Of a stretch of DNA of 64,000 nt, positions 1-64,000 are shown one piece after another. The stretch is from Dehalococcoidia bacterium. Lineage in GTDB: Bacteria; Chloroflexota; Dehalococcoidia; DSTF01; JALHUB01. The notes under the pieces were generated by a model that saw only the letters and a program-made list of their open reading frames with translations, was not told where the DNA came from and made no database searches. Numbering within the stretch: the stretch's first letter is position 1; every line of letters starts with the position of its first letter. The stretch is taken from contig JASEFU010000004.1 in NCBI GenBank assembly GCA_030018455.1, forward strand, positions 1-64,000, read 5' to 3'. Both the position numbers and the translations under genes were made by a program.

Positions 1-83
1 GTGAAGAACGACAACGGCGGACGGCATAGTGTCACCAATGTACTGAACGAGTACAGTGCCTATTAAGCACTGTGGAAAGATGA

Positions 84-89
84 TATAAT
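84..89 (+). promoter_or_regulatory. Probable -10 element (TATAAT) for the CBS/permease genes
   Basis: A perfect TATAAT lies about 90 bases upstream of the first gene. No good -35 hexamer is seen 16-18 bases upstream; the best is TATTAA at 61-66. Transcription would begin near 96, giving a leader of about 80 bases. That leader contains GC-rich inverted stretches but no riboswitch class I recognise. Confidence 0.5.
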
Positions 90-175
90 TGCGCCGCAAA
101 CAGCGGGTCCGTTCGGGGGCCTTTTCTATGTAGGCGCCATGCAGGCTACCCCGTAAGCGAGAGGAAGGGGAACAG

Positions 176-712
176 GTGCCGGAAAGCAGTGAAGGCGAGA
201 AACATCCGAGCCCGGAGAGGGGCCAGGACCTGGTAACGAGGGATACCCCCGTCCAGGTGGCATGGAGGCTTTGCAGCGAGGAGCCGGTAACGATTGCCCG
301 GAGCGCCAATATCAAGGACTTGGCCGAGCGCATCGTCGAGTGCCGCGGCGTCAACACTGTTGCGGTTGTGAATGAGGACGGCCGCCTCGTCGGCGTCATA
401 CCCGTGCGACTCCTGCTCGACGAGTTGTTCTTCCGCGTGGCGCCCGAGGGCTTTCTCACCAGAATACTGTCCGATGGAGACATGGGCGAATTGAGTAAGA
501 TATCGACGGCCCAGACCGCGGGGGAACTCATGGAGGCGCCTGCTTTCGTAACGATGGACGACTCGGTCGGTGACGCGTACGAGATCATGCGCGAACGCAG
601 GCTGGAGGGCGTGCCGATCGTCGACGCGGAGAAGAAGCCCGTGGGCTACCTGGACCGCTTTCAGCTCCTATCCATCTGGCTCGAGACCCACCGGTCGAAA
701 AAAGAAGGCTAG
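176..712 (+). CDS. Two-CBS-domain protein upstream of an ion permease
   Basis: A 178-residue soluble protein carrying a CBS pair. The first CBS motif covers roughly residues 35-80 (ends in a VNEDGRLVGVIPVRLLLDEL-type segment) and the second roughly 118-170 (VPIVDAEKKPVGYLDRFQLL). CBS pairs bind adenosyl nucleotides or act as regulatory modules; the ligand here is unknown. The GTG start is preceded by GGAAGGGG. The gene ends 32 bases before the ArsB/NhaD-type permease on the same strand, so the two are probably co-transcribed and the CBS protein may regulate the transporter (inference). In some bacteria CBS pairs are fused to Mg2+ or anion transporters; here the module is separate. Confidence 0.8.
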   Translation: MPESSEGEKHPSPERGQDLVTRDTPVQVAWRLCSEEPVTIARSANIKDLAERIVECRGVNTVAVVNEDGRLVGVIPVRLLLDELFFRVAPEGFLTRILSDGDMGELSKISTAQTAGELMEAPAFVTMDDSVGDAYEIMRERRLEGVPIVDAEKKPVGYLDRFQLLSIWLETHRSKKEG

Positions 713-744
713 CGCGAGGCCGGCTCTATCGGAAAGGAGCGCGT

Positions 745-2022
745 TTGCCTGAAACCGTAATAGCCGGCATTGTGTTCGGCGCCACCTACGTGGTCATCGT
801 TTCCGAACGGGTGCACAAGACGGCGGCGGCCCTTGCTGGCGCCGTTGTCATGATCCTCGTGAAGATCGAGGGCTTCGATCAGAGTGAAGCCTTTCAGTCC
901 ATCGATTTCAACGTCATCTTCCTTCTCGCCGGCATGATGATCATCGCCGCGATCCTCAGCAAGACGGGCGTCTTTCAGTGGCTGGCGATACGCACGGCGA
1001 AGCTGGGGAGAGGAGAGCCGGTGCGGATTCTTGTTGGCCTGTCGCTGGTCACGGCTGTCCTCTCCGCGTTCCTCGACAATGTGACGACGGTCGTTCTTAT
1101 CGCCCCCATCACAATATTTCTGGCGGGCGTTCTCCAGGTTAGCGCTGTACCGCTTCTCATCTCGGAAGCGCTGGCTTCCAACATCGGGGGCACAGCAACC
1201 TTGATCGGTGACCCGCCCAACATCCTCATCGGGAGCGCGGCCGACCTCGACTTCATGGCGTTCGTGCTGAACGTAATGCCGGTTGTTTTGCTTATCTTGG
1301 TTGTGTACGTGCTGCTGGCGCCTCTGCTATTTGGGCGCAAGCTGACGAACCATCCCGAGACGCGCGCCCGCATAATGGCCATGGACGAGAGAGACACTAT
1401 CACCGATCCACGCCTGCTGCGGCTTTCGATAATGGTGTTGGGTGTGACCCTCGTTGGTTTCGTTCTCCACGGCGCGTTTGACTATGAGCCCGCGACGGTG
1501 GCCCTGCTCGGCGCCGCCGTGCTGCTTGTCTTCAGCCGCCAAGACCCGCAGGACGTGTTGCGAGAGGTAGAGTGGTCTACCTTGCTCTTCTTTATCGGGC
1601 TGTTCATTGTCGTGGGGGGTGTCGATTCCGTCGGTCTGCTAAGTGACTTCGGCGAAAAGATGGCTGAGATCGCGGGCGGCAGCCAGACGGCGGCGGCGAT
1701 GCTCATTCTCTGGCCGTCGGCGCTCTTCTCCAGCCTGGTGAACCAGATACCGTACACGACGGCGATGATCCCGGTTGTGAGACAGATGGGCATGGAAATG
1801 GGGCAACCGGGCAACGTTCTGTGGTGGGCGTTATCGCTCGGAGCGTGTTTGGGCGCCAACCTGACTATGGTGGCGGCGGCCGCCAACGTACTCGTGGCCA
1901 ATCTCGCAACGAAGGGTGGCCAGCCGATTCGGTTCTGGGAGTTCTTCCGTTATGGGGCGGCGGTGACGTTCGCATCCATTCTCATCTCTAGCGTCTACAT
2001 CTGGCTTCGCTACCTCATGTGA
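745..2022 (+). CDS. ArsB/NhaD (SLC13-like) family membrane permease
   Basis: A 425-residue polytopic membrane protein with about 10-11 hydrophobic segments. The family-typical sequences SAFLDNVTTVVLIAPI and ASNIGGTATLIGDPPNILIG (about residues 110-165) mark the ion transporter superfamily that includes ArsB arsenite permeases, NhaD Na+/H+ antiporters and SLC13-type anion transporters. A second repeat half, with SSLVNQIPYTTAMIP and LGANLTMVAAAANVLVA, occurs near residues 330-395, as expected for an inverted-repeat fold. The substrate cannot be read from sequence; no ars genes are nearby. The TTG start follows AAGGAG by about seven bases. It probably forms an operon with the CBS protein just upstream. 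Confidence 0.85.
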   Translation: MPETVIAGIVFGATYVVIVSERVHKTAAALAGAVVMILVKIEGFDQSEAFQSIDFNVIFLLAGMMIIAAILSKTGVFQWLAIRTAKLGRGEPVRILVGLSLVTAVLSAFLDNVTTVVLIAPITIFLAGVLQVSAVPLLISEALASNIGGTATLIGDPPNILIGSAADLDFMAFVLNVMPVVLLILVVYVLLAPLLFGRKLTNHPETRARIMAMDERDTITDPRLLRLSIMVLGVTLVGFVLHGAFDYEPATVALLGAAVLLVFSRQDPQDVLREVEWSTLLFFIGLFIVVGGVDSVGLLSDFGEKMAEIAGGSQTAAAMLILWPSALFSSLVNQIPYTTAMIPVVRQMGMEMGQPGNVLWWALSLGACLGANLTMVAAAANVLVANLATKGGQPIRFWEFFRYGAAVTFASILISSVYIWLRYLM

Positions 2023-2167
2023 TAGGCGCTCGGGGCTCATTTGCGCCGGCTGGCCTGCTTATCGCTGCCCCTTGTTACGTTCTCTTTATGGTATTGCACC
2101 CGCGCTTTTATGAATTCCACGCAGAAGGGTACGTAGTATGGGCGAGAAGACGAACGGGAGGGGAGCG

Positions 2168-2584
2168 ATGAAAGTCGAAGACGTGATGAGCAAGAGGGTC
2201 ATCACGATATCGCCGGACGACAACATGCTGCACGCGGCGCAGTTGATGCGGGACGCCAACGTGGGGTGCTTGATAGTCGTGGGTTCGGGAGTCCAGGGCA
2301 TCGTCACCGACCGCGACCTTACGGTGAGTTGCACGGCCAAAGGGCACAACCCCGAGCAGTGCAGGGTCGGCAACCACATGAGCCAGCCCGTCATCACCAT
2401 ACGGCCCGACGTGGACATGCTCGACGCGGCTCACACCATCATCGTGAACAAGACGAAGCGGCTGCCGGTTGTCGAGGGCGATCAGCTCAAGGGGCTGATA
2501 TCGATGTCGGACATCGCCCAGGCGATGGACAGGCCGATGCACGACCTGCTGCTCGGGATGGGCGCCGCACGTCGCGCGAGCTGA
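2168..2584 (+). CDS. CBS-pair protein
   Basis: A 138-residue protein made almost entirely of two CBS motifs: MKVEDVMSKRVITISPDDNM opens the first, and GNHMSQPVITIRPDVDMLDA opens the second near residue 70. GIVTDRDL and GLISMSDIAQAM are the usual closing segments. The ATG at 2168 is chosen over an in-frame ATG 30 bases upstream because GGAGGGGA sits directly before it. This stand-alone type is common in environmental bacteria as a putative nucleotide-sensing protein. No partner is evident; it lies between the permease and a DUF1059 protein on the same strand. Confidence 0.85.
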   Translation: MKVEDVMSKRVITISPDDNMLHAAQLMRDANVGCLIVVGSGVQGIVTDRDLTVSCTAKGHNPEQCRVGNHMSQPVITIRPDVDMLDAAHTIIVNKTKRLPVVEGDQLKGLISMSDIAQAMDRPMHDLLLGMGAARRAS

Positions 2585-2644
2585 GGAAGCCACCAGACAA
2601 AGCTACGGCGCTACGAAAGTCTGGTCAGACAAGGAGGTTGCGAG

Positions 2645-2836
2645 ATGAAGTACTCCTTCACGTGTCCCGCCTGCGGGCACCCGCTGACTGTCGAAGCGCA
2701 GAACGACGAGGACGCGGTCGAGAGGCTGATGGAGCGCGGCGAGTCCCACATGCTGGAGATGCACCCCGAGAGCTCCAACGTCTCGGAAGAGGAGATGCGG
2801 GGGATGGTCCGCTCCCAGATGCGGAAGGCCTCCTGA
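2645..2836 (+). CDS. Small DUF1059-type protein
   Basis: A 63-residue protein starting at an ATG with a textbook AGGAGG. The N terminus has a CPACG motif (residues 7-11), followed by an acidic helical stretch (DEDAVERLMERGESHMLEMHP) with conserved His residues. This pattern fits DUF1059, a family of small proteins of unknown function often found beside stress or metabolism genes. Only one Cys pair is present, so metal binding would need extra ligands such as His or dimerisation. It is probably co-transcribed with the CBS protein 60 bases upstream. Confidence 0.7.
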   Translation: MKYSFTCPACGHPLTVEAQNDEDAVERLMERGESHMLEMHPESSNVSEEEMRGMVRSQMRKAS

Positions 2837-2926
2837 GTCTCACCCTCGACCTTTCAATCACCCCGGTTGTAGCAGGGGGCGCGTCCAGCTTGTCAACGGG
2901 CCGGGCAGCGGCTAACATATGAGTGT

Positions 2927-3002
<76 letters not shown>

Positions 3003-3086
3003 CCTTCGAACCTACCTCTTCCATCGGATGCTGACCGTTGTGCTGCAACCCTTCGCGGCGCGATAAGTTCGCTGGGCGGTTCTCGC

Positions 3087-3115
3087 TTGACTCCTCACGC
3101 CCGCGACAACATACT
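3087..3115 (+). promoter_or_regulatory. Probable promoter for icmF
   Basis: TTGACT (3087-3092) and CATACT (3110-3115) are separated by 17 bases. Predicted transcription start is near 3122, about 50 bases before the ATG at 3174. This argues against a longer reading frame beginning at 3087. Confidence 0.5.
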
Positions 3116-3173
3116 AGCATTCCGGGGCGCATCATCGGCCTCGAAAGGGCTGCCCCGAATCGAGGAGCAAGCG

Positions 3174-6100
3174 ATGACTACGGCCAGAAGCTCACCCTGG
3201 CCCACTTACCGGCTGAAACACAGGGTCCGCCTGGTGACCGCCGGGTCGCTATTCGACGGCCACGACGCCTCTATCAACATCGTGCGCCGTCTCCTCCAGG
3301 CGGGCGGCGCCGAGATCATCCACCTCGGACATAACCGGTCGGTGGCGGAGATCGCCAAGGCCGCCCTCGAGGAGCACGTGAACGGCGTCTGCGTCAGCTC
3401 CTACCAGGGTGGGCACAATGAGTTCTTCCGCTATCTGGTCGACGTCCTGAGGGACGCCGGCGCGTCCTGCGTCAAGGTGTTCGGCGGCGGCGGCGGCACC
3501 ATCCTCCCCTCGGAGATCGCGGCCCTCGAAGAGTACGGCGTCTGCCGCATCTACAGTCCCGCCGACGGGCAGAAGATGGGCTTCTCGGGCATAATCAATG
3601 ACGTACTGGAGAAGTCCGACTTCGACATCCTTGACACGCTGGACGAGAAGCGTCTGGATGTTGCCGCTCTCCTCACGCTCGCCGAGCGCCAGGACGGCCT
3701 GCCGGCGCCGCTGCGGGAAGCGCTCCAGCGCCGACTCGAAGAGGCGCGGAAGAGACCGGACAGGCCGCTCGTCGTCGGCGTGACGGGCACGGGCGGCGCG
3801 GGCAAGTCGTCGCTCATCGATGAACTGGTCTGCCGCATCCGCCTGAAGTTCCCGGACCGAAAGGTCGGCATCCTCTGCGTCGACCCATCGAAGAAGAAGA
3901 CGGGCGGCTCCCTGCTCGCCGACCGCATCCGCATGAACTCGCTCGACGAGAACGTCTTCCTGCGCTCGATGGCGACCCGTGAGGCGCGCTCGGAGGTGCC
4001 GCGGGCAATCGGGCCGGCGCTGGAGGTGATGAAGGGGGCGGACTTCGACCTGCTCGTCCTCGAGACGGCGGGGATCGGTCAGGCCGACTCAGCGATCACG
4101 GCCTTCTGCGACATCAACGTCTACGTCATGACATCGGAGTACGGCTCACTTACTCAGCTCGAGAAGATCGAGATGCTTGACCATGCCGATTTCGTGGCTA
4201 TCAACAAGTTCGAGCGCCGCGGCTCGGAAGACGCGCTCCGCCACGTGGTCAAGCAGGTCAAGCGGAACCGCCGGCTCGACCCCACGCTCGACGACGCTGA
4301 GGTGATGGTCTTCGGCACAATCGCCTCGCGCTTCAACGATAACGGCGTCACGGCGCTTTTCGAGAACCTCGTCGCCCGAATCGGGGTGATGGACACTGCT
4401 CGCTCCTGGGACCTGGGCCACGAGCCGAGCCGCGAGCGCCACTCGCGGGCGGCCGGGTCCGCGCTGCCTCCCGACCGCCAGCTCTACCTGAGCGAGATCG
4501 CGCGCTGCGTTGAAAGCTACCGCGAGGAAGGGCAACGCGGCGTGGAGACCGTCGCCGACCTGTTCGGCATCAACCGGGCGCTCAAGTCGCTCGGCGCGCG
4601 CGTCCCCGATACGCCGCACGAGCCGCTACCGGTGGAGGAGCGCGATTCCGAGGCGGTGCGGGCGCTGAAGACGGCGTACCGCGAGGCGTTCGATCGCCTG
4701 GGCGCGGACGCGCGCGCGGTCTTCCTGTCTATGGTCCCCCACCTTGAGGCTTTCCGCGGCAAAGAGTACGCCTATCGAGTGAGGAACCGCGAGGTGCGGC
4801 AGCCGCTGACGGTGGAATCGCTGGCGGGACTCGAAGTGCCGCGAGTCGCGCTGCCGTCCGCCGGCGACTGGCCCTCGCTTTTCCGGTTCGTCTACTTCGA
4901 GAACGTGCCCGGATTCTTCCCCTACACCGGCGGCGTCTTCCCGCTAAGGCGCCAGGAAGAGGATCCCACGCGCATGTTCGCGGGCGAGGGCTGCCCCGCG
5001 CGGACGAACGCCCGCTTCCACTACCTGTCGCGTGAGCAGCCCGCGAAACGGCTCTCGACCGCTTTCGACTCCGTCACGCTGTACGGAGAAATACCAGCCC
5101 GTCGTCCCGACATCTACGGCAAGATCGGGGAGGGCGGCGTCTCCATCTGTACCGTCGAGGACATGGAGCAACTGTACGCCGGCTTCGACCTCTGCGACCC
5201 GGCCACCAGCGTGAGCATGACGATCAACGGGCCGGCGCCCGCAATCCTCGCCTTCTTCATGAACACGGCAATCCGGCAGGCCTGCCGCCGCTATCTCCGC
5301 GAACAGGGGCGCCTCGACATTGCGGACGAGGATATCTGCCGGCCGGAAGCGGACGGCAAGACGTGGGAGGACACGCGCGCCCTCCTCAGCGACAGGGAAT
5401 ACGCGGCGTGCAAAGCGAAGGCGCTGCGGAGCGTCCGCGGGACGGTGCAGGCCGATATCCTCAAGGAGGAGCAGGCCCAGAACACCTGCGTCTTCTCGCT
5501 GCCGTTCGCCCTGCGCATGATGGGCGACGTGCAGGAGTACTTCATCAAGCACAAGGTGAACAACTTCTACTCGGTGAGCATCTCCGGCTACCACATCGCC
5601 GAGGCAGGAGCGAACCCGATCACCCAGCTTGCCTTCACGCTCGCTAACGGCTTCACCTATGTCGAGGCGTATCTCGCCCGCGGCCTCAGAATCGATGATT
5701 TCGCCCCCAACTTCAGCTTCTTCTTCAGCACCGGCCTCGACCCCGAATACACGGTCATTGGCCGCGTCGCCCGCCGCATATGGGCGGTGGCGATGCGCCG
5801 ACTCTACGGCGGCGACGAGCGCTCGCAGAAGCTCAAGTACCACATCCAGACGTCGGGGCGATCGCTGCACGCCCAAGAGATCGACTTCAACGATATACGG
5901 ACGACGCTCCAGGCGCTGATGGCCTACCACGATAACTGCAACTCCCTGCACACCAACGCCTACAACGAGGCGATCACGACCCCCACCGAGGAGTCGGTGC
6001 GGCGGGCGCTCGCCATCCAACTCATCATCACCAGGGAGCTGGGCCAGGCGAAAAACGAGAACATCCTTCAGGGCTCGCACTTCATCGAGTGGCTGACCGA

Positions 6101-6545
6101 CCGCGTCGAAGAGGCTGTGCTGGAGGAGTTCCGCCGCCTTTCCGATCGCGGGGGCGTGCTTGGCGCCATCGAGACCCAATACCAGCGCTCGCGCATACAG
6201 GAGGAGTCGCTTCTCTACGAGGCGAAGAAGAGCTCCGGCGAGCTGCCCATCATGGGGGTCAACACCTTCCTCAACCCAAAGGGCGAGGGCGTCATGGCGT
6301 CGGACCAGCCGATAGAGCTGGCCCGCTGCGCGCCGGAGGAGAAGGAGTCGCGCCTGTGCGAACTGGAGGCGTTCCACGCGCGCAACGCCGACAGAGCGCC
6401 GGCGGCAATCGCGGCGATACAACGCTGCGCCGTGGAAGGCGGGAACCTCTTCGAAACGCTGATGGAGACGGCGCCGTACCTCAGTCTGGGGCAGATATCG
6501 GAGGCGCTGTACGCCGTCGGCGGCCGGTACCGGCGCTCGCTCTAG
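3174..6545 (+). CDS. icmF: Fused isobutyryl-CoA mutase (methylmalonyl-CoA mutase family)
   Basis: A 1123-residue protein with the complete IcmF architecture. An N-terminal B12-binding domain has the His-ligand region DGHDASIN (about residues 28-35). A MeaB-like G domain has the P-loop GVTGTGGAGKSS (about 202-213). A C-terminal methylmalonyl-CoA mutase-type barrel (about 560-1110) contains segments such as SISGYHIAEAGANPITQLAF and NSLHTNAYNEAITTPTEE. The family interconverts isobutyryl-CoA and n-butyryl-CoA with adenosylcobalamin; some members favour isovaleryl/pivalyl-CoA, which I cannot decide from sequence. The fused GTPase protects and loads the cofactor. The start at 3174 follows GAGGAGC and leaves the predicted promoter outside the gene. 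Convergent with the DUF2520 gene, 17 bases apart. Confidence 0.93.
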   Translation: MTTARSSPWPTYRLKHRVRLVTAGSLFDGHDASINIVRRLLQAGGAEIIHLGHNRSVAEIAKAALEEHVNGVCVSSYQGGHNEFFRYLVDVLRDAGASCVKVFGGGGGTILPSEIAALEEYGVCRIYSPADGQKMGFSGIINDVLEKSDFDILDTLDEKRLDVAALLTLAERQDGLPAPLREALQRRLEEARKRPDRPLVVGVTGTGGAGKSSLIDELVCRIRLKFPDRKVGILCVDPSKKKTGGSLLADRIRMNSLDENVFLRSMATREARSEVPRAIGPALEVMKGADFDLLVLETAGIGQADSAITAFCDINVYVMTSEYGSLTQLEKIEMLDHADFVAINKFERRGSEDALRHVVKQVKRNRRLDPTLDDAEVMVFGTIASRFNDNGVTALFENLVARIGVMDTARSWDLGHEPSRERHSRAAGSALPPDRQLYLSEIARCVESYREEGQRGVETVADLFGINRALKSLGARVPDTPHEPLPVEERDSEAVRALKTAYREAFDRLGADARAVFLSMVPHLEAFRGKEYAYRVRNREVRQPLTVESLAGLEVPRVALPSAGDWPSLFRFVYFENVPGFFPYTGGVFPLRRQEEDPTRMFAGEGCPARTNARFHYLSREQPAKRLSTAFDSVTLYGEIPARRPDIYGKIGEGGVSICTVEDMEQLYAGFDLCDPATSVSMTINGPAPAILAFFMNTAIRQACRRYLREQGRLDIADEDICRPEADGKTWEDTRALLSDREYAACKAKALRSVRGTVQADILKEEQAQNTCVFSLPFALRMMGDVQEYFIKHKVNNFYSVSISGYHIAEAGANPITQLAFTLANGFTYVEAYLARGLRIDDFAPNFSFFFSTGLDPEYTVIGRVARRIWAVAMRRLYGGDERSQKLKYHIQTSGRSLHAQEIDFNDIRTTLQALMAYHDNCNSLHTNAYNEAITTPTEESVRRALAIQLIITRELGQAKNENILQGSHFIEWLTDRVEEAVLEEFRRLSDRGGVLGAIETQYQRSRIQEESLLYEAKKSSGELPIMGVNTFLNPKGEGVMASDQPIELARCAPEEKESRLCELEAFHARNADRAPAAIAAIQRCAVEGGNLFETLMETAPYLSLGQISEALYAVGGRYRRSL

Positions 6546-6562
6546 CCTCGACGGCTCCCTCC

Positions 6563-7429
6563 CTAGTCCGCATCGTGGGCTTTCAACGTCTCCCGCAGCG
6601 CTTCCGCCGCCGCCGGGTCCAGAGTGCCCTTCGCAATCCCTATCGGGATCGCCCGCAGAGCAAGCTCGCGGTAGGCGGGGAGAAGCTCGGGCGCGCGTTC
6701 TTCCATGGCTTGAAGGTGGGCCCTGATCGTGCCGATATCGCCGCGCGCAACGGGCCCCGTAAGGCAGCGCGGCAGGCCGACGGCCTCGATGTTCCGCACC
6801 GTCCCCTTTAGCAGCGGAAGAAGCGCCTGCACCGCCACATCCGTCTCCACGCCGAAGGCGCGCCACAGGTCCGCCGCCATCTGCATCAGCGTCACGGTGT
6901 AGTTACTGGTGACGACGGCCGCCGCGTGGTAGAGGACCTTGTCTTCGGAGCGGAGGGTGAGGTGGCGGCCGCCCAGGTCTTCGGCCATCTTCTCGAGGAG
7001 GGCCATTACCTCGCCTTCGCCCTCGAGGACGAACGTCGTGCCGGGCAGGTTCGCCAGGGCCTGCTCGGCATTGGCGAACGTTTGCAGGGGGTGAAAACCG
7101 GCCGTTTGCGCGCCCGCTTCCTTCGCCGCCGCCAGCGTTGATACCGTCGTGGCGCCGCTGGTGTAGACGACCATCTGCCCGCGTCTCCATCGGACCGAGC
7201 GCGCCACCGCCTCGACGGCGTCGTCGCGAGTGGTGACGAACACGAGGTCGGAGGCGTCGGCCGCCGCCTGTAGCTCGGGGTACGGGGCGCAGCCGGGCAC
7301 CGACTCCGCCAGGCGCTGCGCGGACTCAAAGCGACGGCTGGCAGCGGCGACAACCGTGTAGCCGGCTTGGTTCAGGGCGCGCGCAAGGGCAGTGCCGACA
7401 ACCCCGGCACCAATGAAGCCGATACGCAT
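6563..7429 (-). CDS. Rossmann-fold DUF2520 protein (ProC/6PGDH-like)
   Basis: A 288-residue protein. The N terminus MRIGFIGAGVVGTALARAL is an NAD(P)-binding Rossmann GxGxxG. The middle GFHPLQTF segment (about 110-120) and the all-helical C-terminal half (KVLYHAAAVVTSNYTVTLMQ, about 165-185) match the DUF2520 family, which resembles F420- or NADP-dependent oxidoreductases and pyrroline-5-carboxylate reductase. In many genomes these genes neighbour pantothenate synthesis genes, but not here. ATG 7429 is preferred to the upstream in-frame GTG because GAGGAGG lies about 9 bases before it. No defined substrate. Confidence 0.8.
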   Translation of the reverse strand: MRIGFIGAGVVGTALARALNQAGYTVVAAASRRFESAQRLAESVPGCAPYPELQAAADASDLVFVTTRDDAVEAVARSVRWRRGQMVVYTSGATTVSTLAAAKEAGAQTAGFHPLQTFANAEQALANLPGTTFVLEGEGEVMALLEKMAEDLGGRHLTLRSEDKVLYHAAAVVTSNYTVTLMQMAADLWRAFGVETDVAVQALLPLLKGTVRNIEAVGLPRCLTGPVARGDIGTIRAHLQAMEERAPELLPAYRELALRAIPIGIAKGTLDPAAAEALRETLKAHDAD

Positions 7430-7624
7430 CAGTCCCACCTCCTCTCGTCTCGAATCTCCCGAATTCTCCCGCGGCCGTCGCGCCGGTCAGCGCTCCCCGC
7501 ATGACGGCTTGACTCAGGCGCGTCGCGTCCCCATTATGCCACTGATGTCGATTACCCAGAAAGCGCCGCCAATGGCTTGCGTATCCTACCGGACGGCGGC
7601 GCCTCGCATCAGGAGGTGAGCGGG

Positions 7625-8839
7625 ATGATCGCGTTGCTTATCGACCGCCGGAAACACTCGGGGCGAGGGCGCAGTCTCGCTGCGCTGTTCCGGAGGGCGT
7701 TCATCTTCGGCGCGGCGCTTTTCGCCGCCGTCGCGATTTCCTGCGGCGATTCTTCCACTGACGAGAGCGCGCCGACCCCTACCGAAGCGCCCTCGAACAC
7801 GGTGTGGCTGTGTCGTCCCGGGATCGCCGACAACCCCTGCGAGAACGATCTCACGGCCACCGTGTTCCTGGCAGACGGCACAACGACAACCGAGACGACG
7901 GTCCCGCTAGAAGACCCGCCGATAGACTGCTTTTACGTTTACCCCACGGTCAGCAGGCAGGAAACGGTGAACGCCGACCTGACGATCGACCCCGACCAGA
8001 GGATAGTGGCCGTGCAGCAGGCGTCGCGCTTCTCTGAAGTATGCCGTGTGTACGCGCCGATGTACCGCCAGCTCACGCTCAAGGCGATCGGTTCACCGGG
8101 CACGGCGACGTCGGAGGCCCGCGACCTTGCGTACAACGACGTGCTCTCCGCTTGGCAGGACTACCTTGCCCACTACAACGACGGCCGCGGGGTCGTCTTC
8201 ATCGGGCACTCGCAGGGGACGATGATGCTCACGCGTCTGGTCGCGGAGGAGATCGACCCCGACCCGGAGATGCGGCGTCTTCTGGTGTCGGCGCTGCTGA
8301 TCGGCGGCAACGTGACGGTGGCCCGCGGCCAGGACGTGGGAGGCGACTTCCAGAACATTCCCGCCTGCCGCTCAGAAACGCAAACGGGCTGCGTCGTGGC
8401 CTATTCCGCCTTCAGCGAGACTCCGCCCGCAAACACGATCTTCGGGCGCCCACGCTCCGGCCCGAGCGCGTCGGAGCCCGACGGCAGGGACCTGGAGGTG
8501 CTGTGCGTCAATCCCGCTTCGCCCGAAGGGGGAACAGGCGAGCTCAAGCCGTACTACTCGACGGTTAGGCTGATGGGGGTATTCGCGGACCTAATGGGCC
8601 AGCCGCCTGATGCGCCGACGGAATGGCTGACGTACCCCGGGCTCTATACCGCACATTGCGAAAGCAACGGGGAGGCGAACTGGCTGCAGGTCGACACCAC
8701 GGACATTCCCGGCGACGAGAGGCCCGTTGTCGGGCAGGTGCTGGGGCCGACATGGGGGCTGCACCTGGTCGACGTGAACATCGCCCTCGGGAACCTGGTC
8801 GACCTCGTCCGCAAGCAGTCGACCGCCTTTGACGACTAG
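7625..8839 (+). CDS. DUF3089 alpha/beta-hydrolase-like lipoprotein
   Basis: A 404-residue secreted protein. After an Arg-rich start and a hydrophobic stretch (about 22-37) comes a lipobox-like AISC; the Cys would be lipidated, leaving a Ser/Thr/Pro-rich linker. The mature part matches DUF3089: CFYVYPTVSRQE near residue 100, and FIGHSQGTMM near residue 195, a GxSxG nucleophile elbow with Ser as probable catalytic residue. DUF3089 members are predicted alpha/beta hydrolases, some annotated as lysophospholipase-like; the substrate is unknown. ATG 7625 is preceded by AGGAGGTGA. Transcribed alone, convergent with the metallo-beta-lactamase gene. Confidence 0.82.
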   Translation: MIALLIDRRKHSGRGRSLAALFRRAFIFGAALFAAVAISCGDSSTDESAPTPTEAPSNTVWLCRPGIADNPCENDLTATVFLADGTTTTETTVPLEDPPIDCFYVYPTVSRQETVNADLTIDPDQRIVAVQQASRFSEVCRVYAPMYRQLTLKAIGSPGTATSEARDLAYNDVLSAWQDYLAHYNDGRGVVFIGHSQGTMMLTRLVAEEIDPDPEMRRLLVSALLIGGNVTVARGQDVGGDFQNIPACRSETQTGCVVAYSAFSETPPANTIFGRPRSGPSASEPDGRDLEVLCVNPASPEGGTGELKPYYSTVRLMGVFADLMGQPPDAPTEWLTYPGLYTAHCESNGEANWLQVDTTDIPGDERPVVGQVLGPTWGLHLVDVNIALGNLVDLVRKQSTAFDD

Positions 8840-8897
8840 AGCTTGTCGGAAATGGTGGACCGTCGGCCAGGGCCTGCGGTGCCCACAGGCGGCCTCG

Positions 8898-10286
8898 TCA
8901 AGCGGCGGGATAGGACTGTCCGCGCTCGGCGATGGTAACGCGACGCCCCGCCTCGCGCAGGCGGCCCGCCAGCGCTTCCATGCTCTTCGGCTCGCCGTGC
9001 ACGAGTAGCACACCGGCGTCGCCCGTCGCTGCCAGCCATTCGAGAAGGCCGTTCTGATCGGCGTGGGCGCTGAGGCCGTTGATCGTGTAGACGCGGGCGC
9101 GAACGGCGACGTCTTCGCCAAAGATGCGGACTTTCTGCGCCCCATCGACGATGGCGCGACCGAGTGTGCCCATCGCCTGGAAGCCCACGAAGATGACGGC
9201 GCAGTTGTCCCGCCAGAGGTTGTGGCGCAGGTGGTGGAGCACGCGGCCGCCGTTCGCCATGCCGCTTCCGGCGATGATGATGCTTCCTGACTCCCAGCGG
9301 TTGATGGCGCGCGAGTCCTCGGTGCTGTGGGAAAATTCGACGCCGGGGAAGTCGAAGGCTTCCTCGCCGGCGTCAAGGCGGGCAACGAGGCGCGAATTGA
9401 GCTCGCGCAGGCGGGACTCGTATGCTCTCGTTATGCTTATCGCGAGCGGGCTGTCGAGGAAGACGCGCCTGGCCGGCATCTCGCCGGCTTCCCACATCAT
9501 CTTCAGGAAGTAGAGCACGTCCTGGGTGCGCTCGAGGGCGAAGGAAGGGATGACGACGTTACCGCCACGCGCCACGGCATCCTTTATCGCCTGCTCGAAC
9601 TCCTTCCGCGACTCCTCGACCGGCCTGTGCGGGCGGTCGCCATACGTCGACTCGCTGACGACGAGGTCGCAGGGAGAGGGGAGGACGGGATCGGGCATGA
9701 CCTCGCGCCCTTTGTAGCCGAGGTCGCCGCTGAAGGTAACGCGCTGAATGCTGCCCCGTTTCCGCTCTTCGAACTCGAAGAAGGCGGAGCCGAGGACATG
9801 GCCGGCGTTGCGGAAGGTGAAGCTGGCGTTCCTGCCGAGCGATAGCGGCGAGTCGTAGGGAACGGGCGGGCCGAAGCGGTCGAGGGCAATCAGGACATCC
9901 TGGACGGCGTAGGGCGGCGGCTCGAGGTCGACGCCCTGCCGCTGGGCCTTGCGGAGGCGGTGCGTGTACTCCTCGTGCATCACGTGGGCGGCGTCCATCA
10001 GGATCAGGCGTCCGATCTCGCGGGTGGCGGCAGTAGCGTAGATAGGGCCGCGAAAACCTTCGCGCACGAGGAGCGGCAGGCGCCCGATGTGGTCGAGGTG
10101 GCTGTGCGTCAGGAATACCGCATCGATACCCTTGGGGTCGAAGGCGAAGGGCTCGGCGCAGCGAGCGTAGGAAGTCTCGTCTCCCTGAAAGAGGCCGCAG
10201 TCAACGAGGACGCGGCGGCCTGCGATTTCGAGGAGGTGGCAAGAGCCGGTGACTTCTCCGGCGGCGCCGTAGGGTGTTACCCGCAA
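8898..10286 (-). CDS. Metallo-beta-lactamase/beta-CASP RNA-processing-type nuclease
   Basis: A 462-residue protein of the CPSF73/YSH1-like beta-CASP family. The zinc motif HSHLDHIG (about residues 60-67) is the HxHxDH signature, GHVLGSAFFEF (about 162) supplies the next His, and FSGDLG (about 184) the Asp. beta-CASP motifs follow, including SESTYGDR and a late SAHAD (about 415), where the C-terminal His contributes. Family members are RNA endo/exonucleases. The start appears to be TTG at 10286 with AGGAAAGGA upstream; the nearby ATG is out of frame. Its position 27 bases after the LOG gene on the same strand suggests co-transcription. Confidence 0.88.
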   Translation of the reverse strand: MRVTPYGAAGEVTGSCHLLEIAGRRVLVDCGLFQGDETSYARCAEPFAFDPKGIDAVFLTHSHLDHIGRLPLLVREGFRGPIYATAATREIGRLILMDAAHVMHEEYTHRLRKAQRQGVDLEPPPYAVQDVLIALDRFGPPVPYDSPLSLGRNASFTFRNAGHVLGSAFFEFEERKRGSIQRVTFSGDLGYKGREVMPDPVLPSPCDLVVSESTYGDRPHRPVEESRKEFEQAIKDAVARGGNVVIPSFALERTQDVLYFLKMMWEAGEMPARRVFLDSPLAISITRAYESRLRELNSRLVARLDAGEEAFDFPGVEFSHSTEDSRAINRWESGSIIIAGSGMANGGRVLHHLRHNLWRDNCAVIFVGFQAMGTLGRAIVDGAQKVRIFGEDVAVRARVYTINGLSAHADQNGLLEWLAATGDAGVLLVHGEPKSMEALAGRLREAGRRVTIAERGQSYPAA

Positions 10287-10313
10287 GAGAGCATCCTTTC
10301 CTGGCGGAAACGG

Positions 10314-10988
10314 CTAGCCTTTCTCCTTGCCGCTGATTTCGCGCCACTTCTCGACTTTGGCGACGATCTCCGCCGGGTCGTCGACTATCTGCACACAGTC
10401 AAGGTCGGGCGGATCGATGTAGCCCCTGCCGAACGGCTGATCGCGGAGCCAGGCAAGGAGCCCTCCCCAGTATTCGCGGCCGGCGAGGAACACGGGGAAC
10501 GGGCGTATCTTCCGGGTGTGGATGAGGGTGACCGTCTCGAACAGCTCATCGAGGGTGCCGAAGCCGCCGGGCAGGAGCACGAAGGCGGTGGCGTACTTGA
10601 CGAGCATGACTTTGCGCACGAAGAAGTGGTGGAAGTGCAGGGTGAGAGTATGGTACTGATTGCGGGGCTGCTCCTCCGGCAGCTCGATTGTCAGTCCGAC
10701 GGAGACGCCGCCCGCCTCGAGGGCGCCCTTGTTCGCCGCTTCCATGATGCCGGGTCCGCCGCCGGTGACGACGGCGTATCCGGCAAGGGCGAGGCGCCGG
10801 CCGAGGTCTTCCGCAAATTGGTACCAAGGGTCGTCTGGCTTGACGCGCGCGGAGCCGTAGACGGTAACGGCTGGCAGGAGGCCGGCGAGGGCGTCGAAGC
10901 CCTCGATGAACTCGCCCATTATGCGGAACATGCGCCACGCTTCTTCTTTGCGGAGCTCGTTGATTATGTAGGTGTCTCGCCCGTCCAT
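10314..10988 (-). CDS. LOG family protein (TIGR00730 Rossmann fold)
   Basis: A 224-residue protein with the hallmark PGGFGTLDE motif (about residue 140) and the nucleotide-binding segment VVTGGGPGIMEAANKGA (about 73-89). These are the signatures of LONELY GUY-type nucleoside 5'-monophosphate phosphoribohydrolases, which cleave cytokinin-like or other nucleoside monophosphates to base plus ribose 5-phosphate. Older annotations call them lysine decarboxylase-like. ATG 10988 is preceded by GGAGGAAAAG. It is upstream of and probably co-transcribed with the beta-CASP nuclease. Confidence 0.88.
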   Translation of the reverse strand: MDGRDTYIINELRKEEAWRMFRIMGEFIEGFDALAGLLPAVTVYGSARVKPDDPWYQFAEDLGRRLALAGYAVVTGGGPGIMEAANKGALEAGGVSVGLTIELPEEQPRNQYHTLTLHFHHFFVRKVMLVKYATAFVLLPGGFGTLDELFETVTLIHTRKIRPFPVFLAGREYWGGLLAWLRDQPFGRGYIDPPDLDCVQIVDDPAEIVAKVEKWREISGKEKG

Positions 10989-11144
10989 CTTTTCCTCCGG
11001 GTGGCTTTCACCGGGCTAACAGTAGCACCGGGCAGTGATAGGTGCCAGAGGGCCGACGCATTGCTCAACGGATGGCTGAAACGGATAAGCGCCAGCGGCC
11101 GCAAGCGACTTTCGCCGGCCGTCGGCACGTTCCGTTGCCGGCTG

Positions 11145-12146
11145 CTATTGCTCGTCGTTAGGGAGGAGACTTAGCTTCTCCGCCACCTCGGGGTTGGCCA
11201 CCCACTTCGGCCAGCGTCCGTTGAGCACCGCGGCCGCCGCCAGCCCGACCTCGCGTCTGGCCCGTGCCATCGACCGGCGGGAGAAGAACGCCATGTGAGG
11301 CGTCAGGACGACGTTGTCGAGGCTGCGGAGCGGACTGTCGGCGGGAAGCGGTTCCTCCTCGAAGACGTCGAGGGCTGCGCCGGCGATGCGCCTATCGCGA
11401 AGCGCTTCCACCAGCGCCGTCTCGTCGACTTCGGGGCCGCGCGCCGTGTTGATGAGGAAGGCCGACTCCTTCATCAGCGCCAGCTCGCGGCGCCCTATGA
11501 GGCCGCGCGTTTCCGGCGTGAGCGACGCGTTCAGCGAGACGTAATCCGACTCACGCAGGAGAGAGTCGAGGTCTGTTTTCGTTGCGCCGTGCTCCGCGAC
11601 CACTTCCCGGCTGACGTAGGGGTCGTGCGCAACAACGAGCATGTCCAGCGCAAGCGCCCGGCGGGCGAGCGCCCTGCCGATGCGCCCGAAACCGATAATG
11701 CCAAGCGTCTCGCCGTAGAGAGGCCGCGGCGTCTCTCCGCGGCGCGTCCAGCCGCCGCCCTTCACGTGCGAGTCGAGCGCGAGGATGCTGCGCGCGGAGG
11801 CGAGAAGGAGGGCAAGGGCGTGGTTCGCCACCTCCTCCGTGCAATAGCCGGGGAGATAGGCGACAACGATGCCCCGTTCTGTCGCCGCGGCGAGATCGAT
11901 GTTGTCGACGCCGACGCCGTAGCGAACGATCACCTTGCATTTCTCAAGGCAGTTGATGGCGTCATAATCGACCTGTGTCATCGCGACAAGCACGGCGTCG
12001 GCCTCGCGCAGCCGGCGCTCTCGCTCCTCCGGGGACAGCAGACGCCCTCTCACGAGGTTGACGTCGAGCGGCGCGAGTTGCGCCAGCTCCTCGTCAAGCG
12101 ACTGGTCCGGCCCGGCGTCGAGGTGAAGGACTGTTACGCTGCCCAT
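11145..12146 (-). CDS. D-isomer-specific 2-hydroxyacid dehydrogenase (CtBP/SerA-like)
   Basis: A 333-residue NAD-dependent dehydrogenase. The nucleotide-binding domain begins with LGIIGFGRIGRALARRA (about residues 143-160), and TARGPEVDETALVEAL follows near 228. Catalytic positions are visible: Arg in the INTARGPEVD region, Glu in the DVFEEEPLP region and His in TPHMAFFS (about 284). Regulatory ACT domains of SerA are absent, so this is a short C-terminal-binding-protein/hydroxypyruvate-reductase-type enzyme of unknown substrate. ATG 12146 is chosen because CGGGAGGACC precedes it; the frame extends further upstream without conserved sequence. It is divergent from the LarA-like gene. Confidence 0.87.
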   Translation of the reverse strand: MGSVTVLHLDAGPDQSLDEELAQLAPLDVNLVRGRLLSPEERERRLREADAVLVAMTQVDYDAINCLEKCKVIVRYGVGVDNIDLAAATERGIVVAYLPGYCTEEVANHALALLLASARSILALDSHVKGGGWTRRGETPRPLYGETLGIIGFGRIGRALARRALALDMLVVAHDPYVSREVVAEHGATKTDLDSLLRESDYVSLNASLTPETRGLIGRRELALMKESAFLINTARGPEVDETALVEALRDRRIAGAALDVFEEEPLPADSPLRSLDNVVLTPHMAFFSRRSMARARREVGLAAAAVLNGRWPKWVANPEVAEKLSLLPNDEQ

Positions 12147-12295
12147 GAGGTCCTCCCGGCTGTACTTTGAATGAGGCGATGGCCTAAGGATACGCGGAGC
12201 GAGCTCTTTACGCGAGGACGCGCTCGCGGGCGAGAGCGATTTGATGTATGCTTCGGCCGCCAAGACACGCTTGCATGAGAACAGGAGGTCCGCCG

Positions 12296-13669
12296 GTGGT
12301 GAATTGCGCGCTCCCGTACGGTGACGAGAGGCTGGAGGTAACGCTGCCCGCGCGGACGCGCGTCGTCGCCGGACTGGCGGAGCGCATGGGTGGCAGGACC
12401 GAGGGCGTCGAGCCTCTGGGGGATGAAGCGGCCGCAGTGCGTGAGGCGCTTGCGCATCCGCTGGGTATGCCGCGCCTCGCTGAGATGCTGCGCCCCTCGT
12501 CGCGCGTGCTGATCGCCTTCGATGACCCCACGGTCGTCTCTTACGGGCCCTTCCGCCGGCTGGCCATAGAGGCCCTGCTCGAAGAGATCGCGGCCGCGGG
12601 CGTGGTGGAGTCGAACGTGACGTTGCTCTGCGCGAACGCGCTGCACAGGCGCTGGACGCGCGAGGAGCTGGCGTCGGTGCTGGGCGAGGAGCTGGTGCGA
12701 CGTTTCGGAGAGCGGCTCCTCTGCCACGACGGCGAGGACGCGTACGGACTCGTTTACCTGGGGCAGACCCCGTCCGGCTACGATGTCGAGGTGAACCGGC
12801 TGGTAGCGGACTGCGACCTGACGGTGTACGTGAACGCGCAGGTGCATCTCGGCTTCAGCGGCGGCTGGAAATCGGTCTGCGTCGGCCTCTCGACGTGGCG
12901 CTCGATCCGCTGGACGCACACCCCGCACGGCACCTCGATGTCGATGCGCGACAACCGCATGCACGCCGTCCTCGACGAGATGGGGGCGCACCTGGAGTCG
13001 GCGCTTGGGAAGCGCGTGTTCAAGATCGAGACGGTGACGGCGGGACTGACGCGGGCGGCGCGCGTGTGGGCGGGAGCCGTGTCGGAGACGCGGGCGGCCG
13101 CGCTCGAGTTCATGCTACCGCGCTACCCGGCGCGGCGTTCTCTGGCGGAGCCCGCCGACGTCATCATCTACGGCGTGCCCAACTGGAGCCCGTACGCCAC
13201 CTTCGCGCGCATGAACCCCATCCTCACGCTTATCTCCACCGGCCTCGGCTACCTGGGCGGTTACATCGAGGCGCTGGGAAAGCCCGGCTGCTCCGTCATC
13301 ATGGCGACGCCGTGCACGGAGCAGTGGGACCTGGAGCACCACCTGGCCTATCCCGAGGTATGGGCTCGCGTGCTGCCGGAGACGCGAGACCCTTACGAGA
13401 TCACAGAGCGCTACATTGAGAAGTTCGCCGCGAACGACTTCTACATTGAGAACTACCGCTTCGGGTACTCGTATCATCCCGTTCATGCGGTGCTCGCCAC
13501 GCATCCGCTGAAGCGGCTGGGCCATGCCGGGCGCGTGTTCGTGGCGGGGGCGGACGACGCGGCAGTGCCCCGGCACCTCGGGTTCATCCCCGCGAGCAGC
13601 GTGGAAGACGCCGTCAGAGAGGCGGAGCGCATCCACGGGCGCGACTGCTCGATCACGTGCGTCGCTTAG
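12296..13669 (+). CDS. LarA-like (DUF2088) protein, lactate-racemase family
   Basis: A 457-residue protein. The N-terminal half matches the LarA N domain: RVLIAFDDPTVVSYGPFRRL (about 78-97) is the conserved DDxTRP-like segment, although here it reads DDPTVVS. The central VNAQVHLGFSGGWKSVCVGL and the THTPHG segment are typical for the family. LarA enzymes use a pincer nickel nucleotide to racemise 2-hydroxyacids. The lar maturation genes (larB, larC, larE) are not nearby, so the reaction is uncertain. The start is one of two adjacent GTG codons after AGGAGG. Its divergent neighbour is a 2-hydroxyacid dehydrogenase, which suggests a shared hydroxyacid substrate (inference). Confidence 0.75.
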   Translation: MVNCALPYGDERLEVTLPARTRVVAGLAERMGGRTEGVEPLGDEAAAVREALAHPLGMPRLAEMLRPSSRVLIAFDDPTVVSYGPFRRLAIEALLEEIAAAGVVESNVTLLCANALHRRWTREELASVLGEELVRRFGERLLCHDGEDAYGLVYLGQTPSGYDVEVNRLVADCDLTVYVNAQVHLGFSGGWKSVCVGLSTWRSIRWTHTPHGTSMSMRDNRMHAVLDEMGAHLESALGKRVFKIETVTAGLTRAARVWAGAVSETRAAALEFMLPRYPARRSLAEPADVIIYGVPNWSPYATFARMNPILTLISTGLGYLGGYIEALGKPGCSVIMATPCTEQWDLEHHLAYPEVWARVLPETRDPYEITERYIEKFAANDFYIENYRFGYSYHPVHAVLATHPLKRLGHAGRVFVAGADDAAVPRHLGFIPASSVEDAVREAERIHGRDCSITCVA

Positions 13670-13678
13670 CCGGACTGG

Positions 13679-16435
13679 TTACGGCGCAGGTCTGGGTCGG
13701 GTGCGGCGTTCCTTGGGTTCGGAAGTGGGCACCCACGGCATGAGCTTCATCGCCTCGATCACGATCAGGGGAGTGCTGCCCAGTCCGAATATTACCAGCC
13801 ACTCCCACGGTTCGGGCAGGCTTACCTCGAAGGCATCGGGCAGGGGCGGCACGTACATGACCAGAAGGAGCAGGCCGAACGAGAGGATGGTCGCGCCGAC
13901 GACATACATGTTCTTGAACGGCCCGAGGTCGATGATCGTGCGGTACAGAGAGCGCGAACCGTGCGCCTTCAGGAGCTCTGCCACGACGAGCGTTGCGAAG
14001 GCCATCGTCCTCGCCTCCTCTTCCGGCCGGTCGAAGGCGTAGAGCCAAACGAGGAAGGCGACAAGCACGGCAATCGCTTCCGCGACACCTCGAATGACGA
14101 GCACAAGGGCAATGGGCCGCGTCACCACCGACTCCTGCGGCGGACGCGGCGGACGCGACATGATGTCGGGGTCGGCGGGCTCCATTCCCAGCGCGAGCGC
14201 GGGGAAGCTGTCGGTCACCAGGTTCACCCAAAGGATCTGGATCGGCAGCAGGGGCACGGGCGTGCCGGCGACGACGGCGGCGAATATGATCAGGATTTCG
14301 CCGAGGTTCGCGGCAAGGAGGTAGATAACGAAGTTGCGTATGTTGTCGAATATCTTACGTCCTTCCTCCACGGCCGCGACTATGGACGCGTAGTTGTCGT
14401 CGGTGATGACCATGTCGGCCGCTTCCTTGGCCACGTCCGTCCCAGTGATCCCCATCGCCACGCCGATGTCGGCGCCTCGCAGAGCAGGCGCGTCGTTGAC
14501 GCCGTCGCCGGTCACCGCGACGATGTGGCCCTTTTCGCGGAGGGCGTCGACAATGCGCATCTTCTGCTCCGGCGAGATGCGCGCGTAGATGCGCGTCTGA
14601 TCGACGACGCGCCGCAGCTCGGCGTCCGTCAGGCGATCGATATCGGGCCCGGTAAGTACGCTATCGCCGTCCCTCGCGATACGGAGGTCGCGGCCGATGG
14701 CGAGGGCGGTCGCGCGGTGGTCGCCGGTGACCATGATGGGGATGATTCCGGCCCGGTACGAAAGCTCGACGGCGTCGCGGACTTCGGGGCGTGGCGGGTC
14801 CTGCATGCCGGCCAGCCCGAGGAATATTAGTTGCTCCTCCAGCTTCTCTTCGGCGACCCGCTGTTCGAGCGGGCGGTAAGCGAGGGCGAGAACGCGCAGT
14901 CCTGCCGCCGCCAGTTCGTCGCTCGCGGCCAGTATCTGCCGTTTGTCTTCTTCCTCGAGCGGCCTCGTGGCATCGCCGTCCTGCCGCTGCGAACACAGCG
15001 GAAGGAGAGCGCCCGGCGCCCCTTTCGAGTAGGCGACGTAGCCGAAATCGCGCTCGTTGAGAGTGGTCATGAGCCGCCGGTCGGATGTGAAAGGCACCTC
15101 CGCGACGCGCGGGTGCTCCGCCTCCAGCGCTTCGCGGGTCAGCCCGCCTTTCGCGGCCACGACAAGCAGCGCGCCCTCCGTCGTGTCGCCGACGACGTGC
15201 CAGCGTTCGTCCTTCTGTTGGAGATAGGCGTCGTTGCACAGGACGGAGGCTAGAAGAAGCAGCCGGAGGTGATGATGCCGGCGCGGGTCGATGGTCTCGC
15301 TATCGCGGCGGAAGTCACCTGAGGGTTCGTAGCCGGCGCCGGTCACATCGAGCACGGGCTCGCCGGGCCCCAGGTAGACGCGCACTACCGTCATCTCGCC
15401 TTTCGTGAGGGTGCCCGTCTTATCGGTGGCGATGACGGTAGCGGAGCCAAGCGTTTCCACCGCCGACATCCTGCGGATGAGGGCGTGACGTTGGGCCATG
15501 CGCTGCATCCCCACGGCGAGCGCGACGGCGACCACCGCGGGCAGCCCCTCGGGCACGGCGGCGACGGCAAGGCTGACAGCCGTAAGCAGCATGTCGACGA
15601 TGTCGTTTCCGCGGACGGCGCCGACGGCGAAGACGACGACCGAGACGGCGATAGCGGCGCTGCCGAGCCAGCGTCCGAGGCCGGACATACGGCGCTGCAG
15701 CGGCGTCTGCTCCTGTTCTTGCTTTCCGACGAGGGCGGCGATGCGTCCGACCTCGGTTCCCGCGCCGGTGGCGACGACGACGCCCGTCGCCCTGCCGTAG
15801 GTGACGATGGTGCCGGCGAAGGCGGAGTTCGTCCTGTCGGCGATGGGCGTATCGAGATCGACGATGGAGCGGGCGTCCTTGTCCACCTGCGTCGACTCCC
15901 CGGTGAGCGACGCCTCGTTCATCTTTAGCTCTTTCGTGTCGGCGAGGCGCAGGTCGGCGGGCACGTACTGGCCGGGCTCAAGCAAGACGATATCCCCGGG
16001 CACAAGCAGAGGGCTCGCGACCTCTTCCACGCGGCGGTTGCGCAGCACGCGCGCCGTCGGTGCCATCATCGAACGGAGGGCCTGCAGGGCGCGCTCCGCC
16101 CGCCACTCCTGGGCCACGCCGAGGACGGCGCTCAGTATGACGATGGCGGCGATGGCGGCGGCATCGAGGTACTCGCCGATGGCGGCCGAGAGGACGGTGG
16201 CCGCCAGCAGAAGGATGATGAGAAAGTTGGCGAACTGGTCGCGGAAGGCTTCGAGGATTGTGCGGCCCTTTGCCTCGGGGAGGGTGTTCGGCCCGTACTC
16301 CTGCAGGCGTCTTTCGACTTCGGCGCTGCTGAGCCCTTCCGTGAGGTCGGTCGCCAGGGTAGCGATGACCTCTTCGACGGAGACGGAGTGAGGGGCGAAG
16401 CCGGCGTCGGGACTCTTGACGGTGGTGTCCTTCAC
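13679..16435 (-). CDS. Ca2+-type (P2) cation-transporting P-type ATPase
   Basis: A 918-residue P-type ATPase. The phosphorylation motif DKTGTLTKGEM lies near residue 338, the actuator TGES near 178, the PEGLP segment of TM4 near 292 (characteristic of Ca2+ and Na+/K+-like P2 pumps), and TGDGVNDAPAL near 615. A cation_ATPase_N domain occupies about residues 15-85 and the C-terminal membrane domain has a VNLVTDSFPALALGME segment. The likely substrate is Ca2+ exported from the cytoplasm; Mg2+ or Mn2+ are alternatives. The start is GTG with essentially no Shine-Dalgarno; a TATAAT lies only 7 bases upstream, suggesting a leaderless message. Confidence 0.92.
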   Translation of the reverse strand: MKDTTVKSPDAGFAPHSVSVEEVIATLATDLTEGLSSAEVERRLQEYGPNTLPEAKGRTILEAFRDQFANFLIILLLAATVLSAAIGEYLDAAAIAAIVILSAVLGVAQEWRAERALQALRSMMAPTARVLRNRRVEEVASPLLVPGDIVLLEPGQYVPADLRLADTKELKMNEASLTGESTQVDKDARSIVDLDTPIADRTNSAFAGTIVTYGRATGVVVATGAGTEVGRIAALVGKQEQEQTPLQRRMSGLGRWLGSAAIAVSVVVFAVGAVRGNDIVDMLLTAVSLAVAAVPEGLPAVVAVALAVGMQRMAQRHALIRRMSAVETLGSATVIATDKTGTLTKGEMTVVRVYLGPGEPVLDVTGAGYEPSGDFRRDSETIDPRRHHHLRLLLLASVLCNDAYLQQKDERWHVVGDTTEGALLVVAAKGGLTREALEAEHPRVAEVPFTSDRRLMTTLNERDFGYVAYSKGAPGALLPLCSQRQDGDATRPLEEEDKRQILAASDELAAAGLRVLALAYRPLEQRVAEEKLEEQLIFLGLAGMQDPPRPEVRDAVELSYRAGIIPIMVTGDHRATALAIGRDLRIARDGDSVLTGPDIDRLTDAELRRVVDQTRIYARISPEQKMRIVDALREKGHIVAVTGDGVNDAPALRGADIGVAMGITGTDVAKEAADMVITDDNYASIVAAVEEGRKIFDNIRNFVIYLLAANLGEILIIFAAVVAGTPVPLLPIQILWVNLVTDSFPALALGMEPADPDIMSRPPRPPQESVVTRPIALVLVIRGVAEAIAVLVAFLVWLYAFDRPEEEARTMAFATLVVAELLKAHGSRSLYRTIIDLGPFKNMYVVGATILSFGLLLLVMYVPPLPDAFEVSLPEPWEWLVIFGLGSTPLIVIEAMKLMPWVPTSEPKERRTRPRPAP

Positions 16436-16442
16436 AACTCTG

Positions 16443-16448
16443 ATTATA
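16443..16448 (-). promoter_or_regulatory. -10 element immediately upstream of the P-type ATPase
   Basis: Reading the minus strand, a perfect TATAAT ends 7 bases before the GTG start at 16435. Transcription initiating at the normal distance would begin at or within a base or two of the start codon. The -35 region is poor (TTAATC at 18-base spacing). Confidence 0.5.
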
Positions 16449-16603
16449 GTGCAGACATCGGTCTGAGATTAAGCTTACGACGGGTGACCACGGGGCAATG
16501 CGGACGGCCGGATGTCAGGGCCCCTTTCGCGGATTTCCTGCGCACGCGCATCTGGCCGTCGACTGGCGTGTCACATGGCCGCCGCCGGAGGGCCCCAGTA
16601 TGG

Positions 16604-17611
16604 CTAGACACGATACGGGTGGGGCCCGAAATCCGCCTCGTAGAAGGGGGCGACGGCATCGCCGCGGCGGGCGATGCGATCGATGCTTTTCAGCTCGTCC
16701 TCGCTGAACCTCACATCGAGGGCGCCGAGGTTGTCTTCGAGCTGCTCCATCGTGCGGGGCCCGATGATCGGGCTCGTTACAGCGGGCCGTTGCATGCACC
16801 AGGCAAGCGCCAGTTGGGAGAGCGTCACACCCTTCTCTTGGGCAAGGGGGTGCAACCCTTCGATGACGTCCCAGATGCGGTCGGTCATGCGGCGTCGCAG
16901 GAGAGGGTTGTTCTCGTAGTCGGCAAAGCGGCTGCCCTCGGGCGGCTCCTCGCCACGGCGGTACTTTCCGGTCAGCAGGCCGCCGGCGAGCGGGCTCCAG
17001 GGTATGACGGCGATCCCGAACGTCTGCGCCATCGGGAGGAGCTCGCGCTCGACGCGCCGGTCGAGGAGGTTGTACGGCGGCTGTTCGGAGACGAAGCGGT
17101 TCAGCCCCAGCTCTTTCGAGACCCACAGCGCTTCCACTACCTGCCAGGCGGCGAACGTGCTGCTGCCGATGTAGCGCACCTTCCCCGCGCGTATCAGGTC
17201 GTCGAGGGCGCGCAGCGCTTCGTCGATGGGGATGTCGGGCTGCGGACGGTGGATCTGGTAGAGATCGATGTGGTCGGTCTGGAGGCGGCGGAGGCTTTCC
17301 TCGCATTGCTCGATGATGTGGCGCCGGCTGTTGCCCCAATCGTTGACACCCTCTCCCATCTTCCAGTGCACCTTCGTCGCCAGGAAAACGTCGCGGCGCT
17401 TGCCGTTGTTCTTCAGCGCCTTGCCGGTGGCCTCCTCGCTCTTGCCGAGGTTGTAGACGTTCGCCGTATCGAGAAAGTTGATGCCTGCATCGAGGGCGCG
17501 GTCGATTATTCGCGCCGATTCGGTAGCATCCGTCTTTCCGCCGAACATCATGCAGCCGAGGCAAAGGCAGCTGACCTTTACGCCGGTGCGGCCAAACGAA
17601 CGGTACTCCAT
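16604..17611 (-). CDS. Aldo/keto reductase
   Basis: A 335-residue aldo/keto reductase. Catalytic Asp and Tyr lie in FLDTANVYN (about residues 45-53), the Lys in ATKVHW (about 78-83), and a His in DLYQIHRP (about 112-119). SEQPPYNLLDR (near 170) and IIGPRTMEQLEDNL near the C terminus form the NADPH pocket. The family reduces aldehydes and ketones; this subgroup (YghZ/Tas-like) has broad or unknown substrates. ATG 17611 is preceded by GAGGAGGACC. It is a single-gene unit transcribed away from the PIN gene. Confidence 0.9.
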   Translation of the reverse strand: MEYRSFGRTGVKVSCLCLGCMMFGGKTDATESARIIDRALDAGINFLDTANVYNLGKSEEATGKALKNNGKRRDVFLATKVHWKMGEGVNDWGNSRRHIIEQCEESLRRLQTDHIDLYQIHRPQPDIPIDEALRALDDLIRAGKVRYIGSSTFAAWQVVEALWVSKELGLNRFVSEQPPYNLLDRRVERELLPMAQTFGIAVIPWSPLAGGLLTGKYRRGEEPPEGSRFADYENNPLLRRRMTDRIWDVIEGLHPLAQEKGVTLSQLALAWCMQRPAVTSPIIGPRTMEQLEDNLGALDVRFSEDELKSIDRIARRGDAVAPFYEADFGPHPYRV

Positions 17612-17748
17612 CGCGGTCCTCCTCGCGGCTTAGAAGACAAACGGAGCGAAGGCGCCCACTTCGATAGTACGCCGCGACGCTTTCTGAATCCAGAGGCGGG
17701 CCAGAACGAGGATACGGGCAGCCGGGCCAATCTCCGCGGGACGCCTGA

Positions 17749-17754
17749 TACAAT
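17749..17754 (+). promoter_or_regulatory. -10 element for the PIN-domain gene
   Basis: TGATACAAT contains a TACAAT hexamer ending 18 bases before the TTG start, leaving room for the GGAGGA ribosome binding site. No convincing -35 was found. Confidence 0.35.
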
Positions 17755-17772
17755 GGAGTCGGCGGAGGAGAC

Positions 17773-18198
17773 TTGAGAGTCGCGATTGACACTAACGTGC
17801 TCATCGCCGCCCTCACGAAGCCGAGAGGCAGCGGAGCGCGCATCCTGCGAGCCTGGCGCGAGGGCGAGCTGGAAATCGTCTGTTCAGAGGCGACGCTGCG
17901 GGAGGTGAAGGCGGTCCTCGATTCGGAGTGGCTGGCGCGGATGACGCCGCGTGGCGAGATCGAGCGACTGCTCTCTGAGTTGCGGACAAAAGGAGTACGG
18001 GTTCGTCCGGCGCCCATATCGGACCTGCGGCTGAAGGATGAGGGCGATCTGCGGCTGGTGGAGGCGGCGGTAGCGGGCGACGCTTCCTACGTGGTGACCT
18101 CGGACCGGGAGTTGCTGCTGAAGCGGGGGTATGGAAGCGTTGAGTTCGTCACCCCATCGGAGCTTCTCGGGATGTTGAAGCGGCGGTTGAAATCGTGA
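17773..18198 (+). CDS. PIN-domain putative toxin (PIN family type II TA component)
   Basis: A 141-residue PIN-domain protein. The first acidic residue is in RVAIDTNVLIAAL (Asp 5), the second in the EATLREVKAVL helix (Glu 41 region), and the last in the LVEAAVAGDASYVVTSDREL segment, where DxxLVxAA and TSDREL are typical of the 'putative toxin-antitoxin system toxin component, PIN family'. It would be a Mg2+-dependent RNase. No antitoxin gene is seen upstream or downstream, so it is an orphan here. The TTG start has GGAGGA 5-6 bases upstream. It is the last chromosomal gene before the inferred island boundary. Confidence 0.8.
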   Translation: MRVAIDTNVLIAALTKPRGSGARILRAWREGELEIVCSEATLREVKAVLDSEWLARMTPRGEIERLLSELRTKGVRVRPAPISDLRLKDEGDLRLVEAAVAGDASYVVTSDRELLLKRGYGSVEFVTPSELLGMLKRRLKS

Positions 18199-18654
18199 AC
18201 CGGGGCTTCGCTCCTCATGCGTCTGCCGGGTCTCGATCTGGGTAGACGCAGACCAACTGGGCCTCTTCATCTGGAACGAAATGGGATGGCTCCCCGCACC
18301 GGGGGAAATATCCGAACTTTTCTGACGTTTAGTGTCCTCGCTGCCGCTGACCGTCGCAAGCGGCCCATCCGCTGGCGGGCGATCCTTCAGGGGTAACGGC
18401 CTGATCGATCGGTCCGACGGGTGACCCCGCCACAGGACGGAAGCTTTCCCGCAGGACTTAGCTCCCATTGCACGAACATGGGCGGGGCCTCGTCCGTGGT
18501 GCTCCGCCCTTTCCTATGGTCCCTTCTGCCAAGCAGTCGGTTGGCAGAGCGTCAGCAGATTCTGTGAGGCTGAACATTCGGCCTCCCTGCCGCGCAACCG
18601 CCCGTGGCTGACGCTCTTCCCTCCAGAGGCAGCCCGAGCAACCGTGACCGAATG
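18199..18654. other. 456-base gene-free stretch holding the inferred left attachment site
   Basis: No convincing coding sequence. It holds a 7-bp inverted repeat (TGCGTCT...AGACGCA, about 18219-18250) and the 10-bp sequence TGGCTCCCCG at 18287-18296, which also occurs at the 3' end of tRNA-Asn (41974-41983). Bases after 18297 are probably the left end of the integrated element; bases before it are probably old chromosomal flank of tRNA-Asn. Confidence 0.6.
18287..18296. repeat. Inferred attL core (10-bp direct repeat with the tRNA-Asn 3' end)
   Basis: TGGCTCCCCG is identical to the plus-strand sequence at 41974-41983, the complement of the last bases of tRNA-Asn including its CCA. The two copies are in the same orientation and bracket the defence-gene island. 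Confidence 0.6.
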
Positions 18655-21643
<2,989 letters not shown>

Positions 21644-21647
<4 letters not shown>

Positions 21648-22716
21648 GCCCTACCCTTGGCCTTCGCACTCTTACACTTCTGCCAGATTTCGTCGGCGCT
21701 CTCCTTTTGCAAAGCCTCCTTGATCTTCGTAATCGCCTTGGGCGAGTACCGCTTGTGCGTTTGACTGCCTATCTGGAACTCCTTGTAGCAGTCCACCACG
21801 TTACGAAGGCCAAGATAATCAACGACCGCAACCGTCTTCGGCATGCTTAGGCCAACCTTCTCCGCAAGCTGCTTCGCGCCGAGGCTGTAGTAGGCGAGTT
21901 CGTTTACGCGCTTGACGGCAACAACCGATGCGCCAGGTGTCCCTTCTGGCACCAGTTGGATTGGAATGCCTTCCTTCTTCGTCAATCGAAGCGAGAGGCT
22001 CGGGCCGGTGCCGTCGGCTGCGATCTCGACGGCCGCGGCGCCGCGGAACACGTCGGCCCAATCGCGACCCTGCGAGAGATCTCGACCCATCCGACGCAGA
22101 GACGCGTCGCTGGGCTGGCCCTTTTCGCCTTGGATCGTGGCGTCTAAGATCGCCAGAGGGCGAAGCCGTGTTAAGGCTTCCAATCGCCTCCGACGCCCTG
22201 GCTTCAGCAGCTTCCTGATCTCGACGACCTCCGACTCGAACAACGTGGCGAGGTCCGTGGGAGGCGAGGTCGAGACGGGGAGCACGCGGGCCGGGAGGTC
22301 GGTAGCAAGCTCCCGGTGGAAGACGCTCTTCAACAGATCCCGGAACAGCGTGACGCCCGACTGGACGTGCACGTAGAGCTGGCCTTCCGAGATGTCGAGC
22401 AAGTGGTGCTGGGCAGCATCCCGGAGGCCGTTGATGGTCTGGAGAAGGAGGGCCTGTTCCTCGTTCAAGTGCTTGATTTTGCCGTCGCTGAGGGACCGAC
22501 GCACGCAGGCGTCGAACCCGATCGTCTCCTTCGCGCGCTTCTCCCGGATGCGGCCGCCCCGGTGGAGTATGGCGGCCTTCAGCAGCATCTCGAACGCGTG
22601 GTCGAGGAGGATGAGAGTACTGCTGACTCGCCCGCGATCGTACGGCCGGTTGAACAGCTCGATGCTCAGGATCAGTGCATCGCAGGCCTTCTCGAGCAGG
22701 AGCTTGGCCTCGCGTT

Positions 22717-22720
<4 letters not shown>
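21644..22720 (-). CDS. DUF3644-like protein within the type I RM operon
   Basis: A 358-residue soluble protein. The N-terminal 120 residues ([30 protein letters not shown]..., [35 protein letters not shown]) resemble DUF3644, whose members have a helical, HEPN-like arrangement with an RDxxQH-like motif, here RDAAQHH. The C-terminal third has a possible DNA-binding helix-turn-helix ([21 protein letters not shown]). The gene overlaps hsdS by 4 bases at its start and hsdR by 4 bases at its end, so it is translationally coupled to the restriction operon. DUF3644 genes recur in such operons; the function is unknown. An RNase-like HEPN accessory is an inference. Confidence 0.65.
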
Positions 22721-25528
<2,808 letters not shown>

Positions 25529-25549
25529 CGTTCCTCCTTTCGGCCACGT

Positions 25550-25555
25550 AGTATA
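25550..25555 (-). promoter_or_regulatory. -10 element of the type I RM operon
   Basis: Minus-strand TATACT lies 21 bases before the hsdM ATG, with GGAGG in between. The -35 position has only a weak GACAAC-like match. Confidence 0.4.
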
Positions 25556-25596
25556 CACCAGTGTGGCGCAGTTGTTGTCGCACCCATTCCTCAACT

Positions 25597-25716
25597 GAAG
25601 GCCACCCTTCTAGGGCGGCCGCCGGAGCGCATCGTTCGCACTCGTGTCCGTGCTCCGGCCACGTTGCAGCGCGGCCTTCCTCATGCGGCGAACCCACCAC
25701 GTCGGAAGGCCACCCT
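25597..25716. repeat. 12-bp direct repeat flanking the RM/pseudogene boundary
   Basis: GAAGGCCACCCT occurs at 25597-25608 and again at 25705-25716, in the same orientation, 108 bases apart. The right copy abuts the end of the ImuB-like fragment. It may be a recombination scar or chance; the stretch between has no gene. Confidence 0.3.
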
Positions 25717-26128
25717 CAAGCGCGCCGCCTGAGACTGCGCCCCTGCTGCGCCTGAAGTTGTCGCACCGCCTCCTTCACCTGCCGCCGCAGTTTCGCCCGG
25801 TCGCCGTCGAACATGGTGATCTGCTTGCCGGACTCGGCGCTCAGGCCCACCAGCTCTACCACCAGTTCGTCTACGGGCCGCTGTGGCGGGTGCCGCTCAA
25901 TGGCGCTCCGCACGGCGAACCAGGCGTCGCGGGGGTCGGCCAGCGCCTCCCCGGAAGGCGACCGGCAGCTCCCAGAAGCCCCCGCCGTCCAGCGACGCCC
26001 GGACAACCGCCTTGCGCACCCAGCGGCTGCGGCGGCTGTGGTCCCCGGAAGCGGCGAAGACCAGCCGCTCCAGGCCCGCCAGGATCGCCTCGAGCGTGAC
26101 CGCCGATCTCCTGGGGCGAAACACGATC
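25716..26128 (-). pseudogene. C-terminal fragment of an ImuB-like Y-family DNA polymerase
   Basis: In two frames the minus strand spells the little-finger end of an ImuB-type polymerase. The upstream frame gives LEAILAGLERLVFAAS and RWVRKAVVRASLDGGGFWEL. After a shift near 25940 the second frame gives EALADPRDAWFAVRSAIE, then VDELVVELVGLSAESG and the clamp-binding-like QITMFDGDRAKLRRQVKEAV, ending at a stop at 25716. The catalytic palm and N-terminal domains are absent. It abuts the truncated YhaN-like ATPase, so the joint is a deletion fusion. ImuB-like proteins act in mutagenic repair; this fragment cannot. Confidence 0.65.
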
Positions 26129-26623
26129 CTCGTCTGCAATCGCGAACAGCTCCCCCCTGCGAGACGAACGCGCACGCCTCGAAGACGCTCTTCGTCATCC
26201 CCATATGCTGACGTGCAAAGGGTATATTGCCGTGACGGCCCCGCCCGAACTGATCCGTGACGTCCCTGCCCGTGCTAAGGTCCCAGACAGAGGTCGGCAT
26301 GTCTGCGCTGTCGAACTCGCGTTGCACGCGGAACCGAGAGCCGTCCCCCAACTCGTACTCCAGGCGACCACGGTAGGGGCCTCCGTTCCAGGGCGCGTAC
26401 CTCTCGCGTTTTTCGTTTTCACTCCGTCGTGCTTTGTCTCCCTGGAGAAGCCGTAGAGAAGGGGGAGGACTGCCTGCTGCAGGGTAGACTTGCCCGATTC
26501 GTTTGGACCATGGAAGAGGTGGAGCCCTGGTGCCAGGTCCTCCCGAAGGTCAGTGAGGCAGCCGAAGCCGTCGACCTCAATTCGCGTGAACCTCGAGGCC
26601 GCACCTCGTGGCCTGCGAACGCC
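26129..26623 (-). pseudogene. N-terminal fragment of a YhaN/SbcC-like AAA ATPase
   Basis: The minus strand encodes RFTRIEVDGFGCLTDL followed by a Walker A region GLHLFHGPNESGKSTLQQAV, a classic start for SbcC/YhaN ATPases that pair with SbcD/YhaO nucleases. A one-base shift near 26400 is needed to reach RYAPWNGGPYRGRLEYEL, and reading then continues to FEACAFVSQGELFAIADED, after which homology stops and the ImuB-like fragment begins. No coiled coil, Walker B or signature motif remains. No start codon exists in the right frame next to RFTRIEV. It is a dead remnant of an operon partner of the nuclease upstream. Confidence 0.7.
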
Positions 26624-26752
26624 TGCAGCCCGTAGTGAAGAGCGTTCTCGAGGCGCTGCTTCTCGATTGTCCCTTCCGCTGCGTTTATTCGCTCCCGCAT
26701 CAGCTGGACGAACGCTCCGCGAGTGGTCGCCTCATCCCCTAGCTCCTCTAAG

Positions 26753-27721
26753 TCAAACGCGGCCTGGGTCTCCATCGACGGTGTCTAGGTACCTGAAGCG
26801 CTCGGCCGTGGCCGACAGGAGGCCGGCCACATCGATGTCCACGTCTGGGTCCGATTGCCCATCCAGCACCACCCTGACGATGTCAAGTGTAGGTGGATGG
26901 TCGCCGGCGAGGGCTGCTATCCCTTCCCTGATTTGATCGCACGTCGACATGCCCGTCACGTCTATCCGCTCAGTCCGATAGGAGACCTCGTTGACGTGAA
27001 GTGGCTGTGCTGTCGCCCCGCCGTCGCCAATCGTTAGCAGGAGGACGTAGTGCGGCCCCTCTTCGTCGAACCCCAGCGGCTTGGGGCTGCCAGGGTATCC
27101 GCAGCGTGGCAGGTCGCGTGGCCAGAGCCGCATCCGGTGGTAGTGACCCAGCAGCACGAACACTACGCCACATGACTCGATGTCGGCGGATTCGAACGGG
27201 CAATGGGCCGCTTTGCCCTCGGGTACGGCGGAGATGTCGGAGCCGTGCAAGAGCGCCACGGCGCTCCGCGAACGGTCGAGTCTCAGTCCACGAAGGAGGT
27301 TCTCCCGCACGGCGGGACCGGTGTGGCCCACGCCCCAGACGGCGACATTGTCCGCAATCCTGACTGACTGCCACTGCGTGCTGTCGAAGATGTGGACGTT
27401 GCCAGGCCAGTCGAGGCGGCGGTACATGCTGTCGGGCACGCATCGGTCGTGGTTCCCTGGGGCGACCAGCACTGGCCGCGGCATAAGCCGCTCAAACTGG
27501 CTCGCGATGAAGCGGCCAGTATCCAGCGTTACGCGGTCATGCTCGTAAAGGTCGCCGCCCACTGTGAGGGCGTCCACGTCGTGTTCCAGGGCGAGGTCGA
27601 CGATGCGACGCAAGGCGGCGCGGAGCTCCTCGCGACGCCTGCTGGCCTCACTTGAGGCCATCCCCACGCCGGCGAACGACGAGTCCAGATGCAGGTCTGC
27701 GAAGTGAAGGATGCGAGCCAT
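26753..27721 (-). pseudogene. SbcD/YhaO-like metallophosphoesterase exonuclease, C terminus frameshifted
   Basis: The frame gives 322 residues of a calcineurin-type DNA exonuclease. All metal motifs are visible: FADLHLD (about 6-12), GGDLYEHD (about 59), PGNHDR (about 92) and GHYHRM (about 195). Homology continues past the stop in another frame, where FDLEELGDEATTRGAFVQLM and LENALHYGLQAF lie at about 26600-26765. Removing about four bases near 26763 would rejoin them. The catalytic domain may still be made, but the C-terminal helical tail is lost and its ATPase partner is destroyed, so the pair is probably non-functional. It follows the DUF499 gene by 52-58 bases on the same strand and may have been cargo of the same defence operon. 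Confidence 0.7.
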
Positions 27722-27779
27722 AGGCACTGTCCCACAGGCTGCTGCTCCACATTTCCCCGAGGACTGGGCACGGTCGGTG

Positions 27780-30700
27780 TCACTGCTCCTTTCCGAATTC
27801 GAGCTTCGCGCAGGCCTTTCTTAGCGCGTCGTTAAGCTTTGCTAGCTGCTCCTGCGATGGCTCAGCACGCTGTCCCAACTCCAGGCGCAAGACGAAGCGC
27901 AGATCTAGCCCAGCGCCTGCGTTGACGATCTCAGGGAGACCATCTACCAGATCCTGGAGCTCGGCGGGTTCGAGTTCAGCCTCTGCCACGTGTCGCCTGG
28001 GGAATGATGGAGGTGGCGCCTCTTCCGGCACGCGCAGGCGCACATTCGTAGCCTCCGGCCAATCACACGGCCACGGCCCCGAATCCGGCGTGCGCTCCAA
28101 GAGCCGGCCGCGGATAGCCGCGTCGATGGCGGAGCGGACGATGGTCCAGGGCAGCGTCTTACCAGCAACGACAGAGAGGGCGTCACCGACCGAGGCCGCT
28201 GTGGTGACAGGGTCCCTCCATGCTGCCTCTAGGTTCTGGGGGAGCACGGCAGTGGCCGGGAGGTCTGTCGGGGGCGGGTGTAGCACCGCGGTCTCGCTCA
28301 GGACTCCGTAGGGAATTTCCTCGCGGTACAGGCTGGCCGGACCTGCCGTGAGCCAGACCGACCCCGCCCTGACCGCTTCGTGAATCGCTTCCTCCACAAC
28401 TTCTTTGGCTGCCCTGGGGACAGGGAAGACCTCTTCGTAGCCTTCGCGCATCACTTTGCACGTGTGGGATCCGTCGAAGAAGGACAATACATCGCCCACT
28501 GCTATCGATTCTGCCGCTTCCGGCCACAGTCCGGGCAGCGCGCCAGGGGCCAGGAGTCCCCCGTCAAGGTGTGTGAGCTCAGAGGCCTCAGGCAGAGCAA
28601 CCTCGAGGTCCCGCTCTGTAAGGTCATTCTCGGTAGGGTGAGACCGCCAGATGGTACGGACGCTCTTATCGGGACGCGTCAGACGCAGCACGAAGTATCC
28701 CTGTTGGCAGCCGAGGGCCAGCGTGTCGACAATATCCTTCTGTCGAAGCATCTTGGGTAGATGCGGGAACTGGGCGAAAGCGCGAGTTAGGTCACTCGCG
28801 CGCCGTGAGGTCTCCCCATCTCGCCAGAGCGCGTATGGACCATCGGGCAGGAGGGCCTCCGGGCTAATCGCTGATTCCTGGATTCGTGAGCGCTTGTCGT
28901 TCTTGATGGTTTCGAACACCGGCTCACTGTTGGGCGTGATCCGGAACGCCTCTACTTCGCCCTTGGCTGACACGGCGACCACGATGCAATAGGCTTGGAC
29001 GATGGCGTCGGGGATTCTCTTCCGGGCTTCATCGGTGTACGCCGCGAGCAGCGTCTTTCTGAGTTCGTCGAAGTCCTTCGCTTCTCGCAGATTCCTAACC
29101 TCTTCCCAGCCAAGATAGTCCCGTGCACGACTTCGCACTAGCTCAAGCCCATCTTTGGAAGGGACGACCAGTAGGATGGCGTTGCGGTACACGCGTGGCC
29201 GGTCAGGGCCCGTCGTCTCATCGATGAAGCGCCGTGCCTCTGAACTTGGCTTGCCGGACTCGGAGGCTGCTCGGGGACCGAGAACTACATAGTGAAACTC
29301 GCCGTCATCCTCGACGTCGCGGGGCCGCTCCGGTACGTTGTGCACCCGAGCACCAGCAGCCGAGGCGCCGGCAGTTAGACGTCTCTCCTTGGCGATCAGG
29401 TCCCGTATGCTCACCTCAATAACGTCCGCAGGCACGCGGGCGCAAGCATCGCTGTGCATCTGACGTAGGTTCGGCTTGGTCCCGAGACGCCACCACTTTG
29501 GCAACTCCTCTACCGATGCCGTGCCGTTGCCTCCGTTCGTCTCCGCAATCGCCGCCTCGTCAAGGAAGTAGGAGACCTCGGTCCACCGCCGCAACGCCTT
29601 TTCCAACTCGATCTTGTCCGCCTTTGCTGCTCCGAGCAGAACCAGCAGATCGCGGGTCAACGCTCGCTGGCCGATGGGCTGCGAGTGAAGGAAGGTTCCC
29701 ATCACAGCTTGTTCAACCTCGCGTTCCTTGAGTGCCCGAAACTCCTGCTGGACGTCACGGGCCTTCGCAAGCTCTCCCTCCAGGATGGCCGACCACTCCT
29801 GCCGCTTACCTTCGTACTCCTCCGTCGCAGCAATGGAGGCCAATTCGCGGGCCGCCTCAGAGAGACCGGTCTGACCCGGAGCGTTGAGGAGCACGTTCGT
29901 GCCGACCAACGGAGAGGTATCCCACTTCTCCGCGTCCCGAAGGGCCATGGCAAACGTCCGGAGCACTCCGCGGGTGCGCTGGAATCCCTCGAGCTGCGTC
30001 CACTTGGTATAGAACGCCTCGGTTAATTCAGGGTGGAAGGGGTAGCTGGCAAGGTAACGCTCCTCCTCCCCCTGCCGGTTCTTCCGCGTCCCCTCGTCCA
30101 GCGCCTGGATGCCGTCAAGGGCGGCGACCACGTGCGGACGGAACGTTTCCCGGTCGCGGATGGAATCGGCCGTGAAGAACCGACGGCGCAGCACCTCAGC
30201 CACATCCTGCTTCTCCACCGGCTGGACGCCCTCTTCTTTCTCTCGACGAAAGACGTCGTATAGCTCCTTGGCGATTTCCTTGCCGAGTTCGTCGCTCTTG
30301 CGCGGATCAGTGGCAAGCAGCGACGCGACGACGCACGCTCGGTCGACCTTGGTTGCCGCCTGGGTAAGGGCCTGGAAGAAGTCCTGGAGGCGGTGGCGCC
30401 ACTGCGGATCCAGGCCCACCTTCTCGCGGGCGAACATCAGCACCTCATCGATAAGCACGAGAGTGGTCAGCCCGTCCTTGGAGGGAAATGCCAGAAGATC
30501 CCGTAGTAGGTTCTCCGCCGGGGGAGCCTCGCGCTCCTCGTCCTTGTCTTCCGCATGGAGGAGACGCAGGCCATCCGCGCCGGCGATCTGGAAGGCGAGC
30601 ACGCTCCACGGGTGCCGGAGCCAACGCGACTCTCTGTTCGGTCCATGCACCTCCATCCCCTTCTCCACGTCCAGCTTATCGAAGCATAGAGCGGCGACGC

Positions 30701-31088
30701 GCGCCTTGGGCGGCGTGACGCCCCCTGCGTGCTGGATGAACTCGTGGATGGCGGGTAGGTCCGGCAGGCTTCCCGGCTCGTTCACCAGGTGATAGAGGGT
30801 GATGAGGGCGTGGGTCTTGCCGCCGCCGTAAGTCAGCTCTAGCTGACGCACGGCCTTCTCGTTCTTGCCCGCGAGCCGCTGTAGGACATCCTTGACCAGC
30901 TCCCGTAGGTTAAAGGTGGGGTATGTGAGGGCGAAGAACTGTTGGGGGTCTTGGTAAATCGGCCGCGCCCGTCCCATAACCACGTCGTACAGGTCGGCGG
31001 CGAAGATGCTGAGGGTGAGTTCACCCGTCCGGAGGTCGTCCCGCAAGGTCACGACCTGATGCCACGGCGTGTATGTTGACTTTACCAT
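27780..31088 (-). CDS. DUF499-family ATPase of a helicase-methylase-ATPase defence operon
   Basis: A 1102-residue protein. The N-terminal half is a DUF499 ATPase: TYGGGKTHALITLYHL (about 80-95) is the P-loop, and TTLVLIDEVLMFAREKVGL (about 210-228) is a Walker B/sensor segment. DUF499 ATPases resemble BREX BrxC/PglY in having a large STAND-like ATPase with long extensions. The C-terminal half has unrecognised alpha/beta regions (for example SIAVGDVLSFFDGSHTCKVM) plus a terminal domain ending in LRFVLRLELGQRAEP. ATG 31088 is used because it follows the methylase stop by one base with GGAGG upstream. It is last of the four tightly linked genes. It probably couples ATP hydrolysis to DNA surveillance with the DUF1156 methylase (inference). 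Confidence 0.85.
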   Translation of the reverse strand: MVKSTYTPWHQVVTLRDDLRTGELTLSIFAADLYDVVMGRARPIYQDPQQFFALTYPTFNLRELVKDVLQRLAGKNEKAVRQLELTYGGGKTHALITLYHLVNEPGSLPDLPAIHEFIQHAGGVTPPKARVAALCFDKLDVEKGMEVHGPNRESRWLRHPWSVLAFQIAGADGLRLLHAEDKDEEREAPPAENLLRDLLAFPSKDGLTTLVLIDEVLMFAREKVGLDPQWRHRLQDFFQALTQAATKVDRACVVASLLATDPRKSDELGKEIAKELYDVFRREKEEGVQPVEKQDVAEVLRRRFFTADSIRDRETFRPHVVAALDGIQALDEGTRKNRQGEEERYLASYPFHPELTEAFYTKWTQLEGFQRTRGVLRTFAMALRDAEKWDTSPLVGTNVLLNAPGQTGLSEAARELASIAATEEYEGKRQEWSAILEGELAKARDVQQEFRALKEREVEQAVMGTFLHSQPIGQRALTRDLLVLLGAAKADKIELEKALRRWTEVSYFLDEAAIAETNGGNGTASVEELPKWWRLGTKPNLRQMHSDACARVPADVIEVSIRDLIAKERRLTAGASAAGARVHNVPERPRDVEDDGEFHYVVLGPRAASESGKPSSEARRFIDETTGPDRPRVYRNAILLVVPSKDGLELVRSRARDYLGWEEVRNLREAKDFDELRKTLLAAYTDEARKRIPDAIVQAYCIVVAVSAKGEVEAFRITPNSEPVFETIKNDKRSRIQESAISPEALLPDGPYALWRDGETSRRASDLTRAFAQFPHLPKMLRQKDIVDTLALGCQQGYFVLRLTRPDKSVRTIWRSHPTENDLTERDLEVALPEASELTHLDGGLLAPGALPGLWPEAAESIAVGDVLSFFDGSHTCKVMREGYEEVFPVPRAAKEVVEEAIHEAVRAGSVWLTAGPASLYREEIPYGVLSETAVLHPPPTDLPATAVLPQNLEAAWRDPVTTAASVGDALSVVAGKTLPWTIVRSAIDAAIRGRLLERTPDSGPWPCDWPEATNVRLRVPEEAPPPSFPRRHVAEAELEPAELQDLVDGLPEIVNAGAGLDLRFVLRLELGQRAEPSQEQLAKLNDALRKACAKLEFGKEQ

Positions 31089-31089
31089 C

Positions 31090-34000
31090 CTACCCGCCTC
31101 CTTCGCGCGAGCCTTCAAGGTTGAGCCGCATCTGGGGATGGGCGCCGCGGGCGGCGACGTGGTTCATGACGGCCTCCAGGAGCGCCCGCTCCTCCGGCTG
31201 GTTGTCCTTGCGCGCCAGCTCGACCAGGGCCTGGAGCAGACGTGGGAAGAGCGCGTTTCCGCGAAGGCCACGGTCCTCGATGTAGGCGTCTACCTTCTGG
31301 ACGTCGCCCTCGCGCCAGAGGCGCATGATGCGGTGCACCTGGTCGATGAGCGGCGCCGGTCGGCCCTCCGCGTCCAGGCCCAGCGACTTGCCCCGGCGCT
31401 GGTCCCAGCGCTTGAGCCGCACCTTGCTACCGCTTCCCCGCTCCTCCGGCTCTTCGTCCCCCTCTTCGTCCTCTTCCTCCTCGTCCTCGGTTGCCGAGCC
31501 GCTGGTGAACGCGACGAGATCGTAGCGGTCGGCCAGGTCGCGGTCGCGGAGGCTGCACGACTGCGCGTAGAGGATGCAGGCACCGACTGGCGCCTCGGCG
31601 AAGCCGAAGTCGTGGCGGTGGAGCAGGTAGTAGATGGTCGGGTTATCCAGGCTGGCGGCCTCCTCGCTCTCGCCGTCGCGAGAGAGGACGCGGCCCACCA
31701 CGTAGTCCACCACGATACGGCGGACGTGGTGCAGAAACTCCGAGACGGTGAGGACGGCGTTGGGCTCGTCGGCTTTCTTGACCACGGGGTGCTTGCTGTA
31801 GGCCTCCAGGGCGGGGCCGGTGGCGGACCAGACGAAGTCCGGGCCACGGATGCCGGCGTCCCAGAAGTCGCGGAGCCGCTGATAGATGTTGGTGCGCATC
31901 TCCTCCAGCACCTGGGTGTCCCAGCCGGGCCGCGCCGTCTCCGGCCGCTTCCGGCATACGAGCCAGACGGATGAAGCCAGTGCCGCCGATCCATGTGCTC
32001 TTGATCTGTTGCTCATCTCTGTCTGAATAGGCCAACTTCCATTGACGACAAACCCGGCCCGAATCATTGAAGAGACCAATGTCTCCCAGGCTTCCGGCTG
32101 TTTGTTCGCGAAGACTATTACCATCTTTCCGTTTGGCTCCAGAACCTCTTGGCAAGCCCGAAATGCGCGAAACATGCCATCTTCGTATGCTGCCTTGGAT
32201 TGACGGGCATCGCCCCCAAAGCGGCTGGCATCGTCTATCAACTCCCCGTCATTTTGAGAGTGGTTCCACTTCGGGCCTAGTGCGTCTTGGAGCGCTGAAT
32301 CTGTTTGAGGTGAAAGACCGTACAAGGCTCGCCGAAGCCAGACATAAAAGAAATCCATCAGGTCCGAATAGGGAATAGCGTCATAGTAGGGAGGATCAGT
32401 GACGACGACGTCAAAGCAACCGACCTCAGGGCTTGTCGAAGCGGAACACGCAAGGGGTGTTGGCGCAGGCTTTCGCATGGCAGCGCTGGAGCAGTGTGCA
32501 GCGCACTCAGCAACCCACTCCAAGCAGGACAGGTAATTGCCTGTGGTGTCTGAAAGAGGATTGCCTTCACAGAAATCCCACAATATGGGTAATGCGAAGC
32601 GGGTGAACGTGCTGTTTACCTTTGTATAGCCCACGTCCCAGCGGCACAAAGCCGATGACCGATCCGCAAGTTTATCCACGCCGATGCCCAAGTACGCCCC
32701 CACCGCCTCCACCCACTCCGGCGGGTAGCCCTCGGCGCGCATGGCATCGCGGGCGGCACGCGTGTGCTTCACGAACGTGCCCAGGGCCACGAGCTGGCGC
32801 GGCGTGAAAAGCTTGTACCACTGGTCGAAGCCATAGAGCGGTACGCGAAAGCCCAGGGCCTCCTTGGTAGGCAGGGGCTCCGTCGGCAGTCCAAAGGGGA
32901 CATCCTGGAAGGTGGACTCGACGCAGCCGGTGGCCTCCTCGGCAGCGCGGAGCTCCTCGTTGGCGGGTAGGCGGTACTCCTTGCCCTTGGCCGCGTCCAC
33001 TACCACAGCGGTCATTTGCGCGCCAAGGTTCCCATTCATACCCTCGGCGCGGATGTCCTCCATGGTCATCGCCACAGTGCCGGGGCCGCCACAGACTGGG
33101 CACCAGGCGCCGGAACGGGACATGGTCCCCCGCCCCACACGGCGGTCGTGGGCGCGCTGCTGGGCGCCGTTCCCCCCCACCCTGGGTTCCTCCACCACCT
33201 CGAAGTCCACGCCGGAGCGGTCGGTCCGCGGCACGAGCTTCAGCCGGACACGCTTCTTCTCCTTGCGGCACAGCCACAGCGTTTTGAGCAGGGGCAAGGT
33301 GGCGCGGCAGTTCTTACAGGTGACGGTCCGCGCCCAGAGGTAGGCCACCGTCGGCTTCCCCTCCACCGTGGGGTAGAAGCGCTCCAGGTCGGCCCGGGCG
33401 CGCTGGAGCACCCAGTGGCCCCAGGCGCGCACGTGCCAGGCCAGGTCGGCCTCCGGCGGCTCCAGCATCTGCGCCTGCTGGCCCTCGTCCCTTCGTCCGC
33501 GCCCCTTCTTCGCCCTGCCGGTCTGCTTCAGGTACTCCGCCATGAACTCCGGCGACTCGAGCGCGAATTTCGGCAGCGGGCGCGTCTGGCCGGCGAGCCG
33601 TTGCGGATACTCCAGGGTGCACTTCAGGATGAACCACGCGACGGGATTGATGTCGATCGCCGTGGCCTCGCAGCCCAGTCGCATCGCCTCCAGGGGGATG
33701 GCCCCACCCCCGGCGAAGGGGTCGAGGACCCGGGGCGGGCGGCCATAGACCTTACGGATCTCCTCGCGGAAGAACTCGAGGTCGGGCCCATTCTCGCGTC
33801 CCCAGTGGAGGATGCCGCCGACCGTCTCCTCCTTCACCACCGGCACCTCGCGGCCGCCGACGCGCTTGGTGGTGTTCTTGGTCACGACCTTGCCGCCGAG
33901 CCGCTCGAGGAGGCGCTGGCGTTCGACGTTGTTGCCGGGGTCGGGCAGGAGCGTGGCGATGAGGGCCGCGCGGCAGGCGGCCAGCGGGCGTCGCGCCGGC

Positions 34001-34119
34001 CAGATGTGGAGCGTCGAGATGTGGCCGTGGCGCACGTTCTTCTCGTGCACGGAGTCCAGCGACGCCTGCTTCAGCGGGAACGCGACTTCGATGAGGCGAG
34101 GGCGGTCGTCAAGGGTCAT
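31090..34119 (-). CDS. DUF1156 adenine-specific DNA methyltransferase
   Basis: A 1009-residue protein starting MTLDDRPRLIEVAFPL, with the DUF1156 N terminus (VRHGHISTLHIWPARRPLAA, about 30-49). The SAM-binding motif is VLDPFAGGGAIPLEAMRLG (about 135) and the catalytic motif is VVTDPPYYDAIPYSDLMDF (about 575), so the order of motifs is that of N6-adenine (or N4-cytosine) methylases. Zinc-ribbon-like pairs CKNC...CRKE and CPVCGG lie at about 272-350. An acidic Glu-rich linker lies near 885-905. Such methylases are found beside DUF499 ATPases and SNF2 helicases in defence islands. The start overlaps the DUF3800 stop by 4 bases (ATGA) with AGGAGACCCC upstream. Target sequence unknown. Confidence 0.88.
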   Translation of the reverse strand: MTLDDRPRLIEVAFPLKQASLDSVHEKNVRHGHISTLHIWPARRPLAACRAALIATLLPDPGNNVERQRLLERLGGKVVTKNTTKRVGGREVPVVKEETVGGILHWGRENGPDLEFFREEIRKVYGRPPRVLDPFAGGGAIPLEAMRLGCEATAIDINPVAWFILKCTLEYPQRLAGQTRPLPKFALESPEFMAEYLKQTGRAKKGRGRRDEGQQAQMLEPPEADLAWHVRAWGHWVLQRARADLERFYPTVEGKPTVAYLWARTVTCKNCRATLPLLKTLWLCRKEKKRVRLKLVPRTDRSGVDFEVVEEPRVGGNGAQQRAHDRRVGRGTMSRSGAWCPVCGGPGTVAMTMEDIRAEGMNGNLGAQMTAVVVDAAKGKEYRLPANEELRAAEEATGCVESTFQDVPFGLPTEPLPTKEALGFRVPLYGFDQWYKLFTPRQLVALGTFVKHTRAARDAMRAEGYPPEWVEAVGAYLGIGVDKLADRSSALCRWDVGYTKVNSTFTRFALPILWDFCEGNPLSDTTGNYLSCLEWVAECAAHCSSAAMRKPAPTPLACSASTSPEVGCFDVVVTDPPYYDAIPYSDLMDFFYVWLRRALYGLSPQTDSALQDALGPKWNHSQNDGELIDDASRFGGDARQSKAAYEDGMFRAFRACQEVLEPNGKMVIVFANKQPEAWETLVSSMIRAGFVVNGSWPIQTEMSNRSRAHGSAALASSVWLVCRKRPETARPGWDTQVLEEMRTNIYQRLRDFWDAGIRGPDFVWSATGPALEAYSKHPVVKKADEPNAVLTVSEFLHHVRRIVVDYVVGRVLSRDGESEEAASLDNPTIYYLLHRHDFGFAEAPVGACILYAQSCSLRDRDLADRYDLVAFTSGSATEDEEEEDEEGDEEPEERGSGSKVRLKRWDQRRGKSLGLDAEGRPAPLIDQVHRIMRLWREGDVQKVDAYIEDRGLRGNALFPRLLQALVELARKDNQPEERALLEAVMNHVAARGAHPQMRLNLEGSREGGG

Positions 34120-34820
34120 TGGGGTCTCCTGCTTGATGAAGGCTCTTGGTAGTCAAAGAGCCATATTTTTGCGCTATATCCACGATGTGTGTCTAGTGTT
34201 TCAGTAACATGAGAGGCAACTCGATTTGCCAAGCAACGTTTCGGCTCCGCTATCGATCCGTCAGCTGACGCGGTAATGGCACCTAGCAATACGTCGGTCA
34301 ATTGAATAAGGTCGTTAGATCTGGATTCCTCAACAACATTCAACTTATAGATGTTGCGACCTTCCAACCCCCAACTTCCACGCCTAGACTTGTTTATTCG
34401 ATACCACAGACCTGCCCAGCGTGAGCGGCGTCGAAGGCTTACGCCGTCGACCCAGACATAGCACCCCGTGCGTGGAGGTACGACTCTCATAAGAAAATGC
34501 CTGTATACGTTGAAGAAGCCTTCCTCTCTTCGCCTACTTATCGACGAACGCGGCGCTCGCATCACCAAAAAGCGACATGCCTTATCCCCTAGAAACACCT
34601 CAACCCATTCCTGGTACGCGTTCAGGAACTTTCTTGAAACTTTAGTCCACTTCATCTCTGCCGTGAGTTTTTCTTTCGTCCTGATACTTGCCAACTTTTC
34701 ACGGATAATCTCGGAGCGCCTGTAAGAACAGCGCAGGCAACCCAGGTAGATATACGGGCTTCCATGCATGCCCGTCTCGTCACAGAATATAGCGGGAACA
34801 TAAGGAAATCCTGTAGGCAT
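34116..34820 (-). CDS. DUF3800-like protein inserted in the defence operon
   Basis: A 234-residue protein. IFCDETGMHGSPYIYLGCLRC near the N terminus matches the DUF3800 hallmark 'DESG followed by a beta strand', and further acidic residues occur at WVDGVSL (about 123) and in SNDLIQLTDVLLGAITAS (about 175-190). DUF3800 is thought to have an RNase H-like fold, so a nuclease role is plausible but untested. It is AT-richer than its neighbours, suggesting separate acquisition. The start codon shares a base with the helicase stop (TAATG), and its stop overlaps the methylase start. I do not recall this gene as a fixed part of helicase-methylase-ATPase systems. Confidence 0.65.
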   Translation of the reverse strand: MPTGFPYVPAIFCDETGMHGSPYIYLGCLRCSYRRSEIIREKLASIRTKEKLTAEMKWTKVSRKFLNAYQEWVEVFLGDKACRFLVMRAPRSSISRRREEGFFNVYRHFLMRVVPPRTGCYVWVDGVSLRRRSRWAGLWYRINKSRRGSWGLEGRNIYKLNVVEESRSNDLIQLTDVLLGAITASADGSIAEPKRCLANRVASHVTETLDTHRGYSAKIWLFDYQEPSSSRRPQ

Positions 34821-37800
34821 TAGATTGTGTCCTCTGCCGCCTCAAACACGCTTGCCTCGTCTATCACCACGCCTCCTTTAGCCCGCACCAGGAGCTTCGC
34901 AAAGGGGTCTCGAATGCGCAAGAGCCGCGGGTGGGTAGCGGCGCAGTCGTACACAACGTAGAGCCAGTACTGCTGGCGCAGATTGGCGGCCTGGGCCCAC
35001 TCGTTCTCGGAGAGCTGGACATCGCCCACGGCGCGACGGCCCTTCACCTCGATGCACCGCTCTTCTCCGTCAGATCGGCGCGAGAGGAGGTCGAAGCCCA
35101 CCTTCTGGAGAGGATCGGACACATCGTGCACGGTAGCGCCCAGGGATTCCTCATAGGCCCGCGCCACGCGCATCGCTATCTGCTCGATCTCGCGGTCATG
35201 GCGTTCGCGCTCGTCGGGATCGCTGGACGGCAGTACCAGGGCGTGGGCCAGGAAGGCGATGCCGTTGGCGTCAACGAGTTCCGGCTCCCGGCGCAGGATC
35301 GCGAGGGCGCGGTCCCGCTGGACAGCCAGATCCGTCTGCTTTCTGCGCACCTCTTCCAGCGCCCGCCGCGCCGGGGCGTCGCCGGCGTCCGCCCGCTCCC
35401 GCAAGCGGGTTCGGGTCCCGAGGAGCTCCGCCTCCTGGTAGTCGAATCCCGCTTGCAGGAACGCCTCCCGCTCCGGGATCGAAGCGGCGAGGCCAGCGGC
35501 GATCCGCTCGGCCGCAGGACGCGCGATGGTGTCCATAAGATGCGCTCTGGCGGCTTCGATGGCTTCCGTGACCTGACCCATGGGCGGCAGGGCTGTGGGC
35601 GGCACCCGCTTCGCAAGCTGAAGGACCATGGGTAGCTCGACAGGGCAGGCGCATGTCGTCCCGTCGAAGGTCTGCGTAATGGCAGCCAGCCGCACGTCGA
35701 GCGTCTGTTCTGACCCAAAGGCTTCAGGGTAGTCCGGGTCGGCGCGGCGCACCGTAGAGACGAGGGCCAGGTGGTAAAGGTAGGGCTCCGTGGCGTAGGG
35801 ATCGATGAAGGCAGCGCCACGGAGCGCGTCTGCTGCAAAGCGTTCAGAGAAGAAGGCCCGATAACGGTCGAAGAACGGCTCGCCCGGCCGCAAGAACAGG
35901 ACATCATCGGTCGGTTCCGGCTTGTTGACGGTCAGAGGGAGTGCCATGCCGCCCGTCGCGTCCTCCATCGCTAGCGTAAGAGGGAGCGGCAAGCGTTTGA
36001 GCCAGAACCGGCCGTCCAAATCGCCTTCGATGTTCACCCCAAGGTAGGGCGCGGACTTCTCCAGAAAGTGTCTGACGTAACCGGGGAGTAGCCGATGCAG
36101 CTGGTCCTGGTCCCGCTGCGCCCGAAGCGTGGGAAGCTGCGACGCGACGTCGCCGCCTGTGGCGCGAAGCTTCGCGTCGGCCTCCTCGATGGCTGTCACC
36201 TGCTCCTTAGTAAGGGTGCCTTCGATCTTGGCGATACTCTCATCCTCTTCGCCCTCCACCACAGCCCTCATGATGAGCTCGCTCAGGGAGATGCCTTGGA
36301 ACTGCCGGCCGATCACGTCGAACACCTTGTCGGACCCCAGTTCCCTGCGAATGCGTTCGAGCTTTTCCAGCAGCGTCCTGAGAACCCTACCCTCACGTGT
36401 CTTCCCTGCCACCAGGTTGATAAGAACGACGGGATCATGCCGTTGCTTATAGCGGTGGATCCGGCCCATACGCTGCTCAATACGGGCGGGGTTCCAGGGG
36501 ATGTCGTAGTTCACCATGATCCAGCAGAACTGGAGGTTGATGCCCTCGCCTGCGGCGTCGGTCGCCACCATGAACCGGCAGCGGGTCCGAAACGCCTCCA
36601 TCTGAGCCTCGCGCTCCTGGTAGGGCATCCCACCGTGGATGCGCGCGATCTCCTCTGTGTAACCCATCCCCTCCAGGCGACGGACCAGGAACTCCATGGT
36701 GTCCCGATGCTCGGTGAAGATCAGTAGCTTCTCTCCCTTGAACCGCTCATCGTGGATGACTTCCCGCAGCTTCTCGAACTTCGACTCGTCCCCCGTCTCA
36801 TGGGCGCGCTGCGCAAGGTCCAGGAGTTGCAGCACCTCCAGTCGCTCCGCCTCGAGTTCCGCCAGGGTCGTGGCAGCGGTGGCGCCCATGGCTGCTTCCT
36901 CAGCGACATCCCGCGCCTCCCGCCCATCCTCAGGCTCTTCCTCCTCGCTGGTCATCTCCTCTTCGATGTCGCGGAGCCTGAGGCGTGCTTGCTCCGCTGC
37001 GAGCCGCTCCTCGGTCAGCTCCCGGACAGAGAAGGCCCGAATGTATTCGCCCAGCCGGTCGCGTCGCCGCTCCAGCGACCGAAGCAGGGCCCAGGTGGAA
37101 CTCGCGGCGCGGCGCTGTAGGACGCTCATCGCGAGCCGAGCGGCCGAGCGGTTTAGAAAGCGGGCTCGGTTGAAGTGCGTGCGCACGTAGGAGGTCAACT
37201 GGTCATAGAGCTCCTTTTCCACGGGGGAAAGATCATAGTTGACGGTTGTGCTTTCTCGAGACGGGTAAAGACGGCTCCCGTCGAACCGCACCATTTCCTC
37301 CTTCGTGCGGCGGACAAAGTGCCGCGCCCTCGCCTCAGGGGGGAAGCTGTTGAATGCATCGACCGTTTTCAGCGCGTTCGGCTCTAGCAGCCGCCATAGG
37401 GCGTAGTACGGAAAGTCTTTCCCCATGTGGGGAGTAGCAGTCAGTAACAGCAGGTGGTGCGCGTGCCATGAGAGGTGGCGCGGCGGGTGGCTCTCCTGCA
37501 GCGGCTCCGCGCCCGCTAGAAGTTCAGCCAGCTTGTAGCGGTCGGTCGTCTCGTAGGTGCCATCGGCGTTCCTGATAGCTGTCAGTTTGTGAGCCTCGTC
37601 GAAGACCACCAGGTCATAGGGCACAGTGTGAGGTTGAGCCAACCGCTCGTAGGCCCGATCGGCGGCTAGAGTGTCGACGCTCACTACCACGAGGTCGCTT
37701 CCTGGGCCTGAAAACGGGTTGTCAGTCCGACAGTCGAAGCCTGTTACCTCTCGACAATGCAACGAGAACAGAACCCGCATCTCGCGCTTCCAGTTCCCGA

Positions 37801-38368
37801 CAAGGCCAGCTGGAGAGACGATGAGTACGCGACGTACTAAGTGCCGGCTCAGCATTTCCCGCACATACAAGCCAGCCATGATCGTCTTCCCTGCCCCGGC
37901 ATCGTCCGCAAGGAGCATGCGGAGGCGAGGCTGAGTCAGCATCCTCTGATAGACCGCAATAATCTGGTGCGGGAGCGGGTCGATGAGGGCGGTCTCGGTG
38001 CCGAACGTTGGGCTGAAGAGATGACCGTAGCGGAGACGCTCGCCCTCCACGAACAGGCGGACCAGTCCGGGGTCAACCCTGAAGTCGGGGCTTGGCCATT
38101 GGCCCGCCGCAGCGTATACGGCCAACGGCTCGCCAACGCGGGCGTGCCCAAGCCGGCGATCCACGTTCCCAAGGGCCGTTGTTGCACTCGCCGCCAGCGT
38201 GGTCAGCGCCTTGACGGCAAGCCTGTTCGGGCGCGACTGGCCATTCTCCCACCGACTGATCGTGACTACCGTCACGCCTAGACGCTCGGCGAGTTGGCTT
38301 TGCGTAAGCCCTAGCTCAGTCCGAAGACCTCTGATCCACTCTGGTGAACCGACAGAAGCGGTAACCAT
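34820..38368 (-). CDS. XRE-SNF2 helicase with C-terminal DUF3883 domain
   Basis: A 1182-residue protein with three parts. Residues about 10-65 are an XRE/Cro-type helix-turn-helix (LGLTQSQLAERLGVTVVTISRWENG). An SNF2/SF2 helicase follows with Walker A LADDAGAGKTIMAGL (about 155), VVFDEAHKL (about 255) and the C-terminal motifs DAAGEGINLQF and EQRMGRIHRYKQ (about 600-640). A C-terminal domain (about 1075-1170) with CIEVKGRRAVGDVQLSENEW is DUF3883, a PD-(D/E)xK-related NERD-like module. ATG 38368 has AGGGGGC upstream and a good promoter. It is first in the operon. The added DNA-binding head could bind the operon's own promoter or guide the helicase; neither is shown. Confidence 0.88.
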   Translation of the reverse strand: MVTASVGSPEWIRGLRTELGLTQSQLAERLGVTVVTISRWENGQSRPNRLAVKALTTLAASATTALGNVDRRLGHARVGEPLAVYAAAGQWPSPDFRVDPGLVRLFVEGERLRYGHLFSPTFGTETALIDPLPHQIIAVYQRMLTQPRLRMLLADDAGAGKTIMAGLYVREMLSRHLVRRVLIVSPAGLVGNWKREMRVLFSLHCREVTGFDCRTDNPFSGPGSDLVVVSVDTLAADRAYERLAQPHTVPYDLVVFDEAHKLTAIRNADGTYETTDRYKLAELLAGAEPLQESHPPRHLSWHAHHLLLLTATPHMGKDFPYYALWRLLEPNALKTVDAFNSFPPEARARHFVRRTKEEMVRFDGSRLYPSRESTTVNYDLSPVEKELYDQLTSYVRTHFNRARFLNRSAARLAMSVLQRRAASSTWALLRSLERRRDRLGEYIRAFSVRELTEERLAAEQARLRLRDIEEEMTSEEEEPEDGREARDVAEEAAMGATAATTLAELEAERLEVLQLLDLAQRAHETGDESKFEKLREVIHDERFKGEKLLIFTEHRDTMEFLVRRLEGMGYTEEIARIHGGMPYQEREAQMEAFRTRCRFMVATDAAGEGINLQFCWIMVNYDIPWNPARIEQRMGRIHRYKQRHDPVVLINLVAGKTREGRVLRTLLEKLERIRRELGSDKVFDVIGRQFQGISLSELIMRAVVEGEEDESIAKIEGTLTKEQVTAIEEADAKLRATGGDVASQLPTLRAQRDQDQLHRLLPGYVRHFLEKSAPYLGVNIEGDLDGRFWLKRLPLPLTLAMEDATGGMALPLTVNKPEPTDDVLFLRPGEPFFDRYRAFFSERFAADALRGAAFIDPYATEPYLYHLALVSTVRRADPDYPEAFGSEQTLDVRLAAITQTFDGTTCACPVELPMVLQLAKRVPPTALPPMGQVTEAIEAARAHLMDTIARPAAERIAAGLAASIPEREAFLQAGFDYQEAELLGTRTRLRERADAGDAPARRALEEVRRKQTDLAVQRDRALAILRREPELVDANGIAFLAHALVLPSSDPDERERHDREIEQIAMRVARAYEESLGATVHDVSDPLQKVGFDLLSRRSDGEERCIEVKGRRAVGDVQLSENEWAQAANLRQQYWLYVVYDCAATHPRLLRIRDPFAKLLVRAKGGVVIDEASVFEAAEDTI

Positions 38369-38396
38369 CTGCCCCCTGACGAAGTAGACTTAACAA

Positions 38397-38425
38397 ACTA
38401 TAACATCCGCCACAGTCAATTTCAA
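38397..38425 (-). promoter_or_regulatory. Promoter of the helicase/DUF3800/DUF1156/DUF499 operon
   Basis: On the minus strand TTGAAA (38425-38420) and TATAGT (38402-38397) are 17 bases apart, and transcription would start about 20-25 bases before the helicase ATG. A direct repeat TGTTA-N5-TGTTA (38405-38391) overlaps the -10, at a helical-turn spacing that would suit a regulatory protein such as the helicase's own XRE domain (inference). Confidence 0.55.
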
Positions 38426-38709
38426 CGTCTGCCCAATTGGCGTTCTGTCCTCGCTGCGGCTGCCCTTTTGACAGGTAACTGCCAGCGGCGAAGTCAAGGC
38501 CGAAGCCCCGTGAGGCGTCCAGACAAAGTCGGGAGCCTTGACGAGCCGCTACAATGCATTGGGCAAAGGGTAGCCAGCCCTCCATCCCCCGGACGGGCCT
38601 TGCAAGCCAATCGTCATATATCTATTCGTGCTCTCCGGCACATGATCTCAGTCCGATGGGGGCGCTCAATCAAAAAATGGGCCTCTTTCCCGGCCATGTT
38701 GCCAAGGAG
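38426..38709. other. Gene-free stretch between the defence operon and the IS110 remnant
   Basis: About 284 bases with no convincing reading frame, hairpin terminator or repeat. It separates the divergent promoter region of the helicase from the end of the transposase remnant. Confidence 0.4.
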
Positions 38710-39455
38710 CTACCCCCGTTCCTCATAGGGACGTCCGGTCTTCACCACGAAATAGGCGATGGTCAGCAGCTTGCGTGCCAGCGCTGTTATCGCCGTCTGC
38801 GATCCGTGCCGCGCCTGGATGCGTCGGTACTACTGCCCCGGCGAACGCTGGTTCTGGCCCGTCCTAGCCGCTGCCTCGGTGAAGGTCCACCTCAGCAAGG
38901 AGGAGCCTTGCTGGTGATGTGTCCGAGATGCACCCTGCCGCCTGAGGCCCGTACCCGAGGGGCCAGGCCGGCAAAGGACACCAACTTCGCCGCATCTGGG
39001 AACCTGTGGAGACCCCTAACCTCGGCCAGGAAAAGCAGGGCAGTGAGGGGCCCAATGCCTGGGATAGTCATGAGCAGCCTGGCTCTGGGGTCTTGCCGGG
39101 CCTGGCCGTAAACCTCCGCCGTCACCTCCCGAACATCAGCCTGCAGCGAGTCCAGAATGGCGAGATAACGTTCCACAATCCGTCGGTGCCCCCTCAAGAG
39201 AGGCTGGCGAAGATAGGTGAGGTCCTCCTTCAGGGCGTCTACCTGTACGCAGTGCTGTCTGACGAAGCGACGTTGCGGTCTCCAGAGCAACACGGTGGGC
39301 CAGAACGGACTGCTGGTGACGCGAGGCTCGAGGCAGCGCCGGATGACAGGACCTGCGAAGGCCGACGCGAGACGCAGGGCCCTTCTGGGGATGGTGCTTC
39401 GGCATGTGGCTAACAGGTGTAAGGCGCATGACTGCTTGCATCGGCCGTGGCCCAA
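38710..39455 (-). pseudogene. IS110-family transposase remnant
   Basis: The minus strand encodes the C-terminal Transposase_20 domain of an IS110-type enzyme: LLMTIPGIGPLTALLFLAEV, then FPDAAKLVSFAGLAPRVRAS and GRVHLGHITSK. After a frameshift near 38895 the tail (LLRWTFTEAAARTG, an in-frame TAG near 38850, then TALARKLLTIAYFVVKTG and a stop at 38710) continues the family ending. The N-terminal DEDD catalytic half is not recognisable, so the element is dead. IS110 elements lack terminal inverted repeats, and no ends could be defined. Confidence 0.75.
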
Positions 39456-39484
39456 TGCTAGTATTGATGCGACACCATAGTGTC
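39436..39484 (+). promoter_or_regulatory. Promoter and palindromic operator of the VapBC-like pair
   Basis: TTGCAT (39436-39441) and TAGTAT (39459-39464) with a 17-base spacer predict a start near 39471. A palindrome GACAC-CATA-GTGTC (39471-39484) covers that start. This is the expected place for an operator bound by a ribbon-helix-helix antitoxin. It also disfavours translation from the upstream ATG at 39467. Confidence 0.45.
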
Positions 39485-39496
39485 ATAGAGAGCGCA

Positions 39497-39841
39497 GTGG
39501 CCAGGATCACCCTTCGACTCCCGGACGACCTGCACCGGCGCCTGCATGATGCCTGCCGGCGAACGGGCAACTCGCTGAATCAGACTATCGTAGCGGCCCT
39601 AGCGCAGGCGCTCGGTCGTGGCGATCAGGTGCCCGAAAGGAATAGCGCCCTCATGGAGCAGCTATCGCATATCAAAACGGCCCTGGGGGAAATAACAGTG
39701 GACATCGAGGTCAGCCGCTTCCCGGCCCAGTTTCCTCCTGAGGAGGAAATGCCGAGCCGTGAGGAGCTGGTCGCGTTGCTGCCCACGCTGTCTCCTCCCC
39801 TGTCTTCGACCATTTTGGAGGAGCGGAGAGAACGCGTCTGA
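39497..39841 (+). CDS. Ribbon-helix-helix antitoxin (VapB-like)
   Basis: A 114-residue protein beginning VARITLRLPDDLHRRLHDACRR, an RHH/Arc-type DNA-binding N terminus (basic beta strand RITLRLP, then helix-NS-helix around TGNSLNQTIVAALAQAL). The longer C-terminal tail, rich in Pro, Glu and Leu, would wrap the toxin. GTG 39497 is chosen over ATG 39467 because the predicted transcription start and operator lie between them, and AGAGAG sits just upstream. It ends 4 bases before the PIN-domain gene. Antitoxins of this type neutralise the toxin and repress their own promoter. Confidence 0.7.
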   Translation: MARITLRLPDDLHRRLHDACRRTGNSLNQTIVAALAQALGRGDQVPERNSALMEQLSHIKTALGEITVDIEVSRFPAQFPPEEEMPSREELVALLPTLSPPLSSTILEERRERV

Positions 39842-39845
39842 ACCG

Positions 39846-40310
39846 ATGCCGCTGCACTATCTGGACACGAGCGCCCTGGTCAAACGATACCTGCCGGAAC
39901 CAGGCTCGGGTTGGGTCAACTCGCTGGTCTCGTCCGAGCCTGTCGCGGTTCCACTGCTGGCTGCTGTTGAGCTGGCGTCAGCGCTGGCCCGCCGAACGCG
40001 TGAAGGTGACTTGACTTCGGAACAGCGGGACATTGTGTTCCGCTCCTTCGTTGCTGACGCCAGGGAGTACGTGATGCTGGCGGTAACGCAGGGCGTTACA
40101 GAGGACGCTGCTTCCATGCTCCTCACAAGTCCACCCTCGGTGGCGCTGCGAACGTTGGACGCGCTTCACCTGGCGGGGGCGCGCGTGGCCTTCGCCAACG
40201 CTCGACGGCGCGGCCTGGAGACTGGAGCCTTCGTAACCGCAGACAGGGCGCTGGCTCAAGCCGCAGCCTGGGCTGGGCTGACCGCGATCAACCCGGAAGA
40301 TTACGCGTGA
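39846..40310 (+). CDS. PIN-domain toxin (VapC-like)
   Basis: A 154-residue PIN-domain RNase. The conserved acidic residues are in MPLHYLDTSALVKRYLPE (Asp 7), AVELASALARRTREG (Glu about 39), LRTLDALHLAGA (Asp about 102) and FVTADRALAQAA (Asp about 124). VapC toxins cleave tRNA or rRNA and halt growth; the target here is unknown. It is paired with the RHH antitoxin 4 bases upstream and probably stabilises the island. It ends 32 bases before the recombinase ATG. Confidence 0.85.
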   Translation: MPLHYLDTSALVKRYLPEPGSGWVNSLVSSEPVAVPLLAAVELASALARRTREGDLTSEQRDIVFRSFVADAREYVMLAVTQGVTEDAASMLLTSPPSVALRTLDALHLAGARVAFANARRRGLETGAFVTADRALAQAAAWAGLTAINPEDYA

Positions 40311-40342
40311 CCGACGAGAATGGGACCAGAGGAGGCACAGAC

Positions 40343-41983
40343 ATGAGGTGTGCGATCTACACCAGAGTCTCCACGGACGAACAGGCGAGGAGCGAATACA
40401 GTTCGCTGGAGCGACAGAAAGAAGTATGCGCCAGCTACATCGAAATCCAGAAAGAAAAAGGCTGGCATCTCGCTGGCGTCTACGAGGATGGCGGCTAGTC
40501 TGGGAAAGATCTCAGCCGCCCGGGCCTTCAAGAACTCCTGCAGGACGTCAGGGACCGCAAGATTGACGTCGTGGTCACCTACAAGATTGACCGCATCTCG
40601 CGGTCTCTGAAGGATTTCTACGAGTTCTGGGAGGTGCTGAAGGAGCACGGCGTCTCGTTCGTCTCGGCGACGCAGCACTTCGACACCTCGGACTCGACTG
40701 GAATGCTCATGCTGAACATCCTCCTCAGCTTCGCCCAGTTCGAGCGGGAGCTCACGAGGGAGAGAACGCTGAGCAAGATGGCGGGCCGGGCAGAAAGGGG
40801 ATTGTGGAACGGCGGCTACGTGCCCATCGGATTTGACTATTCGCGGCAGACCCAGCAGCTTCGGCGCAACGAGCGTGAGGCCGAGACCGTAACATTCGTC
40901 TTTCGGCGTCTGGTCGAGACCCGTTCTCCCCGCGCGGTAGCCAACGAGGCCAACAGCCTCGGTTACCGAACGAAGATGCGCACCGTCGTTAGGCGCCAAG
41001 GGTCCAGCCAAGAGGTAGGTGGTAAGCGCTTCGACGAGGACACGGTGAAGGCGATTGTGCGCAACCCCATCTACAAAGGCTTTATCCGCTACAACGGCGA
41101 CCTCTACCCGGGCAACCACGAACCCATCGTCGATCAGGAGACCTGGGAGCAAGCGAATAGAGCTATCGGGAATGGCCGAGAGGGCAACGGCCTCCACTAC
41201 AAGGATGACCATGTGCACCTCTTGAAGGGCATCCTGCGGTGCGGCGCGTGTGGACTGGCAATGACTCCGTATCCTTCGGGTAAGAAGACGAAAGACGGGA
41301 GGCCCTACCTGTACTACGCATGCACTTCCGTAACACAGGACGGCAGCCACTCGGGGTGTTCGGTGCGCGCCTTGCCGGCACGGGAGTTCGAAGCCCTAAT
41401 CAAGCAGGTTCTGACCGACCTCGGCAACAACCCCAGCATCCTCCAGGCGTGCGTGGATGCCGCCAATCGCGACGCGACTCGGTCGTTGACCTCTTTGAAA
41501 AAAGAGCAACGCCGGCACCAGGAGGAGATCGGCGACTTGACGGTCGGTATCCGGCGTATCGTCGAGGTTATGAAGCAGGAGGACATGCTCTCCGAGGACG
41601 TGCGAGAAGAGTACAAGCAACTCGTGCGGGAGAAGGAGCGGCTCCTCGCCTTGTGCGAGAAGCTGCAACTCGACATCGAGCGGCGACAGAAACGGGTCCT
41701 GGACGCGGAAATCATCCGCCGGAGTCTCCAGGACTTCGAGAGGCTAGTGAACCTGCTTCCCCTGGAGGACCAGAAGGAGCTGTTCCAGCTGCTAATCCGG
41801 GAGGTGGAGGTCCACCCGTTCGACCCCTCCAAGGAGAAGTTGCCGAAGGCCCGTGGAGCGTTCGCGACGAGGGTGCGCTCGAAGTGGTACCGAGTCAACG
41901 TGACCCTGCACCATCTTCCAGGGGTGGACCTGGGAGAGCGGGCCTACGTTGTGAGTTCGGATAATGAGAGAACTGGCTCCCCG
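40343..41983 (+). pseudogene. Large serine recombinase with an in-frame TAG and a frame that crosses the attachment site
   Basis: Starting at ATG 40343 (GAGGAGG upstream), MRCAIYTRVSTDEQARSEY contains the resolvase catalytic Ser and RVSTDEQ motif. At 40496-40498 a TAG interrupts the otherwise collinear VYEDGG-stop-SGKDLSRPGLQELL; family members have an aromatic or other residue here, and the same frame resumes without shift. It continues through ITYKIDRISRS-like and FAQFERELTRERT motifs, a recombinase DNA-binding domain, a zinc ribbon (CGACG...C), and a coiled coil (about 395-480). The frame has no stop before tRNA-Asn; beyond 41984 it reads tRNA genes backwards to 42361, which is not credible protein. 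Either a dead enzyme or one needing amber readthrough. Confidence 0.8.
41974..41983. repeat. Inferred attR core inside tRNA-Asn
   Basis: TGGCTCCCCG, the complement of the tRNA-Asn 3' end including CCA, matches 18287-18296 in the same orientation. It lies within the open recombinase frame. Confidence 0.6.
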
Positions 41984-42049
41984 AGCAGGACTCGAACCTG
42001 CAACCTAGCGGTTAACAGCCGCCCGCTCTACCGATTGAGCTATCGGGGA
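41974..42049 (-). tRNA. tRNA-Asn (anticodon GTT)
   Basis: Acceptor TCCCCGA pairs with TCGGGGA, discriminator G, encoded CCA; D arm TAGCTCAAT; anticodon loop CTGTTAA giving GTT; T loop TTCGAGT. It is the inferred integration target of the island and remains complete after insertion. Confidence 0.97.
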
Positions 42050-42075
42050 GCGCCGATGTGGAACGATCCGTATTC

Positions 42076-42149
42076 TGGCTGCCGAGCCAGGACTCGAACC
42101 TGGACTAAGGGATCCAAAGTCCCTGGTGCTACCATTACACCACTCGGCA
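42076..42149 (-). tRNA. tRNA-Gln (anticodon TTG)
   Basis: Acceptor TGCCGAG pairs with CTCGGCA, discriminator G, encoded CCA; anticodon stem AGGGA/TCCCT around CTTTGGA giving TTG; T loop TTCGAGT. Confidence 0.97.
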
Positions 42150-42205
42150 GCGACTTCGCGACATCAATAAGGCGGGCTCATCCCCGCCTTGCTCCCGAGC
42201 GCGGT

Positions 42206-42294
42206 TGGTGCCGAAGGCCGGGATCGAACCGGCACGGGGGTCGCCCCCCAACAGTTTTTGAGACTGTCGCGTCTACCAATTCCGCCACTTCGGC
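42206..42294 (-). tRNA. tRNA-Leu (anticodon CAA)
   Basis: Acceptor GCCGAAG pairs with CTTCGGC, discriminator A, encoded CCA. The anticodon stem ACAGT/ACTGT encloses CTCAAAA giving CAA, and a long GC-rich variable arm of class II tRNA follows. Confidence 0.96.
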
Positions 42295-42297
42295 GTT

Positions 42298-42372
<75 letters not shown>

Positions 42373-42477
42373 TCCCGAACTTGCTGCCGGCCGGTAAGTC
42401 TACCCTGACCTCAGCGCCCCTAATTATAGCCAATCCGTAACCGATCGACAAGGCGCGGGCAAATCAGCGTGCGCGTA

Positions 42478-43257
42478 CTATCGTCCCTTGTAGACCGGTT
42501 GCCGTTTTTGCGCGAACGCAAGCGGTCCTTCCTTCGCGTCCTCCGTCGTGTGCACGAACAGCGAAAACATCGACTCCAGCCGCAAGCCATCGACGAAGGG
42601 CAGGTCGAGGCCGCGCAGCGCGACCTCCTTCACCAGCCGCACCGAAATCGGCGCGCTGGCGTTGATGCGCTCCGCCAGCGCCAGCGCCTCTGACATCAGC
42701 TCGGCCTGGGGCACGACCTTATTCACGAGGCCGATGCGGTATGCCTCCTGGGCGTCGATCCGTTCGCCGGTGTAAAGCATCTGCAACGCCATGCCGAGGG
42801 GCACCGTACGGGGCAAGAGCTGGGTGCCGCCGTTGCCGGGAATGATGCCGCGGGTGACCTCGGTGAGGGCGAAGGAGGCGTTCTCGGACGCGAGACGTAT
42901 GTCGCAGGCAAGCGCCAGCTCGAGCCCGCCGGCGATGCAGTAGCCGTTGACGGCGGCGACAACCGGCTTCCAAAGCTCTATCTGGCGCAAAAGGACGGCG
43001 GGCGTCCCGCCCCAGAAGGGATTGGGGCCGCCCTCGAGCTGGCGCCGGCTCATCTCTTTGAGGTCGGCGCCCGCGGAGAACGACTTCTCCCCCGCGCCGG
43101 TGATGATAGCCGTGCGGGCGTCGTCGTCGTCGCGGAACCGGAGCAGCGCGTCTCGATAGCCGGCCCGCACCTCCTGGTTGATGGCGTTCATCGCCTCCGG
43201 CCGGTTCAACGTGATTACGACCGTATGTCCTTTCTTCTCGTAGAGCACGACCGACAT
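42478..43257 (-). CDS. Enoyl-CoA hydratase/isomerase family protein (crotonase)
   Basis: A 259-residue crotonase. Oxyanion-hole segments are visible: KSFSAGADLKEM (about 60-71) and AVNGYCIAGGLELALACDIR (about 103-122), with Glu in ALTEVTRGIIPGNGGTQLLPR (about 133-152). Retention of both Glu-region motifs fits a hydratase. Its physiological substrate may be short-chain enoyl-CoA in fatty-acid or branched-chain amino-acid breakdown, a process that would also use the IcmF mutase 36 kb away (inference). ATG 43257 is preceded by AAGGAG. Confidence 0.9.
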   Translation of the reverse strand: MSVVLYEKKGHTVVITLNRPEAMNAINQEVRAGYRDALLRFRDDDDARTAIITGAGEKSFSAGADLKEMSRRQLEGGPNPFWGGTPAVLLRQIELWKPVVAAVNGYCIAGGLELALACDIRLASENASFALTEVTRGIIPGNGGTQLLPRTVPLGMALQMLYTGERIDAQEAYRIGLVNKVVPQAELMSEALALAERINASAPISVRLVKEVALRGLDLPFVDGLRLESMFSLFVHTTEDAKEGPLAFAQKRQPVYKGR

Positions 43258-43314
43258 GGGTGTTCTCCTTCGCTACCCTTCTTGACCGGCGCCGGTTGCG
43301 TGGGGGCCGGGCGC

Positions 43315-43887
43315 TTACCAGTTCTCTGCCAGCACTTCGAAGTGGTTCTTTGCGTAGCGGCACGCCGGGCACGTCTCCGGCGGCTCCTTCCCCGTGTGGA
43401 CGTAGCCGCAGTTGCGGCACTTCCAGCGGACAGGCTCGTCCTTCTTGAACACCTTGCCCTCGCGCACGTTGGCCAGCAGCTCGTTGTAGCGCTTCTCGTG
43501 CTGCCGCTCGACGACGGCGACGGCGCGGTAGCTCTTCGCGATCTCGGCGAAGCCCTCTTCCTGCGCCACGCGCGCGAACTCCGGGTACATCTGGGAGTGC
43601 TCGTAGCGCTCGCCGGCCGCCGCCGCTGCCAGATTTGCGGCGGTGTCGCCGATGACGCCGGCGGGGAAAGCGGCGCTGACCTCAGCTTCGCCGCCCTCGA
43701 GGTACTGGAAGAAGACCTTGGCGTGCTCTCGCTCGTTCTCTGCCGTTTCGAGGAAGAGCTCGGCGATCTGCTCGTAGCCTTCCTCGCGGGCCTTCGTCGC
43801 GAAGTACGTGTAGCGGTTTCTGGCCTGCGACTCGCCGGCGAACGCGGTGAGCAGGTTCTTCTCCGTCTGCGATCCCTTGAGCTCCAT
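43315..43887 (-). CDS. Rubrerythrin
   Basis: A 190-residue rubrerythrin. The ferritin-like diiron domain carries two ExxH-type pairs: GESQARNRYTYFATKA with ETAENEREHAKVF (about 18-60), and EFARVAQEEGF with AVVERQHEKRYNELL (about 100-135). A C-terminal rubredoxin-like domain has CRNCGYVHTG and CPACRYAKNHFEVL (about 155-185). It reduces hydrogen peroxide in microaerobic or anaerobic cells. ATG 43887 is chosen for the GGAGG before it and because conserved sequence starts at MELKGSQTEKNL. Its presence fits an organism exposed to oxygen only part of the time. Confidence 0.95.
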   Translation of the reverse strand: MELKGSQTEKNLLTAFAGESQARNRYTYFATKAREEGYEQIAELFLETAENEREHAKVFFQYLEGGEAEVSAAFPAGVIGDTAANLAAAAAGERYEHSQMYPEFARVAQEEGFAEIAKSYRAVAVVERQHEKRYNELLANVREGKVFKKDEPVRWKCRNCGYVHTGKEPPETCPACRYAKNHFEVLAENW

Positions 43888-44046
43888 TGCCGCCTCCTTC
43901 TCTGAAGCAGGATGAGATAGGCCAAGTGTAGCCCAAGGAATGATTACGGTCGAAGAGAACCCGGCGATGAGGGACAACTGGCCGGTCCCTTCCGCTTCGC
44001 TACGGGGCGGCTGCCGCCGGTTGTCCTGCCGACGACTCTGCGCTCG

Positions 44047-45525
44047 TCAGTGGCGCAGCGCCCTGCGCGCGGCCTTGAGCGCCGCCACTGCTCCCACTAT
44101 CGCGAGGAATCCCAGCGCGGCTGCCGGCAAGAAGGGGCCTCCCGAGGGGCCGCTGCCGGTGGGAGGCGGAATGACGGTCGCAGCCGGCGCACCTCCCGGT
44201 GTTGCGGTAGCGGTCGCTAGCGGCGCCGTGGGCTGCGGGAGAGGCGTCGATGTGGCCGCGCCCGGCGTGGAGGTCGCGGTCGGCTCGGGCGTGCTTGTCG
44301 AGCGACGGAACGGGGTGGGGGAAGGAGTGGCCGTCAGCTCGCTGCAGATTTCCGGTTCGATGAAGGGCACGAAATCGACGACGCCTCGGGTCGGATCGTC
44401 CGCCTGGTCCCTTATCTCACCGGCAATCTCGTTCTCGAAGCACCACCCCCAATCATTGTATTCAGCGTTGACGTTAGTGGGGGACTCATTGTCCAGCAGG
44501 TAGTGGTTGTCGCCGAGGGCGCCGCCGCTCGACCGGAAGGTGTTGGCATCGGGGGCGGAACCGCCTATGAGGGCCGTGATCTCGTATTCGTCGTCGAAAT
44601 CGGTGTCGTAGAGCTCGATCCCTTTATCGAGGCCGGTGAGAGAGTTGCCCACGATGTCGACATCGATGTCGGCGTAGGCAGGACTCGAGATTCGGGCAGA
44701 GATCCCCGTCCCCGAGGCGCCCGTAATCGTGTTACCGCGCACGACTGCGCTGCCGGGAAGTATCTGAATCGCCACGTGGTCTGCGGCCGGAGAAACGTTG
44801 TTTCCTTCGACCAGCGCGTTGTTGCCGGCGACTCTTATTGCCGACCAGCCCTCCGTGACCGTGTTGCCGGTAATGACGGCATTATCGCCGTTAACGTCGA
44901 TCCCGCGCGTGCCTTCGGCATCGAGGGTATTGTCTGTGATCTCACATGAGTTGCAGTAGGCTACGACGCCGTCACCGTTGTCGTGGATGTTGTTGTTGTC
45001 CACAACTACGCCCGCCGGCCTAGGGGTACCGGTAATGGACATCGCCCCCGCTGTTCCGTTCATGATCTCGTTGTTGGCTATGACAACGTTGTCGCCGGAA
45101 ATCTCAAAGCCGCTGGTGGCCGGGCCGCTCGGCGTCAGGTCAAGGATGAGGCCGCTGACCCTGATGTTGCTGGCGTTGATGTCGAAAAGGGTCGTGAACC
45201 CGCCGCCGTGGTGGACAACGGCCTCGCCGTCGGCCTCAGGTGTGTCGCCCGGGCCGGTAATCGTGAGGGGGCTCGGCGAGTTAATGCTGAGGGAAGTCTG
45301 TGTGTAGTCGCCTTCGCAGACGCGGATCGTGTCCCCGGGAGCGGCGGCTGCTACCGCCGCGCCGATGGTGGCAAAGTCCGGCGCGCCCCCGTCCACGCAG
45401 TCCGATCCGTCATCATCCACAGTGAGGACCGCCGCCGAAGCGGGTTGTGGAGGCATTCCCGCCAGGAGCAGGGCGACGAGAACCGTCAGCGTCGAGATGG
45501 CGAGTTTAAGGATGCCCTTCGACAT
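44047..45525 (-). CDS. Secreted parallel beta-helix protein with Thr/Pro stalk and C-terminal anchor
   Basis: A 492-residue surface protein. A signal peptide (about 1-32, ending ASA) precedes a right-handed parallel beta-helix (about 35-375) made of repeats such as NNEIMNG, NNNIHDN, DNTLDAE, GNTVTEG and GNTITGA. A Thr/Ser/Pro-rich stalk (about 395-455) leads to a C-terminal hydrophobic helix and a basic tail (ALKAARRALRH). There is no LPXTG motif, so the anchor is the membrane helix itself. Beta-helix proteins of this type bind or degrade polysaccharides; here catalytic residues are not recognised. ATG 45525 follows GGAGGGAACC. Confidence 0.85.
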   Translation of the reverse strand: MSKGILKLAISTLTVLVALLLAGMPPQPASAAVLTVDDDGSDCVDGGAPDFATIGAAVAAAAPGDTIRVCEGDYTQTSLSINSPSPLTITGPGDTPEADGEAVVHHGGGFTTLFDINASNIRVSGLILDLTPSGPATSGFEISGDNVVIANNEIMNGTAGAMSITGTPRPAGVVVDNNNIHDNGDGVVAYCNSCEITDNTLDAEGTRGIDVNGDNAVITGNTVTEGWSAIRVAGNNALVEGNNVSPAADHVAIQILPGSAVVRGNTITGASGTGISARISSPAYADIDVDIVGNSLTGLDKGIELYDTDFDDEYEITALIGGSAPDANTFRSSGGALGDNHYLLDNESPTNVNAEYNDWGWCFENEIAGEIRDQADDPTRGVVDFVPFIEPEICSELTATPSPTPFRRSTSTPEPTATSTPGAATSTPLPQPTAPLATATATPGGAPAATVIPPPTGSGPSGGPFLPAAALGFLAIVGAVAALKAARRALRH

Positions 45526-45658
45526 GGTTCCCTCCTTGTCCGTTCAGCGACAGAGGCAGACGACGCTCAACGTCGCGGCAATCATAGAGGAGAAACGCGG
45601 ACAGCGCAATCGGTTCGATGGGACGATCATCCGCGACGGGTAAGCGGGAAGCAGTCGT

Positions 45659-45734
45659 TGGTGCCGAGGGGCGGAATCGAACCGCCGACACCATGATTTT
45701 CAGTCATGTGCTCTACCGACTGAGCTACCTCGGC
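45659..45734 (-). tRNA. tRNA-Phe (anticodon GAA)
   Basis: Acceptor GCCGAGG pairs with CCTCGGC, discriminator A, encoded CCA; anticodon stem CATGA/TCATG around CTGAAAA giving GAA; T loop TTCGATT. Confidence 0.97.
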
Positions 45735-46142
45735 ACCGGCAACGCTTCTCGGAAACGCAGAATCCCGGCTCTTCGACCTGGGCGAGAAGCTGCCTGCGGA
45801 TTTGACCGTTCTTATTGTCGCAAAAGGGCCGCCGCCCCGTCAACCGGATGTCGCCGCGTAGCAGGGCAGGTTGGCCCTTCATCGGATAGAACTTAGGATA
45901 CGGCGTACCGCCAGTCCCGCCCTCTCCCCCGCATAACACGAACGGGCCGAGGCTGCGCATATGCCTCATCGCTTCCCGCGCGCGGCCCCTCGCGCGGCGG
46001 CCGTCGTTCTCGTTCAGTCAGGTAGAGCCGTTCGCAGGCCCTTTGCCCACGGCGCCTGGGGGGTTTGCCTTCTCCCGCCCTCGGTCGATAAACCATCAGA
46101 CACCTTGTTACCGGCCGCCGCTTTGGTTGCCGGCGGCTCTCC
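45735..46142. other. 408-base stretch without a recognisable gene
   Basis: Between tRNA-Phe and the promoter of the next surface protein. Short open frames occur on both strands but lack family sequence or ribosome binding sites. No repeats or RNA motifs were recognised. Confidence 0.5.
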
Positions 46143-46172
46143 TTGACAAGCCGCTTGACAACGCGTTATGTT
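46143..46172 (+). promoter_or_regulatory. Promoter for the stalked surface protein
   Basis: TTGACA at 46143-46148 and TATGTT at 46167-46172, 18-base spacer. A second TTGACA occurs at 46155-46160. The leader to ATG 46225 is about 45 bases. Confidence 0.45.
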
Positions 46173-46224
46173 CAACGACTGTCATCAGTGACACTACGGG
46201 CGAGTACCTCGAAGGAGATACGGC

Positions 46225-47307
46225 ATGCGACTCATCAACCGTACAGCGCTCCTCGCGCTTTCCTTCTTGTTGTTGACCTGCCTGGCGATCGCCGCTCTTC
46301 TCCTCTCGCAGCGAGACAGCGACGCCATGGCGGATGAAGAGCTGGCCATTCGCCTCGACATGGATACGAGCGACGGCCCTTGCGCTGACATCGATACGTC
46401 GAGCAGGCACGAGGTCGGGCAGGAGTACGGGGTCGCCATCTGCGCGACAGGCCTTTACCCCGGCTACCCACCCGGCACAATCTCTTTCAAAGTGACCTAT
46501 GACGACACCATCGACAAGGCGCCCGACGTGGAGTGCACGGGGGCTTGCCTGGACTCGAACCCCGACGCGAACGGCGGCAACACTGTCTGGGGCGACGGCC
46601 TGGGCTCCGACTGGGACTGCTCGAGCATGGGCATAGCGCCGCCCAGGGGCGACCTCAATCCGGCCAGCGGCGCGGGCAACGGCGAGGCGTTCATCACCTG
46701 CGCAAGCCTCCTCGGCCCGTGGACGCTGGGGGATGATGAGACATCGGGCGCGATAGCCGTGATCGAGTTCCGCGCCCTTGCGGAAGGGTCTAACGTTTTC
46801 ACTGTATCGGACGGTCTACTGGGATACACCGATGCGACCGAAATGGGCACGTGTCCCGGCGTGCTCTTCCCCATGCAGTGCTTTGGGGGCACTCACGTGA
46901 ACGGGGCCGCCGCAGTGCCGACCGCCGAGCCTCCCGTCACCGGTCCCTCGCCCACCCCGCCGGGAGGGGAAGGCGCACCTGCAGGCCAAACTCCCGCAGG
47001 CCAGACGCCGCTGCCCCCCGGGGCCACGCTTCCGCCCGTGGCCGCCACAGGGACGGCTGCCGCCGTCCAAACGGCTGAAGCGGGAGGGACGCCCGGCCTG
47101 ACAGCCGCTACCAGGACTGCGGCGGCCGCTCAGACGGCCGTTGCGGCGAAGACCCCCGGCCGCACAGCGACCCCGAAGCCGGCCGGGGACGAATCGGATG
47201 AGGGCGGTTCAACCGGCACCACTGTGGGGATCGTCGTGGGGCTCATCGCGGCGGCGGCCGTGGTGGGTGGCGCCTGGGTCGGATGGAGACGGTGGAAGGC
47301 GCGCTAG
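46225..47307 (+). CDS. Secreted cohesin-like-fold surface protein with Thr/Pro/Ala stalk and C-terminal anchor
   Basis: A 360-residue protein. A signal peptide (about 1-32) is followed by a beta-rich domain (about 40-235) whose SFKVTYDDTIDKAPDVECTG and IAVIEFRALAEGSNVFTVSD segments resemble cohesin-type or 'dockerin-partner' domains as found in many Chloroflexota surface proteins. A low-complexity Pro/Thr/Ala stalk (about 235-330) and a C-terminal helix (TTVGIVVGLIAAAAVVGGAWVG) with basic tail follow. The anchor plan matches the beta-helix protein on the other side of tRNA-Phe. The fold assignment is tentative. ATG 46225 has AAGGAGA upstream. Confidence 0.6.
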   Translation: MRLINRTALLALSFLLLTCLAIAALLLSQRDSDAMADEELAIRLDMDTSDGPCADIDTSSRHEVGQEYGVAICATGLYPGYPPGTISFKVTYDDTIDKAPDVECTGACLDSNPDANGGNTVWGDGLGSDWDCSSMGIAPPRGDLNPASGAGNGEAFITCASLLGPWTLGDDETSGAIAVIEFRALAEGSNVFTVSDGLLGYTDATEMGTCPGVLFPMQCFGGTHVNGAAAVPTAEPPVTGPSPTPPGGEGAPAGQTPAGQTPLPPGATLPPVAATGTAAAVQTAEAGGTPGLTAATRTAAAAQTAVAAKTPGRTATPKPAGDESDEGGSTGTTVGIVVGLIAAAAVVGGAWVGWRRWKAR

Positions 47308-47483
47308 CGCAGCGTGCCCAAAGGCTCCACGGAAAGCCCGGAGGGGCCCGGCAACTGTATCCCGTTCTGCCTGGAGCCGTAGCGGCCCGGCGGCCCGCTT
47401 CCGGTCCGCTCTTGCGATTAAGGCGGTATGCCCTTAGTCTAGAGACGTCTGCGACCAGCTCAATTCCCCGGCCGGAGGCAACG

Positions 47484-48440
47484 ATGTACAGGATGCTGAT
47501 AGCGTTCCAACGCTCTAGGCCCGATTCCAACGCGCGCGTCGGCAAGACGGCCGTCCTCGCGGGTCTCGCCCAGTGCCTCGCCGCGGAGGGGCGCGCTGTC
47601 TGGGCTTGCCGACTCCGGAGCGACAAAACCGACGAAGCGAGCGCCGACGAGGACGCAAACCTCCTTCTGTCGCTACCCGGTGTTCAGACGCCTGGACACG
47701 CGCTCACCTTGAAACAGCTTGACCAGGAGATTAAGAAGACAGGAGCCGACTTGTGCCTTATCGAGCACGCCTCCGCACCGTCGATTGAGGAGGCCGCAGA
47801 CGCTCTGGGCGCAAAGATCGTGCTGGCGATGCGTGACCCGCTTTCAGGGGCGTTCGCCGGCGTGCAGGCGACGGCGCAGTCGTTGGGAGAAAAGCTCATC
47901 GGCGTCGTCGCCAACTTCGTGCCCGAGAAGAACCTCCAACGCACCCTCGATGCCTTCGGCCGCGAAGGCCTGAGCTGCCTTGCAGCCCTCCCCGAAGACC
48001 GGACGCTGGCGTCGCCCACGCTCGAACAGGTGATAGCCGACCTCCAGGCAAAGGTGCTCCTGGGCAACGGCAGCGGGCAGGAGCCGGTGGAGTTTCCCGT
48101 CATCGGCCCCGTCAGCGCCGACGCCGGCCGCCCCTACTTCTATCGCTGGTCGGACAAGACGGTAGTGACCCGCAGCGACCGGACCGATCTTCAGCTTGCC
48201 GCCCTCGACACCGGCCTATCGCACATCATTCTGACCGGCGGGGTCGATCCCAGCCCGTACCTGCTCGACAGGGCATCGCGGCAGAAGATGACGGTGCTGC
48301 TGGTCGCCGAAGAGACGCCCGCAGTGATGCAGCGTCTGGAGCGGCTGTACGAAGGCGCGCGCTTCACGGGCCGGCGCAAGATCGAGCGCGCCGGCGAGCT
48401 AATGAAGGAACGCCTGCGCCGGGACATGCTGCCGATCTGA
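47484..48440 (+). CDS. Phosphotransacetylase N-domain-like protein (AAA_26 + DRTGG)
   Basis: A 318-residue soluble protein. The N-terminal part is a dethiobiotin-synthetase/AAA_26-like Rossmann domain (VGKTAVLAGLAQCLAAEG, about 20-37; LCLIEHASAPS, about 90). It is followed by a DRTGG-type domain (about 215-300), visible in VVTRSDRTDLQLAAL. This is the architecture of the regulatory N-terminal half of large phosphotransacetylases, without the catalytic PTA_PTB domain. Stand-alone versions are known in anaerobes and of unknown function. The P-loop is atypical (SNARVGKTAV). ATG 47484 is preceded by GGAGG. Confidence 0.7.
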   Translation: MYRMLIAFQRSRPDSNARVGKTAVLAGLAQCLAAEGRAVWACRLRSDKTDEASADEDANLLLSLPGVQTPGHALTLKQLDQEIKKTGADLCLIEHASAPSIEEAADALGAKIVLAMRDPLSGAFAGVQATAQSLGEKLIGVVANFVPEKNLQRTLDAFGREGLSCLAALPEDRTLASPTLEQVIADLQAKVLLGNGSGQEPVEFPVIGPVSADAGRPYFYRWSDKTVVTRSDRTDLQLAALDTGLSHIILTGGVDPSPYLLDRASRQKMTVLLVAEETPAVMQRLERLYEGARFTGRRKIERAGELMKERLRRDMLPI

Positions 48441-48600
48441 GAGCCGTCATCTTCGCCTGCCCTCCAGCCGTTTCGCGAATGTGCCACGCCTGACCAGGTG
48501 TTTGTTTCAGCGATGCCCTCGCTTCGAAAGCGCGTCGCGTACGCGGAGCCAGACGGCTGGAGAGCCTTCCGCTTAACTGTTTCCCACCGACAGATTCCGG

Positions 48601-49134
48601 CTACGAAGGGGGCGGCGTCACCGACAGCTTGGGGGCGGTATCGACCGGGGCCGTTTCCGGCACGGCGGCTACGCTGGGCTGTGGGCGCGCTGCGGGCTGT
48701 CGCGTGCCGCAGTAGGGGCAAACCGACCAGCTCAGCACGAGGGGTTTGCCGCAGTCGGAGCAGGGCGTCCGCAAAGCGACCGAGCAGTGGGGGCAGTAGA
48801 GGAAGTCGGCCTGGACACGCCGGCGGCAGGTGGGGCAGAAGCTCTGCTCGCCCATCTCGTGCAGCATCGCCTCCATTTCCAGGTTGCGCTCGTACGCTTC
48901 CGCCAGCGTCTGATGCGGGCGCAGAATGAGGTAAATGATCAGACCGGGGACGTTGAAGACGATGACGAGGAGGACGGCGATTACCTGCGAAAGCGTGTCA
49001 TTGCTGCGGTCTTTCACGTCGCGGTATGTCCAGACGACGGCGCTTAGCCAGAGGATCGCGAGATAGGAGCCGGCGAGGGCTGCCACCAGCCGGATCACGG
49101 CGTTCCAGTCGCTGAACGGGCCTACTTCGAGCAT
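48601..49134 (-). CDS. Membrane protein with zinc-ribbon domain
   Basis: A 177-residue protein with two N-terminal membrane helices (about 15-36 and 48-70), then a helical linker and a double zinc ribbon: CPTCRRRVQADFLYCPHC and CSDCGKPLVLSWSVCPYCG (about 98-150). The C-terminal tail is Pro-rich and disordered. This 'DZANK-like' module binds zinc and probably mediates protein or nucleic-acid contacts on the cytoplasmic side. Function unknown. ATG 49134 follows GGGAGGAAAC. It is divergent from the pcrA helicase gene. Confidence 0.75.
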   Translation of the reverse strand: MLEVGPFSDWNAVIRLVAALAGSYLAILWLSAVVWTYRDVKDRSNDTLSQVIAVLLVIVFNVPGLIIYLILRPHQTLAEAYERNLEMEAMLHEMGEQSFCPTCRRRVQADFLYCPHCSVALRTPCSDCGKPLVLSWSVCPYCGTRQPAARPQPSVAAVPETAPVDTAPKLSVTPPPS

Positions 49135-49341
49135 GTTTCCTCCCGGAAGGCGTTCCCCGTCTGTATTCGCGGCGATTATAGCACGAGAATGCGGCTCGTG
49201 CTATTGCTTCGCGGGCCGCCGGGCCTCGCGTTGAAGCTCCCACAGGGCGATGATAGAATGTTGTTGCGGAAGCTGCCTCCAGGTTTGCGGCGTCTACAGC
49301 AGCCGTCTCAGCGCCCGATCCTCCTTGTCAGGGAACAGCAA

Positions 49342-51585
49342 TTGTCCACCGATATCCTTGAAGGGCTGAACCCGCCCCAGAGAGAAGCCGTCGAGACCAC
49401 GGACGGCCCCCTGCTGATACTCGCCGGCCCGGGGAGCGGCAAGACGCGGGTCATCGCCCATCGCATCGCTTACCTGGTCGCGCACCGCCGCGTCAGTCCG
49501 TACCGGATCATGGCCGTGACCTTCACCAACAAGGCGGCGCGGGAGATGAAGGAGCGCGTCTTCGGCCTGATAGGCGAGCAGATGCAGGCGATAGCGCTCG
49601 GCACGTTCCACGCCATCTGCGCCCGCATCCTCCGCGTCGACGGCGAGCGGACCGGCGTCGGGCGCGGCTTCGCCATCTACGACGAGGCCGACCAGATTGC
49701 CGTCATGCGACGCGCCCTGGCGGAACTTCAGCTCGACCAGAAGCGGTACCACCCAAAGGCGCTCCTGGCGATCATCTCGAAGGCGAAGAGCGAACTGGCG
49801 ACGCCCGAAACGTACGCGCAGTCGGTGTCGAGCTACTTCGAGGAGGTGGTGGCGCGCGCCTACGAGCGCTACCAGTCGCTGCTGACGGAGAACAACGCCC
49901 TCGACTTCGACGATCTGCTCCTGAAGGCGGTGCTGCTCTTTCGCGAGCATGCGGACGTGCTCGAAAAGTACCAGGAGCGCTATCGCTACCTGCTGATCGA
50001 CGAGTTCCAGGACACGAACGTCGCGCAGTACGCGCTGGCGCGGCAACTCGCGGCCCGCCACGGCAACATCTGCGTCGTCGGTGACCCCGACCAGTCGATC
50101 TACTCCTGGCGCTCCGCCGATTTGCGCAACATCCTCAACTTCGAGCGCGACTTCCCGAACGCGCGTGTGGTCTATCTCGAGCAGAACTACCGCTCGACGC
50201 AGACCATTCTCGACTCGGCGCACTCGATAATCAGCCGAAATGAGCAGCGCAAGGAGAAGAGCCTCTGGACGGACAGGGGGCCGGGTAAGCCGGTCATGGC
50301 GTACGAGGCGTACGATGAAGAGGAGGAGGCGGAGTTCGTGGCGGCGCAGGTACAGTCGCTGGTGAGCGGCGGCGAGCACCGCTGGGGAGACATCGCGGTG
50401 ATGTACCGGACGAACGCGCAGTCGCGGCCGCTGGAGGAGGCGTTCGTGCGCGAGAACATACGCTATCGCCTTATCGGCGGCACCCGCTTCTACGAACGGC
50501 GCGAGGTGAAGGACATCATGGCCTACCTGCGCCTGATCCACAACCCGTTCGACAGCGTGAGCCTGGCGCGGGTGATCAACGTCCCGGCGAGGGGCATCGG
50601 GCAGCGGACGATGGAAGAACTGGGGCGCTGGGCGAACGAGCTCCAGGTGCCGATGTACGCTGCCCTCCAGCTCGTCGCGGAGCAGGAGCGGGCGGAAGCG
50701 ACGGGGGAGGGCGCGGAGACGCCGCGGCACCCCTTCGCGGCGCGCGTCGTGCGCAACCTGCTACCCTTTCTCGACCTGGTGAACGAGCTCATCGCCGAAG
50801 CGCCCGACCTGACGCTCTCCGAGCTGCTGACCCGCCTCATCGAGCGCATCGAGTACCGGCAGTTCCTGCTGGGCGAGTTCGAGGACGGCGAAGAGCGCTG
50901 GGACAATGTCCAGGAGCTGCGCAACGTGGCCGCGGAGTACGACGGCCTGGCGCCGGAGCAGGCGCTAATCTCCTTCCTCGAGGACGTGGCGCTGATGACC
51001 GATACGGACGAGTACGATGAGAAGGTGGACGCCGTCACGCTGATAACGCTGCACGCGGCGAAGGGGCTGGAGTTCCCAGTGGTGTTCATCGTCGGCATGG
51101 AGGAGGGGATGTTGCCGCACATCCGCTCTTACGACGACCCGGCGCAGATGGAGGAGGAGCGGCGCTTGTGCTACGTCGGCGTGACGCGCGCGAAGGAGCG
51201 GCTGTACCTGGTGCGGGCCTTCCGCCGCCACCACATGGGGATGGGGACGCACAACCCGCCGTCGCGCTTCCTGAAGGACATACCGCCCGAGCTGCTGGTC
51301 GCGGCGGAGACGTCGACTCGCTATGGCGAGCCGGTGACGCGGCGTCGGGCGGGAGCGGCGGGACGGCAGGCGTGGTCGTTCCCCAGCGATGTCTCGCGCG
51401 ACACGCCCGCGGAGCCCGCGTTCGTGGCCGGCGACCGCGTGCGGCACGCCCGCTTCGGCGAGGGGATCGTCGTGAGCTGCGAGATCGACGGGATGGACCA
51501 GAAGGTGACGGTGGCCTTCAAGGGCGAAGCGGGGATCAAGAAGCTGCTGCTGAGCTACGCGCCGCTGGAGCGCGTCCCCCAGTAG
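49342..51585 (+). CDS. pcrA: UvrD/PcrA-type DNA helicase
   Basis: A 747-residue SF1A helicase. The start LSTDILEGLNPPQREAVET (Q motif) leads to motif I LAGPGSGKTRVI (about residues 30-41), motif Ia TFTNKAAREMKERV, motif II LLIDEFQDTN (about 220), motif III GDPDQSIYSWRSAD, motif IV LEQNYRSTQ, motif V TLHAAKGLEFPVVF and motif VI CYVGVTRAKERLYL. A C-terminal Tudor-like region (FGEGIVVSCEIDGMDQKVTVAF) follows, as in PcrA. It acts in repair and in removing RecA or RNA polymerase. The TTG start at 49342 is chosen because it lies 7 bases after AGGGAA and gives the normal family N terminus; the frame is open 51 codons further upstream. Confidence 0.93.
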   Translation: MSTDILEGLNPPQREAVETTDGPLLILAGPGSGKTRVIAHRIAYLVAHRRVSPYRIMAVTFTNKAAREMKERVFGLIGEQMQAIALGTFHAICARILRVDGERTGVGRGFAIYDEADQIAVMRRALAELQLDQKRYHPKALLAIISKAKSELATPETYAQSVSSYFEEVVARAYERYQSLLTENNALDFDDLLLKAVLLFREHADVLEKYQERYRYLLIDEFQDTNVAQYALARQLAARHGNICVVGDPDQSIYSWRSADLRNILNFERDFPNARVVYLEQNYRSTQTILDSAHSIISRNEQRKEKSLWTDRGPGKPVMAYEAYDEEEEAEFVAAQVQSLVSGGEHRWGDIAVMYRTNAQSRPLEEAFVRENIRYRLIGGTRFYERREVKDIMAYLRLIHNPFDSVSLARVINVPARGIGQRTMEELGRWANELQVPMYAALQLVAEQERAEATGEGAETPRHPFAARVVRNLLPFLDLVNELIAEAPDLTLSELLTRLIERIEYRQFLLGEFEDGEERWDNVQELRNVAAEYDGLAPEQALISFLEDVALMTDTDEYDEKVDAVTLITLHAAKGLEFPVVFIVGMEEGMLPHIRSYDDPAQMEEERRLCYVGVTRAKERLYLVRAFRRHHMGMGTHNPPSRFLKDIPPELLVAAETSTRYGEPVTRRRAGAAGRQAWSFPSDVSRDTPAEPAFVAGDRVRHARFGEGIVVSCEIDGMDQKVTVAFKGEAGIKKLLLSYAPLERVPQ

Positions 51586-51610
51586 CCGCCCGCGCCATAG
51601 GGCGGGCGTC
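51586..51610 (+). terminator. Possible terminator after pcrA
   Basis: A GC stem CCGCCC (51586-51591) / GGGCGG (51600-51605) with an 8-base loop starts just after the pcrA stop and is followed by GTCTTCC rather than a T run, so it is at best a weak intrinsic terminator. Confidence 0.35.
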
Positions 51611-51720
51611 TTCCCCGCCGGTCGAAGGGGAGTGCAGAGGGGAATCCCTCTGCCGGGGGTCTGCATGTGCGCCGCGCCGAAGCCGGGTGTGGTGTGCGCC
51701 TACCAACGGGGGAAGGAAGT

Positions 51721-52566
51721 ATGGAGGCTCTGACCACCGCGCTTGTCGCCGGGATCAGCCATGACCGCGTCACCGATTGGCTGGTCACGCACGGGCTGCG
51801 CATCCTCGTTATCGCCGCCGTCGCCGCCGTTCTTGTCGTCGCGCTACGACGCCTCGTCCCCGGCGCCGTCGACGCCATGATGCGACGCCGCCTGCTCGGC
51901 CGCACGGAAGAGGAGGCGGTGAAGCGCGTCAACACCCTGACGCTGGTCTTCGTGCGCACTGGCGAGGTCGTGATCGTCGTCGCCGGGCTGTTCACCGCCC
52001 TGCCGGAGCTGGGGATAAACATCGCCCCCGTGCTGGCGGGCGTCGGCATCGTCGGCATCGCCGTCGGCTTCGGCGCCCAGACGCTCGTCCGCGACACGAT
52101 AAACGGTCTGTTCATCCTCATCGAGAACCAGTACGGCATCGGCGACAGCGTAACGGTGGCGGGCATCTTCGGGCGCGTGGAGGACGTGAGCCTGCGGCGC
52201 ACCGTGCTGCGCGACCTCGACGGGACGGTGCACAGCATCCCCAACAGCCAGATTGGGGTGGCGAGCAACCACACGCGCGAATGGTCGGGCGTGAACATGA
52301 ACGTGACGGTGGCCTACAGCGCCGACCTCGACCGGGCGACGGCGGTGATCGACGCCGTGGGCCGCGAGATGGCGTCGGACGCGGAGTGGGGGCCGCAGAT
52401 CGTGGAGGCGCCGCACGTGGTGCGGGTGGAGGCGTTCAAGGACTCGGGGGTATCGCTGAAGGTGATGGGCGTGACCAAGCCGGTGCGTCAGTGGGAGGTG
52501 ATGGGGGAGATGCGGCGTCGCTTGAAGAAGGCGCTGGAGTCAGAGGGCATCGAACTCCGCTGGTAG
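51721..52566 (+). CDS. MscS-family mechanosensitive channel
   Basis: A 281-residue protein with three N-terminal membrane helices, the third being GVGIVGIAVGFGAQTLVRDTI (about 115-135), a Gly/Ala-rich TM3 pore helix typical of MscS. The beta domain follows: ENQYGIGDSVTVAGIFGRVEDVSLRRTVLRDLDGTVHSIPNSQI (about 142-187). The C-terminal alpha/beta vestibule completes it. It opens under hypo-osmotic membrane tension. ATG 51721 is preceded by GGAAGGAAGT. Not part of an obvious operon. Confidence 0.93.
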   Translation: MEALTTALVAGISHDRVTDWLVTHGLRILVIAAVAAVLVVALRRLVPGAVDAMMRRRLLGRTEEEAVKRVNTLTLVFVRTGEVVIVVAGLFTALPELGINIAPVLAGVGIVGIAVGFGAQTLVRDTINGLFILIENQYGIGDSVTVAGIFGRVEDVSLRRTVLRDLDGTVHSIPNSQIGVASNHTREWSGVNMNVTVAYSADLDRATAVIDAVGREMASDAEWGPQIVEAPHVVRVEAFKDSGVSLKVMGVTKPVRQWEVMGEMRRRLKKALESEGIELRW

Positions 52567-52594
52567 GCATGGCACAACTCGACTTCGGCAGGGC

Positions 52595-52608
52595 TGAAGC
52601 CCTCCCCT
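52595..52608. repeat. 14-bp repeat, copy 1
   Basis: TGAAGCCCTCCCCT occurs here and again at 53228-53241 in the same orientation. Here it is preceded by AGGGC, so AGGGCTGAAGCCCT forms a small palindrome like dispersed intergenic REP-like elements. Confidence 0.5.
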
Positions 52609-52754
52609 ACATCTGCAGCGACCGGCGCGGACTCGCGGGCTGGCGCTGCCTTCTGCGCTGTCGCTGAGCCGCATCGTCGTCCCGACACGGCGACGCGCCC
52701 GGCCTGCGGGCGAACCCGGAAGCGCCGATTATCCTGTTGAGAGGCGTGAATTCG

Positions 52755-53216
52755 ATGCGCAAGTTGCTGGCACTTGTCATTGGCACGGTCGCTACCGGCT
52801 GGGCGGTCGGCAGGATCCTGGGTCTGGACAAGAACCGGCCTGCCCTGCCGGCGATAAGACTGCCGGGCGAGCCGCAGGCGGCGGGTGACGCCCGTCGCGG
52901 AAGCGCGGCACGGCGTTCTCCCGCGCCCGCCTGCGAAGATGACGACGCCGCGCAGACTCCTGCACAGTCGGAAGAGCCTTTGCCTCCTTCAGCGGTCGAT
53001 CTCGCTCCCGGAGAGGACGTCCCAACCGAGCCCGCGAATCTGGTCTTCATGGAAGCTTTCAGGGCGCAACGATCGGAGTTGGAAGCGGGTGATGGTTTGC
53101 CCTCGTCCTTGTCCCCGAACGAAAACGCGAGGATGAAAAGCGTCCGGAATGAGGTTGACCGGCGCTTCGAACGGCTGTCGAAGAGAGGCCGCCGCGGTAA
53201 GAGAGACGCGGCGTAG
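52755..53216 (+). CDS. Hypothetical protein with one N-terminal membrane segment
   Basis: A 153-residue frame beginning MRKLLALVIGTVATGWAVGRIL, a signal-anchor-like helix, followed by a Pro/Ala/Glu-rich, probably disordered region and a basic helical end (RRFERLSKRGRRGKRD). No family is recognised. ATG 52755 has GAGAGGCG about 11 bases upstream. It lies between two copies of a 14-bp repeat. Coding status is moderately supported by the hydrophobic start only. Confidence 0.45.
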   Translation: MRKLLALVIGTVATGWAVGRILGLDKNRPALPAIRLPGEPQAAGDARRGSAARRSPAPACEDDDAAQTPAQSEEPLPPSAVDLAPGEDVPTEPANLVFMEAFRAQRSELEAGDGLPSSLSPNENARMKSVRNEVDRRFERLSKRGRRGKRDAA

Positions 53217-53227
53217 ATGCTATGAGG

Positions 53228-53241
53228 TGAAGCCCTCCCCT
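53228..53241. repeat. 14-bp repeat, copy 2
   Basis: Second identical copy of TGAAGCCCTCCCCT, just after the hypothetical gene; the palindromic half seen in copy 1 is missing. Confidence 0.5.
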
Positions 53242-53321
53242 GCGTGGTTGCAGGCGGGTGCGGACGGGGCACGGAGGCCGACCCTGCCGGACTGGGAGCG
53301 GGTCCGAGACTCGCGCTGTCG

Positions 53322-54785
53322 TTAGCCCTTGATCACGCCGAGCGGGCGCATGCGGGCGACTTTGCGCGCTATCCCCGCGCGGTCCAGCACCTCGACCACG
53401 TCCGCCACGTCCTTGTAGGCCTCGCTTGCTTCCTCCGCCAGCAGCGCGCGGTTCTGCGCCCGTATCACGATCCCCTGCGCCTGTAGCCGCGCGGCGATGT
53501 CGATGCCCTTCAGCGCCCGCTTCGCCGCGCCCCGGCTCTGCATCCGTCCCGCGCCGTGACAGGTCGAGCCCCACGTCTCCGCCATCGCCTGCTCCGTCCC
53601 CACGCAGAGGTACGAGTAGCGCCCCATGTCGCCGGGCACGAGCACGGGTTGGCCGACGTCGCGGTACTTCGTGGGCACCTCGGGATGGCCGGCGGGGAAG
53701 GCGCGCGTCGCCCCCTTGCGGTGGACGCAGAGGCGCGTTCGCCGGGCGTCGACGCGGTGCTCCTCGATCTTGGCGATGTTATGGGCGACGTCGTACACCT
53801 GCTGGAGGCCAATCTCTTCGACGCTGCGGCCGAGGACGCGCGCGACGGCCTGTCGCGTCCAGTGGGCGATGGCCTGGCGGTTGGCCCAGGCGAAATTGGC
53901 GGCGGCGGCCATGGCGGCGAGGTAGTCTTTCCCCTCCTTCGACTTGATGGGCGCGCAGGCGAGCTGCTTGTCTGGCAGCGAGATGTGGTACTTACGGGCC
54001 GCCTTCTCCATGACGTCGAGGTAGTCCTGGCAGACCTGATGGCCGAAGCCGCGCGACCCGCAATGGAAGAAGACGACGACCTGCCCGACGCCGAGGTCGA
54101 GGCCGAAGGCGCGGGCGGCGGCCTCATCGTACACGGCCTCAACGGCCTGCACTTCGAGGAAGTGGTTGCCGGCGCCCAGCGTGCCGAGCTGTTCGTGGCC
54201 GCGCTGACGCGCCCGCTGGCTGACGGTCGCGGGGCTGGCGCCGGGAATCGCTCCACGCGACTCCGTGGCGTCGAGGTCGGCTTCCGTGCCGTAGCCGCGC
54301 TCGACCATCCAGGCGGCGCCGCGCACCATGATCTCGTCGAGCTCGGCGTTGGAGACACGCAGCGGGCCGTGGGCGCCGAGGCCGGAGGGAACGTCTCGGA
54401 AGAGCTGGTCGACAAGCGGCTTCATGACGGGGCGGACTTCGTCCTCCATCAGGTTCGTGCGCAGGAGGCGGGTGCCGCAGTTGATGTCGAAGCCGACGCC
54501 GCCCGGGGAGACGACGCCGTCGTCGAGGCGCATCGCCGCCACGCCGCCAATGGGAAAGCCGTAGCCCCAGTGGATGTCGGGCATGGCGAGCGAGTGGCCC
54601 ACGATACCGGGGAGGAAGGCGACGTTCGCCACCTGCTCGATCGCTTCGTCCTCGGCCATGGAGCGGAGCATTGGCTCGTCGGCGAAGATGAGGCCGGGGA
54701 CGCGCATCCCCGTCTTGTAGCCGGTGGGTAAGCGCCAGCGGTAGTCGTCCACCTTCTCGAGGACATTGAACCATCCTTTCGCCAT
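53322..54785 (-). CDS. rtcB: RNA-splicing ligase RtcB
   Basis: A 487-residue RtcB, full length. Metal and guanylylation residues are present: FLPGIVGHSLAMPDIHWGYG (about 57-76), DINCGTRLLRTNL (the conserved Cys metal ligand, about 100-112), LGAGNHFLEV (about 200-209), FHCGSRGFGHQ (about 235-245), and STCHGAGRMQSRGAAKR near residue 403, whose CHGAGR contains the guanylylated His. It joins 2',3'-cyclic-phosphate or 3'-phosphate RNA ends to 5'-OH ends using GTP and Mn2+. It is encoded 26 bases after archease on the same strand, so the two are an operon. ATG 54785 has an AGGTGTCGCC leader. Confidence 0.96.
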   Translation of the reverse strand: MAKGWFNVLEKVDDYRWRLPTGYKTGMRVPGLIFADEPMLRSMAEDEAIEQVANVAFLPGIVGHSLAMPDIHWGYGFPIGGVAAMRLDDGVVSPGGVGFDINCGTRLLRTNLMEDEVRPVMKPLVDQLFRDVPSGLGAHGPLRVSNAELDEIMVRGAAWMVERGYGTEADLDATESRGAIPGASPATVSQRARQRGHEQLGTLGAGNHFLEVQAVEAVYDEAAARAFGLDLGVGQVVVFFHCGSRGFGHQVCQDYLDVMEKAARKYHISLPDKQLACAPIKSKEGKDYLAAMAAAANFAWANRQAIAHWTRQAVARVLGRSVEEIGLQQVYDVAHNIAKIEEHRVDARRTRLCVHRKGATRAFPAGHPEVPTKYRDVGQPVLVPGDMGRYSYLCVGTEQAMAETWGSTCHGAGRMQSRGAAKRALKGIDIAARLQAQGIVIRAQNRALLAEEASEAYKDVADVVEVLDRAGIARKVARMRPLGVIKG

Positions 54786-54811
54786 GGCGACACCTCCATC
54801 GTCCCGCCGGG

Positions 54812-55240
54812 CTAGATGTCGAAGATTACGCGGACGCGGTAGCCGCCGTCCTCGCGGCCCACCTGGAGCTGGTGCCGCGTCACCGCCTTGATCATGAGCT
54901 GCGGGTTGTGCCGCCCGATATCGAGCGGCTCCCCGAACGCGCGGGCGGCCAGCCTGGTGTCCGACAGCGCGTCGACATCGAAGCGCCTGAACACGAGGCC
55001 GTCGACCTCGCTGATGAACAGCAGCTCGCTCAGCCAGTGGACGACGAGCCCCTCAGGGTCGTCCGCTTGCACGTCGATGCAGCGCTCCTCGCGCTCCGCC
55101 ACGCGCTCGAGATCGACCATAAGCGAGAACATGCCGCGGGCGGCGTTGGCGAACGCCTCGGCGAGGGTGTCGCCGCGGGCGACGATGCCGACGTCGGCGG
55201 TGTGGTCGAAGACCTCGAAGGGCGGCGGCTGCTCCATCAT
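54812..55240 (-). CDS. Archease
   Basis: A 142-residue archease: FEVFDHTADVGIVARGDTLAEAFANAARGMFSLM (about 9-42) with the conserved HTAD, and a C-terminal KAVTRHQLQVGREDGGYRVRVIFDI with the conserved acidic end. Archease activates RtcB by promoting guanylylation and multiple turnover. It is immediately upstream of rtcB. The start may be the first or second of two adjacent ATG codons; GAGGGAG precedes them. Confidence 0.94.
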   Translation of the reverse strand: MMEQPPPFEVFDHTADVGIVARGDTLAEAFANAARGMFSLMVDLERVAEREERCIDVQADDPEGLVVHWLSELLFISEVDGLVFRRFDVDALSDTRLAARAFGEPLDIGRHNPQLMIKAVTRHQLQVGREDGGYRVRVIFDI

Positions 55241-55504
55241 CGGGCTCCCTCAGGTCAAGTATGGCATCGCCGGATCGAGGGGGTCAATGACGGGGGCGGG
55301 CGGTCTGTCAACGGATGGTTAACGGATAAGCGGATGAGCGAGCGAGCGTATGATTGGTGTACAGTTCTGCGGGATGAATCCCGCGGCTTCTCGTTAGGCG
55401 GCGTGGTCGGCGCGCTGCTGAAGCGGCGTTTGGGCCGCTAGCATCGCAGCGTCTTTCTGCTGAAGCGTCGCCTGGCTGCAAGCAACCCTCGCGCACCCGC
55501 GCCG

Positions 55505-56284
55505 CTAGCGCCTCGTCTCCCGCCAGAGCGATTCGAGCTCTTCGATGGGCAGCGATGACAGGTCGAGCGAGCGCTCGCGCACCAGCGACTCGAGAGCCGT
55601 GAAACGCTCGACGAAGCGGCGCGCGGCCGCCCGCAGCGAGTCCTCTGCATCCAGCTCCAGCTTGCGGGCGAGGCTTACCAGCAGCCACAGCACGTCGCCC
55701 AGCTCCTCGCGACGCTCCTCCGGTGTCGACGCCTCTCGCAGCTCGCGCACCTCCTCCGACAGCTTGTCGAGCACGTCGTCCACGCGCGGCCACTCGAATC
55801 CCGTCGCGGCGGCCCGCTCCTGTAGCGCCTGGCTGTAGGCGAGGGCGGGCATCGCCAGCGTGACGCCTTCGAGGGCGGAGCGACCTTCGCCGCGTTCTCG
55901 CTCCTTTATCGCCTCCCACTTGAGCACGACCTCCTCCGCCGTCTCGACGGGGGTGTCGCCGAAGACGTGCGGGTGGCGGCGCAGCAGCTTGGTCGCGATG
56001 CCTTCGATGACGTCATGCACGTCGAACTGGCCCGCCTCGGAGGCTATCTGCGAGTGGAGCATGATCTGGAGGAGCAGGTCGCCCAGCTCCTCGCGCAGCT
56101 TAGTGATGTCGCCGTCGTCGAGGGCGCCGGCGGTCTCGTACGCTTCTTCGAGGAGGAAGGGGCGCAGGCTGTCGTGGGTCTGGGCGCGGTCCCAGGGGCA
56201 GCCGTCGGGGGCGCGCAGGCGGGTGATGATGTGTTCGAGGGCGGCGAAGGAGCGAACGTCGAGATCGGGCGGCAGCGGCGGCAT
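55505..56284 (-). CDS. mazG: Nucleoside triphosphate pyrophosphohydrolase MazG
   Basis: A 259-residue MazG with two tandem all-alpha domains. The first has LLEEAYETAGALDDGD and LREELGDLLLQIMLHS (about 45-75), the EExxE-12-28-ExxD Mg2+-binding pattern, and WDRAQTHDSLRPFL near 30. The second, about 165-230, has LSEEVRELREA and EELGDVLWLLVSLAR. It hydrolyses (d)NTPs to monophosphates and may lower ppGpp. It is divergent from the DUF1461 gene, whose promoter lies in the gap. Confidence 0.92.
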   Translation of the reverse strand: MPPLPPDLDVRSFAALEHIITRLRAPDGCPWDRAQTHDSLRPFLLEEAYETAGALDDGDITKLREELGDLLLQIMLHSQIASEAGQFDVHDVIEGIATKLLRRHPHVFGDTPVETAEEVVLKWEAIKERERGEGRSALEGVTLAMPALAYSQALQERAAATGFEWPRVDDVLDKLSEEVRELREASTPEERREELGDVLWLLVSLARKLELDAEDSLRAAARRFVERFTALESLVRERSLDLSSLPIEELESLWRETRR

Positions 56285-56324
56285 GGGCCTCTCCCTTCAG
56301 GTTCGAAAACTGTCTGCCAAACGC

Positions 56325-56353
56325 TTGACAGTGCTAAAGCGCTTATCTAGTAT
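56325..56353 (+). promoter_or_regulatory. Promoter for the DUF1461 membrane protein
   Basis: A perfect TTGACA (56325-56330) with TAGTAT at a 17-base spacing (56348-56353); TATACT follows at 56351-56356. The leader to TTG 56406 is about 45 bases. Confidence 0.6.
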
Positions 56354-56405
56354 ACTTCTAAGCTCTCCTGCTTGTCGGCGGGCTGATATCCGGAGGAGGA
56401 GCGGC

Positions 56406-57128
56406 TTGGGGGTCATCCGCGGCCTGGCGACACTTCTCTTCATCATTGCTATCCCTGTCGCCCTCATCGGGACGAACGTGCGCTATCTGGCGAATGAGGA
56501 GCGCGTCTACGAGTACGCTTTCGATGAGTACGACGCCCCCGCACGGATGGGCATCGCGCGCGCCGAGCTCATGCGGGCGAGCGCCGAGCTGCGCGAGTAC
56601 TTCAACAACGACGCCGATGCGTTCTTCACCCGCGTCGAGACGGGCGGCAAGGAAGTGCCGCTGTTCAACGACCGCGAGATTGCCCACCTGAAGGACGTCA
56701 AGCAGCTCTTCGGCTTCGTGTTCACGGCGCACGAAATAGCCTTCGTGTACATACTAGCGTACGTGGTTGCGATATTCATCTGGGCGCGGGAGAAACCGCT
56801 GCGCTCGCTTGCCGTGCAGTCGCTCATCGGAAGCGCGCTGACGATAGGCTTCATCGCCTTCCTGGCCGTGTTCGCTATCAGCGGCTTCGAGCGCGCGTTC
56901 GAGCAGTTTCACCTCATCGCCTTCACGAACGACCTCTGGCAGCTCGACCCGGCGACGGACCGCCTGATCCAGATGTTCCCGGAGGAGTTCTGGTTCGACG
57001 TGACAATACTGACGGGCCTGCTGACGGTGGTCGAGGCGGCGATCATCTGCATACTGGCCACGATACACATCGGGGTGAGCCGTCGGGTGGAAGCGGCCTC
57101 GTTCGTGGCCAGCGGCGAACGGGTATGA
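56406..57128 (+). CDS. TIGR01906/DUF1461 integral membrane protein
   Basis: A 240-residue membrane protein with an N-terminal helix (about 5-22), an external region with RYLANEERVYEYAF and FNNDADAF, and three more helices (about 112-132, 138-160, 195-220). This fits the TIGR01906 family of DUF1461 membrane proteins, seen in Chloroflexota and Firmicutes, function unknown. The TTG start has GGAGGAGGA just upstream. It ends at a strong shared terminator. Confidence 0.82.
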   Translation: MGVIRGLATLLFIIAIPVALIGTNVRYLANEERVYEYAFDEYDAPARMGIARAELMRASAELREYFNNDADAFFTRVETGGKEVPLFNDREIAHLKDVKQLFGFVFTAHEIAFVYILAYVVAIFIWAREKPLRSLAVQSLIGSALTIGFIAFLAVFAISGFERAFEQFHLIAFTNDLWQLDPATDRLIQMFPEEFWFDVTILTGLLTVVEAAIICILATIHIGVSRRVEAASFVASGERV

Positions 57129-57144
57129 CCCCGGCCGCAAACGA

Positions 57145-57169
57145 GAAAGGGAGCGAGTCGCTCCCTTTC
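57145..57169. terminator. Bidirectional intrinsic terminator
   Basis: An 11-bp perfect stem GAAAGGGAGCG / CGCTCCCTTTC with a 3-base AGT loop sits between the convergent DUF1461 and FmdB genes. There are A-rich and T-rich ends in both directions. Confidence 0.7.
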
Positions 57170-57190
57170 CAAACCCTCCTCGATTGTACC

Positions 57191-57418
57191 TTAGATAGAA
57201 CAGCTACTGCAGTCTCCCGTCGAGCAGGTGCTGCAGGCGCTGGCCACAGATGAAACGTCGCCCTCGGCGCTCTTCGTTAGGGCGGAGAAGACGGAAATGA
57301 CGCGCTCGGCGCCCTCGTGTCCCTCGGGGCAGGAGGCGGGGTCGCCGGCGCGGCTCATCGGCCGCAGCAGCTCGAACTTCTTCTCGCAAGTTGGACAGTA
57401 GTACTCGTAAAGGGGCAT
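57191..57418 (-). CDS. FmdB-type zinc-ribbon protein
   Basis: A 75-residue protein starting MPLYEYYCPTCEKKFELLRP, the FmdB/zinc_ribbon_8 signature. The second Cys in ASCPEGHEGAERVISVFS completes a CxxC...C(x)nH-like ribbon. The C-terminal tail is Ser/Cys-rich (CSTCSTGDCSSCSI), carrying five more Cys, which may bind further metal. FmdB proteins are small regulators or zinc carriers of unclear function. Confidence 0.88.
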   Translation of the reverse strand: MPLYEYYCPTCEKKFELLRPMSRAGDPASCPEGHEGAERVISVFSALTKSAEGDVSSVASACSTCSTGDCSSCSI

Positions 57419-57487
57419 CTTGCGCTCCTGACTTCGATAACGCCATCTATTGATATCGTAGGACGGGGCGAAGGAGAAGTCAAACGC

Positions 57488-57531
57488 CGTGGCGGGCAGG
57501 CCTGTCCGCCGCAGGCGGGATGCCCGCCACG
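57488..57531. repeat. Long hairpin element upstream of fmdB-like gene
   Basis: An 11-bp inverted repeat CGTGGCGGGCA / TGCCCGCCACG encloses a smaller CCGCC/GGCGG hairpin. It resembles REP-type elements and could also terminate rpoD transcription, since it lies just after the rpoD stop in that gene's direction. Confidence 0.55.
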
Positions 57532-57565
57532 TGAGGCGCCCACACGCCCACTGGGGGAAGCCTCG

Positions 57566-59119
57566 CTACTCGAGGTAGTCTTTCAGTTTGCGGCTGCGCG
57601 TGGGATGCCGCAGCTTGCGCAGCGCCTTCGCCTCTATCTGGCGGATGCGCTCGCGCGTCACGTTGAATTCGCGTCCCACCTCTTCCAGCGTGCGGCTGCG
57701 GCCGTCCTCCAGACCGAAGCGCAGCTCCAACACCTTGCGCTCGCGCGGCGTCAGGCTCGCCAGCACCTCCATCACCTGGTCCTTCAGTAGCTGGTGCGAC
57801 GCGGCATCCGGCGGGGCGAGCGCGGCCGAGTCCTCGATGAAGTCGCCGAGGTGGCTGTCTTCTTCTTCGCCAATCGGCGTCTCCAGCGATACAGGCTCCT
57901 GCGACACCTTGATTATCTCGCGCACCCGCTCGGGAGCTATCTCCATGCCGCGCCCGATCTCGTCGCTGGTGGGCTCACGCCCGTACTCCTGGACGAGCCG
58001 GCGGCTGACGCGCACCAGCTTGTTGATCGTTTCCACCATGTGCACGGGGATGCGTATCGTCCTCGCCTGGTCGGCGATGGCGCGGGTTATCGCCTGGCGG
58101 ATCCACCAGGTCGCGTAAGTGCTGAACTTGTAGCCCTTGCGGTAATCGAACTTCTCGACCGCCCTGATGAGGCCGATGTTGCCCTCCTGGATGAGGTCGA
58201 GGAGCGACATGCCGCGCCCGATGTACTTCTTGGCGACGCTGACCACGAGGCGCAGGTTGGCCTCCGTCAGCCGCTTCTCCGACTTGAACCCCTCGTCTTT
58301 CAGACGCTCGAAGCGGGCGCGGAATAGCGATTCGTGGGCGGAGAGCGCTTCGTACTTGTCCCACGGAGGCGGGAGTAGCTTGCCTTCGCCGCCTGCCGCT
58401 TCCGCCGCAATCCTCACCAGTTCGGGGGTGAGGATGTGCGTAACGATGGACAGCCGGACGAGCGTCTGGTCGGCCTGGCCGGGCTGCAAGCGCAAGGTCT
58501 GCGAAAGGGCGGTCGCCAGGTCTTGGTCGAGCTCGCCGTCAAGCGCCGAGCGGAGCACGGGGTCGGCGATACGCTGCGAGAGCGACTGTTTGCCGAGGTT
58601 GAGCTCCTTCACGATGGCGTTCATGATCCTGCGCATGTCGTGCAGCTCGCCCAGCAACGTGAGGAAAACATCGACCCCGGTAGCGTTGCGGCCGTGCTCC
58701 TCCAGCCAGCGTCTCTCGATGCGCTGGATGTGCTTCCCTTCTTCCATGGCGCGGGCCAGGCGCTTTTCGTCTTCGGCGGTCAGGAGGTACACTTTGCCGA
58801 TTTCGCGAAGGTACATGCGTACGGGATCATCGATCCCCTCCTGCTCCTCCAGGGGGACCTCCTCGCCCCTCTCTACCTTGGGCCTCTCTTCTTCCTCCTC
58901 TTCCTCCTCGTGCCACTCAGCGGCCGGGGGTTCAACAGAAGCCAGTTCCCTGTCGCTCTCGATTACCGACAGGCCCCTGTCCGAGAGCCGGGTATATACT
59001 TTTTCGAGCGGTTGGATGTCGTCTTCGTGGTCTTCGATCTGGAGGCCCTTGTCTTTGGCCTCCTCGATCAGATCATCGTGCTCTTCGATGTCGTCAAAAT
59101 CGCCGTTCATTATCATCAC
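57566..59119 (-). CDS. rpoD: RNA polymerase primary sigma factor RpoD
   Basis: A 517-residue sigma-70. An acidic, Glu-rich N terminus (poly-Glu near residues 70-80) precedes region 1.2 ([21 protein letters not shown], about 97-117). A non-conserved region (about 130-270) follows. Region 2 has [31 protein letters not shown] and the -10-recognition helix [19 protein letters not shown] (about 330-350). Region 3 and region 4 end with [27 protein letters not shown]. The N-terminal start is ambiguous among GTG 59119, ATG 59116 and ATG 59110. It is 15 bases after dnaG. Confidence 0.97.
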
Positions 59120-59134
59120 CGGATACTCTCAAGA

Positions 59135-60799
59135 TTATTGCGTTTCTCTCTTGCCCCGCCGCCCTGCATGCAGTTTTCGGCTGATCTCCTGATTTCGGAG
59201 AATGAGATAGTTCAACTCCGCTTCTTCGGGGGAAAGTGTGTCACCTTGCGATCCCTCGTTCAGAGAAGTGTAAGCGCTTTTAATGGCGCGGTTCAGCCCC
59301 AGCTTCCGTTCCTTCTCTGAAATGGCAACCGTATTCGCTTCAAGCTCCAATTCTAGTGTACGATTTGTGAGGTGCCGAATACAACTGTCAAGCGCCGCTT
59401 CCGGCGACTTTGCATAAGCATCGAGACTCTTGCCCGCGATACGCTCAAAGCGTTCGTACAAGACTTCCGGCAACTTTTCCCCCAGGGTCTCCTGCTCGGG
59501 GACCTCGACCCAGTACTGGAATAGCTGGCGGTTCTCCGTCAACGAGAAGAGCGCTTCGTCGATGCCCAGGCCTTTCTCACGCAGTTCAGGGAAGCGCAGC
59601 AGCAGGGCAAGGCAGAGCTCCTCGCTCCTGCCCGCGTCCGCTGCCGTCTCCGGTCGATGCCTTGCGACGGATGCGCGGCGCTCCCCCAATGATCCAACGG
59701 GCGGGCGAGCCGGATGATACGGAATCGCCTCCTTTACAAGCTGACGCCAGGTGTCGGGCGACGAGCGTATGATCTGGTCGGGGTCTTTTCCCTCGGGCAG
59801 ATTGATGACGCGGATGTTTGCCCCCTTCTCGTAGGCGATCAGCGTCCCGCGCTCGCTGGCCGCCTGGCCCGCCACGTCGGGGTCGAAGGCGAGAACGAAG
59901 TTCTCCGTGAGCTGGCGCAGGAAGGCTACCTGCCGCTCCGTGAGGGCGGTACCCATGCTGGCCACCACGTTCCGGTTGTCGTGCTGGTGGGCGGCTATTA
60001 CGTCCATATATCCTTCCACTACGATCACCTGGCCGGCCCGCCGGATATGCTCTCTTGCTTTGTCGAGCCCGTAAAGGATCGAACCCTTATCAAAAATCGG
60101 CGTTTGGGGCGTATTCAAGTACTTCGGCGACTCGTCGCTCTCGTTTTCCGCCTCTTTCAGGCGCCGGGAGCCGAAGCCGAGGACCCGTCCCTGCTCGTCC
60201 CGGATGGGAAACATCAGCCGGTCGCGGAAGCGGTCGTACAGCCCGGCGTCTCCCTCGACGAGCAGGCCGGCCCGCAGCAGCTCCACCTCATTGAAGCCGC
60301 GCGCGCGCAGGTACTCGCGCAGCGCGTCCCAGGAATCGGGGCTGTACCCTAACTGGAAAGCCTCCGCCGTCTCCCTGTCAATGCCGCGCATGGTCATGTA
60401 GTCGAGGGCGAGGGCGCCGGGGCTGCTGTTGAAGAGGGCATTCTGAAAAAATACGGCCGCCGCTTCGTTGGCCTGGCGCAGCCGCTCCTTCTGCGCCCGT
60501 TCGCCTCTTCCCGATGCCCTCCGCAGACTCACGCCCGCGCGCTCGGCGAGGAAGCGGAGCGCGCCCGCGAAATCGAGATTGTGGCGGCGCATGACGAACG
60601 TGAAGACGTCGCCGCCGGTGGCGCAGGCGCCGAAGCAGTGCCACCGTTGCCGGTCGGGGAAAACGATGAATGACGGCGTCTTCTCCGGATGGAACGGGCA
60701 GAGCGCTTTGAAGTTGCGGCCGGCCCGTTGAAGCGCCACCGTCTCGCCGATGATGTCGACGATGTCAGTCCGCTGCCTTATCTCGTCGAGCTCCGTCAT
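59135..60799 (-). CDS. dnaG: DNA primase
   Basis: A 554-residue DnaG. The CHC2 zinc finger CPFHPEKTPSF...HCFGACATGGD (about 39-67) has a Cys-x3-Cys pair instead of the common Cys-x2-Cys. TOPRIM catalytic residues are in VIVVEGYMDVIAAH (about 255-268) and FVLAFDPDVAGQAA (about 300-313). The C-terminal helicase-binding domain is degenerate but present. The start ATG 60799 overlaps the DinB-like stop by 4 bases. It makes RNA primers for replication. Gene order DinB-like/dnaG/rpoD is a reduced macromolecular synthesis operon. Confidence 0.95.
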   Translation of the reverse strand: MTELDEIRQRTDIVDIIGETVALQRAGRNFKALCPFHPEKTPSFIVFPDRQRWHCFGACATGGDVFTFVMRRHNLDFAGALRFLAERAGVSLRRASGRGERAQKERLRQANEAAAVFFQNALFNSSPGALALDYMTMRGIDRETAEAFQLGYSPDSWDALREYLRARGFNEVELLRAGLLVEGDAGLYDRFRDRLMFPIRDEQGRVLGFGSRRLKEAENESDESPKYLNTPQTPIFDKGSILYGLDKAREHIRRAGQVIVVEGYMDVIAAHQHDNRNVVASMGTALTERQVAFLRQLTENFVLAFDPDVAGQAASERGTLIAYEKGANIRVINLPEGKDPDQIIRSSPDTWRQLVKEAIPYHPARPPVGSLGERRASVARHRPETAADAGRSEELCLALLLRFPELREKGLGIDEALFSLTENRQLFQYWVEVPEQETLGEKLPEVLYERFERIAGKSLDAYAKSPEAALDSCIRHLTNRTLELELEANTVAISEKERKLGLNRAIKSAYTSLNEGSQGDTLSPEEAELNYLILRNQEISRKLHAGRRGKRETQ

Positions 60800-61332
60800 T
60801 TCTGTGCCTGTCTCTGCTCTTCCCTCCTCGGGTGCGTTCCCTGTTCGAACTGCTGTCTCAGCCGCATTATCTGCTCGGCGTGCTCGTCTTCGTGCGCGGC
60901 GATGCGACGGACCATCTCGGCGACGGTAAGAACTGAACCAGACGCTTCCGCTTTCCTCGAGAGGTCGCGGCTGTTGAGCGAGTCCAGAAAACGGAGCGTC
61001 TGCCAGCGAGCGCCCACCAGGTCGTTCACCATCTGCGGAGGCACCATACGCTCGGCTGCCGCCGCCCATTCCCGCTCCTGCTGAGGAGACGGGAAAGCAA
61101 CGGCGCGGCGGTCCCCGCGAGCCACAGCCTCCGCTTCGGCGCGCATCGCCCGTTCCGCCTGCGGCAGGTGTGCCAGCACCTCCGCGATCGACGGCAGGCC
61201 GGCCTCGACACGACGATACATCTGCTCTTCGGTAAGCCGGCTGATTGAGTCGAACAGGCGCTTCCGCGTCCCCTCAAGAAGACCTCTGAGCGCACCCTTG
61301 CCCGGCCTGGTGGAGGGAGAAGTCTTTCTCAT
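60796..61332 (-). CDS. DinB/DUF664-type four-helix protein
   Basis: A 178-residue protein. The four-helix bundle has LFDSISRLTEEQMYRRVEAG, SIAEVLAHLPQAERAM, and VAEMVRRIAAHEDEHAEQI, with His residues at positions typical of the DinB metal site (HLPQAE, HEDEHAEQI). Members include thiol- or metal-dependent enzymes; function unknown. ATG 61332 is chosen because the upstream frame has a Gly/Pro-rich non-conserved start. It overlaps dnaG by four bases, so it is co-translated. Confidence 0.75.
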   Translation of the reverse strand: MRKTSPSTRPGKGALRGLLEGTRKRLFDSISRLTEEQMYRRVEAGLPSIAEVLAHLPQAERAMRAEAEAVARGDRRAVAFPSPQQEREWAAAAERMVPPQMVNDLVGARWQTLRFLDSLNSRDLSRKAEASGSVLTVAEMVRRIAAHEDEHAEQIMRLRQQFEQGTHPRREEQRQAQK

Positions 61333-61405
61333 AAGCGGTGGTCGATTCCGGTTCCCTCCGCCCTTTGCCGGGCCGACAAAGTAGGACGCGCGGCCGGCCA
61401 AGGGG

Positions 61406-62302
61406 CTACGGCTGCGGCTGCTGTATCCCTCCTCCGCCGGCGCTGCTGCTTATCGCGATGCTGTAGCTGTTGTTGGCATCGTCGCTCTCTTGGATCGCGC
61501 CCGCGGAGTCGACCCGGATCAGTAGCTGCGACAGCCCCGATGGGAGAGAGTAATCGGTCTTGATATCGATGCTCCCGCCCGGTTGCAGCGCATGAGGCCC
61601 GGTAGTCAGCGAGTACAGAAGCTCGCTTCCAGTCACGTCGAAGATCGTCACGTCGATGACAGCGTCGGCGAGTGGGCCCGCACCCTGGTTGGTAATCGTG
61701 ACGATGATGACGTTTCCGGAGACCATCGCGCCCCCTATCACGAGGTCGGGGAGGGGCGCAACCGTGGGCGACGGAAGGGGCGTAGTCTCCGGTGTCGGTG
61801 ACTCTTCGGGAGGGGGCGTGTCGCTCGGGGGCGGCTCCGTCGCCGCGCGTTCGCGCGTGGGCTGCGGCTCGACCATCTGTTCCGGCGTCGCGATGTCCAG
61901 CGCGCTTAAGTCGCCTTCGATCTCCATCGATTCGGCGAGCACCCAGCCGCGCAGATCGGACCCGGGAGGATAGATTATCTGGAGCCACTCGCCGTCGTCG
62001 CTCTTCCCTACTATCTCCACCTCCGAACCTCTGCGGAGCACGCCGAGGATCTGGTAATCGTTGCCGGGATCGCTGCGAACGCTAACGGTGACCTTTGCCT
62101 TGCCCATCAGCTTCCCCGCGACCTTCGTCTGTTTAGGGGTGGCGGTGGTCTTCGCCGGGCCGTTGGTGCCGCTGTCGTCGCCGCCGCCTGACATAACGCC
62201 CATGCCGATAATGGCGGCAATTGCGATCACGACGGCAGCGAGGCCGCCCAGTATGACGGGGCTGCGCAAGACGGGGGAGCCGCCACGGCTTGGGGGCATC
62301 AT
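61406..62302 (-). CDS. Membrane-anchored SH3-domain and CARDB-domain protein
   Basis: A 298-residue protein. An N-terminal membrane helix (about 15-36) is followed by a bacterial SH3b domain (VTVSVRSDPGNDYQILGVLRRGSEVEIVGK, about 70-100; GWVLAESM, about 118-125). A Pro/Thr/Glu linker (about 135-185) and a CARDB-type beta domain (LPDLVIGGAMVSGNVIIVTITNQGAGP, about 185-212; ISSSAGGGG end) complete it. It probably sits outside the cell. No catalytic residue is seen. Weak Shine-Dalgarno before the two ATG codons. Confidence 0.8.
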   Translation of the reverse strand: MMPPSRGGSPVLRSPVILGGLAAVVIAIAAIIGMGVMSGGGDDSGTNGPAKTTATPKQTKVAGKLMGKAKVTVSVRSDPGNDYQILGVLRRGSEVEIVGKSDDGEWLQIIYPPGSDLRGWVLAESMEIEGDLSALDIATPEQMVEPQPTRERAATEPPPSDTPPPEESPTPETTPLPSPTVAPLPDLVIGGAMVSGNVIIVTITNQGAGPLADAVIDVTIFDVTGSELLYSLTTGPHALQPGGSIDIKTDYSLPSGLSQLLIRVDSAGAIQESDDANNSYSIAISSSAGGGGIQQPQP

Positions 62303-62400
62303 GACAGTGTCCGCGACCTGGAAGTTTGTTTTCCTGTCGCGTTATTCTAGCAGAATCGGACCGCCGATCATAGGGTTGCCAGTGGGAAAGACGCGGCGCG

Positions 62401-63441
62401 CTAAGGAACGAAGCCGAGGGAAGCCGCCAGCTCCTGAGCGAAGCCGTCAGTCATGCCGGCGATGTAGTCGGCGGCTCTCCGGGCCGGCGGATCGACCGGC
62501 AGCGTGAAGTCGGAGACGATCTCCTCCGGGCGCCTCGTATAGTATTCGAACAGGAAGGCGACAATGCGCTTGGCGCCCTGCGTCTCCCGCCGCGACGCCT
62601 CCCACAGATAGACGCGCTCGAACATGAAGTCGCGCATCTCGTCGGCGGCGGCGAGCATGGGGCCACTCATGGTGATGACAGGCGTCCCTTTTGAGAGGCC
62701 GGTCGCTGCCCAAGAGCTGGCGACGATGTCGGAGACAAGGGCGTCTATGCGCTGCGAGTGACCGCGTCCGATGACCTCTTTCACCCGCTCTGGCAGGTCG
62801 TCCTCGGTCAGGAGGCCGGCGCGGATGGCGTCGGCGACGTCATGGTTCAGATAGGCGACGCTGTCGGCGATGCGCACGATCTGCCCTTCCAGCGTCGCGG
62901 GCAACTCGTCGCCCTCGGCGAGAATGCCCGCCCTCGACTTCGAGTGATGGAGTATGCCGTCGCGCACTTCCCAGGTGAGGTTGAGTCCGGTGCCGCCGCG
63001 TTCGAGGAGGTCGACGACGCGCAGGCTCTGCTCGTTGTGGAAGAAGCCTTCGGGCAGGAGCGCCGCCAGCGCTTCCTCGCCGCTGTGGCCGAAGGGCGTA
63101 TGCCCCAGGTCGTGCCCGAGCGCGATCGCCTCCGTCAGGTCTTCGTTCAGGTTCAGCGCGCGGGCGATTGTACGGGCAATCTGCGCTACTTCCAGAGTGT
63201 GTGTTAGCCGCGTGACGAAGTGGTCGCCGACGGGCGCGATGAACACGTGCGTCTTTTGCTTGAGGCGTCGAAACGATTTGCAGTGGATGATGCGGTCGCG
63301 GTCACGCTGGAAATCGGTGCGCAGGGGCGATGGCGTTTCCGGGCGCAGACGGCCGCGGTTGCGGGCGCTGCGGGCGGCGAAGGGCGAGAGCGACTCTTCG
63401 CGTTGCTCCAGCCTTATCCGCACCTGGTTCAAGTCGACCAT
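62401..63441 (-). CDS. Deoxyguanosinetriphosphate triphosphohydrolase-like protein
   Basis: A 346-residue HD-domain protein. HD motifs: RLTHTLEVAQIARTIA (His, about 59), GHDLGHTPFGHSGEEAL (HD, about 85-101), HHSKSR, and VAYLNHDVADAI (Asp, about 200). It is about the length of the short Dgt-like family that hydrolyses dNTPs to deoxynucleoside and triphosphate. ATG 63441 is chosen because MVDLNQVRIRLEQREESL starts the conserved sequence and the frame upstream is a shadow of the propeller gene. That gene ends 17 bases before it on the same strand. Confidence 0.9.
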   Translation of the reverse strand: MVDLNQVRIRLEQREESLSPFAARSARNRGRLRPETPSPLRTDFQRDRDRIIHCKSFRRLKQKTHVFIAPVGDHFVTRLTHTLEVAQIARTIARALNLNEDLTEAIALGHDLGHTPFGHSGEEALAALLPEGFFHNEQSLRVVDLLERGGTGLNLTWEVRDGILHHSKSRAGILAEGDELPATLEGQIVRIADSVAYLNHDVADAIRAGLLTEDDLPERVKEVIGRGHSQRIDALVSDIVASSWAATGLSKGTPVITMSGPMLAAADEMRDFMFERVYLWEASRRETQGAKRIVAFLFEYYTRRPEEIVSDFTLPVDPPARRAADYIAGMTDGFAQELAASLGFVP

Positions 63442-63458
63442 CTTGCCGAGGCTGAGGT

Positions 63459-64000
63459 TCAGCGGCCGGAGGCAGTGGTCCAGTCCGGCTCGATGTCTTC
63501 CGCGGGGTTGAAGGTGAGGCGGGCCTGGTTGGAGCCGTCGGCATCCATCAGGTAGATTTCGGGGTTGCCGTCGCGGTCGGAGACGAAGGCGATCTGCGAG
63601 CCGCCCGGCGACCACGCGGGGGCCCAATCGAAGCTCGGGGAGTTCGAGAGATTGCGCTGCTCCGACCCGTCGGCGCGCATCAGGTAGATTTCCGCATTGC
63701 CGTCGCGGTCGGAGACGAAGGCGATCTGCGAGCCGTCGGGCGACCAGGCGGGGGCGTAGTCGTTCGCCTCGTTGTTAGTAAGGTTGGTGGCGCCGGAGCC
63801 GTCCGCGTTCATCACATAGATCTCGTGGTTGCCGTCGCGGCCGGTCGCCAGCGCGATCTGCGAGCCGTCCGGCGACCAGTCGACGCCCCAGTCGGAAGCG
63901 GCGGTCTGAGACAGGTTTTGCTGGTTTGAGCCGTCTGCGTTCATGACGTATATTTGGAGATTCCCGTCGCGGTCGGATATGAAGGCGATCCTTGAGCCGT
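63459..64000 (-). CDS. TolB-like WD40/PD40 beta-propeller protein, C-terminal part (cut by window edge)
   Basis: At least four 42-residue PD40 repeats: each runs WSPDGSQIAFVSDRDGNAEIYLMRADGS-like. The first complete one is at the window edge and the last ends at TTASGR-stop. The repeats continue beyond 64000, so the start is missing. The family forms six- or seven-bladed propellers, often periplasmic or extracellular and used for protein or ligand binding. Adjacent repeats are highly similar in DNA as well as protein, which favours slippage or recombination. It is upstream of dgt on the same strand. Confidence 0.85.
   Translation of the reverse strand, partial: GSRIAFISDRDGNLQIYVMNADGSNQQNLSQTAASDWGVDWSPDGSQIALATGRDGNHEIYVMNADGSGATNLTNNEANDYAPAWSPDGSQIAFVSDRDGNAEIYLMRADGSEQRNLSNSPSFDWAPAWSPGGSQIAFVSDRDGNPEIYLMDADGSNQARLTFNPAEDIEPDWTTASGR

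Follow-up and report, generated by a model that had tools for sequence, protein, structure and literature searches.

The window, by which we mean the whole 64,000-nucleotide stretch of DNA analysed, contains an operon whose helicase-methylase-ATPase core is, by its profile matches, the known Hma system, and whose helicase, HmaA, begins with an XRE helix-turn-helix (HTH). Comparison with related loci makes it probable that this is an R-M-like anti-phage operon of an XRE-hmaA clade in which HmaA binds its own promoter and represses the operon, the gene embedded between helicase and methylase being a probable second effector. What is new is the pairing of the XRE-HmaA clade with a conserved site before its own gene; the core operon itself already has a name. 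Hma, the embedding of additional defence genes and DUF3800 as an RNase H-fold accessory are likewise already known. No report of an XRE-HmaA clade with a conserved operator was found in the texts covered, although the 2024 embedding preprint or supplements may already hold part of it.

Operon layout and core genes

The ORF list places the four genes of the operon on the minus strand between 38368 and 27780: first the helicase (XRE-HTH/SNF2/NOV_C), then the DUF3800 gene, the methylase (DUF1156) and finally the ATPase (DUF499). Its features are as follows.

34820..38368, minus strand: hmaA, XRE-HTH, Snf2 helicase and NOV_C PD-(D/E)XK; 1182 aa (Pfam, PADLOC)
38210..38338, minus strand: N-terminal XRE HTH of HmaA, residues 11-53 (Pfam HTH_3, E 2.3e-12; AF2)
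34922..35191, minus strand: NOV_C (formerly DUF3883) nuclease-like domain of HmaA, residues 1060-1149, GFD...EVKGR (Pfam, E 4.5e-20)
34116..34820, minus strand: RlfA-like DUF3800 gene (PDC-M04A), predicted RNase H-fold nuclease; 234 aa (Pfam, PADLOC, AF2)
31090..34119, minus strand: hmaB, DUF1156 amino-methyltransferase with DPPY motif; 1009 aa (Pfam, PADLOC)
27780..31088, minus strand: hmaC, DUF499 AAA+ ATPase; 1102 aa counted from ATG 31088 (Pfam DUF499, PADLOC)

The initial annotation had described four touching or overlapping genes on one strand, and both the ORFs and the junctions, which read CTAATGCC, CAATGACC and TAGGATG (types TAATG, ATGA and TAG-G-ATG), confirm this. The hmaC ORF is listed from TTG 31118; its start is likely to be ATG 31088 rather than that of the longer TTG ORF, the ATG lying one base past the methylase stop and being preceded by GAAGGAGGCGGG. 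An Rfam scan of the window for DUF3800-associated RNAs returned none, and no att-site repeats of at least 16 bp were present around the tRNA cluster within the window.

Profile searches against Pfam and PADLOC, which that annotation had proposed, recovered the domains, including SNF2-rel and Helicase_C in HmaA, and the named core system. The helicase matched the PADLOC HmaA model with 543 bits (next best, DrmD, 346), the methylase matched HmaB with 405 bits and the ATPase matched HmaC with 273 bits, hmaC adjoining hmaB. Because all three proteins match Hma models, the core corresponds to Hma. An operon of helicase-methylase-ATPase defence type had thus been recognized correctly, but the core is not undescribed, as it was already present in PADLOC as Hma (PMC8565338) and in the literature as “Type-1 BR” (PMC12839542).

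Conservation was assessed in two surveys. The first covered 400 genomes of the window's phylum (Chloroflexota), of which 121 matched HmaB and 80 strong ones were examined; the second scanned a genome collection with an alignment of the methylase and took the best 80 of 337 relatives, giving 85 loci together with earlier ones. The A-B-C gene order is repeated in about 85 loci and is not a chance arrangement. The Walker A, DEAH and Snf2 motifs of the helicase are intact and kept in 59-60 of 60 clade helicases, and the NOV_C motif GFD...EVKG is kept in all 60 (the F in 58). The methylase DPPY motif is kept in 85/85 loci, within a conserved DPPYYDAIPY, and Walker A of HmaC in 70/70 (GGGKT/DEV in 67-70/70). 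HmaB was found in viral contigs at just 2 loci and the helicase had no match among phage records, which indicates mainly cellular systems; plasmid matches to the helicase were more distant and none covers the XRE region.

The XRE domain and the site in front of hmaA

The XRE fusion had been regarded as an unusual extra. It is instead routine in its own clade: a domain profile placed XRE in 51 of 60 complete helicases near the window's, whereas all 30 of the more distant Hma helicases lacked it, and Pfam detected HTH_3 in 50 of 59 helicase N-termini. In a tree of the methylase, an independent witness to the helicase, the XRE loci all fell into one clade of 59 (51 with XRE) with a support of 100. 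The clade members without XRE were two truncated at contig edges, three with short N-termini and a decayed trio, and no separate small XRE gene lay beside hmaA in the XRE-less members. Named XRE loci span at least 11 phyla. An AF2 model of the HmaA N-terminus (150 aa) was all-helical, with pLDDT 96-98 in the HTH and no beta-barrel, and the PDB relatives of this HTH were MqsA, 434 repressor and P22 repressor. The nearest outgroup or sister locus, L073, has another N-terminus, which is not an HTH but is attached at the same point, and its comparison with the XRE clade suggests replacement of the N-terminal domain.

Scanning of upstream sequences hinted at repeated ATAAC..GTTAT palindromes before hmaA. 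Counting of exact palindromes recovered 5 loci at most and was too strict, so a palindromic expectation-maximization (EM) motif search was used. Applied to 50 upstream regions, it yielded TATARCANNTGYTATA with a log-likelihood of 265, compared with 30-37 in shuffles. Symmetry was imposed on the matrix in the search and hence carries no weight; many single sites are themselves near-perfect palindromes, e.g. TATAACATATGTTATA and TATATCATGTGATATA.

With the matrix built from the EM sites, a site of at least 12 bits was found before the HTH-encoding hmaA in 40 of 51 loci with XRE and in none of the 33 without it (clade members that had lost XRE included); elsewhere it occurred at 2 places only in about 0.95 Mb. 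Fisher's test gave p 4e-14 for the association of XRE with the site, a value that ignores the relatedness of the 51 loci and therefore overstates their independence. Both the 12-bit threshold and the search interval were set on the data to which they were then applied, five hold-out loci excepted; with the matrix frozen, all five of these new XRE-hmaA loci (viral contigs, Pseudomonadota; three of them near relatives of each other) had a site, at 18-24 bits. Leave-one-out scoring in a narrower search interval retained the site in 31 of 50. In the whole genomes G356, G400, G401 and G403, the sole exact or best match to the motif is the one in front of hmaA. Given that the site is almost confined to the front of XRE-hmaA and is the only or best one in whole genomes, the association points to a dedicated, single-site autoregulator, as judged from sequence.

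The clade thus has a conserved candidate operator at its own promoter, as an XRE autoregulator should, and the window has a divergent, subclade-specific site. The relevant features of the window are the following.

38397..38425, minus strand: promoter, -35 TTGAAA (38425-38420) and extended -10 TGTTATAGT, with TATAGT at 38402-38397; 17-bp spacing
38390..38405, minus strand: candidate operator TGTTATAGTTTGTTAA over the -10, the right half of the clade palindrome followed by TTTGTTAA

That the operon stands under one good promoter, as first annotated, is borne out by TTGAAA-17-TATAGT with its extended -10, the best of the region; sister loci keep TTG and TATAGT at equal spacing, and the promoter surroundings are conserved there too. 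The 16-mer TGTTATAGTTTGTTAA is exact in the window and in the loci L083, L075 and L065, the remaining upstream sequence of which does not align. No longer k-mer is common to the four, and in 300 shuffles the longest shared word reached 5-7. With up to 2 mismatches allowed, the 16-mer occurs just once in the 2.38-Mb genome. The clade palindrome itself is absent from the window at up to 3 mismatches, its left half having decayed (8 bits). Because the recognition helix reads SRWENG in the window's subclade as opposed to NRWENG in most of the clade, the site may have diverged in step with the helix. The conserved 16-mer of the window could also be merely an extended -10 promoter without XRE binding. 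The initial annotation had been silent on the apparent purpose of the XRE domain and on the matching operator before the operon.

Two readings other than autoregulation were weighed for the clade as a whole. The XRE domain might be a target-recognition module that steers the helicase-nuclease to phage sequence, the promoter palindrome being incidental. HmaA is, after all, the effector, and Type-1 BREX-Related (BR) helicases carry a different N-terminal domain of binding type, Tudor (PMC12839542). This reading is nevertheless improbable: a phage-targeting domain needs no conserved site before hmaA, yet the palindrome stands at that one place, with just the two matches elsewhere, is missing from XRE-less hmaA loci and is essentially the sole strong site in four genomes. 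It would be similarly surprising if the motif were a mere promoter element (extended -10, TGnTATA), silent about XRE. Its right half, TGYTATA, does look like an extended -10 and serves as the -10 in the window, but promoters do not need near-perfect palindromes of the kind cited above, and the promoters of XRE-less hmaA lack the motif (0/33). Autoregulation is the reading carried forward here, with the effector helicase probably acting as its own transcriptional repressor.

DUF3800 as junction cargo

The gene between helicase and methylase scored 36 bits against Pfam DUF3800 (cut-off 21) and matched PADLOC PDC-M04A with E 9e-26. It is a homologue of RlfA of phage P1 (21% identity), whose RlfA and RlfB correspond to PDC-M04A and PDC-M04B, and its relatives comprise P1 RlfA, other phage or prophage accessory genes and scattered chromosomal copies. 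An AF2 model (pLDDT 79) showed an RNase H-like order of elements, the best PDB fold being RNase HII (E 3.9e-5, TM about 0.46); a PDB search by sequence gave nothing useful. Residues D14, E15, D125, Q173 and D176 are conserved across both DUF3800 subfamilies. The protein is accordingly named here a predicted RNase H-fold nuclease, a putative activity modelled from fold, consistent with reports of DUF3800 as an RNase H fold that is accessory in some CRISPR loci (PMC10910872, PMC12669027).

No RlfB (PDC-M04B) gene lies beside the window copy, where the junction leaves no room for one, and none was detected in the genome, in a search whose control was silent. As the RlfB partner is missing, the gene is termed an RlfA homologue and not a PDC-M04 system. 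The RlfA-like DUF3800 is what the window shares with RlfA/RlfB of P1, but the window copy sits without RlfB inside Hma, whereas a copy in a relative of the same class (L178, genome G338) sits beside RlfB, in a type I R-M operon, HsdM-HsdS-RlfA-RlfB-HsdR, that encloses rlfAB. A demonstrated defence role of RlfA was not found in the literature covered. DUF3800/RlfA gains a defence context here, in Hma and type I R-M operons alike.

The neighbourhood survey suggested with the first annotation found XRE to be common in one clade and DUF3800 to be occasional cargo. More than 300 bp separate helicase from methylase (the A-B junction) in 57 of 77 loci and methylase from ATPase (the B-C junction) in 42 of 77; at least one junction is filled in 55 of the 70 loci in which both are visible. 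The cargo is very diverse, including OLD/AAA_21 ATPases, Schlafen AlbA_2, SMODS, TIR, AbiJ, DUF4276, Mrr and others, with PADLOC matches to AriA, PtuA, GajA and Hma-embedded candidates (HEC models); some cargo ORFs may be mis-called. DUF3800 accounts for 3 of 96 A-B cargo proteins, those of the window, L063 and L129 (an alphaproteobacterium), against a rough background of about 1e-4 per gene, and the copies come from two unrelated subfamilies. The L063 and window proteins have no pairwise similarity despite methylases that are 63% identical, so the slot has been filled at least twice. In the Chloroflexota survey, a DUF3800 gene occurred anywhere in 27 of the 80 strong genomes and adjoined HmaB only in G356 (JABTUD010000001, “Thermoflexaceae bacterium”), where it has the window's arrangement, inside the A-B junction.

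DUF3800 is thus occasional cargo in a variable junction and not part of a fixed four-gene system. An RNase H-fold gene between A and B is indeed far from routine, as had been supposed, but as cargo (3/96) it is no defining extra. Of the outcomes that were to count against the annotation, namely that both extras are routine in a named system or co-occur in this one locus by chance, the first holds for XRE, whereas DUF3800 is neither routine nor limited to this locus.

A fixed four-gene variant, in which DUF3800 belongs to the core and acts together with methylase and helicase, would fit the tight overlaps on either side of the gene and its same position in L063 and L129. It is very improbable and was dismissed on the survey counts: 82 of 85 surveyed loci have no DUF3800 in the scanned junction cargo, dozens of unrelated genes fill the slot elsewhere, and the L063 copy is unlike the window's in spite of the related methylases. 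A role of DUF3800 outside defence, as a neutral passenger or as a moron of phage origin, would suit the frequency of RlfA-like genes as phage accessories, for example between lysis and antitermination genes, and the failure to find RlfB in the genome (search control silent). We consider this unlikely, as the reading frame and catalytic residues are retained, the genes on either side are translationally coupled to it, and the slot holds DUF3800 more often than the rough background given above would predict. Rather than a core subunit, DUF3800 is probably a second, semi-independent defence effector under the same control.

Proposed regulation and comparison with known systems

The families suggest that HmaB would mark self DNA by amino-methylation, that HmaC, a DUF499/BrxC-like ATPase, would assemble a scanning complex and that HmaA, with its Snf2 motor and C-terminal PD-(D/E)XK domain, would attack unmarked DNA. 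The operator suggests that the XRE domain of HmaA would bind the site over its own promoter and repress the operon, so that the whole operon, cargo included, would be kept low. Our guess is that repression would be released when HmaA is drawn onto foreign DNA. A self-sensing operon of this kind, present in many phyla, in which HmaA leaves its promoter for invader DNA and so amplifies the restriction complex and the cargo defence gene, is a tentative proposal that may well prove wrong. If true, Hma would be an infection-inducible carrier of embedded defence modules. Autoregulation by itself bears on how R-M-like and BREX-like systems restrain a dangerous effector: in a clade spread over at least 11 phyla, a repressor-type domain on the effector is paired with one conserved candidate operator, so that a single protein and a 16-base site suffice to put the question to the test. 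It would also account for the housing of widely differing cargo genes in a single operon that is both safe and regulated.

The Hma system is that of PADLOC (Payne et al. 2021, PMC8565338). The window operon has the same three core families in the same order, A-B-C, each protein having Hma as its best match. It differs in that the HmaA model match starts at residue 96 of the helicase, past the XRE domain, in that the methylase has the amino-MTase motif DPPY, as opposed to the m5C function given in PMC8565338, and in the additional gene between A and B. For annotation, HmaA models are to be extended over the XRE domain.

Type-1 BR is a name for the same family, which is related to type 3 BREX (Rakesh and Krishnan 2026, PMC12839542). 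Common to it and the window are the DUF499 ATPase, the DUF1156 N6-type MTase, the Snf2 helicase with C-terminal PD-(D/E)XK and the lack of PglZ; the fusion of helicase and PD-(D/E)XK is indicated in HmaA by conservation of the NOV_C motif, the activity being predicted. The Type-1 BR helicase is described with an N-terminal Tudor domain, in contrast to the window, where residues 1-150 form the XRE HTH and helices (Pfam, AF2); because XRE HTH stands in place of Tudor, the operon is filed under Hma and not under strict Type-1 BR. The main text of PMC12839542 mentions neither XRE nor DUF3800. As to Type-2 BR features, no DUF3780 match was obtained, in a search whose control was silent, and no HKD domain in the Pfam scan. 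PglZ is absent from the genome (search control positive), so the operon is neither Type-3 BR nor BREX, and those identities were dismissed.

Embedded accessory genes have been described as Hma-embedded candidates by “guilt-by-embedding” (Payne et al. 2024, preprint, doi 10.1101/2024.01.29.577857, as relayed in PMC12988326 and PMC12255303). As far as it is relayed there, that work shares with ours accessory defence genes between Hma genes, and HEC models match part of the cargo. The window DUF3800 differs in matching PDC-M04A and no HEC model, and the L063 and L129 DUF3800 genes match no PADLOC model.

Control of a system by its own DNA-binding protein has precedents. R-M controllers (C proteins) and autoregulatory MTases with an N-terminal HTH, of the M.SsoII/M.EcoRII type, control their own promoters. 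RptR is likewise a DNA-binding protein encoded with its system that controls the promoter of that system (PMC12255303). A system-encoded DNA-binding module controlling the promoter is common to all of these and is predicted in HmaA, which differs from them in that it is the effector helicase-nuclease itself that carries the module as a fusion.

Genes downstream of hmaC and a probable island edge

The region that follows hmaC, the ATPase gene of the Hma operon, and the opposite flank of the operon contain the following features in the window.

27727-25700, minus strand: SbcD/YhaO-like metallophosphatase, then a broken ATPase reading frame
25594-18996, minus strand: type I R-M operon HsdM, HsdS, DUF3644, HsdR
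38892-42361: IS110-type transposase fragment, toxin-antitoxin-like pair, large serine recombinase
41974-42372: four-tRNA cluster

The metallophosphatase gene begins 52 bp after hmaC, and the broken frame behind it retains a Walker A motif (GPNESGKST); this pair was not found beside the other Hma loci surveyed. On the other flank, the toxin-antitoxin-like pair includes a PIN toxin, and the large serine recombinase runs up to the four-tRNA cluster. The segment at 38892-42361 probably marks the border of an integrated defence island. A search of the window for att repeats of at least 16 bp found none.

Cargo of the Hma junctions

Inspection of the cargo genes revealed a family of ∼420-aa proteins that recurs in 19 positions (L100-L152, mostly hmaB-hmaC junctions), often adjoined by a ∼200-aa gene. 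Pfam matches in the hmaB-hmaC cargo set were mostly AAA_21/OLD-like. The hmaA-hmaB slot of L065, a close relative, was read by eye.

L065 4908-8017: HicAB-like and MqsA-like toxin-antitoxin genes, nucleotidyltransferase

This nucleotidyltransferase was judged by eye to have CD-NTase-like sequence; Pfam SMODS occurs within the surveyed cargo. Separately, a second DUF3800 gene lies elsewhere in the window's genome (G000, locus L001), at G000:C1:708719-709300.

Cargo shared with type I R-M operons

The type I R-M operon lies directly beyond the Hma operon, with its DUF3644 gene embedded between HsdS and HsdR. At survey locus L145, the hmaA-hmaB cargo includes a DUF3644 homologue (E 4e-61). Hma and type I R-M operons appear to exchange cargo of the same families.

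Follow-up and report, generated by a model that had tools for sequence, protein, structure and literature searches.

The 64-kb stretch of DNA analysed here (hereafter, the window) contains an operon of the known antiviral Hma (helicase–methylase–ATPase) type with a DUF3800 gene, encoding a predicted nuclease, between its core genes. We think it probable, with moderate confidence, that this gene is a horizontally acquired and exchangeable accessory nuclease of the operon that acts as a second-line defence. The embedding of genes in Hma operons is already known, with embedded defence genes published (Payne 2024 preprint, as cited in PMC11411939) and auxiliary nucleases within BREX-related operons catalogued (PMC12839542); what appears to be new is DUF3800 as Hma cargo. 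The main text of PMC12839542 makes no mention of DUF3800, and DUF3800 was not found as Hma cargo in the literature searched. As exchangeable cargo, DUF3800 would count among the second-line defence genes known to be embedded in such operons. Since close relatives combine similar Hma cores with different cargo, they offer a clean test case for separating the contribution of the cargo from that of the core.

The DUF3800 gene (34116–34820, minus strand; 705 bp, 234 amino acids, ATG start) lies on the same strand as hmaA (34820–38368), hmaB (31090–34119) and hmaC (27780–31118), which PADLOC identifies together as an Hma system. HmaA (PADLOC E = 3e-163) is an SNF2 helicase with an N-terminal HTH_3 and a C-terminal NOV_C domain (Pfam Helicase_C, SNF2, HTH_3 and NOV_C), HmaB (PADLOC E = 2e-121) is a DUF1156 DNA adenine methylase (DUF1156 E = 9e-18; motifs FAGGG and DPPY) and HmaC (PADLOC E = 1e-81) is a DUF499 AAA+ ATPase (Pfam DUF499). 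The DUF3800 start codon overlaps the hmaA stop codon by 1 bp (TAATG) and its 3′ end overlaps the methylase start by 4 bp (ATGA), and these overlaps with both neighbours place the gene inside a single operon. The encoded protein matches Pfam DUF3800 (PF12686; E = 1e-8, 36.4 bits versus a curated cut-off of 21) and, over nearly its whole length, the PADLOC model PDC-M04A (E = 9e-26). Its gene is foreign in composition, with a GC content of 0.495 (versus 0.629–0.659 in the hma genes) and a GC3 of 0.506 (versus 0.74–0.82). When the window was scanned in 50-bp steps, every other 705-bp segment had a higher GC content. The gene was probably acquired recently, by horizontal transfer. A scan of 20–44 kb with Rfam for a structured RNA associated with DUF3800 returned only tRNAs above threshold. 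A second, distinct DUF3800 gene occurs elsewhere in the same genome, outside the window (G000:C1:708719–709300).

Given 41 aligned sequences, AlphaFold2 modelled the DUF3800 protein with high confidence (mean pLDDT 87.5, pTM 0.88), and the closest structural matches of the model are RNases HII. In a Foldseek search of the PDB, RNase HII/H2 structures filled the top 12 rows (2dff, E = 2.2e-5), while RNase HII/H2/HIII structures made up the top 18 rows in VIA (1eke, RNase HII: Z 11.1 over 160 residues, rmsd 3.4), with moderate Z scores against RNase HII and sequence identities of about 9–12%. Searching for a solved structure by sequence gave no match (best E = 0.07). The model shares with RNase HII (1eke, 2dff) a DE pair ending beta-1 and downstream acidic residues, but differs in having extra C-terminal elements and a conserved E-x-K-W motif. 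The DETG motif spans residues 14–17, with the predicted metal-binding pair D14–E15 (codons 34776–34781, minus strand, as for all codons given here) at the end of beta-1 and each residue conserved in 40 of the 41 sequences of alignment A3. In the same alignment, E55 (codon 34656–34658) belongs to the E-x-K-W motif (EMKWTK), whose E, K and W are present in 41/41, D125 (34446–34448), at the end of a strand spanning residues 120–125 in the model, is conserved in 40/41, and D176 (34293–34295), in helix 170–187, in 41/41. All of the family-invariant residues (D, E, ExKW, D and QxxD) are kept in the window protein, and its acidic residues map to strand 1, strand 120–125 and helix 170–187, positions compatible with a metal-binding cluster in space. 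Model residue 8 aligns to residue 1 of 1eke and, by this offset and assuming an ungapped alignment, D14–E15 would correspond to D7/E8 of 1eke. Because an RNase HII-like fold coincides with nearly invariant D14, E15, E55, D125 and D176, the prediction of a nuclease is well supported. The enzyme would belong to the RNase H superfamily, with RNase HII as its closest fold, and would depend on metal. The protein is not the housekeeping RNase HII, since the genome carries its own RNase HII gene elsewhere.

The sequence-only reading had described a DUF3800 gene embedded in a methylase/helicase operon and visibly richer in AT than its neighbours, and had proposed an RNase H-like nuclease from the DETG motif and downstream acidic residues, with structure prediction and fold comparison as the check; on all of these points the present results bear it out. 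The fold itself has been proposed before for DUF3800 or RlfA proteins (PMC10910872, PMC12669027, PMC3710099), and the family is widespread, with suspected RNase H-fold members among the accessories of CRISPR V-A2 and VI-F and in RlfA of phage P1. For example, the window protein shares its family and its predicted RNase H fold with P1 RlfA and NamA-like RNase H-fold toxins (PMC3710099), but is only about 21% identical to RlfA, which is not located in an Hma operon and whose gene is non-essential in phage P1 (PMC10695390).

The same earlier reading had gone further in suggesting that DUF3800 could be the effector of the operon, with the DUF3883 module on the helicase as the only other candidate. 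That module is present as the NOV_C/DUF3883 domain of HmaA (PF13020, E = 4.5e-20; amino acids 1061–1150, positions 34919–35188, minus strand), and its PD-(D/E)XK motif, which is also found in homologues, is intact (GFD with D1093; IEVKG with E1107-x-K1109). The operon therefore has a nuclease without DUF3800. Hma corresponds to the Type-1 DUF499-centred BREX-related systems of a 2026 survey, in which the C-terminal PD-(D/E)XK domain of the helicase is the primary nuclease effector (PMC12839542), and DUF3883 on this helicase had been named a novel REase domain in a 2013 study (PMC3710099). The motif is likewise kept in the other loci compared with A–B (type-1) gene order, whereas the domain is absent from loci with the reversed B–A order. 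The window operon thus shares the canonical gene order, the DUF1156 methylase and the SNF2 helicase with an intact C-terminal PD-(D/E)XK (DUF3883) domain of the Hma system (Payne 2021, PMC8565338), and differs in carrying DUF3800 between hmaA and hmaB. Its HmaC has no HEPN fusion by Pfam, unlike part of the Type-1 systems. An essential role for DUF3800 as the effector nuclease would fit its nuclease-like predicted fold, its conserved acidic residues and its place inside the operon, but with the helicase nuclease intact, and given the distribution of DUF3800 and the variability of the junction described below, we regard such a role as very improbable.

To place the gene in context, 40 Hma-like Chloroflexota loci were read, with the sample chosen by HmaB homology within this one phylum and genes called from ORFs. 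Of the 27 loci with A–B order and both genes, 13 have one or more ORFs of ≥100 amino acids on the same strand between hmaA and hmaB, and the hmaB–hmaC junction is occupied in 6 of 26; this difference is suggestive only. In the HmaB tree, the window groups with L101, L102 and L090 with 100/100 support, and these four loci carry four different cargos: DUF3800 in the window, a 128-amino-acid unknown protein in L101, a different unknown of at least 118 amino acids near a contig end in L102, and HicA, SAVED and a SMODS cyclase in L090. In the sister clade (L089, L096, L098 and L099), by contrast, the junction is empty (0–51 bp). Relatives at about 65–72% identity thus carry other cargo, which also argues against DUF3800 as an essential effector. 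Since this site is filled by other defence genes, or left empty, in the operons most closely related to that of the window, DUF3800 most likely serves as an accessory that can be exchanged rather than as the main weapon of the operon.

The junction cargo of other loci includes DUF5343 and Ymh HEPN (L103), DUF4276, which is HEC-01B (L087), GmrSD/HEC-05 fused to AlbA (L110), SIR2, HerA and GmrSD (L109), AbiJ_NTD4 (L120), AlbA_2 (L121), a large HATPase protein (L122) and a Y1-transposase-like gene (L095), with unknowns in further loci. As in the window clade, the cargo of L103 and L095 has a lower GC content than the neighbouring hma genes. The window gene resembles the Hma-embedded HEC families of PADLOC in being an accessory defence gene inside an Hma operon, and matches to HEC-01B and HEC-05 occupy this same junction in other Chloroflexota, but the DUF3800 protein itself matches no HEC model in PADLOC-DB 2.0.0, only PDC-M04A. 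The HmaB proteins of the two loci most closely related to the window, L101 (1–3216) and L102 (7651–11100), contain an in-frame insert of the REase-like DUF559 (E = 5e-39 and 8e-39), bordered in L102 by SPxGRG-type repeat peptides; the window HmaB, in contrast, has no DUF559 match.

DUF3800 itself has a wide and scattered distribution. DUF3800 was found in 57 of 301 Chloroflexota genomes, and an HmaB match in at least 88 of the 301; when HmaB and DUF3800 coordinates were compared across the 301 genomes, no second case of DUF3800 with Hma occurred among the matches listed, a further point against an essential effector. Beyond this phylum, DUF3800 also stands beside Hma/DUF499 systems in two Verrucomicrobiota genomes. 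At the first locus (L168), a gap of 3 bp separates hmaB from the start of DUF3800, the small PDC-M04B gene comes next, the A–B junction holds a SIR2 and an HTH gene, and hmaC ends another contig. At the second (L182, 1468–15560), DUF3800 and M04B lie downstream of a Type-2-like PLD-helicase DUF499 operon, in which a SMODS cyclase gene also sits between the ATPase and methylase genes. As L168 was found via a DUF3800 search, the two loci give no rate. Most aligned DUF3800 proteins are only 18–26% identical to that of the window; the most similar one found (L082:4943–5605; 55% identity over about 120 amino acids) is truncated by what appears by eye to be an IS5-type transposase gene. A scan of viral contigs with the single protein returned no close relatives, while a looser alignment query recovered 35 distant DUF3800 loci at 21–27% identity.

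Various phages, among them P1 (rlfA) and Mannheimia phages, carry members of the family, as do plasmids; other members occur beside type I restriction–modification (R-M) genes or alone. This breadth, together with the fast turnover of cargo at the junction, is also consistent with DUF3800 being an independent passenger. It would then be a defence or toxin gene sufficient in itself, expressed from the Hma promoter but functionally unlinked to Hma. This is the main rival to our interpretation, and one that we consider possible but rather unlikely. That DUF3800 is repeatedly found within or next to DUF499 systems and R-M operons suggests a benefit beyond chance, although shared expression alone could provide such a benefit.

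PDC-M04, a PADLOC candidate system of which we found no mention in the literature, is defined by two genes, M04A (DUF3800) and the small M04B (approximately 165 amino acids), and M04B follows most of the M04A genes examined. For example, L067, L068, L070 and L073 are type I R-M operons in which hsdS is followed by both M04A and M04B. The window holds the M04A part but not the two-gene arrangement: four M04B proteins gave no tblastn match in the window better than E = 1.1, and the overlapping genes leave no room for an adjacent M04B. Over the whole genome, an M04B profile returned no match, though the same profile was also silent in controls. Because the partner is missing, the window DUF3800 may not work as other PDC-M04A proteins do. 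This absence, along with the modest Pfam score, could indicate a degenerate or repurposed remnant that lost M04B and is now inactive or only a regulator. We consider this improbable, as the reading frame is open, its start and stop overlap tightly with the neighbouring genes and the family-invariant residues are kept. In addition, the nearest kin (L065 and L066) likewise have no M04B match, so the solo form seems stable. The M04B model was confident (pLDDT 89), but its best PDB match, a Streptococcus pneumoniae toxin–antitoxin module, had a non-significant E = 0.04.

For the accessory nuclease that we favour, we infer the activity, substrate, trigger and back-up role as follows. HmaB would methylate host DNA, HmaC would scan and the HmaA helicase–nuclease would cut foreign DNA, with the DUF3800 protein made from the same transcript as the core hma genes. 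As a second line of defence, DUF3800 would cleave nucleic acid, with RNA or RNA:DNA as the likelier substrates, in the course of an infection, perhaps once core Hma has been inhibited, as PrrC does beside its type I R-M enzyme. In the guard version of this scheme, DUF3800 would be silent while Hma works and released once a phage disarms Hma. PrrC, whose gene is similarly nested in a restriction operon, with that of a type Ic R-M enzyme, has set a precedent for such guarding (PMC2610378, PMC3710099), but it is a HEPN ABC-ATPase tRNase with no sequence relation to DUF3800, to which the role would extend by analogy.

A broader and distinctly doubtful extension is that the hmaA–hmaB junction is specialised for the exchange of guard effectors. 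The Hma complex would keep these effectors inactive until a phage inhibits Hma, and recombination within the hmaA and hmaB genes on either side would replace one cargo with another. The guard effectors would then include the DUF3800 nuclease, the CBASS-like cyclase pair, HEPN and GmrSD. Swapping of this kind is hinted at because the end of hmaA is duplicated in L090, where a degenerate second hmaA 3′ end sits between two cargo blocks, a trace of the kind expected from recombination at this end of hmaA. The gene order there (L090:4908–8017) is HicA, what by eye are HicB and a zinc-ribbon antitoxin, the degenerate hmaA 3′ end, SAVED and SMODS.

The Hma operon shares its island with other defence genes. 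A type I R-M operon (HsdM, HsdS and HsdR) is located at 18996–25594, and a DUF3644/PDC-S19 gene (21644–22720) is nested between its hsdS and hsdR. The DUF3644 protein carries RDAAQHH, which fits the HEPN Rx4-6H motif, and from its sequence it is probably a second nested RNase, about 11 kb from DUF3800. A calcineurin-like phosphoesterase gene (26753–27727) lies on the same strand, 52 bp downstream of hmaC, and blastp found no counterpart of it in the related Hma loci. Directly upstream of the Hma operon, the region 38892–40310 holds a fragment of an IS110-type transposase (Transposase_20, partial profile) and a toxin–antitoxin-like pair of ribbon–helix–helix and PIN genes. Further upstream, a serine recombinase frame (40571–42361) runs through a cluster of four tRNAs (41974–42372); its resolvase match begins at profile position 68, with the N-terminal half outside the frame. 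The recombinase and tRNA cluster may mark an integration site or the edge of the island.
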